Shown: piece by piece, positions 1 through 40,224 of the stretch
How the letters are laid out: every line of letters begins with the position of its first letter
Numbering within the stretch: the stretch's first letter is position 1
Origin: Deltaproteobacteria bacterium
GTDB taxonomy: Bacteria; Desulfobacterota; DSM-4660; Desulfatiglandales; B25-G16
DNA length: 40,224 bases
Direction: 5' to 3'
NCBI GenBank assembly: GCA_020349945.1
Contig: CP070704.1
Coordinates: 2,173,690 to 2,213,913 of the forward strand
The notes under the pieces: model-generated
What the model saw: the letters and a program-made list of their open reading frames with translations, nothing else
What the model was told of the DNA's origin: nothing
The model's database searches: none
Made by a program: the position numbers and the translations under genes

Positions 1-371
1 TTGCCGACCGTTATCTGGATGAGCTCTCCGGCGGGCAGCAGCAGCGGGTGGGTGTAGCCCGGGCCCTGGCAGCAGATCCCGATTATCTCCTCATGGATGA
101 ACCCTTTGGTGCATTAGATGCCCTGACGCGCGATACCCTCCAGCATGAGTTGTTATCCCTGAAGGAACGTCTGAAAAAGACAATTATTTTTGTTACTCAT
201 GACATCTTTGAGGCGATCACCTTGGGCGACCGGATAGCTATTCTCCACAAGGGGAAACTCGAGCAGGTAGGCAGCAAGGAGGAGGTTTTGAACTGCCCGG
301 AAAGCGAGTTTGTCATTGAGTTATTTTCTAAGCCCGCTAAACAACTGGCTGCATTCAAGGACATGATCTGA
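1..371 (+). CDS. ABC transporter ATP-binding protein, C-terminal part (betaine/choline type)
   Basis: This is the C-terminal third of an ABC ATPase cut by the left edge; the frame is open from base 3, so no start codon is visible. The signature LSGGQQQRVGVARALA is read from base 24, followed by the Walker B and D-loop stretch LLMDEPFGALD and the H-loop FVTHD. The protein would energise import by the membrane protein encoded next. Its stop overlaps the next start by one base (TGATG), so the two are translationally coupled. Assignment to the glycine betaine/carnitine/choline (OpuC/OsmV-like) group rests on that neighbour. The short tail after the H-loop suggests there is no full CBS pair, unlike many OpuCA proteins. 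Confidence 0.93.
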   Translation, partial: ADRYLDELSGGQQQRVGVARALAADPDYLLMDEPFGALDALTRDTLQHELLSLKERLKKTIIFVTHDIFEAITLGDRIAILHKGKLEQVGSKEEVLNCPESEFVIELFSKPAKQLAAFKDMI

Positions 372-1984
372 TGGCTGCTGAAGCTTTTATCGATTTTGTA
401 TTGTATAGGTTACCGCAACTGTGGCTCCGGACGGGCGAGCACCTGGTGCTAACCGGTGTTTCTACCGGCGCAGCCATAATATTAGGCGTTCCAATAGGCA
501 TTTTGGCCTCTCGGTTTGCGCAGCTGCGTGGCCCTCTGCTGGGAACGATAGGAATCCTGCAGACGATCCCGAGCCTCGCAATGTTGGCCATCCTCCTGGC
601 ACTCACTGGAAAGATTGGGGCCCTGCCCGCCATTATCGCCCTGGCATTGTATGCCCTACTTCCTATTGTGAGAAATACGCTTACGGGTATTCAAGGGGTC
701 TCTCCCGCAGCACTGGAGGCTGCCCGCGGCATAGGTATGACAGACCGTCAACAGCTATGGAAGGTCAAGATCCCCCTGGCCCTACCAGTTATCGTGGCCG
801 GCATCAGGACCGCCGCAGTCACAGGGGTGGGCATTGCGACCCTGTCGGCGTTTATCGGTGCGGGAGGGCTAGGGCAATTTATTAACCGGGGATTGGCCCT
901 TTCCAACACTAACCTCATCCTTCTCGGAGCCATTCCTGCCGCCCTACTTGCTCTGGTTGTGGACCTCTCGATCGCAGCCATGGGGTGGGGCCTAGAACCC
1001 CGCAGGCACCGCCATTTACCTCAACGTCTGCGGATACTACTTCAAGGTTTAACGCTCTTGCTTCCTTTTTTCATAGGGGTTGCTGGAGTCATTGCCTACA
1101 TCTCTGGAGCCGCAATGAGGCCTGTATCTAGCCCCACCTCAACAATAGCGGGCCAGGGCCGTGCAGCAAACGTGGTAATCGCATCGAAGAACTTTACCGA
1201 GCAACTCATCTTGGGTGAATTAATGGTTCAACTTATCGGGGAACGGACAGAGCTGACCGTCGAGCGGCGCTTTAACCTCGGGGGTACAATGATCTGTCAC
1301 GGCGCCATTGTGAACGGAGAAATCGACATCTATGCCGAGTATACGGGAACTGGGCTGACCACGATCTTAAGGCGGGAGGTTGTTTCTGATCCCGACGAGG
1401 TGTTCGATCTAGTAGCGCGGGAGTACCGAAATCGCTTCGACATAGAGTGGCTCCAGTCCTTTGGTTTTAATAACACCTATGCCATTACGGTAAGGGAAAG
1501 GGATGCCCAAATGCACGGATGGGGGAAGATCTCTGATCTCAAGGCATCCGCTCCAAATCTGCGGGCTGGTTTCACCTCCGAATTCATGGAACGACCTGAC
1601 GGGTACCCTGGTCTCCGAAAGGCATACGGGTTGAGTTTTGGCGAAGTTAGGGATCTTGATCCCGCGCTGATGTACGAGGCACTCGCCAAGGAGGAGGTAG
1701 ATGTTATTTGTGCGTTTGCTACGGACGGCCGTATTGCTGCTTATAAGCTAAAACTGCTCTTGGATAACCGAGATTTTTTCCCGCCTTACCAGGCTGCACC
1801 CATTGTGCGAAAAGAAGTCCTCAAATCTCATCCTGAAATTAGACAAGCGCTGGCTCCGCTTTCAGGGCTTCTTAATGATGCCACCATGCAAGGATTGAAC
1901 TATAAGGTAGATGGCAAAAAACGCTCACCCCGAGACGTTGCCCGTGAGTTCCTGAAATCCCATAACCTGTTAAATGAGGATTAA
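371..1984 (+). CDS. Fused permease and substrate-binding protein of a glycine betaine/choline-type ABC importer
   Basis: The protein has 537 residues. Residues 1-205 are a binding-protein-dependent permease with several hydrophobic spans and a typical EAA loop (ALEAARGIGMTDRQQLWKVKIPLALP, near 114-139; written here as family motif EAA...G). A further membrane span lies at about 223-247. Residues 268-535 form an OpuAC/OsmX-type binding domain: it opens with VIASKNFTEQLILGE and contains YAEYTGTGL. The binding domain is therefore tethered to the outer face of the membrane rather than free. Such permease-binding protein fusions are known in OpuC/ProWX-like systems. The substrate is probably a quaternary amine; the family also takes choline, carnitine and proline betaine, and sequence alone does not decide. 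The convergent methyltransferase cluster supports a methylated amine. Confidence 0.92.
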   Translation: MAAEAFIDFVLYRLPQLWLRTGEHLVLTGVSTGAAIILGVPIGILASRFAQLRGPLLGTIGILQTIPSLAMLAILLALTGKIGALPAIIALALYALLPIVRNTLTGIQGVSPAALEAARGIGMTDRQQLWKVKIPLALPVIVAGIRTAAVTGVGIATLSAFIGAGGLGQFINRGLALSNTNLILLGAIPAALLALVVDLSIAAMGWGLEPRRHRHLPQRLRILLQGLTLLLPFFIGVAGVIAYISGAAMRPVSSPTSTIAGQGRAANVVIASKNFTEQLILGELMVQLIGERTELTVERRFNLGGTMICHGAIVNGEIDIYAEYTGTGLTTILRREVVSDPDEVFDLVAREYRNRFDIEWLQSFGFNNTYAITVRERDAQMHGWGKISDLKASAPNLRAGFTSEFMERPDGYPGLRKAYGLSFGEVRDLDPALMYEALAKEEVDVICAFATDGRIAAYKLKLLLDNRDFFPPYQAAPIVRKEVLKSHPEIRQALAPLSGLLNDATMQGLNYKVDGKKRSPRDVAREFLKSHNLLNED

Positions 1985-2130
1985 TTACCTATGTGCAGGA
2001 TCGGAGTCGGCTCGGGGGGAGATGCCACGAAGTGGTTAGGAGAACTCTGATAGAAGGATTGTGCGTCCGGGGCCAGACGCTGAAGGTACGTACAAAGATG
2101 AAGGGTTTACCCTGCGGAGGGTGCATTATA

Positions 2131-3651
2131 CTAAAGGCAGATCCATTGGCCAACAGTCTCCACAGCACGGTGACTCCCAAAATGCTCGGTGAAGATGCGG
2201 AAGTAGTAAAGTTCTTCCTTGCTCCGAATTATTGGGTACTCGTCTTGAGCCTGGGCCAGCTCGCCATCGGTGATTATATCTTCAACGTAGGCTGGAAGTA
2301 GCCTCGCGGAACCGGACCCCTGCGAGAACTCCTCCTTGAGGCGCCAGGCCACACTTCTGGGCAGGAGGGACTCAAATGCCTTTCTGAAGATCCACTTTTC
2401 GATCTTCTGATCACCTTCTGGTTTCTGTTTGTATTCGGATGGGATGGCCAATGAATAATTCAGTAGTTCCCCGGATATGAGAGGCGCCACTACCCGAACA
2501 CCATGGCACTGGTTCATGCGATCCAGCCGTAGAGCGGCGTTGTTATGCAATAACCCGAGACATTCCCTCTGCCGCATAAATAGTTCTTCAGGTAGAAAAT
2601 TCTTAAGGTACGTGTACCCGCAGAATATCTCATCACCCCCCTCACCGGAGAGCAGTACCTGGACTCCGTGCTCCTTGGCATATTGAGAGATGAGGAAGTT
2701 CGACACTGCACTCCTGACTAGGGGAGGATCGAAGGATTCCAGATAATAGATAACCTCAGGTAAGACCTTCAAGATCTGCTCGAGTTCCACTGTCAGTTCC
2801 CGGTGGTCTGTGTTAAGATAGGTGGCCATGGCCCGAGCGTTTTGAATGTCACTGCTTTCCCCCACTCCTAAGGCAAAGGTCTTCAATTTGGCGTCTCCTC
2901 CGAACTTCTCTTTGCATGCCTCGCCAGCCAAATACGTGATTACGCTGCTATCGAGCCCCCCACTGAGGAGGCTGCCTGTTGGGATACGGAAGTCTACCCG
3001 ATTTCGTACACTTCGCCGGACCATGGAGGAGATGTCCTTCACCATTCGATCCACATTCGAATGGAGCTCTGTAGGCGGGGCCTTGGGCAATTCCGAAAAC
3101 CGGGTCAACCTCCCGCGCCTGTCCATAAAATAGCCTGCAGGGAATTCATGGACATCCTCGGTGACTTCGAGAATGCTTTTGAGTTCAGAGGCGAGGTATA
3201 GGGTCTGGCCCTTCCACCCATAATAGAGGGTCTTGATACCCAGGAGGTCTCTGGCCGCAAAGAGTTCATCCCCATCACACAGTGCAAAGGCAAAAATCGC
3301 GTCATTTAGATACCGGAACAAACCCGTGCCGGCACGTAGATAGAGATGAAGGAGCAGCCGTTCCTCCTTGAAAGGGCCGTGTGAGATCCCATGCATTTCT
3401 CCCAGTTCGTTCCGATTCCCGATCTGGCCGTCATAGCAGATCCTGAGATTGGCGTCTAACGGGCTTGACACGGGAAGCTCTATCCTTCCGTTTGTCGGAA
3501 CGTCGTCTGCCTGGAGGTAGTTTTGGGCAAAGATCATGCGGTCAGTCTTGCAGATGCCCGCGACAAAAGGACCACGATGCCTGATCTTATTGAACGCAGC
3601 CTCCACTTCGCTACGATCTGGCTTTCCATATGCGACTACAAATCCAGCCAT
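2131..3651 (-). CDS. Asparagine-synthetase-like protein with inactive glutaminase domain
   Basis: This 506-residue AsnB-fold protein has an N-terminal class II amidotransferase domain (about 1-190) and a C-terminal ATP-dependent synthetase domain with PP-loop SGGLDSS at 230-236, then LLSGEGGDEIFCGY and a KEEFSQGSG stretch resembling the KEQFSDGVG of true AsnB. The protein begins MAGF where active enzymes have MCGI/MCSI, so the catalytic Cys is Ala. The glutamine-binding NGE motif reads DGQ (near 74-76). Glutamine hydrolysis is therefore unlikely, and free ammonia or another amine would be the nitrogen donor. Beta-lactam synthetase is a known AsnB relative without this Cys. The gene follows the SAM methyltransferase by 20 bases and closes the minus-strand run. 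Its substrate is unknown. Confidence 0.85.
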   Translation of the reverse strand: MAGFVVAYGKPDRSEVEAAFNKIRHRGPFVAGICKTDRMIFAQNYLQADDVPTNGRIELPVSSPLDANLRICYDGQIGNRNELGEMHGISHGPFKEERLLLHLYLRAGTGLFRYLNDAIFAFALCDGDELFAARDLLGIKTLYYGWKGQTLYLASELKSILEVTEDVHEFPAGYFMDRRGRLTRFSELPKAPPTELHSNVDRMVKDISSMVRRSVRNRVDFRIPTGSLLSGGLDSSVITYLAGEACKEKFGGDAKLKTFALGVGESSDIQNARAMATYLNTDHRELTVELEQILKVLPEVIYYLESFDPPLVRSAVSNFLISQYAKEHGVQVLLSGEGGDEIFCGYTYLKNFLPEELFMRQRECLGLLHNNAALRLDRMNQCHGVRVVAPLISGELLNYSLAIPSEYKQKPEGDQKIEKWIFRKAFESLLPRSVAWRLKEEFSQGSGSARLLPAYVEDIITDGELAQAQDEYPIIRSKEELYYFRIFTEHFGSHRAVETVGQWICL

Positions 3652-3671
3652 ATAGCTCTCTCACCACCTGG

Positions 3672-4934
3672 CTACTTTCGAATCTCAAAAACCCCGACCA
3701 GGCTGTGGCCTACTCCCGTGCCAGGCTGGAGGGTCATCTCCAGCCTCCGAAGCGAATAGCCCAGATGTGGTTCAATGAAATTGGCGCGGACGTCACCCCA
3801 TTTGACCCATCCCACGCCCTCAATCACCTTTCGCATGATGTGCATGGCTTCCTTGAGAGGATCCGGATAAAATGGTTGAACCTGTGGGTCCGTACGCAGT
3901 TTTGCCGCTTCGGAGTCGTACTCGCTGAGTAAGGAGATAGTATAATTGACCAGGGCATTGCAGGACATGAAGAACATTTCGAAGAAGTTGTTAAGGTGAT
4001 CAAAGCCCGGCCGCGGCACGTGGTCTATCAGAAGGCGCTCAAGATCAGTGCGCAGGTAACTCTCAAAAAGGGAGTTTACTGCCAGGCGTAGATTCGGGCA
4101 GTTTTTATTGTACTCACCGGTCTCCATGTGCCTGCCGATCAAGATGGAGCGGTCAAAAATGGTAATGGGCTTGATCTCCGCTCCAGATTCCTTTGACGCC
4201 TGGTCCATGATCTTCATCATTTCATCTCTGGTCATGAGCCTCAAAGGAAATGACGAGACATCTACCTGACCTCGCTCATGCTCCGGATAAATATAGGAAA
4301 TGCGATAGTCCATGAAGTATTCCTGATCTGCCGGGTGATGCCATAGATCCTGCCACTCATAGGAGTATCGGCCGAGCCAGTCTCCTACCATGAGTGCCCG
4401 CTCTGGTGCATGTGTGCAAAGGTCAGCAATAATCTTTACGACCTGGTCGTCGTGAAAGTGGGAGAATGTGCCATAAGAGGTGAAATAGATATCAAAGGGC
4501 TCCTCTTTTTTCACTGAAGCAGGCAGACCCCTAGACACATCATCATGTATGAATCGAACTTTCTGATTGGCGCTGTGATAGGCCTCCGCCTGTTTCAGCA
4601 AATCCTCGTTGATGTCCAGCCCCACGTATTCCCTGAGCATATCAGATGTGATGGCAGCTATGATGTACTCGTATATGTCAGGATCCTTGGTTGTAACCCC
4701 CATCAAAAGGTCATAGCCATCACCGCTTCCACAGCCCAGATCCAAGATACGGACGCGCTTAAGTAGCCTTCTTTTCTCATCCATCAAATCGGTTAGGGCA
4801 GGACGGAGAAAAATTCCTGTTAGCTGATCTTCCCATAGTCTTCTCACGTTATCGTATTTTCCCAAGAGCCCAGTGGCCCTATCATATTTTCCCGTATAAG
4901 CTGCCTGTGAATAGGCCTTTTTTTCCGCCATCAT
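3672..4934 (-). CDS. SAM-dependent methyltransferase (class I) with C-terminal extension
   Basis: The protein has 420 residues. Motif I, RILDLGCGSGDGYDLL, lies near residues 62-77, and an acidic post-I motif reads YVGLDINEDLL, so the first about 230 residues are a Rossmann-fold SAM methyltransferase. The remaining 190 residues, rich in aromatic residues (GFDHLNNFFEMFFM), match no domain I can name. It lies 52 bases after the corrinoid-protein gene and 20 bases before the AsnB-like gene, which suggests co-transcription and a joint role with the latter. The substrate could be a small molecule such as an amino acid. Nothing in the sequence identifies it. Confidence 0.85.
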   Translation of the reverse strand: MMAEKKAYSQAAYTGKYDRATGLLGKYDNVRRLWEDQLTGIFLRPALTDLMDEKRRLLKRVRILDLGCGSGDGYDLLMGVTTKDPDIYEYIIAAITSDMLREYVGLDINEDLLKQAEAYHSANQKVRFIHDDVSRGLPASVKKEEPFDIYFTSYGTFSHFHDDQVVKIIADLCTHAPERALMVGDWLGRYSYEWQDLWHHPADQEYFMDYRISYIYPEHERGQVDVSSFPLRLMTRDEMMKIMDQASKESGAEIKPITIFDRSILIGRHMETGEYNKNCPNLRLAVNSLFESYLRTDLERLLIDHVPRPGFDHLNNFFEMFFMSCNALVNYTISLLSEYDSEAAKLRTDPQVQPFYPDPLKEAMHIMRKVIEGVGWVKWGDVRANFIEPHLGYSLRRLEMTLQPGTGVGHSLVGVFEIRK

Positions 4935-4986
4935 CCCAATCCTCGTCGTTTTCGGTAACTTGTATTTGTCGTGAATACTGTGTTTA

Positions 4987-5673
4987 TCAACCGGAAGACA
5001 TATTCTTCAATACATCGATGGCCTGGAAGGCATCTTTGCAATAGGCATCGGCCCCAATCTGTTTGGCAAACCCTTCAGATGTAGGCGCACCACCGACAAG
5101 GACCTTTATGTCCTCTCGAAGCCCCGCCTTCTGGAGTTCCTCGATAACCTCTCCCATGACCCGCATGGTAGTGGTCAGAAGGGCTGAGAGCCCCAAGAAG
5201 GAGGCCTGGTACTCACTGACAGCTTTGACAATCCGCTCAGTTGGCACATCAGCCCCCAAGTCAATGACCTCATAGCCAGCACCTTTCAGCATGATAGATA
5301 CAATGTTCTTGCCGATGTCGTGAAGGTCTCCAGCCACGGTTGCGATAACGAACTTGCCCCTGCTTTCCACGCCGGCCTTTGTCAGATGGGGACTCAGGAT
5401 GTCCATAGCGGCGCCGACACACTCTGCCGAAGCAAGCATATCAGGGATGAGATATTCTTCCCGCTGGAATTTTCCTCCCACCACTTCCATCCCCTTGGAA
5501 AGGCCTTCTATGACGATAGGCCTGGGGTCCAGGCCTCGCTCAAGCGCTTCCCTCAAGAGTTCAGTAACAGCCGGTTGCCCATCTAAACCCTCGTCGAAAC
5601 CCTCATCTTCAGCCTCGATCCTGCCCTGCACCACATTGAATGCAATCTTCTCTATGAGCTCTTGCTCGTGCAT
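4987..5673 (-). CDS. Corrinoid (B12-binding) methyl-carrier protein, MtbC/MttC/MtgC-like
   Basis: The protein has 228 residues and the standard two-domain layout: a helical cap (about 1-100) and a Rossmann B12-binding domain. The cobalt-ligating His lies in DLHDIGK (residues 116-122). SALLTTTM and the VGGAPTSEGFAKQIGADAY tail motif complete the cobalamin site. It carries the methyl group between an MttB-type enzyme and the methyltetrahydrofolate enzyme encoded upstream. The start ATG lies inside the 3' end of the preceding mttB-like gene (22-base overlap) behind a GGGAG ribosome site, so synthesis is probably coupled. Only one corrinoid protein is present for two MttB-like enzymes. The N-terminal segment has an acidic insert (EDEGFDEGLDG, 22-32). 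Confidence 0.95.
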   Translation of the reverse strand: MHEQELIEKIAFNVVQGRIEAEDEGFDEGLDGQPAVTELLREALERGLDPRPIVIEGLSKGMEVVGGKFQREEYLIPDMLASAECVGAAMDILSPHLTKAGVESRGKFVIATVAGDLHDIGKNIVSIMLKGAGYEVIDLGADVPTERIVKAVSEYQASFLGLSALLTTTMRVMGEVIEELQKAGLREDIKVLVGGAPTSEGFAKQIGADAYCKDAFQAIDVLKNMSSG

Positions 5674-7268
5674 AGCTTGCTCCCCGCTCTCAAATCGTTA
5701 TAACGAATTTCTTCTCCCTCGGTAGCCTCCCTGAGTCCTGGCAACAGTCCCGGGATCTCATCAAAAATGCGATCCACAATTACTTGATCCAGATGCGGTG
5801 GCCTCTCGCTCTCTAATCGGTTCATATGATCCAGCGCCTTCTCTAAAACCCTGTCTTCTAAACCCTTGGCCTCAAACCTATACGGACTGGAGACCTCTCC
5901 GGCACGCATGGCCTTTCGAATATGACGGGCGTAGAGCCGGTAACTGGAAGCCATGACCCTCTTCACTGTCACCAGCATCTCCTCCACCACAGAAGGGCCT
6001 ACTTTTGGCTCCCGCAGACACTGTTTGATCTTGCCGATCTGCTCATTGTCAAGCACCGCCTGGACCGGGCAGAAGCTGTTGGTCCGATCCAACAGGCCGA
6101 AGGCATAATGTATGTACTGAGCACCGCTCATGGCCATGTACAGATGCGTGAAGAGCTTCTCAAAAGTAGCCTGCATGCCCGGAACCTTTGCGTCACCCAC
6201 TCCTGCCGTTGAATAACAGGGAATCTTATAGAAACGGGCTAGCTGTACGCAGTCTATATTGTACTGGTTGAATTCAGGACACCCGTATAGGTCGTGAAGG
6301 TCATCCAATCGCGCTCTTACAGGCACGCTCCCATAAAGCACCGGCGCACCTTCTCTGATCAATTGCGTAAGGGTGATGCCGGCCAATATCTCTGCATTGA
6401 TCTGAGCCACCATACCCGCTTCTTGAATAGGGGCAGAGGAGCCACCCTGCGGGGATGAGGAAATAACCAAAGGCAGACCTGCTTCCACGATGGCGAACAC
6501 CTTCTCGGCCGTATCATCTACCATCTGAAGAGGGCTTTTGAAAACACAGGCTATGAAGGAGATAATCGGACTTCCTCTGAGGCCCTCAGGCCCTCCTGCG
6601 ATAAGTTCTGCCATTCGCACCACGTCGTTCAGATTCTCCAACTTGGTGAGTCCAGCCTGTACGTGCTTGGTTGTGTTATTCAGACTTGCAAAGAACTTGT
6701 TCACGTCGTGATTCTCAGGGGTGATCCCCGGGTCTTGTATGTTTAAAGGCCGGATAAAGAAATCCAGATGCTCCAATTTGTCGCACAGTCTGGCCGCACG
6801 GCTGAGTAGGCCTGTATTGCCCCGGAGTTCTGTAAAACGAGGAACTCTCACCGTAAGGCTGCCGTCATGAACACTGACAAAGTCGTCCATCTCCGTTTCA
6901 ATCCAAATATTGGCTTCGGACCCCGAGCCAAAGTAGACTCGGGGCACTTCTGCATCGAGCAGTAGCTGGTTTTCCCGCCTCCTCGCCCCAAGCACAAAGC
7001 GAGAGGGGGCCCGAGCTACCGCCTCCTTTATAAGGCCGGAGGGGAAACGTACACGCCAACACCCTGAATGCTTCTCCTTTTCTTCCCAAACCGTGGCCCC
7101 ATGAGCCTTGAAAAGGCTCGCTGCACGCTCGTTGTAACACCAGATACCCGGCTCGGCCAAAATGCGCAGTGATGCCTCATCGAGCCATTCCACCTGGTCC
7201 GGACTTAATCGTTCGTACGGTTTGACCACAACACCTTCCCTGAATGTCTCTGTCACCCGATCCTCCAT
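5652..7268 (-). CDS. MttB-family (non-pyrrolysine) corrinoid methyltransferase A
   Basis: The protein has 538 residues and belongs to the trimethylamine methyltransferase MttB family; family-typical segments include PLVISSSPQGGSSAP (267-280), PVLYGSVP (309-316) and STAGVGDAK (353-361). Its full length is read without an amber codon, so it lacks pyrrolysine like MtgB, MtpB and MtcB, which demethylate glycine betaine, proline betaine and carnitine. The predicted reaction is methyl transfer from a quaternary or tertiary amine to the corrinoid protein encoded immediately downstream. It is about 50 residues longer than the second copy, mainly at both ends. The gap to the methyltetrahydrofolate enzyme gene is 104 bases. 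The exact amine is not deducible. Confidence 0.92.
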   Translation of the reverse strand: MEDRVTETFREGVVVKPYERLSPDQVEWLDEASLRILAEPGIWCYNERAASLFKAHGATVWEEKEKHSGCWRVRFPSGLIKEAVARAPSRFVLGARRRENQLLLDAEVPRVYFGSGSEANIWIETEMDDFVSVHDGSLTVRVPRFTELRGNTGLLSRAARLCDKLEHLDFFIRPLNIQDPGITPENHDVNKFFASLNNTTKHVQAGLTKLENLNDVVRMAELIAGGPEGLRGSPIISFIACVFKSPLQMVDDTAEKVFAIVEAGLPLVISSSPQGGSSAPIQEAGMVAQINAEILAGITLTQLIREGAPVLYGSVPVRARLDDLHDLYGCPEFNQYNIDCVQLARFYKIPCYSTAGVGDAKVPGMQATFEKLFTHLYMAMSGAQYIHYAFGLLDRTNSFCPVQAVLDNEQIGKIKQCLREPKVGPSVVEEMLVTVKRVMASSYRLYARHIRKAMRAGEVSSPYRFEAKGLEDRVLEKALDHMNRLESERPPHLDQVIVDRIFDEIPGLLPGLREATEGEEIRYNDLRAGSKLCTSKSS

Positions 7269-7372
7269 GCATTCATCCTCTGCCCATTGCCAGTCGCTGT
7301 GGTTATCGGTTTTCAGCGATTCGTTCTATTCTCCGGCCAGAACAAGGCACTGATTCACCCTTACAGGAAAAA

Positions 7373-8170
7373 CTAACCACCTCGAAAGGCGCGGATGTAG
7401 CCCCGACAATGCCGGTCCTTTCCCAACAGGACATAGGCTGTCTTCACCGCATCCATTAACTCCTTATCCAGCGGGTCCATGATGGTCGCATCGAGACCAG
7501 TGAAAATGGCCATCTGAAGGAAAGCCGTATTCAGCCTAGCCCGTGCAGGCAGGCCATATGAGATGTTGGAAAGCCCCACTATAGTCTTGGCCATGGGCAA
7601 TGTCTCCTTTACCTTCATCAAGGTGTAGAGCGTCACCAGTCCCTGGTTTACATCTGTACTGATGGGCAAAACCAGCGGATCAAAGAACACAGACTCGAGA
7701 AGAACCCCATACTTTTCACAGACCCTAGCTATGTTTTTGCAAGCCCTGATGCGGTCTTCCACGCTCGAGGGGACGCCTGTTTCATCCATGGAGAGTGCTA
7801 CCAAAGGGACATTATAGCTCTTTGCAAGGGGCACTACTTTTTCTAGGCTACTTTTCTCGGCTTTCGTTGAGTTGATGAGAGTGGGCCTTCCGTTGCGTGC
7901 ATCGAGAGCTGCCTCCAGAACCGCTGGATCCGCGCTGTCGATGCAAAGGGCTGTGTCTACTTCCCGTTGAATCGTCTGAACTGCCCATTGCATTGCCCTG
8001 ATCTCATCCTCCTGGGATCCCACTCCAGTTCCCACATTTATATCGATATAATCAGCGCCTGCGGTAGCCTGTCTCTTCGTTAATTCCAGCAGTGCTTCCT
8101 TATCTCTTTGCCTTATTATGACCCTGACTTTCGGGATGGTTGCATTTATCTTTTCTCCAATAATGATCAT
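7373..8170 (-). CDS. Methyltetrahydrofolate:corrinoid methyltransferase (MtgA/AcsE-like)
   Basis: This 265-residue pterin-binding TIM-barrel protein has the family landmarks DYIDINVG (40-47), CIDSADP (76-82), NSTKAEK (100-106), FDPLVLP (163-169) and GLSNISYGLP (199-208). It should move the methyl group from the methylated corrinoid protein to tetrahydrofolate (or the reverse), joining amine demethylation to the folate branch of one-carbon metabolism. A dihydropteroate synthase is unlikely because the NSTKAEK and GLSNISYGLP segments are typical of the methyltransferases. It sits 17 bases after the second mttB-like gene behind a GGAGGGG ribosome site. MtgA of the glycine betaine system of Desulfitobacterium is a functional precedent for this gene arrangement. 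Confidence 0.92.
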   Translation of the reverse strand: MIIIGEKINATIPKVRVIIRQRDKEALLELTKRQATAGADYIDINVGTGVGSQEDEIRAMQWAVQTIQREVDTALCIDSADPAVLEAALDARNGRPTLINSTKAEKSSLEKVVPLAKSYNVPLVALSMDETGVPSSVEDRIRACKNIARVCEKYGVLLESVFFDPLVLPISTDVNQGLVTLYTLMKVKETLPMAKTIVGLSNISYGLPARARLNTAFLQMAIFTGLDATIMDPLDKELMDAVKTAYVLLGKDRHCRGYIRAFRGG

Positions 8171-8187
8171 CGAGCACCCCTCCTAAC

Positions 8188-9651
8188 TCACTCCATGATG
8201 AAGGATCTTAGCCCCGGTATCTCACTCTTTATCCGTTCCCTGATCTCCCGCGGAATGTAGGGCTGGGGTTCACTTTCGAGAATTTCCCGTGCCTTTTCAG
8301 TGGCACGCGTTCTAGCATCCTTTCCACCGGCAGCATACCATTTGGCCCGGTCCTCCCGGTCACTCAAATGTGGATGGTATTGTTCAGAGCGCATGTGGCG
8401 GCGTGTGTGGCGTGTAGAGACAAAATTCCCGCCTGGCCCCGTCTCCTTGAGTAATTCAAAGGCGAGAGTCTCATCATTTACCCGGATACCCTTAACAGCG
8501 CGCATGACCATGCCTATAATTTCATTATCGATTACCAGCTTGTCATAAGAGGCGGTCATACAGAACTCCAGAAATCCAGCGGCATCATGGACGAGATTCC
8601 CTCCGGCCAGTGCAACCATTACATTCGTGATAGCAGATTCATATCCAGCCTGAGCATCATTGACCTTGGAGTCGGACATACCGGCTGTGGAATAGAGCGG
8701 AAGATTGTAGAATTGGGCCATCTGAGCTGAGGCAGCGTTCATCAGTCCCATCTCCACCGCACCTGAAAGATATTTCATGTCGCGGAGATCAGAGATGGAT
8801 GAGATACATCCGTATAGTACCGGAGTGCCAGGGCTAACGAGCTGTGTAAGCATAACTCCAGTTAGCGTATCAACGTTCTGCACAACGAGATTACCCGCTA
8901 GGGTGACAGGAGCTGTGGCGCCACAGAGGGGCTCTGCTGGTACAACGACGGGAATTCGATGCCGTGCAACCTCCATGGCAAGCTGACTGTAGCTTTCATC
9001 CAGTTTGAATGGGCTGATACTGCACGTAACCATAGAGATGAAAGGACGCTCCCTCAACTTATCCGGCGATCCCGCTATAATTTCCGCCATTTTGATGACA
9101 TTTCTTACCCCTTCTATGGTGTAGACCCCACCCATTACATGCTTCCGAGTCCGGTTGAGGGCTGCACCGAAGCGATTTACATCCACATCTTCCGCGGGAA
9201 GTTCATTAGGGTACACATTGAGCATATAAAAATGGATATTATCCAAGGCATCTACGAGGCGAGCCATGTTCATAACATCTGCAAGCTGTGCGCGTCGGGA
9301 ATCCTGGCTCCCTGGATCCTGGACATTCAAGGCAGTGCCCCCTGTTCCCATATAAACCGCCTTTCCCCCAATCTTGCAATCAAGGTCCCCGCTTTCAGGC
9401 CGACCACAGAGGTTGACCACAGAAGGCGCCTTGTTAACCAAGTGCTCGACTAGATCACGGTTGATCTTGACTACTCTGCTGACCTCATCTACCTCTGCAC
9501 TCGCATCGCGAAAGAGCTTCCTGGCTTCGGGGAGGTTCACTTCCACTCCCACCTCAGCAAGCACTTTTAGGCTCGCCAGGTGGATCTTTCGAACCTCCTC
9601 ATCGGTCAGAGGCCTATACCGGCCCCCGAGTAACCCCCTTCCTACAGTCAT
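8188..9651 (-). CDS. MttB-family (non-pyrrolysine) corrinoid methyltransferase B
   Basis: This is a second MttB-family protein, 487 residues from the chosen ATG. GAGG six to seven bases ahead of that ATG decides the start over a GTG two codons upstream. Family segments are PVVVPAEPLCGATAPV (near 234-249), PVLYGC (near 277) and STAGMSDSK (near 321). There is no in-frame amber codon. It differs strongly from copy A, so it is probably not a recent duplicate but an enzyme for another methylated amine, or a partner subunit. It presumably uses the single corrinoid protein of this cluster. The gene lies 64 bases after the reactivation-domain gene and 17 bases before the methyltetrahydrofolate methyltransferase gene. 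Confidence 0.92.
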   Translation of the reverse strand: MTVGRGLLGGRYRPLTDEEVRKIHLASLKVLAEVGVEVNLPEARKLFRDASAEVDEVSRVVKINRDLVEHLVNKAPSVVNLCGRPESGDLDCKIGGKAVYMGTGGTALNVQDPGSQDSRRAQLADVMNMARLVDALDNIHFYMLNVYPNELPAEDVDVNRFGAALNRTRKHVMGGVYTIEGVRNVIKMAEIIAGSPDKLRERPFISMVTCSISPFKLDESYSQLAMEVARHRIPVVVPAEPLCGATAPVTLAGNLVVQNVDTLTGVMLTQLVSPGTPVLYGCISSISDLRDMKYLSGAVEMGLMNAASAQMAQFYNLPLYSTAGMSDSKVNDAQAGYESAITNVMVALAGGNLVHDAAGFLEFCMTASYDKLVIDNEIIGMVMRAVKGIRVNDETLAFELLKETGPGGNFVSTRHTRRHMRSEQYHPHLSDREDRAKWYAAGGKDARTRATEKAREILESEPQPYIPREIRERIKSEIPGLRSFIME

Positions 9652-9715
9652 CTTCACACCTCAGGCCGATTAGCACAAAATACAAGGCAATTTACCACTA
9701 AGTATCGCAAACCCC

Positions 9716-10396
9716 CTACGCTCTCCTGGCCTCACAAATCCTCTTTGGACACTCCAGACAGGGGTTGAAAGGTTTCGTTCCTATATCGCTATATACACCA
9801 AAAACACCCGAGACCGACTTGCGCGGCATCATGAGACAGGAGTCGAGTAACTCAATGCCAGTCGCAGGTGAGTCAAACAATTTGAAAAGTGCCTTCTGTT
9901 CTGTAATTGGCCAATCGCAGTAGCCTGGGCTGAACCGGTAGGTTACCCCCTTACCTTCTGATTCATATTTGGTCATCATCCATTGATGAAACTTTTCGAC
10001 CATACCCTCTACTGCCACTGACCCCAGGGAATCCAAAATATAAGCATCTGAGAGACGATTTTGGCCCATAAGCCGCGCGATTTCCCTTTCAATACCACTG
10101 CCAATAGTTGCTACAAAACATATGATCTTCTCGCAATCCTTCATCGCCTTGGAAAGGTTTTGGCCTTTAAGGGCCTCGCTTCCCCCGAGATTAATCACCT
10201 CCCTATTGATTGACTCGATCCTCTTAGTTTCATAGTGCAGGTGAGGGACCATAAGTTGCTCTAACCTGGTTCCGAGCTCCTTTACTTTCAGGGCAACGGA
10301 TCCAGAGATTACATGAGATCTTCTCGCGCCTAAAAGCCTCGCCAGAGTTGAGTTCTCGAGACTCGGTTTGATTGCCGCGATAGACATATTGGTCAT
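9716..10396 (-). CDS. Stand-alone B12-dependent methionine synthase activation-domain protein
   Basis: The protein has 226 residues and carries the MetH activation-domain signature RFSPGYCDWP (154-163), followed by the MMPRKSVSGVFG loop that contacts SAM in MetH. It ends with a cysteine cluster CLECPKRIC (C213, C216, C221) that could hold a metal or Fe-S centre; similar tails occur in stand-alone members such as Thermotoga TM0269. In MetH this domain binds SAM and helps reduce and re-methylate inactive cob(II)alamin. Being first in the methyltransferase run, it probably reactivates the corrinoid protein here, a task usually given to RamA-type ATP-dependent proteins, none of which is visible. 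Helping an unlinked core MetH is the alternative. No strong ribosome site is seen. Confidence 0.85.
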   Translation of the reverse strand: MTNMSIAAIKPSLENSTLARLLGARRSHVISGSVALKVKELGTRLEQLMVPHLHYETKRIESINREVINLGGSEALKGQNLSKAMKDCEKIICFVATIGSGIEREIARLMGQNRLSDAYILDSLGSVAVEGMVEKFHQWMMTKYESEGKGVTYRFSPGYCDWPITEQKALFKLFDSPATGIELLDSCLMMPRKSVSGVFGVYSDIGTKPFNPCLECPKRICEARRA

Positions 10397-10453
10397 TCTG
10401 GACAGATTGTCTCTCTTAAAAATCGTTACACTCGCACAGAATTAATAAAAAAC

Positions 10454-10467
10454 ATTTCACCTGAAAT
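10454..10467. promoter_or_regulatory. Candidate MarR operator upstream of methyltransferase run
   Basis: ATTTCA-CC-TGAAAT is a perfect 6-2-6 palindrome, 58 bases upstream of the activation-domain gene. It matches the centre of the palindrome upstream of marR at 11 of 14 positions, with the shared core TTTCA-N2-TGA. I see no clean promoter around it, so its position relative to a transcript start is unknown. Confidence 0.45.
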
Positions 10468-10582
10468 TACATAATCAGAGCTCTTTTCTCAGGGCTTTTC
10501 TCCCCAGTTTCATCTTGACGTACCATAACCACTTGAAAGCAGATCAAGATTGTTTGTCACCGAAAGCTTGGATCGGGCTCGG

Positions 10583-11071
10583 CTATTCGACCTCTAGATC
10601 TTGGACGTCTAACATCTGAGTGAGCATATTGAGTCCGTCCACGATCTTCCCTATTTCCTTCTGAGGAAGCCTTTTGAGACCGTCTACAATCTTCCGTTGG
10701 ATGGGAGGAGGTGCGTGTTCAGCGAGCGCATTGCCTGCCTCTGTCAACTCGATGGTAATCATCCGACGATCAGGACAGTTCCTCACCCGCCGAACAAGCT
10801 TCTTCTGCTCCAGACGATCGATAATGCCAGTAACCGTGCTGGATTTGACCATGACATGCTTCGCAATCTGGGAAAGGCTAAGGGGGCCATTCTCATAGAG
10901 TGCAAGGAGGCAGTTAAGTTGGGGCGCGCTCACTTGATATTTTTTGTTCAGCTCCTTGGTGTACAGCTCTCCGGCCTGCATGAGCCTGCGGATCAGATAG
11001 ATGATCTCCCTGATACGATCCTGCGGGGCCTCCGAAGCCACCCCTTGAGGGTGCATGTAGTCGTTTAACAT
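10583..11071 (-). CDS. MarR-family transcriptional regulator
   Basis: The 162-residue winged-helix protein has a helix-turn-helix at about 66-88 (SLSQIAKHVMVKSSTVTGII) and a wing with the family DRR motif (NCPDRRMITIELT, about 98-110). It is the first gene of the minus-strand group, 186 bases upstream of the activation-domain gene, so it is the natural local regulator. A promoter and an overlapping palindrome just upstream suggest autorepression, and a similar palindrome precedes the methyltransferase run. The ligand could be a methylated amine or a product of its breakdown. That is inference; MarR proteins bind many small molecules. Confidence 0.93.
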   Translation of the reverse strand: MLNDYMHPQGVASEAPQDRIREIIYLIRRLMQAGELYTKELNKKYQVSAPQLNCLLALYENGPLSLSQIAKHVMVKSSTVTGIIDRLEQKKLVRRVRNCPDRRMITIELTEAGNALAEHAPPPIQRKIVDGLKRLPQKEIGKIVDGLNMLTQMLDVQDLEVE

Positions 11072-11104
11072 CTTTGCCTGCCTTTTTTTGAAAAGATTTG
11101 GATT

Positions 11105-11127
11105 AAAATATTTTCAGCTGATATTTT
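11105..11127. promoter_or_regulatory. Candidate MarR autoregulatory operator
   Basis: The inverted repeat AAAATAT-N9-ATATTTT is centred on TTTCA-GC-TGA. It overlaps the -10 element of the predicted marR promoter and the expected transcript start, which is where a repressor would block initiation. The centre resembles the palindrome at 10454-10467. Confidence 0.55.
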
Positions 11128-11154
11128 TTTAGCACGAAGAAAACCGATAGTCAA
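11126..11154 (-). promoter_or_regulatory. Predicted sigma-70 promoter of marR
   Basis: Read on the minus strand: TTGACT (11154-11149), a 17-base spacer and TAAAAA (11131-11126). The -10 element is about 55 bases upstream of the marR ATG and is overlapped by the palindromic operator. Confidence 0.55.
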
Positions 11155-11185
11155 CACGATTTTCCTGGTAGCAAAAAATGGCAGT

Positions 11186-11202
11186 GAATTCCCTGGGAAT
11201 TC
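11186..11202. promoter_or_regulatory. Perfect 8-1-8 palindrome
   Basis: GAATTCCC-T-GGGAATTC is perfectly symmetrical and lies upstream of the marR promoter in the divergent gap. Such symmetry fits a dimeric regulator site. It does not share the TTTCA-N2-TGA core, so any binding protein would be different from MarR. Confidence 0.35.
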
Positions 11203-11546
11203 TAAGTCAAAGGGGGATATAAGCCGCTCTCATATGGCCGGGAGGAATGGATCTCCGTAAAGAATTCGTAAGTACTAGGATTGGACAAGGTGACTCTCAG
11301 AGGTGCCAATCGAACATGAATAAGTATCTATTTGAAGACCGTTTACCTGAATAAACCAGCTTAGATATTGAAAATGCTGAAGCCATAGCAAGCGGGATTA
11401 CCCGCCGCAATTGGGATTGAGGCAGCGCCCTGTTTGACTCTCAGAGCCCTTTGCACTATATTGTTCTGAGGCAATCTTACCATTTTACGCAACCGAACTG
11501 TTAAGGATATGGTACAAATTGTGGGCTGGAGGAAAGAGCTTCCTCA

Positions 11547-12398
11547 ATGACCATTAGGCTTACCAGGCGTGCATGGATTCGTACCATCATCTATTCTAGC
11601 TTGGCCATTACTGGTGGTGCGGGATACATCTCCTCCAAAAGGCTGGAGAAGGTCTCTCTGGACATCCCTTTGCCTGGGTTACCAGAAAGGCTTGATGGAC
11701 TCAAAATTCTGGTTATGGCCGACTTCCACGCCGGAGCCTTTACTACGAGGGAGGATATACTGCAAGCCATTAGCATCGGTAACGAGGAAAGTCCCGACCT
11801 CATAACCCTTTTGGGCGACTATGTGGACGGTGCCTACAGTCATAGTCGTAAGAACGTGGAGAAAGGCTCTTATGTCTTTGATGCCTTGCACAAATTAAGG
11901 GCCCCACTTGGAATTTATGCAGTTCTGGGGAATCATGATCACTGGACAGATCCTGGTCTGGTGCGAAACAAACTGTCAAGGCTTCCAGTCGTGATTCTGA
12001 ACAATCAGGGCATCAGTTTGGAAAATGGTCTGGCAGTAGCTGGGGTTGACGACTTCTGGGAAGGGCCGTCAGATCCCTTCAAGGCCACGAGAAACCTGAG
12101 CCCTGAATCCGTGATAATCATGCTCTCCCATAATCCAGATGTTAACCTTCAGCTTAAGGGAGACGAACGAGTACGGCTGGTACTGTCTGGGCATACTCAC
12201 GGAGGCCAGATCAGGATACCATTCATCAACTGGGCGCCATGGATCCCCTGCTCCCCAAAATATAGGGCGCCATCCGGGCTCATCAGAGAAACAAAACGCC
12301 GTTGCACCTTTATAACCAAAGGGGTGGGAACCTTCTTCGTTCCGGTCAGGCTAGCCTGTCCCCCGGACATAGGAATATTACGCTTGAGAAAGGCATAA
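11547..12398 (+). CDS. Membrane-associated metallophosphoesterase (YkuE-like)
   Basis: The 283-residue protein has an N-terminal RRAW-containing signal or anchor segment (about 1-28; twin-arginine-like but not a full consensus) and then the calcineurin-like phosphoesterase motifs in order: DFHAG, GDYVDG, GNHDHW, SHNPD and GHTHGGQ. These bind two metal ions. Relatives such as YkuE and LpxG-like proteins act on membrane-linked phosphoesters, and the anchor suggests the catalytic domain faces the periplasm. The gene stands alone between a long divergent gap and a convergent minus-strand operon. The ribosome site GGAGG is about 15 bases ahead of the ATG, rather far. The substrate is not predictable. 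Confidence 0.9.
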   Translation: MTIRLTRRAWIRTIIYSSLAITGGAGYISSKRLEKVSLDIPLPGLPERLDGLKILVMADFHAGAFTTREDILQAISIGNEESPDLITLLGDYVDGAYSHSRKNVEKGSYVFDALHKLRAPLGIYAVLGNHDHWTDPGLVRNKLSRLPVVILNNQGISLENGLAVAGVDDFWEGPSDPFKATRNLSPESVIIMLSHNPDVNLQLKGDERVRLVLSGHTHGGQIRIPFINWAPWIPCSPKYRAPSGLIRETKRRCTFITKGVGTFFVPVRLACPPDIGILRLRKA

Positions 12399-12553
12399 GA
12401 TAGCCTTCTCCTCTCCTGACCCAGGGGGCTACCAATTAACAGAGGGCCTTGAGCAGCTTGAAAAACTGAAAGGCTTAACAAGGGAATTAGCAAAAAAGCA
12501 GAGAGAAAAGGGGTCAAGAAAAGAGGAAAGGTCTTCAGGGGATTAATGGAAAC

Positions 12554-13252
12554 TCAAGGAGATCCAACCGATGCTATGTAGTCTTTAATAAGCTGTTTGT
12601 CCTCTGGATCCATATCAACAAACTCAGTTCCCATCCCCGGTGGCAGCTTTGCGGTGCTCATATCTTGGGATCTTATCCAGACAACCTTAGATTTGGTGCG
12701 GATTACTTGATTGCTCTTTGGCAGACTGAATTCTAAATCCAGAAGGGTACCGAGTGGTAAGGTCTTTGTTGTTTTAATAAATAACCCCCCACTACCAATA
12801 TTGCCGACATTACCAATGGAGGCCCTAAAAAAATCACCTACCTCCTCAAAAGAGATCCTAATCTTTATCCTTGCCCTTTCATCAGCGCGCCTGGAAGAAG
12901 GAGCAAAATTTTGAGTTGTTTTTCTCAACCTCCTGACAAGAGCGCAAATTATCGCCCTAAAGTCTGAGGATATCTGATTAAATTCCCGATCCAAAAAATC
13001 CTTATCCAATAACTCCAGGACTGTGTTCTCAAGTGCAATAGCGGTAGCCGATCTGGGGGCAGGATCAAGATAACTCATCTCACCAAATATATCTCCAGGA
13101 CCAAGTGTCTCCACAACAATCTTTTTACCCTGCACTACCTTGCTGATCTCTATCTTTCCAGACGTCACAACATACACAGCGACTCCGTGACTTCCTTCCT
13201 TAAGTATAACCTTCCCTGCCTTATAGGTCTCTTTTCCGCTCGTTAACAACAA
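12554..13252 (-). CDS. cNMP-binding plus PilZ-like domain regulator
   Basis: The 232-residue protein has a cyclic-nucleotide-binding barrel (about 1-110) with a phosphate-binding cassette FGEMSYLDPAPRSA (56-69). A C-terminal PilZ-like domain (about 125-230) contains the NIGSGGLF motif (151-158) and resembles the Myxococcus-type PilZ subfamily, in which the RxxxR motif is weak. There is no DNA-binding domain, so it probably acts by protein contact, with cAMP/cGMP and perhaps c-di-GMP as inputs. The start is TTG, ten bases after AGGAGG, and it overlaps the coaE stop by ten bases. It is the last gene of smr-coaE-this gene. The link between coaE and signalling looks accidental. Confidence 0.85.
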   Translation of the reverse strand: MLLTSGKETYKAGKVILKEGSHGVAVYVVTSGKIEISKVVQGKKIVVETLGPGDIFGEMSYLDPAPRSATAIALENTVLELLDKDFLDREFNQISSDFRAIICALVRRLRKTTQNFAPSSRRADERARIKIRISFEEVGDFFRASIGNVGNIGSGGLFIKTTKTLPLGTLLDLEFSLPKSNQVIRTKSKVVWIRSQDMSTAKLPPGMGTEFVDMDPEDKQLIKDYIASVGSP

Positions 13253-13875
13253 TTTGACTCTCCCTCCTTATTTATTGCCAGCTGCCTTAATTCACGGATT
13301 ACCTTCCTGACCTGATCCCTGGTATCATTAAGACTGGCCTGGTTATCTATAATGTAATCCGAGAGGGATCTTTTCTCCTCAATAGCAATCTGGGCATTTA
13401 GTCTTCTTTCCGCCTCTTCTTTTCCGAGACAGCCTCTTTTTATTGCCCTCCTGATCTGTACAGCCCTCGGAACATACGCCAGAATAACCTTATCAAACAT
13501 TTTACCCAAACCCAACTCAAATAAAAGCGGAAAATCCACGATGACAATAGAAAACGGGTCTTTCCTTTTAATGGCCTTAATGAGGGCGTCTCTTTCCTCA
13601 AAGATCCTGGGATGGGTAAAGCGTTCCAGCGCTTTTCGACTCTTATCATCAGAAAAGACAATTTCTGCAAGGGCAGAGCGATTCAGTGTTCCATCAGAAG
13701 ATAGGATTTCAGGACCAAAATAGTCTACTATATCCCTCCAAGCAGGCTTATCAGGCTCCACTACAAGGCGGGCAAGGTAGTCAAAATCAATCACGTGTGC
13801 CCCCTCATCCTTGAACATCCTTGCCACAGTACTTTTCCCGCTCCCCATACCACCTGTTAGTGCTACTATTACCAT
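13243..13875 (-). CDS. coaE: Dephospho-CoA kinase
   Basis: The 210-residue protein has the P-loop LTGGMGSGKST at 6-16, the DFDYLARLVV segment and the LLFE motif typical of CoaE; the length matches the family. It phosphorylates dephospho-CoA at the 3'-OH, the last step of CoA synthesis, in the cytoplasm. The gene lies 95 bases after the smr-like gene and its end overlaps the cNMP/PilZ gene. The ribosome site is weak. Confidence 0.97.
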   Translation of the reverse strand: MVIVALTGGMGSGKSTVARMFKDEGAHVIDFDYLARLVVEPDKPAWRDIVDYFGPEILSSDGTLNRSALAEIVFSDDKSRKALERFTHPRIFEERDALIKAIKRKDPFSIVIVDFPLLFELGLGKMFDKVILAYVPRAVQIRRAIKRGCLGKEEAERRLNAQIAIEEKRSLSDYIIDNQASLNDTRDQVRKVIRELRQLAINKEGESNCC

Positions 13876-13970
13876 AATGTCAGCAATTACCCATTACTCA
13901 GTGTCTACCGTGATCTAAGCGGCCCCGAATTGTCATCAATCCTAAACCCCTGAATCCCTGGACCTTCACA

Positions 13971-14681
13971 TCAGTTCTTTTTCAATAAGACATATAATGC
14001 ACCTGCCCCTCCATCACAGGGCCGGGCAGTTACAAAGGCCAGGACTATTTTCTTCAAAATTCCCCTTCTAAACCAAACTGGAAGCTCCCTCTTGATAGCT
14101 GGTTGATGGTCCACCGAGCCCAGTCCCCTACCATGAACAATAAGCACACACCTCAGGCCCTTTTGATGGCTCTGGATTATAAAGTCATTGACAACAACTT
14201 CTGCCTCTTTCTTTGTCAAGCCGTGCAGATCAATATACTCTTGGATAGAAAATTCACCTCTTTTAAGTCTTTTCATGATCTTTGGGCCTACCCCAGAAAC
14301 CGCCCCCTCCATGTACTCATCGCTGAAAGAGATATCCCAGGCCTCTGATTCTTTAACCAGGCATGAAAGATATGCCCTTACCTTCTCGCTATGACCAGAG
14401 AATCGATCAGGCGCCTTCTCTTTCTTGACCGGGGACCCAATAATCTTATCCTTATTGTCCCTTAAGGGGATGACATCCTTCATGGCATCTTGAAAGAGAT
14501 CTTCCTCGCTGCGTTCTGTTGTATCCTCGGGTAAAGAAGGCGATGAAACGGGTTCCGGCCTTCTTCCAGAATCGTGAAGCCCTTTCGCTAACTCCTGGAA
14601 TGGCTTATGAGAGAATATCTTGCTTTCCTCTACGCCATCCTTTACGCGATCAATTCGATCCCTTTTTCTCTTTGCACCCAT
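13971..14681 (-). CDS. Smr-domain protein
   Basis: The 236-residue protein has a variable, charged N-terminal half (1-100) with no recognisable fold and a C-terminal Smr domain with DLHGL (151-155), HGRGLGS (183-189) and GGAGALYVLL near the end. Smr domains are nucleases or nucleic-acid binders related to the MutS2 C-terminus; several stand-alone members act on RNA or on collided ribosomes. It is the first gene of the minus-strand trio with coaE. It diverges from the DUF3786 gene across a 132-base gap that presumably holds both promoters. Confidence 0.93.
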   Translation of the reverse strand: MGAKRKRDRIDRVKDGVEESKIFSHKPFQELAKGLHDSGRRPEPVSSPSLPEDTTERSEEDLFQDAMKDVIPLRDNKDKIIGSPVKKEKAPDRFSGHSEKVRAYLSCLVKESEAWDISFSDEYMEGAVSGVGPKIMKRLKRGEFSIQEYIDLHGLTKKEAEVVVNDFIIQSHQKGLRCVLIVHGRGLGSVDHQPAIKRELPVWFRRGILKKIVLAFVTARPCDGGAGALYVLLKKN

Positions 14682-14782
14682 GGCAATACCATTGACTTTC
14701 CGTTTATTTTTGAATAAATATAATAGATTTAAGATTATCCGATGAGTTTCGAGATCGCCTCTGCGATCGTTTTATTTATAGC

Positions 14783-14799
14783 AAAATCGAAACGATTTT
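14783..14799. promoter_or_regulatory. Palindrome upstream of the DUF3786 gene
   Basis: AAAATCG-AAA-CGATTTT is a perfect 7-3-7 inverted repeat ending 14 bases before the predicted start. A second short repeat, GATCGC-N4-GCGATC, precedes it. This divergent gap serves both the smr-like and DUF3786 genes, so the palindrome is a candidate operator. It could also be a leader hairpin of the + strand transcript. Confidence 0.35.
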
Positions 14800-14813
14800 A
14801 AAAGCAAGAACCA

Positions 14814-15434
14814 GTGGCAAGGATGGATGGCCATAATCTGGCCTTGGATATAGCAAAAAAGGAATTAAGCACGCGGAATCCGCTCCATCTTTGCCGGTTA
14901 AGTGGCGCTTTATGTACAGAAGAAGGTGGATCAACAATTATCAGGCTTCGGTTCTTGAATCGGACGATTACTATCAGGTGGCCGGATTTGCTATGTTATC
15001 AAGATTCACATGAAGAGATTCCGGTAAAAGAACAAATCTTAATCCTCCACTACCTGAATGGTTCTCAGGGAGGAGATTTAACGGGGGAGTTGATTGCCTA
15101 CCAGGATATGCCTTCTGCAAGATTCTATTTAGACGCCTTCAATAGAAGGGTCAAATATCCGATGATCGAAACCTTTGGTGACCAGCCTGATCAGTTACCC
15201 TTATTAGCCAAGGAACTCTTCGGGGCAGATGCATCATCTGTTGGAGATATCTCTGTTGTGATAGAGGCCTTTCCCAAGATACCTGTTACCCTTGTAATCT
15301 GGAAAGGAGATGAGGAGTTTTCCTCTGATGGAACAATCCTTTTTGATAGCTCAATTAAGGATATACTCTCTGCTGATGATATTTCCGAGCTTACCAGCAG
15401 GATTGTTTATCGTCTTATTGCAACGGCCAAGTAG
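14814..15434 (+). CDS. DUF3786-family protein
   Basis: The 206-residue cytoplasmic protein matches DUF3786 in size and layout: a central segment with QILILHYLNGSQG, an aromatic stretch near ARFYLDAFNRR, and a C-terminal half with a VTLVIWKGDEEFSSDGTILFD-like hairpin (the motif core is WKGDEEF). DUF3786 proteins occur in acetogens and sulfate reducers, often near CO dehydrogenase/acetyl-CoA synthase genes; their role is unknown. The CooC-like ATPase encoded 160 bases downstream fits that context. The start is GTG at 14814; an ATG three codons later (14823) is equally possible because neither has a clear ribosome site. Confidence 0.82.
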   Translation: MARMDGHNLALDIAKKELSTRNPLHLCRLSGALCTEEGGSTIIRLRFLNRTITIRWPDLLCYQDSHEEIPVKEQILILHYLNGSQGGDLTGELIAYQDMPSARFYLDAFNRRVKYPMIETFGDQPDQLPLLAKELFGADASSVGDISVVIEAFPKIPVTLVIWKGDEEFSSDGTILFDSSIKDILSADDISELTSRIVYRLIATAK

Positions 15435-15594
15435 TGTCAATTGTCAGTTAACGGAGATCCAAGAATCAATGTACACTAAGACATGATGAGTGGATTTCTT
15501 CTCCAAATCCACCAGAGGTGAATCTTTCTCAGGCAAGACCGCGTGTTCAGAAATAAGTATCTGGCGGCCTAGAAAAAGAGGATAAGGGACGATT

Positions 15595-16356
15595 ATGAAA
15601 ATCGCTATTAGCGGCAAAGGGGGTGTGGGCAAGACAACATTTGCTGCGTTCCTGATAAAATCCCTGCAAGTGAGTGGAAAATCGGTCCTGGCCATTGATG
15701 CTGATCCTGACGCAAATCTTGCTCAGGCCTTGGGCGCGAAAAACGCCTCCGAGATAACGCCTATCTCTGAAATGAAGTCCCTCATTGAGGAGAGGACCCA
15801 GGCAAGGATTGGGACTATGGGGGCCCTGTTCAAGATGAACCCCAGGGTAAGTGACTTACCAGAAAAACTCTCTGTAGACCTTGATGGTATCAGGTTGATG
15901 GTTTTAGGAGGGGTAAAGGCAGCAGAAGGTGGCTGTATCTGTCCTCAAAGTGTTCTTTTGAAGGTTCTGGTCACCCATCTGATCCTTGTCAGAAACGAGG
16001 TTGTGGTCTTGGATATGGAGGCCGGCCTTGAACACCTAGGCAGGGGGACAGCACGGGCTGTTGATAAGATGATTGTAGTGGTTGAACCAGGAACCAGGAG
16101 CATAGAAACTGCTCGCCAGATAAAAAGACTGTCCGATGGGCTGGGAATCAAAAACCTACTCATTGTCGGAAACAAGATTAGGTCCGAAAAGGATAAGGAT
16201 TTTTTGCTTAAAAATATGAAGAATTTTAACTTCCTCGGTTTCCTGCCCTTTAGCGAAAATATTATCGAGGCGGATTTAGATGGCAGACCACCCTATGAGA
16301 AGGACCCTGGAGGTCTGAAAATCGTTTCTCAAATGATGCAGGAATATCTTGAATGA
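15595..16356 (+). CDS. CooC-like nickel-insertion ATPase of CO dehydrogenase/acetyl-CoA synthase
   Basis: The 253-residue MinD/CooC-type P-loop ATPase has the deviant Walker A GKGGVGKTT at 7-15 and an IDADPDANLAQALG segment. C114-I-C116 in EGGCICPQS matches the CxC metal site of CooC. LDMEAGLEHLGRGTAR is the typical switch region. CooC and AcsF load nickel into CO dehydrogenase and acetyl-CoA synthase, which feeds the Wood-Ljungdahl pathway. No CODH or ACS gene lies in the window, so the client must be elsewhere. AAGGGA five bases ahead supports the ATG. The stop overlaps an upstream in-frame ATG of the serC frame. Confidence 0.9.
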   Translation: MKIAISGKGGVGKTTFAAFLIKSLQVSGKSVLAIDADPDANLAQALGAKNASEITPISEMKSLIEERTQARIGTMGALFKMNPRVSDLPEKLSVDLDGIRLMVLGGVKAAEGGCICPQSVLLKVLVTHLILVRNEVVVLDMEAGLEHLGRGTARAVDKMIVVVEPGTRSIETARQIKRLSDGLGIKNLLIVGNKIRSEKDKDFLLKNMKNFNFLGFLPFSENIIEADLDGRPPYEKDPGGLKIVSQMMQEYLE

Positions 16357-16445
16357 AGGCCAAAGGAGTACAGCGAACACCGACAACCGACAACAGTCAA
16401 AGGACAACATCTGGATTCAAAGAAGGCTTAGAAAGGGATTCCACT

Positions 16446-17531
16446 GTGGAAGAGAGGGTTCACAATTTTAATGCAGGTCCCGCGGCACTGCCATTGCCGG
16501 TTTTAAAGGAGGTCAAGGAGAATTTTCTTGATCTCCACGGCTCAGGCATGTCAATAACTGAGATAAGTCATCGCTCGAGTCTGTTTGAGGAGATTATCAA
16601 TGATGCCTTTGACATGACAAGGCGATTGCTCCAACTAAGCGACGACTACCATGTACTCTTTATTCAGGGGGGCGCAAGCCTGCAGTTCTGCATGGTTCCT
16701 ATGAACCTTTGCCTTCCTGGCAGGCCAGTGGACTATATAAATACTGGCATCTGGTCCACAAGGGCCATTAAGGAGGCCCAGATTCAAGGAAAAGATGTTC
16801 GGATCATTGCCACATCAGAGGACGGGGGTTTTACCTATCTTCCCACTGATTACACAGTGGACAGGCAAGCGTCTTATGTGCATTTTACCTCTAACAACAC
16901 CATCATGGGGACCCAGTGGCGACAATTTCCCGATGGAGAGGGTGTCCCTCTGATCTCAGATATGTCTTCTGACTTTATGAGCCGTCCTGTTGATGTAAAA
17001 CCATTTGGACTGATATACGCAGGTGCCCAGAAAAATCTCGGCCCGGCAGGGGTAGCCATGGTAATAATCAGGGAGGATATGCTAAGAAGGGTTCCAGATA
17101 ACCTGCCAACCATGCTCAAGTACACAACCGCCAGAGATAACAGATCCCTCTTTAATACCCCTCCAACATTCGCCATCTACGTCATAGGCCTGGTGCTTAG
17201 ATGGCTGGAGGAGACCATAGGGGGATTGAAAGAAATGGAGAGGATAAATGAGGAAAAGGCCTCATTGGTATATGAGGTTATAGATAAGAGCGAGGTCTAT
17301 CAGGGTGTAGCAGAACGCAGGAGCCGTTCCATGATGAATGTTACCTTCCGCCTGCCAGATGACGAATTGGAACAAAGGTTTCTCGCTGAGGCCATAGAAA
17401 ATGGATTCCATGGGCTTAAAGGGCACCGCGCTATAGGCGGCTGTAGGGCCTCTCTTTACAACGCCGTTACTATAGAGAGTGTAAAAAGTCTTACTGCATT
17501 TATGAGGGAATTCGAGGAAAGATCCATCTGA
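16446..17531 (+). CDS. serC: Phosphoserine aminotransferase
   Basis: This PLP enzyme converts 3-phosphohydroxypyruvate and glutamate to phosphoserine in serine synthesis; SerC also serves pyridoxal phosphate synthesis in some bacteria. The N-terminus [11 protein letters not shown], the PLP lysine in [11 protein letters not shown] and the [15 protein letters not shown] tail are diagnostic. The frame is open from an ATG at 16353, but the GTG at 16446 gives 361 residues, the normal family length, and follows AAAGGGA at a good distance. The extra upstream codons translate a degenerate CGACAAC repeat and are not part of the protein. asnS begins three bases after its stop. Confidence 0.96.
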
Positions 17532-17533
17532 CA

Positions 17534-18925
17534 ATGATGAGAAGCAAAATAGCAGAACTCCTAGAATCAACTCATTTTGGAACAGAAGTTACTGTCATGG
17601 GTTGGGTAAGGACTAAGAGAGATTCAAAAGGAGGCTTCTCCTTTCTTGAGATAAATGATGGCTCAACCATAAAAAATATTCAGGTAATAGCTGAAGACAA
17701 ATTGGCTAATTACACCAAAGAGATCTTAAGGTTGACAATTGGCTGCTCGGTTATTGTTAAAGGAATCTTGGTTGAATCACCAGGCAAGGGGCAAAAGGTT
17801 GAGGTTCAGGCTACAGATGTAAAGACAATTGGATGGGCTGATCCCGATACCTATCCATTACAGAAGAAGAGGCACTCCTTTGAATATCTCAGGACAATAG
17901 CCCATTTAAGGCCAAGGACAAATACCTTTGGGGCAGTGGCCAGGATCAGAAATGCTATGAGCTATGGCATCCACACCTTCTTTCAGGACAGGGGCTTTAT
18001 ATACCTTCATTCACCGATCATCACAGGTAGCAACTGTGAGGGTGCTGGTGATATGTTCACGGTTACTACCCTTGATCTGCAAGGCCTTAAACATAAGGAT
18101 GGTATGGTCGATTTTCGAGAAGATTTTTTTGCTAAACCTGCCAGCTTGACGGTGAGCGGGCAGTTAGAAGCAGAGGTGTATGCCCTTGCCTTGGGCAACG
18201 TGTATACCTTTGGCCCAACTTTCAGGGCAGAAAACTCCAACACTTATAGACACTTAGCAGAGTTCTGGATGGTAGAGCCTGAGATGGCATTCTGCGATCT
18301 CAAGGAAGCCGTAGACCTGGCAGAGGAATTCGTTAAAAGTATCCTTACCTCTACCCTGACAAACTGTAAAGATGACCTGGACTTCTTCAATCGTTTTGTT
18401 GATAAAGACCTTATATCAACGGTCGAGCATATTATTAGGAGCACCTTTGAGCGTCTTACCTATACAGAGGCAATAGAGATACTATCTCAGGTCAGGGAAC
18501 GCTTTGAGTTTCCCGTAGAGTGGGGAAAAGACATCCAGTCAGAACACGAGCGGTATTTGTGTGAAGTTGTATTCAAGAGGCCAGTGGTGGTAACTGATTA
18601 CCCAAAAGAAATAAAACCCTTCTACATGAAGGTAAATAAAGATGGTAGGACAGTAAAGGCCATGGATATTCTTCTCCCAGGGGTCGGCGAAATTATTGGA
18701 GGCAGTCAAAGGGAGGATGATTACGAAACCTTGCTCAACCGGATAAAAGAGATGAACCTGGACCCAGGTGATTACTGGTGGTACCTGGACCTCAGAAGGT
18801 ATGGTACAGTAATACACTCTGGTTTTGGCCTTGGCTTTGAGCGCCTCATCCAGTTTGTGACCGGGCTCTCCAATATCAGGGATGCAATTCCCTTTCCCAG
18901 AACACCTAAAAATCTTGAGTTTTAA
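17534..18925 (+). CDS. asnS: Asparaginyl-tRNA synthetase
   Basis: The 463-residue class IIb synthetase has an N-terminal OB-fold anticodon domain opening with [19 protein letters not shown] and catalytic motifs 2 and 3 ([40 protein letters not shown]). [12 protein letters not shown] is the AsnRS-specific signature, which separates it from AspRS. It charges tRNA-Asn directly. That is of interest because the AsnB-like protein at the left end of the window might be an asparagine source. The start is 17534; the next ATG, one codon later, is equally usable. It is tightly coupled to serC. Confidence 0.97.
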
Positions 18926-18928
18926 GTG

Positions 18929-18991
18929 CTGGCTACTGGTTTTGGACAGCAAAGGAGAGACAGAAACGAGCAATGAGCAACCAGTAACCAG
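18929..18991. repeat. Imperfect inverted-repeat filler between asnS and xseA
   Basis: CTGGCTACTGG (18929-18939) pairs with CCAGTAACCAG (18981-18991) with one mismatch, 41 bases apart. The intervening text is low-complexity (GAGACAGAAACGAGCAATGA). It resembles the other filler repeats in this window and extends the xseA frame upstream without coding function. Confidence 0.4.
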
Positions 18992-19001
18992 AGACAAGGC
19001 C

Positions 19002-20351
19002 ATGGACTTACCCTTTCAGCCGCCAAGGATCTACACGGTCAGTACCCTCACAGCCGAGATAAGATCTCTCCTTGAGCAGGGATTTGATTTTATTTGGGTA
19101 GAAGGGGAAATCTCAAACTTCGCCTCCCCTTCCTCTGGACACTACTACATGAGCCTCAAGGACGAAAATGCCCAGATCAAGGCGGTTATGTTCAAGATGC
19201 AGGCACATTATCTTAAATTCATACCAGAGGATGGCATGAAGGTAATTGTCAGGGGCAGAATAGGTGTATATGAGCCAAGGGGAGAATATCAGATTATTCT
19301 GGATTACTTAGAACCTCTGGGTGTGGGTGCCCTCGCCGCTGCATTTGAACAGGTCAAAAAGAAACTATCCCTCGAAGGGGTGTTTGATAAGGAAAGGAAA
19401 AGGCCTATCCCCTTTCTGCCAAAAAGGATTGCCGTAATCACCTCACCGACAGGAGCAGCAGTAAGAGACTTTCTGAGGATCTCCTATCGAAGAATGCCTA
19501 ACCTGGATGTTACCATAGTACCGGTCAGGGTCCAGGGAGATGGGGCAATGGGTGATATTGTAGAGGCCCTTGACATGGTAAACAGGGAGTTAGATGTTGA
19601 TGTTATCGTCCTGACAAGGGGTGGCGGTTCATTGGAAGACCTGTGGCCCTTTAATCAGGAGGAGGTAGCATATGCAATAAGGCATTCACGCATTCCTGTT
19701 GTCTCTGGAGTTGGTCACGATGTGGATCTGACAATATCTGATCTGGCTGCAGATCTCAGGGCACCCACCCCGTCAGGTGCCGCTGAACTGCTTGTCCCGG
19801 AAAAGGAAACCCTTGGAAGAAACCTTAGAGACCTCTCATCCAGGCTTGAGATAGGCCTGCACGGCATTATGAATAGAATCCGTGATAGGGCAAAAAATCT
19901 CTCCTCTCGGATAAGGGATCCGAGGCGGAATCTTGCCGATACCTGGCTCAGGCTTGACGAAATCTACAACCGCTTACTCAAGACGGGAGAGATCTGCATA
20001 ACCGACCATCTAAAACGCCTCAAGGCCGTCAATGAATCGCTCATGTCAAATAGCCCCTCACGAAATATAACTATGCTTTCTCAGGAGTTGGCGTTTCACA
20101 ACCGCTCTCTTATCCAGGGCCTTACCCTCTATCTGGATAGAAAAAAGGTGGATATCCGCTCCATGAAGGACAGGCTCGATTCACTAAGTCCGCTCTCTAT
20201 CTTAAAAAGAGGTTACAGTATCGCCAGAAAATTGCCTGAGATGGATATCATCAAGGACTCCACGCAGGTAAAAACTGGCGATGAGATCAACACTGTTCTT
20301 GCCAGAGGTACTATCGACTCCCTGGTAAAAAAGACCGATTCGGGAGAGTGA
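19002..20351 (+). CDS. xseA: Exodeoxyribonuclease VII large subunit
   Basis: The chosen ATG gives 449 residues, close to E. coli XseA (456). The frame is open 40 codons further up, but that part overlaps asnS and crosses filler sequence. The N-terminal OB-fold (SGHYYMSLKDENAQIKAVMF) is followed by the catalytic core with GAAVRDFL, LTRGGGSLEDLWPFN and VSGVGHDVDLTISDLAADLRAPTPS-like segments, then a coiled-coil C-terminal half. It degrades single-stranded DNA together with XseB, encoded two genes downstream and separated from it by an M23 peptidase gene. Confidence 0.97.
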   Translation: MDLPFQPPRIYTVSTLTAEIRSLLEQGFDFIWVEGEISNFASPSSGHYYMSLKDENAQIKAVMFKMQAHYLKFIPEDGMKVIVRGRIGVYEPRGEYQIILDYLEPLGVGALAAAFEQVKKKLSLEGVFDKERKRPIPFLPKRIAVITSPTGAAVRDFLRISYRRMPNLDVTIVPVRVQGDGAMGDIVEALDMVNRELDVDVIVLTRGGGSLEDLWPFNQEEVAYAIRHSRIPVVSGVGHDVDLTISDLAADLRAPTPSGAAELLVPEKETLGRNLRDLSSRLEIGLHGIMNRIRDRAKNLSSRIRDPRRNLADTWLRLDEIYNRLLKTGEICITDHLKRLKAVNESLMSNSPSRNITMLSQELAFHNRSLIQGLTLYLDRKKVDIRSMKDRLDSLSPLSILKRGYSIARKLPEMDIIKDSTQVKTGDEINTVLARGTIDSLVKKTDSGE

Positions 20352-20361
20352 CATTCCCTCA

Positions 20362-21225
20362 ATGAGAAAAAGAACTCCCTTGCTTCTATTATTCTTCTTC
20401 TTCCTATGTCCTGTTGGGGCCTCCCCTTCATCTGCACCTGATATTACCATAACACCGTTCAAAATCGGGCAGGGCGAGGTAGGCCTCTTAACCATACGGA
20501 AAAACGGGGAGGCCAAGCCTAAGGTAATCTGGATGGGGAAAAACACGGCCTTGATCGAGGATAAGAAAAATGGAATTTGGTGGGGCTTTATCGGGGCGGA
20601 TTTGACCACAAGACCAGGAAGGTATACACTTCACGTCAGGCTTGCCAGTGACCATGATCAGTATTCAAAAACAATCAGAATACTTTCAAAGGATCATGGT
20701 ATCAGGCACGTGACAGTTCCAAGAGAAATGGTTGAACTTGATGCCCCCACCCTAAAAAGGGTAATGCAGGAATCCAGAAAGGTGAGGGGTATCCTTACAA
20801 GGTCTGATGAATATCCACTGTGGAGTGGAAGGTGGATACTGCCAGTAGCTGGCAGGGTTGTATGCCCTTTCGGTTGCAGGAGCATCATTAATGGCGTCGA
20901 AAGATCCCCACATTCAGGTGTTGATCTTAAGGCAGCGGAAGGTACCCCAGTCATGGCCACCAACAAGGGAACAGTAGCCCTGGTGGCAAATCACTTCTTT
21001 AGCGGCCTGAGCGTCATTATTGATCACGGGGGAGGTATTCAAAGTATGTACTTTCATCTCAGTAAGGCCCTCGTGCGGATTGGTGAGCTCGTCGAAAAAG
21101 GGGCTAACCTTGGACTATCTGGTTCCACAGGTAGGGCAACCGGACCCCATCTCCACTTTGGTATCAGCCTTAACGGGAGAATGGTGAACCCCATAAACCT
21201 CATTCAGATAAGCAGGAGATTTTAG
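20362..21225 (+). CDS. Exported M23 (LytM) metallopeptidase
   Basis: The 287-residue protein has a Sec signal peptide (about 1-20, long phenylalanine/leucine core, AGA/GAS end) and an N-terminal beta-rich domain. The C-terminal LytM domain holds the zinc motifs HSGVD (184-188) and HLHFG (263-267), plus the conserved FGCRSIINGVERSPHSG approach. It is predicted to cleave or bind peptidoglycan crossbridges in the periplasm. It lies 11 bases after xseA and six bases before xseB, an arrangement also seen in other delta-proteobacteria-like genomes. All metal ligands are present, so it should be an active peptidase and not an EnvC-like activator. Confidence 0.94.
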   Translation: MRKRTPLLLLFFFFLCPVGASPSSAPDITITPFKIGQGEVGLLTIRKNGEAKPKVIWMGKNTALIEDKKNGIWWGFIGADLTTRPGRYTLHVRLASDHDQYSKTIRILSKDHGIRHVTVPREMVELDAPTLKRVMQESRKVRGILTRSDEYPLWSGRWILPVAGRVVCPFGCRSIINGVERSPHSGVDLKAAEGTPVMATNKGTVALVANHFFSGLSVIIDHGGGIQSMYFHLSKALVRIGELVEKGANLGLSGSTGRATGPHLHFGISLNGRMVNPINLIQISRRF

Positions 21226-21230
21226 GGATA

Positions 21231-21476
21231 ATGAAAGAAAAGAGATTTGAAGATGCAATGAGAGAGTTGGAGGATATTGTAAAACGCCTGGAGAGCGGAG
21301 ATCTGCCCCTGGAAGAATCACTCAAGATCTTTGAGGAGGGGGTAGCTTTATCAAGGTACTGCTTTAACAAATTGGAAGAGGCAGAAAAAAGGGTCTCCAT
21401 CCTCGTTAAAGCCGAAGGTGGGATTAAAAGAGAGCCATTTGAGGCAGAAGAGGCTGAAGATGTCAAAAAGGACTGA
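21231..21476 (+). CDS. xseB: Exodeoxyribonuclease VII small subunit
   Basis: The 81-residue helical protein matches XseB: FEDAMRELEDIVKRLESGDLPLEESLKIFEEG is the family helical hairpin (key residues E, L, V, LE, G, L, LEES, FEEG). It binds XseA in several copies. The stop overlaps the ispA start by 17 bases. The frame continues in an acidic tail ([11 protein letters not shown]) common in the family. Confidence 0.95.
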   Translation: MKEKRFEDAMRELEDIVKRLESGDLPLEESLKIFEEGVALSRYCFNKLEEAEKRVSILVKAEGGIKREPFEAEEAEDVKKD

Positions 21477-22356
21477 AAATTACCTTGAGAAAAGAAAAAT
21501 CCTCGTAGACAAGGCATTAGAAAAATTTATGCCAAAACCATCCAATCTGGCAGGCGATGTTATCCGGGCAATGCATTACACCCTATTTGCTGGGGGAAAG
21601 AGGATCAGGCCGGTTCTATGCATAGCTGGTGCGGAGGCAGTCGGGGGATCTGCCGATGGCGTCTTGCCCGTTGCCTGTGCACTCGAGCTCATTCATTCCT
21701 ACTCCCTGATTCACGACGATCTTCCTGCCCTGGATAATGATGATTTCAGAAGAGGTAAACCCACAAACCATAAGGTCTTCGGGGAGGCCGTAGCCCTCCT
21801 GGCAGGGGACGGCCTGCTAACCCTGGCATTCACTCTGATGGCCCGCTACGGATTGGAAAAAAGGGTTGACAAAGAGGCGCTCCTGAGGGTGATTGACCTG
21901 ATTGCCTCAGCCGCCGGGTACAAAGGTATGGTAGGTGGACAGGTGGCAGATATCAGTTATGAAGGCAAGGATCCGGATCCTAGTGTGGTGGAGTATATCC
22001 ATACCCACAAAACCGGGGCCCTGATAGCTGCCTCTGTTACAGCGGGAACAATTCTGGCAGGTGGCAATGAGGAGGAGATACAATCTATTAGCAGATATGG
22101 ACAGCACGTAGGGCTGGCCTTTCAGATTGCCGATGATATCCTCAATATAGAAGGGAACAGGGATGTTATAGGCAAGGGAATAGGCGGTGATAAGCAGAGG
22201 GGAAAGACTACCTATCCGTCTGTCTTTGGAATCACTAAGTCAAAAGACATCCAAAACGAATTAGTTGACCGTGCAATAGAGGCCCTTAATAGATTCGATA
22301 AAAGAGCTGAACCATTGAGGGACCTGGCCCGATACATTATTAGGAGGAGGTCTTAG
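21460..22356 (+). CDS. ispA: Geranylgeranyl/farnesyl diphosphate synthase
   Basis: The 298-residue E-type prenyl synthase has the first Asp-rich motif [10 protein letters not shown] and the second ADDILN, along with GGKRIRP at the substrate entrance. It condenses isopentenyl diphosphate with dimethylallyl and geranyl diphosphates. The ATG at 21460 lies inside the xseB end and gives the usual family length; an earlier ATG (21418) would add 14 residues with no support. dxs follows after 13 bases, so an early and a late step of isoprenoid synthesis are co-transcribed. Confidence 0.95.
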
Positions 22357-22369
22357 GGACTGGCTGATT

Positions 22370-24298
22370 ATGGAACCGGAGCATAAGAAAACCCGATCAA
22401 CAAGGGGCTTCCTTGATCACATCAACAGCCCCGCCGATTTGAAGGCCTTAAAGGTTGCCGATTTAGAAATACTCGCCGGCGAGATACGGAAGCTTATTAT
22501 AGAAACGGTTTCACGGAATGGCGGGCATCTAGCCCCCAACCTGGGGGTAGTGGAGTTATCCATTGCACTGCACTATGTGTTTGACGCACCAAGGGATAAG
22601 ATTATCTGGGACGTTGGTCACCAGGCATATGCCCATAAGATCATTACAGGCAGGAGGGACAAATTCCATACATTGAGAAAATATAAGGGTATAGGTGGAT
22701 TTCCCAGGACAGACGAAAGCCCTTACGATCCCTTTAACACCGGCCATTCAGGGACCTCTATATCGGCCGGTCTGGGCATCACAACAGCCAGATCTATTAA
22801 GGGAGACAAAAATAAGGTCATTGCAGTTATCGGTGATGGATCCATGACCGCTGGTATGGCCTTTGAGGCCCTTAATCAGACAGGTCATACTGATAGAGAT
22901 CTGATTGTTGTCCTGAACGATAATGAGATGTCGATCGCCAAAAGCGTTGGCGCCCTCTCCTCTTATATCAGCCGAAAGATATCGGGACCCCGGTTTGTTA
23001 ATCTAAAAAAGAGGCTGGAGAATTTTTTTCTCTCCATACCAGGTGTGGGAGAAAATATCTTTTCCATATTAAAGAGGAGTGAGGATTCCCTGGTTGGCCT
23101 CCTTACACCAGGCATGCTTTTCGAGGCCCTGGAATTTAGATATATAGGCCCGATAAAGGGACATGATCTCAGTCTTCTCATCAGGACATTGAAGGATGTG
23201 GCCCAACTAAGGGGCCCGGTTCTTGTACACGTGTTGACAACAAAAGGGAAAGGTTACGCACCAGCAGAGAAAAATCCCACATATTTTCACGGTATTGGTT
23301 CTTTTGACATAGCTACCGGTACAGTCAAGAAATCAGCCGAAGAGCCCCCATCCTACACAGAGGTATTTGGCCGCACCATGGTTGAACTTGGAGCCACGGA
23401 CAAGAGGCTATTTGCCATTACAGCAGCCATGCCTGAAGGAACAGGGCTTACTGAGTTTGCCAGGGCCTATCCAGATCGCTTCATAGATGTGGGAATCGCC
23501 GAGCAGCATGCTGTAACCTTTGCCGCAGGTCTGGCGACAGAGGGCCTCAGACCAGTGGTTGCCATCTACTCCACCTTTCTGCAGCGTTCCTTTGACCAGA
23601 TAATCCATGATGTCTGTCTGCCTAATCTGCCGGTCATCTTTGCCCTCGACAGGGGTGGCATAGTAGGTGAAGATGGACCGACACACCACGGTATCTTTGA
23701 CCTCTCTTACCTCAGGATCATCCCAAACATGACCATCATGGCCCCAAAGGACGAAAATGAATTGAGACATATGCTCTTCACCGCCCTTGCCTTGCATGGC
23801 CCGGTTGCTATTCGCTATCCGAGAGAGAAAGGCGTCGGTGTTCCAATAGACAAGGGGTACAAGAAAATCCCCATAGGCAAGGTTGAAGAGCTGGTTGACG
23901 GAAAAGATCTTCTGATCTTGGCCATCGGGAGCAGGGTTCATCCATGCCTTGAGGCCGCTCTGGAGCTGGAAAAGGAGGGAAATTCAGTAAAGGTTGTTAA
24001 TTGCCGATTTGTAAAGCCATTAGACCCCCGAATACCCGAGATGGCCTCAAGCATTGGAAGAGTTCTGATAGTTGAAGAGAATACGCTCCAGGGTGGGTTT
24101 GGAAGTGCAATTCTGGAGTCCTTTAACGATCATGGATTGTCACATGCGAAAATAAAACGCCTTGGAATCGCTGATAAATTCGTAGAGCACGGCCCCCTAA
24201 ACCTCTTGAGAGAAAGATACAGGATCGACAGAAAAAAGATCATAGGAGAGGCCAGAAGCCTATGTGGCTACCATGACCCAGGTAAAGAAAAGGCTTGA
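22370..24298 (+). CDS. dxs: 1-deoxy-D-xylulose-5-phosphate synthase
   Basis: The 642-residue thiamine diphosphate enzyme condenses pyruvate and glyceraldehyde 3-phosphate, the entry step of the MEP pathway. The motifs [35 protein letters not shown] (ThDP/Mg site), [11 protein letters not shown] and [15 protein letters not shown] are all intact. It is slightly longer than E. coli Dxs (620). The start ATG lies 13 bases after the ispA stop. The tlyA-like gene begins inside its last 35 bases. Confidence 0.97.
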
Positions 24299-25031
24299 TC
24301 AGCTCCTGGTTGAAAAGGGATTACTGGTGAGTCGGCAACGGGCACGAGGAATAGTAATGGCCGGGCTGGTCAGGGTCGATGGGAAAATGGTGGACAAGCC
24401 AGGGCACCTTGTGAACCCTTCAGCTTCCATTGATCTCCTTGGTCCTGATCACCCGTATGTGAGCAGGGGTGGAATAAAACTGGAGGCAGCATTAAGAGAG
24501 TTCGCCATAGATGTGAGGGGGCTAACCATCCTGGATGTAGGGGCATCCACTGGGGGGTTTACCGACTGCCTTCTTCAACATGGTGCCAGAAAGGTAGTTG
24601 CTCTTGATGTTGGATATGGACAGCTGGCATGGCCACTGAGAAAAGATCCAAGGGTTGTGGTGTTGGAAAGGACCAATATCAGGCACTTATCAGGTTTAGA
24701 AATAGAGGATACCATTGACGGCGCAGTGATTGATACATCATTTATCTCATTGAGGATAGTCGTCCCGGCAACACTAAGGCTCGTAAAAAGAGGAGGTTTC
24801 ATCCTTGCCCTTATCAAGCCACAGTTTGAGGCCGGGAAAGGTATGGTGGGAAAAGGCGGAGTCCTTCGAGATAATGCCCTGCAAAGAAGAATTATTACGG
24901 ATCTTATCGCCTTCTTTTCCCAATCAGATCTCGCTATCTGCGGGACATCGGACTCCCCAATCAGGGGTCCCAAGGGGAACAGGGAGGTTTTTGTATATCT
25001 TAAATATCCCAACAAGGAAAAGGATAATTAG
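24264..25031 (+). CDS. tlyA: TlyA-family rRNA 2'-O-methyltransferase/hemolysin homologue
   Basis: The 255-residue protein has an S4 RNA-binding domain (about 7-65, [12 protein letters not shown]) and an FtsJ/RrmJ-type methyltransferase domain. It shows [12 protein letters not shown], the SAM motif [12 protein letters not shown] (91-102) and [12 protein letters not shown] with the catalytic Lys. Mycobacterial TlyA methylates 16S and 23S rRNA cytidines. The start is either GTG 24264 (GGAGAGG about 11 bases ahead) or ATG 24273. It ends the long + strand housekeeping series, converging on the IlvD-like gene across 70 bases in which I see no terminator. Confidence 0.93.
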
Positions 25032-25101
25032 CAACCAGGTCAAATGCCAATCCCTCGGGTAGCTGCTCTAGAAGAGCCGATGTTGAAGAAACACGAGCCG
25101 G

Positions 25102-26766
25102 TTATTCAAGATAAGCTCCCTTATCCGCACTGGTAGCGTGCTTTGCAAAATGGGCCAGCCATCCATGGGTGACCTTTGGTTCAGGTCGCTTCCACTGTTC
25201 CCTCCTTCCGGCCATCTCCTCTTCACTGATGTCAACATGTATCCTTCGGGCAGGGATGTCGATGTCGATCACATCGCCATCCCGAATCAAGGCTATCGGT
25301 CCCCCATCCATGGCCTCAGGAGATAGGTGTCCAATGCAGGGGCCCCCAGAGGTTCCGGAAAACCGCCCGTCTGTCACCAGGGCCACGGACTTGTCCAGCC
25401 CCATCTCCACGATGAGATATGTAGCCATGACCATCTCCCGCATCCCCGGCCCTCCCCTGGGGCCCTCGTACCGGATAACCAGCACCTCTCCCTCCTTGAA
25501 CTTCCCAGCTAAAAGGGCCTCAATGCAATCCTCCTCTTGCTCGAAGACCCGGGCAGGACCCCGGTGCTTGTACATCTCAGGCAGAACCGCTGTCTGTTTG
25601 ACCACCGCAATCCCCAGGTTTCCCTTCAAGATTGCAAAGCCCCCTTCTTTCTCCCTGGGGCGATGGAGGGGCCTAATGACCTCCGAGTCCTTTATCTCCG
25701 CCTCCCTCAAATTCTTGGCCAAGCTCTGACCGCTCGCTGTCATCGCACTGGTGTCAAGTAATTCCTCCATTGACTTCATGACAGCCTGGAGCCCACCGGC
25801 ACGGCTGAAGTCCTCCATGTTGTATTGAGCATCAGAGGGCTTTATTTCCATGATTGCTGGCGTTTCCCTGCTGATGCGGTCAAAGTCCTCCAGGCTAAAA
25901 GGATATCCCAGCTCGTGTGCAATGGCGGGAAAGTGGAGGGCCAGATTCGTCGAACCACTGGTAGCACAGGAGACCTTGACCATGTTTTGAAAAGCTGCCT
26001 TTGTCATGATGTCCCTGGCATTCAGGCCGCTTTCCAGATGCGCCATGACCTTTCTTCCGGCCTTTTCTGCAAGTCGTTCCAGCGCGGCATCTGTGGCGCA
26101 AAAACCTGAATTTCCTGGCAGGGAAAGTCCAATGGCCTCCGCAGCGATGCACATGGTGTTGGCCGTTCCCATAATACAGCACGCTCCAGGCCCCGGACAT
26201 GCGGAGGATTCAACAAGATTCAGCTCCTCCCTTGAGATCTTGCCTTGCTTGTACATGACAAAGTACTTGCCCATTGAAGAGATGTCCAATCGATCTCCTT
26301 TGTAGTGCCCAACTGGCATCCAACCTCCGGTTACCAATACCGTCGGGAGGTTGCAGCGCGCTGCAGCCATGATAAGTCCAGGGATTATCTTATCACAGGT
26401 CCCGATCGTCACGAGGGCATCGTAACTGGCATGCTCGCTCATCATCTCCACGGAGGCGGCTATCAGGTCTCGGCTGGGAAGCAGGTACTTGAAACCTACG
26501 TTTCCCGCTCCTTGCCCGTCGCAAGGGGCCATGACATTAAAGATTGTCGCCATCCCCCCTGCTTCCTGGATTCCCCTTTTAACCGCCTGCCCTAACCTGT
26601 TTAAATGGTATGATCCCGGCAGGATCTCATTCCAGGTATTGGCAATAGCCACAAGGGGCTTTTCTAGATCCTCATCGTCAAATCCCATCGATTTCATCAA
26701 TGCCCTGCGAATGTAATATTGGGGCACGTCAGGGGTTAATCCCTTACTGCGTAACCCGCTTTTCAT
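25102..26766 (-). CDS. IlvD/Edd-family dehydratase (dihydroxy-acid or sugar-acid dehydratase)
   Basis: The 554-residue protein has CDKIIPG (124-130), ACPGPGACC (189-197) and the signature VTDGRFSGTSGGPCIGHLSPEA (key residues G-R-F-S-G, S-G-G, G-H, P-E-A), so it is an Fe-S-dependent dehydratase. The region around C82 reads CDGQGAGN, whereas methanogen- and E. coli-type IlvD have (C/D)DGIAMGH, and NEILPGSYHL replaces NE..PGH.HL. These changes near the substrate make a true branched-chain role uncertain. The neighbours (SDRs, a DRE-TIM enzyme, a TRAP remnant) and the absence of other ilv genes favour a sugar-acid or related catabolic substrate. The ribosome site is GGAGG, five bases from ATG. 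Confidence 0.85.
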   Translation of the reverse strand: MKSGLRSKGLTPDVPQYYIRRALMKSMGFDDEDLEKPLVAIANTWNEILPGSYHLNRLGQAVKRGIQEAGGMATIFNVMAPCDGQGAGNVGFKYLLPSRDLIAASVEMMSEHASYDALVTIGTCDKIIPGLIMAAARCNLPTVLVTGGWMPVGHYKGDRLDISSMGKYFVMYKQGKISREELNLVESSACPGPGACCIMGTANTMCIAAEAIGLSLPGNSGFCATDAALERLAEKAGRKVMAHLESGLNARDIMTKAAFQNMVKVSCATSGSTNLALHFPAIAHELGYPFSLEDFDRISRETPAIMEIKPSDAQYNMEDFSRAGGLQAVMKSMEELLDTSAMTASGQSLAKNLREAEIKDSEVIRPLHRPREKEGGFAILKGNLGIAVVKQTAVLPEMYKHRGPARVFEQEEDCIEALLAGKFKEGEVLVIRYEGPRGGPGMREMVMATYLIVEMGLDKSVALVTDGRFSGTSGGPCIGHLSPEAMDGGPIALIRDGDVIDIDIPARRIHVDISEEEMAGRREQWKRPEPKVTHGWLAHFAKHATSADKGAYLE

Positions 26767-26781
26767 CTTTTCCTCCTTCCC

Positions 26782-26814
26782 TGCTAAAACTAAAAATAGA
26801 CATGGTTTTTAGCA
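26782..26814 (-). promoter_or_regulatory. Leader inverted repeat ahead of the dehydratase gene
   Basis: On the minus strand TGCTAAAA (26814-26807) pairs with TTTTAGCA (26789-26782). Inside it CTAAAAA can alternatively pair with TTTTTAG. The structure ends about eight bases before the AAGGAGG ribosome site, so it could be an operator or a translational control hairpin. Confidence 0.35.
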
Positions 26815-26961
26815 CGCCAATTGCACAGCCTTATTCAGATATAAGCCTGGTTCCTCCCACTCGTCTCATAACTTCAGGCTGTCAAGGTCAGGCCAATCCT
26901 TTCAAGATATCTCCCTGTTTCACTGCAAAGGCAGCTATCGCCTCCATTACCCAAACCGGAA

Positions 26962-27330
26962 TCAGGGGGCCTCTACTAAAACCTCCTTCTCCGCTATCAC
27001 CTCTTTCAACCTCGTGGCATCCCCCACCACCTTTCCGATTATATTGACCGCGCTTGCTGGTATGATCTTCCCGGGTTTGCTCATGGGAGTCTGACCGAAA
27101 AAGATACAGAAGGCCTTTCCAGGGGGCCAGTAGCCTAAGTCCCCCTCTTCCACCTCTTCCCTTGCACTCTCATCCAGTTCTGCGTTCACAGGAATGGTGA
27201 AGTAGAACTCATCCCCCCAGGCATTCAGTGGGGATCTTATGGGCAGGGCATCAGCCACTTTCTTTGCAGTCGGGGTCTCGTTTAGTTCTGCCTCCATAGA
27301 GAGCGATCCAATGGTGATCTTTATTCTCAT
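26962..27330 (-). CDS. Cyclophilin-like (TM1367-type) small protein
   Basis: The 122-residue protein has the cyclophilin-like beta-barrel pattern of TM1367-type proteins: AELNETPTAKKVADALP, WGDEFYFTIPV, EEGDLGYWPPGKAFCIFFG and PASAVNIIGKVVGD. Biochemical function is unknown for the family; members often sit in catabolic operons. The start is taken at the ATG eight bases after AGGAGG. The longer frame starting at 27354 includes the ribosome site itself. It is transcribed toward the dehydratase gene, 195 bases away, and diverges from the SDR gene. It is probably co-expressed with the dehydratase unless the leader palindrome marks a separate promoter. Confidence 0.8.
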   Translation of the reverse strand: MRIKITIGSLSMEAELNETPTAKKVADALPIRSPLNAWGDEFYFTIPVNAELDESAREEVEEGDLGYWPPGKAFCIFFGQTPMSKPGKIIPASAVNIIGKVVGDATRLKEVIAEKEVLVEAP

Positions 27331-27377
27331 GGTCATATCCTCCTTCAGGATCATTATCTATTCTGTGAAAAATAGAA

Positions 27378-27395
27378 AGTCAAATCCTTTTGACT
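27378..27395. promoter_or_regulatory. Palindrome in the divergent cyclophilin-like/SDR gap
   Basis: AGTCAAA-TCCT-TTTGACT is a perfect 7-4-7 inverted repeat 48 bases upstream of the cyclophilin-like start. It is a candidate operator for either divergent transcript. No regulator gene is adjacent. Confidence 0.35.
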
Positions 27396-27497
27396 ACAAA
27401 TTTGCCTTAGCTCATGGTTGTTTCAGCAGACGGCGCTCAAGAGGCATCGCTTACGCTCTACCCATCGGCCGTTTTGACAGTGGTCCATAATTTTCCC

Positions 27498-27524
27498 TTG
27501 ACAATAAACTGAGATGCCTAGAAT
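27498..27524 (+). promoter_or_regulatory. Possible promoter of the SDR gene
   Basis: TTGACA (27498-27503) and TAGAAT (27519-27524) are close to consensus, but the spacer is only 15 bases. It lies 38 bases ahead of the ATG. Confidence 0.4.
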
Positions 27525-27561
27525 GTAACAAAAAACACTGGCCGCAGGTAGGAGGAGAATC

Positions 27562-28335
27562 ATGGATGTGCATTTGAGGGATAAGGTAGCTGTCATCACG
27601 GGCAGCGCAAGGGGCATTGGCCTAGCCATAGCGAAAACCTTCGGTCGTGCAGGCGCCAAAATCGCCATCTGCGACCTCGAGGAATCGGATGTCGCAAATA
27701 CCTTGGACTGCCTAAAAAAGGAAGGGTTGAGCGCTTATGGTGAGCCCGTTGACGTATCAAAGCGATCCGACATTTTCCCATTTGCCGACAACGTGGAAAA
27801 ACGCTTTGGTGGCATCGATATCTGGGTGAGTAACGCGGGCGCTTTCGTCCCTCATAAGATCATCGATACCACTGAAGAGCAATGGCACAGGATCATGGAT
27901 GTCAATGTGAAGTCGGTCTACTATGGTGGCCTTATCGCAGCCGATAAATTAAGGAGGCGTGGGGGCGGCGTTCTGATAAATGCAGCCTCCTTTGCATCCT
28001 TAATACCATCCCTTGGCTCAGGTGCCTACGCAGCCTCCAAAGCAGCAGTCTATAGTATGACAAAGAGCCTCGCCGCGGAACTTGCGCCTTTTAATATCCG
28101 TGTCATCGGCTATATCCCGGGTGTCATTGAAACAGGGATGACGGCCCCAACAATCAAATCAAAAAAGGCATTGCTGGAGAGTCAAATTGCCATGAGACGA
28201 ATCGGTGAATGTGAAGAGGTGGCAAATGCTGTGCTCTTCATGGCCTCTGACAAGGCATCATATATCACTGGAACATTTATAGAGGTATCAGGTGGTAAGC
28301 TTTGTGTACAAAATCCTAAGGATGCGTGGTCATAA
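27562..28335 (+). CDS. Short-chain dehydrogenase/reductase
   Basis: The 257-residue classical SDR has the dinucleotide motif TGSARGIG (13-20), NAG (91-93) and catalytic S143, Y156 and K160 (YAASK), with a C-terminal GTFIEVSGG motif. D38 (CDLE) at the end of strand 2 suggests NAD rather than NADP. It would oxidise or reduce a hydroxyl on an unidentified substrate. AGGAGG six bases from the ATG gives strong translation. It opens the + strand group with the DRE-TIM enzyme, C_GCAxxG_C_C protein and epimerase, though a further promoter-like motif follows. Confidence 0.93.
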   Translation: MDVHLRDKVAVITGSARGIGLAIAKTFGRAGAKIAICDLEESDVANTLDCLKKEGLSAYGEPVDVSKRSDIFPFADNVEKRFGGIDIWVSNAGAFVPHKIIDTTEEQWHRIMDVNVKSVYYGGLIAADKLRRRGGGVLINAASFASLIPSLGSGAYAASKAAVYSMTKSLAAELAPFNIRVIGYIPGVIETGMTAPTIKSKKALLESQIAMRRIGECEEVANAVLFMASDKASYITGTFIEVSGGKLCVQNPKDAWS

Positions 28336-28378
28336 GACCAACGGCCTTATCTTAAAGAAGCAAGAGCCCTCAAAAGGC

Positions 28379-28407
28379 TTGACAGTGGGTTGAAACTAAA
28401 ATAAAAG
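28379..28407 (+). promoter_or_regulatory. Possible promoter ahead of the DRE-TIM enzyme gene
   Basis: TTGACA (28379-28384), a 17-base spacer and TAAAAG (28402-28407; four of six consensus bases) lie about 90 bases before the ATG, in a 163-base gap. Confidence 0.35.
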
Positions 28408-28498
28408 GCGGGCCTTGACAAAGACCGCTTGGTTTAGGGGATTGGGATTTTGGTAATTGGAGTGCTAGAGCAATGTAACAAGTGAGGAGGTACTCGAG

Positions 28499-29752
28499 AT
28501 GGTAAGTAAAAAGGAACCGTGGAAATCGGAAAATTGGTTTGTGAGCCCGTGGAACTTCATAGAGGAGGTGACTCGGGATTTCCGTCCTCCCAAGCAGGTG
28601 AAGATTCACGATATCACGCTGCGGGATGGTGAGCAGCAGGCTGGCATTGTATTCAGAAAGGACGATAAGATACGCATTGCAGAAAAGCTGGCGCAGACAG
28701 GTGTTCACCGGATCGAGGCCGGTATGCCGGCAGTGTCGCCCCAGGATGAGGCTGCTATAAAAGAGATGGTGAAGCGCAACTTAGGTCCTGAGATATTCTG
28801 CTTCTGCCGCTGTATGGTGGATGACGTGAAAAGGGCAGTGGATTGTGGCGCAGATGGCATTGTCATAGAGATTCCTGCCTCCCAACATTTAGTTGAGCAC
28901 GGTTATGGGTGGCCCATGCAAAAGGCCATGGACCTTCCCATCAAGGCAACTCAATTTGCCAGGGAACAGGGGTTGTATACGGTTTTCTTTACTATCGACG
29001 CCACCAGATCAGATATGGACTGGTATCTGAACCTTATCGAGAAGGTTGCCAGTGAGGGCCACATGGATGCACTGGCCTTGGTTGATACCTTTGGCGTCCT
29101 ATCACCCCAGGGCGCCTTTTATTACACGCAGACGGTCAAGAAGAGGGTGAATAAGCCCCTGGAGATCCACTTTCACAACACCTTTGGCATGGCCACGGCT
29201 AACACGATAATGTCTGTACTTGCCGGTGGTAACGTGATTCACTCTACCGTTACTGGGATCGGTGAGGGACCGGGTAGTTGTCCTATGGAGGAGACCGTGG
29301 TGGCACTTTTAGTCCTGTATGGGATAGATGTGGGCATCAAGTACGATAAACTCACCGAGCTTTCTAAGCTGATTGCAGGGCTTTCCAGTACAGCAGCCAA
29401 CCGACCCTTTGTGGGTGATATGGTCTACGATATAGAATCTGGAATTCCCGCCAGCTGGTACAAGAGGCTTTACAAGCAATACCCGACAGATCTATTCCCT
29501 GTTAGACCTAAATTTGTGGGCCATAGAGAACCTCATGTAGTGATGGGCAAGAAGAGTGGGCTGGATTCTGTTGCCATATGGGCAGAGAAGTTGGGCATCG
29601 AGCTTACTGAGGCAGAAACTGAAGAGGTTCTGAGCCAGGTTAAACAAAGGTCATACGATCTTAAGCGATTGTTGACTGAGGATGAGTTTCGGGAAATCGC
29701 TCAAGGAGCGAAGGCTAGTGGCGTTGCGCCATTCCAGGAGAACTCAGGGTAA
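28499..29752 (+). CDS. DRE-TIM metallolyase family protein (isopropylmalate/homocitrate synthase or HMG-CoA lyase-like)
   Basis: The 417-residue TIM-barrel enzyme has the catalytic DITLRDGEQQAG (38-49), EAGMPAVSP, the metal ligands HFHN (224-227) and GIGEGPGSCPMEE (253-265). The last segment replaces the GIGERxGN of isopropylmalate synthases, and HFHNTFG replaces H.HND.G. There is no LeuA regulatory domain. It is a Claisen-type condensing or cleaving enzyme with a divalent metal, but the acceptor is not one of the well-known ones as far as I can tell. AGGAGG is eight bases from the ATG. It is followed after 72 bases by the C_GCAxxG_C_C gene, so they may act together. Confidence 0.88.
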   Translation: MVSKKEPWKSENWFVSPWNFIEEVTRDFRPPKQVKIHDITLRDGEQQAGIVFRKDDKIRIAEKLAQTGVHRIEAGMPAVSPQDEAAIKEMVKRNLGPEIFCFCRCMVDDVKRAVDCGADGIVIEIPASQHLVEHGYGWPMQKAMDLPIKATQFAREQGLYTVFFTIDATRSDMDWYLNLIEKVASEGHMDALALVDTFGVLSPQGAFYYTQTVKKRVNKPLEIHFHNTFGMATANTIMSVLAGGNVIHSTVTGIGEGPGSCPMEETVVALLVLYGIDVGIKYDKLTELSKLIAGLSSTAANRPFVGDMVYDIESGIPASWYKRLYKQYPTDLFPVRPKFVGHREPHVVMGKKSGLDSVAIWAEKLGIELTEAETEEVLSQVKQRSYDLKRLLTEDEFREIAQGAKASGVAPFQENSG

Positions 29753-29824
29753 AGGAGTAGCAGAGACTATTAGCTGTTGGATAAAGCATATATAACTATA
29801 ACACTAAGTGGAGGGTAGCCGAAA

Positions 29825-30349
29825 ATGGAACGGACAAAAGACGCAAAGATGTTAACCGAAAAGGCATACAAGCTGGCCTACGAATATGAGGGAACCTATA
29901 GGGGATGCGGGCAGTGTGTGGTGGCTGCACTGCAGGATACCTTTAATGTGAGGAATGACGATATCTTCAAGGCAACTACCGGCATCGCAGGGTCAGCCGG
30001 AATGTTATGTGATACCGGTTGTGGGGCTTATATAGCCGGAGTAGTCTTCATAGGCTCTCTGTTAGGAAGGGAGAGGGATAACTTTGCTGATGCTGAAGGC
30101 GTCCGATTCAAGACTCACGAACTGGTGAGAAAGCTCCACGATAAGTTCATTGCCGAATACGGTACATCCATATGCCGGGACATTCATATGAAGCTCTTTG
30201 GGCGTTACTACTACATGCCAGACCAGGATGAGTTCACCAAGTTTGACAATGATGGAGGACATACGACGGTATGCACTGAGGTGGCAGGCAAGGCTGCCAG
30301 GTGGGTGGCTGAGATCGTGATAGAGGAGAACCTATTACCAGGGCGATAA
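29825..30349 (+). CDS. C_GCAxxG_C_C family redox protein
   Basis: The 174-residue protein has the family Cys pattern: GCGQCVVAAL near residue 26-35 and GMLCDTGCGAYIAG (near 59-72). Family members are small anaerobic proteins thought to bind a metal or Fe-S centre; their reaction is unknown. Note GCGQC in place of the usual C-x-GCA. A third Cys region lies in the C-terminal half (SICRDI, HTTVCTE). It is placed between the DRE-TIM enzyme and the epimerase, 20 bases before the latter, so the three are probably one transcript. Confidence 0.85.
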   Translation: MERTKDAKMLTEKAYKLAYEYEGTYRGCGQCVVAALQDTFNVRNDDIFKATTGIAGSAGMLCDTGCGAYIAGVVFIGSLLGRERDNFADAEGVRFKTHELVRKLHDKFIAEYGTSICRDIHMKLFGRYYYMPDQDEFTKFDNDGGHTTVCTEVAGKAARWVAEIVIEENLLPGR

Positions 30350-30369
30350 GCACGTAAGAGGCTGGCAGA

Positions 30370-31323
30370 ATGGGAAAAAGCTTGATAACGGGTGGCCACG
30401 GTTTTATTGGGTACTATTTGGCCAAGCTCCTGCTGGATGAGGGTGAGCAGGTAGTGCTGTTTGATGTGGCACCAGAGTCAAGGCTCACCAAGGGCATCAG
30501 GGATAGTGTAAAGATTGTTCATGGAGACCTGGGGGACTGGGCACAGGTTCTCGATGTAGTGAAGGATGACGAGATTGACTGCATATACCATGCAGGGGCA
30601 CTGCTCCCCCCTGTTACGGAGCAATATCCCGCAGCGGCTTATGCAGTGAACATTACCGGCACCTTCAACGTATTGGAGGCCGCCCGGCTCTTTGATGTAG
30701 AGAGCGTTATGTACCTCAGTACACTGGCGACGTTTGGTCGAGATGTCCCTCCCGTCGTACCTAACGATGCCTCGCAGCGGCCGCCCAACATGTACGGCGT
30801 GACCAAGGTATGTAGTGAACGCCTTGGGGAGTACTACCACGCCAGGTTTGGGGTCAACTTCCGCGGGATTAGATTTCCCCCAATAATTGGTATGGGACGC
30901 TTCGATAAAGCGCAAAGCGCTTACAACTACCTGGCTATTCAAGAATCCGCAATGGGGCGGCCTTACACCATCTATGTAGACAGGTCAACCACGATAGCCC
31001 TGCTATACGTCAAAGATGCAGTGCTTGGCCTAGTTGCCTTGAACAAGGCTGAGGAGGGGAAGCTAACAAGGCGGGTGTATAACCTATACGGGTTTTCAGC
31101 TACAGCACAGGAGCTGGTTGATACGGTGAGAAGATATATACCCGACGCCAAGATAGACTTTAAACCAGACCAGACAATGATTAGAGCGGTGGAAAACCTG
31201 CCTCAGAAGTTGGATGATACCTTGGCCCGACGGGATTGGGGTTGGTCTCCCCGTTACAGCCTTGATAGTGCAGTCGAGGACTTCATCAAGGAGGTCCGGG
31301 CCAACAGGGCCATCTCCGAGTAA
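30370..31323 (+). CDS. NAD-dependent epimerase/dehydratase (extended SDR)
   Basis: The 317-residue extended SDR has TGGHGFIG (7-14), HAGALLPP, STLATFG (117-123) and the catalytic Y142xxxK146 (MYGVTK). The segment LGEYYHARFGV and the RFPPIIG motif resemble SDR-type L-threonine dehydrogenases and related sugar epimerases. The substrate is undecided. AGAGG is seven bases from the start. Downstream is the decayed region, so it is the last intact gene of this group. Confidence 0.92.
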   Translation: MGKSLITGGHGFIGYYLAKLLLDEGEQVVLFDVAPESRLTKGIRDSVKIVHGDLGDWAQVLDVVKDDEIDCIYHAGALLPPVTEQYPAAAYAVNITGTFNVLEAARLFDVESVMYLSTLATFGRDVPPVVPNDASQRPPNMYGVTKVCSERLGEYYHARFGVNFRGIRFPPIIGMGRFDKAQSAYNYLAIQESAMGRPYTIYVDRSTTIALLYVKDAVLGLVALNKAEEGKLTRRVYNLYGFSATAQELVDTVRRYIPDAKIDFKPDQTMIRAVENLPQKLDDTLARRDWGWSPRYSLDSAVEDFIKEVRANRAISE

Positions 31324-31378
31324 AGGCCCAACAAAGTTATGGCTCTTTCAGTGTACCCTTAGAGAAGTGCAGGAAAAA

Positions 31379-31930
31379 ATGAAAGACAGGAGGGTAATCG
31401 TGCTTCTGGTGTGTTGTCTGGTCTGCACAGGCCTTCTGATGGTTACACCTTCAGAGGCACGCACCCTGATTTTAGGACATGGGGCTGTCCCTGAGGTTGC
31501 AATATTCGGGCTCCCCTTCCTCTTCTCAATGCCACAGCAGGCCTGCCAGATCCTAGATGGACCGATTGGAGACAAGCTCACTGCCCTGTCTGAAAATCAG
31601 TGCTTAAAGGTCCTGGCCCGGTGGGACAACGGGATTCGACATATTACGAACAACGTGCGGCCCATCAACGAAGCTGCAGACCTGCATGGTATTAAGCTGC
31701 GAACCCCAAAGGATCCGATGACGATCGACATATCCAACATCCTCGGCGCAAATCCCACGCCCATCGCATTTGGCGAGCTTTATCTGGCCTTGCGTCAAAG
31801 AATTGTTGATGGCAAGAAAAACCCTCTGGTAAACATCTGGTCTTCTAAGCTGTACGAGGTACAGAAATACCTATCCCTTTCCGGGCACAAGTATGAAATC
31901 ACGCCTTTTATCATATCCCTGAAAACCTAA
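31379..31930 (+). pseudogene. Decayed TRAP-transporter binding protein (DctP) gene
   Basis: The reading frame gives 183 residues with a signal peptide (1-28, ending SEARTLILGHGA). It then jumps directly to VPEVAIFGLPFLF, which in DctP proteins lies some 60-70 residues further on. The middle of DctP follows well (LDGPIGDKL, ARWDNGIRHITN, GANPTPIAFGELY, SSKLYEVQKYLSLSGH). The protein stops at IISLKT, about 100 residues too early. An internal deletion plus C-terminal loss means it cannot form the full binding fold. No DctQ or DctM is nearby. The frame is also open upstream into the epimerase gene; that part is not coding. Confidence 0.85.
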
Positions 31931-31954
31931 CAAAATTTCTGACCCCAAGATCCA

Positions 31955-32275
31955 AAGGTCAGGCAGGAATCCATGCTCCTCGAAAAGCTCATGGCCGAGG
32001 GGATAGATGTTACGAGACAGTCAGAGGTTGAAGGTGTCTTCTCGCGCCTTGTGAAGGATCTAGGTTCCCCCTCTATCCTCTTCAACAATGCCGGTGTCAC
32101 TCAAACCAAACGGATCACGGAGATCACAGAGGCCGATATTGTATAATCGATTCCAATAGGGAGGATAGGCGAGCCAATAGACGTTGCGCGTGCATGCCTG
32201 TTCTTTGCCAGTTCCCTATCCGAGTACGTTACAGGCTAGGTGATGGATGCGAACGGAGGCACGCACATCGACTGA
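31955..32275 (+). pseudogene. Decayed SDR gene
   Basis: One frame reads LLEKLMAEGIDVTRQSEVEG, VKDLGSPSILFNNAGVTQTK, RITEITEADIV and then TAA (32144). The same frame continues IPIGRIGEPIDVARACLFFA, SEYVTG, a TAG where Gln is usual (32237), and VMDANGGTHID. These are the middle and the C-terminal end of a FabG-like SDR. The roughly 95 residues between, including the catalytic Ser/Tyr/Lys, and the N-terminal nucleotide motif are gone. It has two in-frame stops and no start. Confidence 0.88.
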
Positions 32276-32282
32276 TTGGTGC

Positions 32283-32506
32283 TCACCACAGAGGCCACTG
32301 GGAATTATTATTATTCAATGCTGGGAGATACCGGCATTGAAAAAATTCAATCCCCTGCGCGGAAGGAAAGAACCTGTGCGAGCAACGAGCGCTGCTGTCT
32401 GGCGTGGGGTGTTCTTGATCCGCCTGCGGCGGACTGATGGTTTTTGTTTGTCGGTATCTCCCGACAAACAAAGAAGATCTCTGTGCTCTCCGTGTCTCTG
32501 TGGTGA
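32283..32506. repeat. 224-base element with inverted ends (MITE-like)
   Basis: The ends are perfect 11-base inverted repeats, TCACCACAGAG (32283-32293) and CTCTGTGGTGA (32496-32506). Inside are a perfect 6-3-6 hairpin TCCGCC-TGC-GGCGGA (32419-32433) and a perfect 12-6-12 hairpin (32443-32472, arms TTTGTTTGTCGG and CCGACAAACAAA). CACAGAG-type dispersed repeats are common in environmental genomes. No transposase is encoded. Confidence 0.5.
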
Positions 32507-32546
32507 ATATTCAATAAATTTAATCAAAAATTATCCCTACCACCTC

Positions 32547-32574
32547 TTGAATTAAAAACGATAATGATTACTAT
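32547..32574 (+). promoter_or_regulatory. Predicted hsp20 promoter
   Basis: TTGAAT (32547-32552), a 16-base spacer and TACTAT (32569-32574) fit sigma-70. The downstream GATAATGAT (32560-32568) lies within it. No CIRCE element is seen. Confidence 0.45.
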
Positions 32575-32619
32575 TTACTCAAACAACATTTGGTACACGC
32601 CAGAGAGGAGGTGTCAGAT

Positions 32620-33105
32620 ATGACAAGAATGCTACAGTTAGTACCAAGGAGAGAAAGTTTTCTGTCTTTAATTCCAGAGTTGGATCTATTTGACCGGTTC
32701 TTCAATGACCTTTCGCTTCCAAGCTTTTTCGGTGAGGAGAAGCTCTTGGTGCCAGCCTTTGATATATCTGAAACGGAAAAAGAATATGTCATTACTGGCG
32801 AGATTCCGGGAATGGATGTGAAGGACCTTGACGTAACCCTTTTAGATGGTGTCCTTACCGTCAAAGGGGAAAAGAACCAGAAAAAGGAAGACAAGGACGA
32901 AAATTACCATCGAGTTGAGAGATCTTACGGCTCGTTCCAGCGAAACTTCCGGATTCCCGAGAAAGTTGAGACAGATAAATTGGATGCAACGTACAAAGAT
33001 GGTATCCTGAAACTCACCCTTCCAAAGGCTGAGGTAAATGAGGTCAAAAAGATAGAGGTCAAGGAAAAGAAGACAGGAAGAAAGGTGAAAGCCAAGAAGG
33101 CTTAA
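32620..33105 (+). CDS. Small heat shock protein, Hsp20/alpha-crystallin family
   Basis: The 161-residue protein has a short N-terminal arm (PELDLFDRFFNDL), the alpha-crystallin domain (about 40-135: VPAFDISETEKEYVITGEIPG, YGSFQRNFRIPEKV, ATYKDGILKLTLPK) and a Lys-rich tail. It is an ATP-independent holdase chaperone that forms oligomers. The ATG at 32620 is eight bases after AGGAGG, which decides against a TTG ten codons earlier. It is monocistronic: own promoter upstream and a strong terminator 12 bases after the stop. It stands intact among pseudogenes. Confidence 0.95.
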   Translation: MTRMLQLVPRRESFLSLIPELDLFDRFFNDLSLPSFFGEEKLLVPAFDISETEKEYVITGEIPGMDVKDLDVTLLDGVLTVKGEKNQKKEDKDENYHRVERSYGSFQRNFRIPEKVETDKLDATYKDGILKLTLPKAEVNEVKKIEVKEKKTGRKVKAKKA

Positions 33106-33117
33106 GGCCTGACTATA

Positions 33118-33166
33118 AAAGGGCATTGTTCAGCGGTAGTATAACCCATGACAATGCCCTTTTTTT
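33118..33166 (+). terminator. Rho-independent terminator of hsp20
   Basis: Twelve-base perfect stem AAAGGGCATTGT (33118-33129) with ACAATGCCCTTT (33151-33162), a 21-base loop, and a T run to 33166. Confidence 0.85.
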
Positions 33167-33323
33167 ATGCTCTCCTGCTCTATTCATACCGAGTGTTGCA
33201 ACACATATCTTACAAGGGCCTGCTCTGTCTCTTTACCCAACCTTATCATCGACTGGTCTCACCTACCTACTCCTGAGGATTATCTAAAAGTCCTCGCCAC
33301 CATATCATGGATACGGTATAAAC

Positions 33324-33353
33324 TTGACATACAGGCCCACATCTTCCTATATT
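33324..33353 (+). promoter_or_regulatory. Strong promoter-like motif before the CoA-transferase remnant
   Basis: TTGACA (33324-33329), an 18-base spacer and TATATT (33348-33353). It would have driven the now truncated CoA-transferase gene and may now serve the SDR gene at 33666. The stretch 33167-33323 shows nothing I recognise. Confidence 0.5.
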
Positions 33354-33423
33354 TGCCCCACTGGAAAGGGAGTTTTCATCATTAAGCCGGAATTTCCGAT
33401 TACAAAACCGCAAACGCGTACTT

Positions 33424-33651
33424 GTTCGAAATAAGATCGTTCCTATCGAAGAAGGTGGCCGCCTCATTCCAAATGGTGCGATCGTATGGATCAGCTCTTC
33501 AAGTGGGCTAGGTTGCCCAGATGCCATGTTGCGCGCAATCGGCGAAAACTATGATGCCACCCGTGAACCCAAAGATCTCACCACCATCCATCCTATTGCT
33601 CCCGGCAAACGGACTTACAGACTTAGAAAATGGACAGGATTGCTTATTTGA
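33424..33651 (+). pseudogene. N-terminal fragment of an acyl-CoA:acetate/3-ketoacid CoA-transferase gene
   Basis: The frame reads VRNKIVPIEEGGRLIPNGAI, WISSSSGLGCPDAMLRAIGE and REPKDLTTIHPIAPG, which is the start of CoA-transferase family I (the N-terminal strand, the Gly-rich SSSSGLG turn, and the HPIAPG step). After HPIAPGK it diverges into unrelated sequence and stops at TGA (33649-33651). More than 400 residues, including the catalytic Glu, are missing. The codons upstream of 33424 show no start codon suited to the family. Confidence 0.75.
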
Positions 33652-33665
33652 AAGGAGTTTCTGAA

Positions 33666-34466
33666 ATGGAAAGGATTTCTCAGAAGTCTGATCGAAAAGG
33701 GGAGCTGGCCCTTATAACTGGATCGAGAAGGGGAATTGGCCTGGGTATCGCTTTGGCTCTATCTGAAGCTGGCTTCAATATAGTTCTGAACGGTGTATCC
33801 CAACCCCAAGCTGCTGAGGAGGCCGTTGAAAGGATACGGAAAAAAGGATGCCTCTGTGAATACATTCAGGCCGATATCTCGCAAAAGGGTGACAGGGAAA
33901 GACTGGTTTCCGAGGTCAAGGAGGACTTTGGCAGGCTGGATATCCTCGTTAACAATGCCGGCGTGGTTCCACAGCCGAGAGAAGATATCCTCATTGCACC
34001 AGAACAAAGCTTTGATCTTGCGATCAACGTCAACCTGAAGGGGCCTTATTTCTTGACCCGAGATATCGCCAATTGGATGATCGATCAGAAAAAAGGTGAC
34101 CCCCGCAGAAACCAAAAGATTATTAATATATCCTCCATAAATGCATTCACAGCCTCTCCCTCGAGGGCAGAATACTGTATGTCGAAGGCCGGCCTTTCAA
34201 TGATGACAGCCCTCTTCGCAATCAGACTTGCAGAATTCGGGATAGGAGTCTATGAGATAAGGCCAGGCATTACCAAAACGGACATGACCAAGCCCGTCAA
34301 AGAAAAGTACGATCGGCTTATCTCTGACGGTGTGATACCAATAAAGAGATGGGGAACTCCTGAGGATATGGGCAAAGCGGTCTTTGCGATCGCAACGGAT
34401 TGTTTTCCCTTTTCTACTGGAGAAGTCATACATATCGACGGGGGGTTCCGCTTAAGAACGCTTTAG
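33666..34466 (+). CDS. FabG-like short-chain dehydrogenase/reductase
   Basis: The 266-residue classical SDR has TGSRRGIG (18-25), VNNAGVV, the catalytic tyrosine motif YCMSK and the end motif GEVIHIDGGFRL. AAAGGAG eight bases ahead of the ATG at 33666 decides the start; the frame extends 12 codons further but crosses the CoA-transferase remnant. The LNGVS after strand 2 lacks an acidic residue, which favours NADP over NAD. It could be a 3-ketoacyl or sugar reductase. It is separated from the flavoprotein gene by an inverted-repeat filler. Confidence 0.92.
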   Translation: MERISQKSDRKGELALITGSRRGIGLGIALALSEAGFNIVLNGVSQPQAAEEAVERIRKKGCLCEYIQADISQKGDRERLVSEVKEDFGRLDILVNNAGVVPQPREDILIAPEQSFDLAINVNLKGPYFLTRDIANWMIDQKKGDPRRNQKIINISSINAFTASPSRAEYCMSKAGLSMMTALFAIRLAEFGIGVYEIRPGITKTDMTKPVKEKYDRLISDGVIPIKRWGTPEDMGKAVFAIATDCFPFSTGEVIHIDGGFRLRTL

Positions 34467-34469
34467 TGT

Positions 34470-34526
34470 TTGTCCGTTGCATGTGGTCAGTGGTCCGTTT
34501 TTGAGGCCCTCTATCACAACGGACAA
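34470..34526. repeat. Inverted-repeat filler between SDR and flavoprotein genes
   Basis: TTGTCCGTTG (34470-34479) is the perfect reverse complement of CAACGGACAA (34517-34526), with 37 bases between. The text (GGTCAGTGGTCCG, ACAACTAACAAC) resembles the other CGACAAC/ACTGACAA fillers of this window. Confidence 0.45.
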
Positions 34527-34571
34527 CTAACAACTTGCAGTGGGCGTTTCCGCTCAAAGTAGGGGCTCGCG

Positions 34572-36581
34572 ATGAAAAAATCTGAAATCAGAATTGATGA
34601 GATCTCGATGCCACTGTATTCGTTAAATACCTTGATCATCGGCAGTGGGGCAGCGTCTTTAAATGCTGCTGTCAATTTGGTGCACAATGGGCAAAAGGAC
34701 ATCGCCATCGTGACAGATAAATGGGGTGGAGGTACGTCTGCTAATACCGGCGCTGATAAGCAGACCTATTACAAGCTTTCACTTTCGGGTGATTTGCCGG
34801 ACTCACCCCGCGAGATGGCAAATGATCTGTACAAGGGCGGTTGCATGCACGGTGACATTGCCCTATGTGAAGCACAGAATTCCCCCCAGGCATTTCTACA
34901 TCTGGTCAGTCTTGGAGTCCCTTTCCCCTACGATCGGTACGGCGCCTTTGTCGGTTATAAAACAGATCACGACCCGCGCGCAAGGGCGACCTCTGCGGGC
35001 CCATTAACAGCGCAGCTTATTTTTCAAGCGCTGGCCAAAGATGTAAAGAGCAAGGGAATCAGAGTTTTCGACCATCATGAAATCATAGCACTTTTAACTA
35101 ACAAACAAGGGCAAGAGACCCATGTGATTGGCGCTATTGCGCTTGACCTCGAGGATTCAGATCGCGTGAATCTTGGATTTGTCGTTTTTAACGCCCTGAA
35201 CGTGGTTCTTGGAACAGGCGGACCCGCGGGTATTTACAAGACCTCGGTTTATCCTGAAAGTCAACTCGGTTCAAGTGGGCTCGCTTATGAGATTGGCGCT
35301 GTCGGAAATAATCTGACAGAGTCGCAATACGGACTTGCCTCGATTAAATACCGGTGGAATCTTTCCGGGACATATCAACAGGCCATTCCAAGATATATAT
35401 CAACGAATCAAAACGGCAATGATGAGCAGGAGTTCTTGAACAACTATTTTCCAGATATGGGTAAACTGACAACAGCCATTTTCCTGAAGGGCTATCAGTG
35501 GCCGTTTGACCCAAACAAGGTTCACCATTACGGTTCCTCCCTCATCGATATCTTGGTCTATCAGGAAAGGGTCAAAAAGGGCAGGAGGGTCTTCCTCGAT
35601 TACCAGAAGAACCCCAGTGGATGTGGAATCCTAGAGGACTTCTCCTTTGATCTGTTGGATAGGGAGGCGTATGTGTATCTTGAAAAATCAGGGGCATTGT
35701 TCGGCACGCCGATTCAAAGATTAGCAAAGATGAACCAGCCGGCAATTGATGTCTACAGAGGCCACGATATCGATATAGAAAAAGAGTATCTGGAGATCGC
35801 CGTCTGTGCCCAGCATAATAACGGTGGTCTCAAGGGAAATCTCTGGTGGGAATCGAACATCAAACATCTCTTCCCGGTAGGAGAGGTCAATGGGTCGCAC
35901 GGCGTCTATCGGGCTGGTGGCTCTGCTCTGAACTCAGGGCAGGTTGGCAGCATGAGGGCAGCATTATACATTTCGAAGAGATGCACGGAAGGGCCGATGG
36001 ATGAAAAGCGGTTTCTTGCTGCTGCTGCTGGACAGATAAAAAGGAGATTCGATTTTTCTCGGGAGATCATCGGTCCACCGGGCGGGAATGCGGGCTTTCT
36101 AACAACCGCAAGAGACCAAATTCAGGAGAGAATGTCTGCCCATGGCGCCCATATTCGTAGTTATGAGGAGATCAGGCAGGCAACCGCTGAGGCATGGGAC
36201 CTGTACTCAAAACTGAAAAAAGAAATCAAGATTCCATCACATAGGGACCTATCATCAGCCTTCAAGAATCTTGATCTCTGCCTCACCCATGCCCTGTATC
36301 TGGAAGCAATCAGTGAATACCTGGAAAAGGGCGGTAAGAGCCGCGGTTCATATCTTGTAGTCGATCCCAAAGGGGAAAAACCAAATGAAAAACTCAGCGA
36401 TCACTGGAAATTCTCTTTAAATGAACAAGGCGCTTTTGTACAGAGAAAGATATTGGAAATCTCCTTAGATTCCAATCTTGAGGTCAAGAAAAAATGGGTC
36501 GATGTCAGGCCCATTCCAGATGAAGATACCTGGTTTGAAAATGTCTGGAATAGATACATGAGGGATGAGATTATTCAATAG
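34572..36581 (+). CDS. FAD-dependent oxidoreductase (fumarate reductase/aspartate oxidase-like flavoprotein)
   Basis: The 669-residue soluble flavoprotein has the FAD-binding IIGSGAASLNAA (22-33), GGGTSANTG, VVLGTGGPAG and the C-terminal FAD motif VGEVNGSHGVYRAGGSALNSGQ (key residues G-E, G-S-H-G, G-G-S-A-L-N). It has no visible Fe-S motif or signal peptide. It belongs to the succinate dehydrogenase flavoprotein superfamily, but long inserts (HHYGSSLIDIL, LDYQKNPSG) set it apart and I cannot name its substrate. TAGGGG is six bases from the start. Electron partners are not encoded next to it; the DUF362 gene follows after 261 bases with a separate promoter-like motif. Confidence 0.85.
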   Translation: MKKSEIRIDEISMPLYSLNTLIIGSGAASLNAAVNLVHNGQKDIAIVTDKWGGGTSANTGADKQTYYKLSLSGDLPDSPREMANDLYKGGCMHGDIALCEAQNSPQAFLHLVSLGVPFPYDRYGAFVGYKTDHDPRARATSAGPLTAQLIFQALAKDVKSKGIRVFDHHEIIALLTNKQGQETHVIGAIALDLEDSDRVNLGFVVFNALNVVLGTGGPAGIYKTSVYPESQLGSSGLAYEIGAVGNNLTESQYGLASIKYRWNLSGTYQQAIPRYISTNQNGNDEQEFLNNYFPDMGKLTTAIFLKGYQWPFDPNKVHHYGSSLIDILVYQERVKKGRRVFLDYQKNPSGCGILEDFSFDLLDREAYVYLEKSGALFGTPIQRLAKMNQPAIDVYRGHDIDIEKEYLEIAVCAQHNNGGLKGNLWWESNIKHLFPVGEVNGSHGVYRAGGSALNSGQVGSMRAALYISKRCTEGPMDEKRFLAAAAGQIKRRFDFSREIIGPPGGNAGFLTTARDQIQERMSAHGAHIRSYEEIRQATAEAWDLYSKLKKEIKIPSHRDLSSAFKNLDLCLTHALYLEAISEYLEKGGKSRGSYLVVDPKGEKPNEKLSDHWKFSLNEQGAFVQRKILEISLDSNLEVKKKWVDVRPIPDEDTWFENVWNRYMRDEIIQ

Positions 36582-36643
36582 GAGGTAAGGGGTTCTTATC
36601 ATTCTTAATTCTTGCACGGGGAAAAGAGGGCATCAGAAAACCC

Positions 36644-36672
36644 TTGACATTGGCTTTTGAGACTGACATATA
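36644..36672 (+). promoter_or_regulatory. Promoter-like motif ahead of the DUF362 gene
   Basis: TTGACA (36644-36649), a 17-base spacer and CATATA (36667-36672), 170 bases before the start in a 261-base gap. The leader would contain a direct repeat of GGGGTGAT. Confidence 0.4.
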
Positions 36673-36842
36673 TCCTGATACAAGCCCGATTACTCTGCGA
36701 GGCTTGCTGAAAAAGCGAAAGGGGGTGATGTGAGGGGTGATATAAGTGGTTCGGCTAGGTCGTAGCTATTTGCATCGGTTAGTTGTATGGGCCTAAGAAT
36801 AGCCCAAAAAGGGGAACAGACACATGAAAAAAGGAGGGTACT

Positions 36843-38030
36843 ATGGACAAGGGCAAAGGAAGGAGAGAATTTTTTAAGGACCTGGCCAAGTATGGCGGTG
36901 CTGGCTTGGCTGCCGTTGGACTGCTCAGCTTGCACAAGCCCAGAGAAGCAGGTGCCGTGGCAGACCTGGACAGGCAAGCACACTCGGAGCTGTGGAAGTT
37001 TCGGGACGCCTGGATGGACCAGGTCGATGAATTCATCGCTAACTCCCCTCTTCCGAAAGGGTACTTTTCAAAGGAACCCGAGGAGTTCGTCAACAATATG
37101 AAGCCTGTTAAGTGGTCTCATCATCACCCAAACTGGTACACGGGCAATGGGAACAAGGCGTTAGTGAGTATCACCGAGGCGACCCCGCTCCACAAAGACA
37201 TCAAGGGCGATATCAAGCGCAGCATTGATAAACTCGGGGGCCTTGGGAAGAGCCTGAAAAAGACGGATAAAATCCTTATCAAGCCCAACTCGAACACGGG
37301 TGATGAATGGCCTCGAGGAGGGACGGACTACCGCTTTCTGGATGCCCTGATCCAGATTCTACATGATGAGGGTTACGGAAATGTGTCGGTCGGGGATAGC
37401 TGTGGCCCCTGGGGACCTACTGAGCGGGTTTTCCCGATGCTTAGGTTTGATGAAGTGTGCAAGAAGAACGGTGTGGAACTGCTCGATTTTGACAAAACCA
37501 AGTGGATGCATGTTACCAACGCGAACGCGGAATATCTCGGAAAATTCGGAGGTGGCGATGGGACCGTTGGATATCCCGAGCCCCTTCGCAATTTTGACAA
37601 GATCATCTATACCCCTGTCATGAAGACCCACGTTACGGCCGGTTTCACCATGGGTCTGAAGCTATCGGTAGGAATACTCCACCGTGAGGACAGGGGAAAC
37701 CAGCTCCACAACCTCAACCATATCTTCAACAAGCAGGCTGTCGGTGAGATCAATATCCCCATCAAGCCGGATCTCGTCATTATGGACGGTCGGCGGTCGC
37801 TTATCGCCGGCGGGCCTTCCCACGGTGAGGAGATCGCTCCCGGCTTCATCGTCGCCTCAGGATGCCAGGTGGCCAATGATGTGGTCGGCGTTGAGATTCT
37901 GCAGGAATGGTATCCGGCGTCACCGAACATGATCGGGATGTACGTCTGGAATAATCCCCTGATCTCGCAAGCTGTGAAGGTAGGCTGTGGTTACGCACGC
38001 GGTCCGGAAGACATCAAGCGGGTTTTGTAA
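36843..38030 (+). CDS. Tat-exported DUF362 protein
   Basis: The 395-residue protein begins with a twin-arginine signal (GRREFFKDLAK, R7-R8) and a hydrophobic stretch ending near AGA (36), so it is folded before export. The mature part is a DUF362 domain: ILIKPNSNTG, VSVGDSCGPWGP, DKIIYTPVMKTH and AGGPSHGEEIAPGFIVAS. DUF362 proteins often carry Fe-S clusters or sit beside ferredoxins, but this one has no clustered CxxC motif. The function is unknown; a periplasmic cofactor-dependent role is likely given Tat use. GGAGGG is four bases ahead of ATG, and a strong hairpin follows. Confidence 0.88.
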   Translation: MDKGKGRREFFKDLAKYGGAGLAAVGLLSLHKPREAGAVADLDRQAHSELWKFRDAWMDQVDEFIANSPLPKGYFSKEPEEFVNNMKPVKWSHHHPNWYTGNGNKALVSITEATPLHKDIKGDIKRSIDKLGGLGKSLKKTDKILIKPNSNTGDEWPRGGTDYRFLDALIQILHDEGYGNVSVGDSCGPWGPTERVFPMLRFDEVCKKNGVELLDFDKTKWMHVTNANAEYLGKFGGGDGTVGYPEPLRNFDKIIYTPVMKTHVTAGFTMGLKLSVGILHREDRGNQLHNLNHIFNKQAVGEINIPIKPDLVIMDGRRSLIAGGPSHGEEIAPGFIVASGCQVANDVVGVEILQEWYPASPNMIGMYVWNNPLISQAVKVGCGYARGPEDIKRVL

Positions 38031-38053
38031 CAGCAGCCAAGTAGAAAGAGCTA

Positions 38054-38097
38054 GAGCCCCAGTCACCCCCGAGAGAGGGTGAATGGGGCTCCTTTAT
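38054..38097 (+). terminator. Hairpin terminator after the DUF362 gene
   Basis: A 15-base stem GAGCCCCAGTCACCC (38054-38068) with GGGTGAATGGGGCTC (38077-38091), one mismatch. The T tract is short (CCTTTAT), so it is weaker than a classic terminator. Confidence 0.65.
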
Positions 38098-38233
38098 GGG
38101 CTCTGCCTGAGTGTCTGTGTGCGGGGACAGTCAAGTCTGTTTAGTATAAATTCAGCATAAAAAGAGTGGGATGCCGTGCAAGGGTGTGCAAAGGGCGTCC
38201 CCAGATTAACTCACAGAAAAGGAGGCACATGTA

Positions 38234-38689
38234 ATGAGAAGATGGCCGTGTTGGGTATTGGGGCTTGCAATCTTATGCAGTGCGGTTATCGTATTTACCT
38301 GCTTCTCCCCTTGCGGACCACGTAACTCGGTCGGCACACTGGTGACTGGAACCATTGCCGTGGCCAACGCTGAAGAAAGCGCCAAAGGGGCCACCATAAG
38401 CGAATTCAGGGTCCAGCCGCGCCACAAGGCGGTCCGATTAACCTGGAAGGCATGTATTGCCGGAGAAGACCAGCTGACCTTTGAAGTCCAGCGCAGCATG
38501 GTCACAGCGGAAGGGGCATACACATTGGTGACCTCGATAAAGGGTGAGCCTGGAACGAAGACATATCGGTATATCGATAAGACCGTTCCAGCGGAGGAGA
38601 ATTATTTCTATAAGATCGTGATCCCTGAGACAAAAGAGGCCTTTGGTCCCCTGCAAGCGAGACCGCCGTTTTCTTTACCCTCCACGTGA
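38234..38689 (+). CDS. Small exported fibronectin type III-like protein
   Basis: The 151-residue protein has a Sec signal or anchor (residues about 7-24 hydrophobic) followed by one Fn3-like beta-sandwich: ISEFRVQPRHKAVRLTWKA, LTFEVQRSMVTAEGAYTLV, YRYIDKTVPAEENYFYKIVI. Such domains mediate adhesion or protein contacts outside the cell. Residues Cys18, Cys23 and Cys27 lie in or beside the signal; a lipobox is not clear. AAGGAGG is eight bases from the ATG. It lies downstream of the DUF362 gene but behind its terminator. Confidence 0.75.
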   Translation: MRRWPCWVLGLAILCSAVIVFTCFSPCGPRNSVGTLVTGTIAVANAEESAKGATISEFRVQPRHKAVRLTWKACIAGEDQLTFEVQRSMVTAEGAYTLVTSIKGEPGTKTYRYIDKTVPAEENYFYKIVIPETKEAFGPLQARPPFSLPST

Positions 38690-38752
38690 AGCGATAACTA
38701 CCCCCGCACATACCATGACTATCCAATTGGCACGTATGCATCCTCATTGTAA

Positions 38753-38890
38753 TCCTGGCCATGGGAAGGCGCCGGAATTTTTGGAAACCTGAGAAAAAGC
38801 GGCGCCAGTGCGCGAGAAATAATCAAACCTGGTGGGCTGTGGTACACGGAGATCGGCGAGTTCAACCAGGTGGTGGTGAAAGGTGCCTAG
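38753..38890 (+). pseudogene. Orphan C-terminal gene fragment (unidentified)
   Basis: An open frame without a start codon reads EGAGIFGNLRKSGASAREII and then PGGLWYTEIGEFNQVVVKGA before TAG (38888-38890). The composition is coding-like and it ends exactly against the stop of the convergent oxidoreductase gene (the two stops share bases in CTAG). I do not recognise the family. Confidence 0.3.
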
Positions 38891-40086
38891 TCGTTTTCGG
38901 CGAAAGTCACTGCGTTGAATGGGCAGACGTTAAAGCACAATTCGCAGCCGATACACCTGTCCGAATGAGTGACCACTTTTTCGTCACCCTTGCTCAAGGC
39001 ATCATAAAAACAGGACCGCACGCAGTTCCAGCAGCCGGTACATTTCTCTTCATTGATAACCGCATGGATCCCTTTCACCTGAAACAGGTCATTATAGGAA
39101 GCCGTCGCCTTTTTCGAAGCCATGCCGTAAATGGCCTGTAGATCAGGATAGCCGTGCTGGTCCAAAAAATCTTCGATGCCTTTAATGACCTTGTTAAGCC
39201 ACTCATACCCCTTGAGCATCAAGACCGACCCGATCTGCATTATCCTGGCGCCGCACATGATAAATTCCACAGCGTCGTGCCAGTCGAAGATACCGTTTGA
39301 GCCTGCGATGGGCATACGCAGCTTGGAGTAGATCTCATGAACCCAACGCAACGTAACATACTTGATCCATGGTCCGCCCACCCCGGCAGGACCGTTGATG
39401 TAAGGGGTGCCTGTCTCGATGTTAACCGCAAAACCGGTAAATCGGTTGTTCACTGTAACAGCAGCCGCCCCGGCGTCCTTCACACTCCGCGCGACTTCAG
39501 TCAAGTTAGAGGCTTCGGGAGTTAGCTTGACCATCACCGGGATCTTGACCGCATCCACTACTCGCTCCACAACTTCTGCTGCTATCTCCGGGACCTGACC
39601 GATCAACACCCCGGTCCTGGCCTCCTTCATCTGTGTCGGATGGGGGCAGCCGAAGTTGAGCTCGATCATCATGATGCCGCAGTCTTCGGCCATCTTGGCA
39701 ATAGCCGCCCAGGTCTCTAAAGACCCGGCGCCCACGCTTGCGATGATGTGAGCATCGTTCTTCTCTGCATAGGCCTGGGCCTCTTTCAGGTAGGGTTCCC
39801 ACTCCTGATATGTGGTGCTTGAGTAACCGGACCGGCTGTAAAAGACATAGTTTCTTGGAACCTTTCCCCTGATGATCTGACCATGCTCATTCAGGATGGC
39901 ATACTTGGAATGCCCGGTCAGCGTTGCCATTATGGGCATATCGGTCAGTGTCTTAACGACGGCCCCAGCTGCGCCGGCGTCGATGCATTTTTTCAGCCTT
40001 TCCGCGCTGTTCGTTGGCTCAATCGAGGCCACAACAACCGGGTTCTTGAATTTGAGCCCACAAAACTCTACCCCTAAATCAGCCAT
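38887..40086 (-). CDS. PreA-like dihydropyrimidine/dihydroorotate dehydrogenase-family oxidoreductase with ferredoxin domain
   Basis: The 399-residue protein has a dihydroorotate-dehydrogenase-type TIM barrel (about 1-310; ELNFGCPHP, VMVKLTPEAS, AVTVNNRFTG and AGSNGIFDWHDA bind FMN and the pyrimidine in PreA). A C-terminal ferredoxin domain carries two [4Fe-4S] motifs, CTGCWNCVRSC and CIGCELCFNVC. PreA with PreT reduces uracil or thymine; PreT is not in the window. An analogous enzyme for other substrates is possible. GGAGGAAGAGG lies ahead of the ATG on the minus strand. It converges with the orphan fragment. The 138 bases upstream of it to the window end show no gene. Confidence 0.92.
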   Translation of the reverse strand: MADLGVEFCGLKFKNPVVVASIEPTNSAERLKKCIDAGAAGAVVKTLTDMPIMATLTGHSKYAILNEHGQIIRGKVPRNYVFYSRSGYSSTTYQEWEPYLKEAQAYAEKNDAHIIASVGAGSLETWAAIAKMAEDCGIMMIELNFGCPHPTQMKEARTGVLIGQVPEIAAEVVERVVDAVKIPVMVKLTPEASNLTEVARSVKDAGAAAVTVNNRFTGFAVNIETGTPYINGPAGVGGPWIKYVTLRWVHEIYSKLRMPIAGSNGIFDWHDAVEFIMCGARIMQIGSVLMLKGYEWLNKVIKGIEDFLDQHGYPDLQAIYGMASKKATASYNDLFQVKGIHAVINEEKCTGCWNCVRSCFYDALSKGDEKVVTHSDRCIGCELCFNVCPFNAVTFAEND

Positions 40087-40224
40087 CAGCCTCTTCCTCC
40101 ATTAATTCCCTTCAGGTGCGTACATCTCCATGCCTTACTGGTCGGTTCCAGCTACGAACTTGAAACAGGCCACGAAATGCAAGGTGCCTCAGTGGCCGCA
40201 GGCTTTCCCTCCGTAGCTGCTAGC

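Follow-up and report, generated by a model that had tools for sequence, protein, structure and literature searches.

The window, by which we mean the whole 40,224-nt stretch of DNA that was analysed, carries on its reverse strand an AsnB-like gene preceded by a series of methyltransferase and corrinoid protein genes (Table 1). Its product contains Asn_synthase and GATase_7 domains (Pfam), scored 200.5 bits against PF00733 (gathering score 21 bits), and has E. coli AsnB and human asparagine synthetase (ASNS) as its nearest solved sequences. The initial annotation had described an AsnB-type reading frame with a MAGF start, DGQ in place of NGE, and the motifs SGGLDSS and KEEFSQGSG, all of which were found in the translation. 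It had also allowed that an upstream start might give a Cys at position 2 of a longer protein. No such start is possible, as an in-frame stop codon lies four codons 5' of the ATG, and MSGF are the very first residues of several orthologue frames; the longer protein was therefore rejected. The stop codon of the upstream SAM methyltransferase gene is 20 nt away, and an AGGTGG-like ribosome site lies inside this gap.

Table 1. Features in and around the operon of the AsnB-like gene (positions in the window).
Feature	Position	Strand	Remarks
AsnB-like synthetase (group B), predicted glutaminase-dead	2131..3651	-	506 aa, starts MAGF
Class I SAM-dependent methyltransferase, unnamed family	3672..4934	-	420 aa; immediately upstream of the AsnB-like gene
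Corrinoid protein (B12-binding, MtgC/MtbC-like)	4987..5673	-	
Divergent MttB-family methyltransferase (MttB2)	5652..7268	-	538 aa
Pterin-binding methyltransferase (MeTr/MtgA-like)	7373..8170	-	methylcorrinoid:tetrahydrofolate
Non-pyrrolysine MttB-family methyltransferase (MttB1)	8188..9657	-	489 aa, GTG start
MetH-activation-like domain protein	9716..10396	-	presumed corrinoid reactivation
MarR-family regulator	10583..11071	-	conserved upstream of the operon
OpuA-type glycine-betaine ABC permease fused to binding protein	371..1984	+	convergent neighbour
Asparaginyl-tRNA synthetase (AsnRS) of the genome	17534-18925	+	~14 kb from the AsnB-like gene

The operon belongs to the corrinoid clusters of the quaternary-amine, non-pyrrolysine type. 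An Rfam PYLIS_3 match lies inside MttB1 (8580-8679, reverse strand), and because the Pyl position reads Met we took it as homology to mttB coding sequence and rejected pyrrolysine in this protein. Like MttB/MtgB operons for quaternary-amine demethylation, the cluster combines an MttB-family protein, a corrinoid protein, a methyltetrahydrofolate methyltransferase and a betaine ABC transporter; unlike them, it adds a second, divergent MttB, the unnamed SAM methyltransferase and the AsnB-like protein. The SAM methyltransferase, which is 48-75% identical across operons, has neither an NCBIfam name nor a close solved relative. Its predicted fold (pLDDT 69) gave generic class I matches only, and so reveals no substrate.

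Relatives and the former glutamine site

A scan of species genomes returned 14 loci, mostly from Desulfobacterales, at 59-75% identity, and a search found a family member in 28 of 395 genomes of the phylum. Within the family, the glutamine-blind group B has Ser or Ala as its first residue and 56-75% identity. L032 is a Ser-type intermediate at 40% identity, and the Cys-type members, at roughly 33-37%, make up groups A and A'. A quick tree united L032 and group B in one clade (99% SH-aLRT), while long branches (L048 and the outgroup) make its deeper order unsafe and the placement of L048 is not trusted. Two further genes have other domain contents. In one, a family member (L070:8987-10228, genome G158), some 100 N-terminal residues of the glutaminase domain are missing, with no clear coding remnant in the frames just upstream. 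The other (L162:979-1926, genome G370) codes for an Asn_synthase domain of 315 aa on its own, with no glutaminase domain, another glutamine-independent design, and adjoins what looks like a Dph6-type ATPase gene.

Residues were compared across 21 full-length group B rows, which represent 20 distinct genomes (L015 and L024 come from one genome). E. coli numbering follows what we take to be the AsnB reference sequence, with Cys as residue 1; its residues 26-514 can be matched to the 1ct9 alignment. The replacement of Cys1, first noted for the window protein, turned out to be a wider pattern: residue 1 is Ser in 20 rows and Ala in one, far more than chance would give. Ala is confined to the window protein, and every other full-length member has Ser.

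The changes extend well beyond residue 1. In human ASNS the glutamine network consists of Arg-48, Val-52, Asn-74, Gly-75, Glu-76 and Asp-96, and Glu-414, which is absolutely conserved and comes from the other domain, lies within 5 Å of it (PMC6748925). The six network positions read Y/D/D/G/Q/E in 21/21 group B rows, and Glu-414 (Glu398 in E. coli AsnB) is replaced in every row, by Arg in 20 and by Lys in one. In E. coli numbering, R49Y, N74D, E76Q and D98E show the same new letters in all rows, the oxyanion Asn74 thus being Asp throughout. The RVPFLD motif is recast as V-V-x-P-L-I-S, and two tunnel positions have changed (human Met-344 to Asn and Ala-404 to Leu). The window protein is accordingly without the N-terminal Cys, the glutamine pocket, and the interface Glu and RVPFLD motif of a glutamine-hydrolysing asparagine synthase (AsnB, EC 6.3.5.4). 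All 16 Cys-type members (13 in A and 3 in A') keep the canonical glutamine-site residues, A' having Met for Val-52. A literature search for work on an N74D AsnB found no usable paper.

The former pocket is also strongly conserved in its new form. Across nine columns, four of which were picked after the alignment had been viewed, mean pairwise identity in group B was 0.99, compared to 0.60 for the N-terminal domain (p < 5e-5; 0 of 20000 random draws). The five literature-defined pocket columns alone gave identities of 0.9, 1, 1, 1 and 1, and the C-terminal domain averaged 0.71. That the pocket columns are so much more conserved than the rest of their domain argues that the old glutamine site has been refitted and has not decayed by drift.

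The synthetase half and the predicted fold

The synthetase half retains its catalytic residues. The SGGxDS pyrophosphate loop and E348, D351, E352, R387 and K449 are kept in 21/21 group B rows, so that the residues expected of an AsnB (the loop with Glu348, Asp351 and Lys449) are invariant; in human numbering, Ser-362, Glu-364, Asp-367, Glu-368, Arg-403 and Lys-466 are retained. One position of the substrate pocket differs. Asp-400 of human ASNS is part of the amino-group pocket (PMC6748925), and the equivalent residue (Asp384 in E. coli) is Ala in group B, Gly in L032 and Asn in both A and A'. The substrate may therefore not be aspartate, a weak hint from these residues that the whole family (B, L032, A and A') could accept something other than plain aspartate.

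Profile models place the window protein at a distance from typical asparagine synthases. It scored below the cut-offs of both NF006949 (asparagine synthase B, NCBIfam; 365 against 499 bits) and TIGR01536 (241 against 267 bits). With the former model, A' reached 575 bits, above the cut-off, and the Ser-type intermediate 484 bits; judged by these scores, the departure from asparagine synthase B appears graded. The AlphaFold model of the window protein (pLDDT 89, 24 sequences) was ranked by Foldseek closest to E. coli AsnB and human ASNS (TM 0.84-0.88; 0.86/0.88 for 1ct9), followed by beta-lactam synthetase (0.71-0.78) and then by the TsnB9 hydroxyamidotransferase and carbapenam synthetase, the beta-lactam and carbapenam synthetases together spanning 0.67-0.78.

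The window protein thus resembles E. coli AsnB (1ct9) and human ASNS (6gq3) in its two-domain fold, SGGxDS loop and catalytic Glu348, Asp351, Arg387 and Lys449, and differs from them in lacking Cys1 and the glutamine pocket, in having Arg or Lys for the interface Glu, in the recast RVPFLD motif and in having Ala for Asp384. Cys-type A' proteins (for example L033 in G293) share its operon position, 35-36% identity and a non-acidic residue at human Asp-400, but they keep Cys1 and the whole glutamine site and pass the NCBIfam asparagine synthase B cut-off. From its residues, this AsnB-like enzyme of sediment bacteria appears to have lost every part needed to draw nitrogen from glutamine while keeping the ATP-driven ligase half. 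It offers a natural, multi-genome case in which pocket, interface Glu and tunnel positions shifted in concert before becoming fixed, and glutamine-type relatives in the same operon slot, even side by side, allow comparison. The family is therefore a good system for learning how an amidotransferase gives up glutamine.

Nitrogen source, substrate and the link to demethylation

What does the window protein do? Our preferred reading, to which we give a probability of roughly 0.55, is that it is an AsnB-fold, ATP-dependent, AMP-forming amide synthetase that would make no use of glutamine and would take its nitrogen from free ammonia or perhaps from a small amine. The nucleophile, oxyanion and glutamine-binding residues are lost, the interface has changed in concert, the adenylation residues are intact and the gene sits in an operon context. 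The initial annotation had proposed free ammonia or an amine as the nitrogen donor; the residue losses and the intact adenylation site on which that proposal depends are borne out, and from this combination we infer the nitrogen source itself. A carboxylate, perhaps aspartate-like or resembling an N-methylated amino acid, would be activated as an acyl-AMP in the C-terminal domain, with pyrophosphate release at the SGGLDSS loop. The nucleophile, free ammonia or perhaps a small amine, would then arrive directly at the synthetase site and attack the acyl-AMP, and the former glutaminase domain would serve as a refitted structural domain. Human ASNS can use free ammonia, and direct access to its synthetase site has been discussed (PMC11615228, PMC6748925). 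For some AsnB homologues, such as TsnB9 and FzmA, transfer of other N-nucleophiles is reported or proposed (PMC6133997). That G293 has a glutamine-type relative in this operon slot speaks for related chemistry. A role as sole asparagine source of the cell is disfavoured: G000 has three more AsnB-like proteins above the TIGR01536 cut-off, and group B genomes occur both with and without an AsnRS match (several are without). The gene may have a housekeeping role in asparagine supply, but none need be invoked to account for its presence.

Other readings deserve weighing against this glutamine-independent synthetase. Ser1 of most orthologues could in principle act as an Ntn nucleophile, Ser being the N-terminal nucleophile in other Ntn hydrolases. 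The N-terminal domain would then still be a hydrolase, acting on a different amide, as Ser1 in 20 of the 21 rows and the strictly conserved surrounding pocket might suggest. However, the window protein has Ala1 with the pocket otherwise unchanged, which makes catalysis by residue 1 unlikely even where it is Ser, and the Asp at the oxyanion position in every row also speaks against it; we consider such a hydrolase improbable. A little less improbable, though still unlikely, is a paralogue that has lost catalysis and acts as a regulator or scaffold, perhaps as partner of a Cys-type synthetase or of the SAM methyltransferase. Group B stands in tandem with A' in two genomes and usually adjoins the SAM methyltransferase gene where that gene exists. 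Most genomes with group B, however, have no A', several have no SAM methyltransferase, and no adenylation or catalytic residue varies in the synthetase half. Least probable is a lactam- or peptide-cyclising synthetase. The beta-lactam and carbapenam synthetases belong to the same superfamily, and they too have lost the glutaminase, have an AsnB-like fold and use acyl-AMP chemistry. The initial annotation had suggested a beta-lactam-synthetase-like role, which was not supported: fold and sequence are closer to AsnB (TM and identity to these synthetases being 0.67-0.78 and 17-21%), the lasso peptide and macrolactam cyclase models (NCBIfam) scored far under their cut-offs (119 against 525 and 42 against 300 bits), and neither a precursor peptide nor a biosynthetic cluster was noticed in the neighbourhood, which is a different genomic setting. 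The catalytic pair of beta-lactam synthetase, which we take to be Tyr348/Glu382, corresponds to AsnB 348/384 and reads Glu/Ala in all group B rows.

Use of a specific amine other than ammonia, such as a methylamine or amino compound from the demethylation operon, to give an N-substituted amide is a possibility we hold only tentatively. Two MttB homologues, a corrinoid protein and methyltransferases stand beside betaine transporters, and the tunnel-lining residues are now larger or polar (Leu for human Ala-404, Asn for Met-344), so that internal ammonia delivery has probably gone. In addition, group B lies beside a glutamine-type relative in G401 and G397, where a plain ammonia-dependent copy would be redundant, and this suggests a different product. 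Against a specific amine, the residues point to no particular one, and G108 (= G402), G039 and G164 keep the gene without a detectable MttB protein.

The operon itself recurs widely. The order MarR, Met_synt_B12-like, MttB1, MeTr, MttB2, corrinoid protein, SAM methyltransferase, AsnB-like is found in many loci, with the AsnB-like gene last in most genomes, often 11-28 nt from the SAM methyltransferase gene or overlapping it (up to 379 nt in some loci). Betaine-type ABC transporter genes lie beside the operon in the window and in L062, L064, L066, L069, L071 and L076. An AsnB-family member occurs in 11 of the 12 genomes with the SAM methyltransferase; in G189 the operon is without one. The slot holds B alone in most genomes, A' alone in G293, and A in G195 and G240. 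The last genes on contig C17 of G401 encode corrinoid protein, SAM methyltransferase and A', and contig C163 opens with the C-terminal end of A' and then B; from this we infer an A'/B tandem across the join. In G397, the A' remnant is a C-terminal fragment at a contig edge, adjoining B.

The proposed link to a methylamine cluster held in part: the gene does close a corrinoid cluster in most genomes, but B occurs with no detectable MttB in at least three genomes, all from a single genus. No MttB-family match was found in these B-carrying genomes, G108 (= G402), G039 and G164. Of them, G164 is 73% complete, and in G039 B is close to the end of a contig and its frame may be broken. Group B can therefore be useful without the demethylation operon, and the link is partial. 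It is conceivable, though speculative, that the whole AsnB-like family, Cys-type and glutamine-blind, represents a new step of anaerobic quaternary-amine metabolism. In this step a carboxylate, N-methylated or derived from betaine, would be amidated at the expense of ATP in a reaction coupled to the neighbouring SAM methyltransferase, and the blind branch would use free ammonia or an amine released by demethylation. If the operon link is functional, anaerobic betaine demethylation may include an amide-forming step, and the literature found by our searches mentions none. In the open-access literature, no report was found that combines asparagine synthetase and corrinoid with either MttB or glycine betaine, which is weak evidence of novelty.

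Further enzymes accompany some of the family AsnB genes. Within corrinoid clusters, nitrilase-superfamily carbon-nitrogen hydrolases occur at L064:11281-12384 and L065:14587-15543 (both by Pfam) and at L079:12258-13157 (by a similar N-terminus only), placing amide-forming beside amide-cleaving genes. DAO-type FAD oxidoreductases (sarcosine-oxidase-like) directly follow a Cys-type group A AsnB, near MttB-like genes, at L069:10172-11578 (by Pfam) and L076:10362-11729 (by a similar N-terminus).
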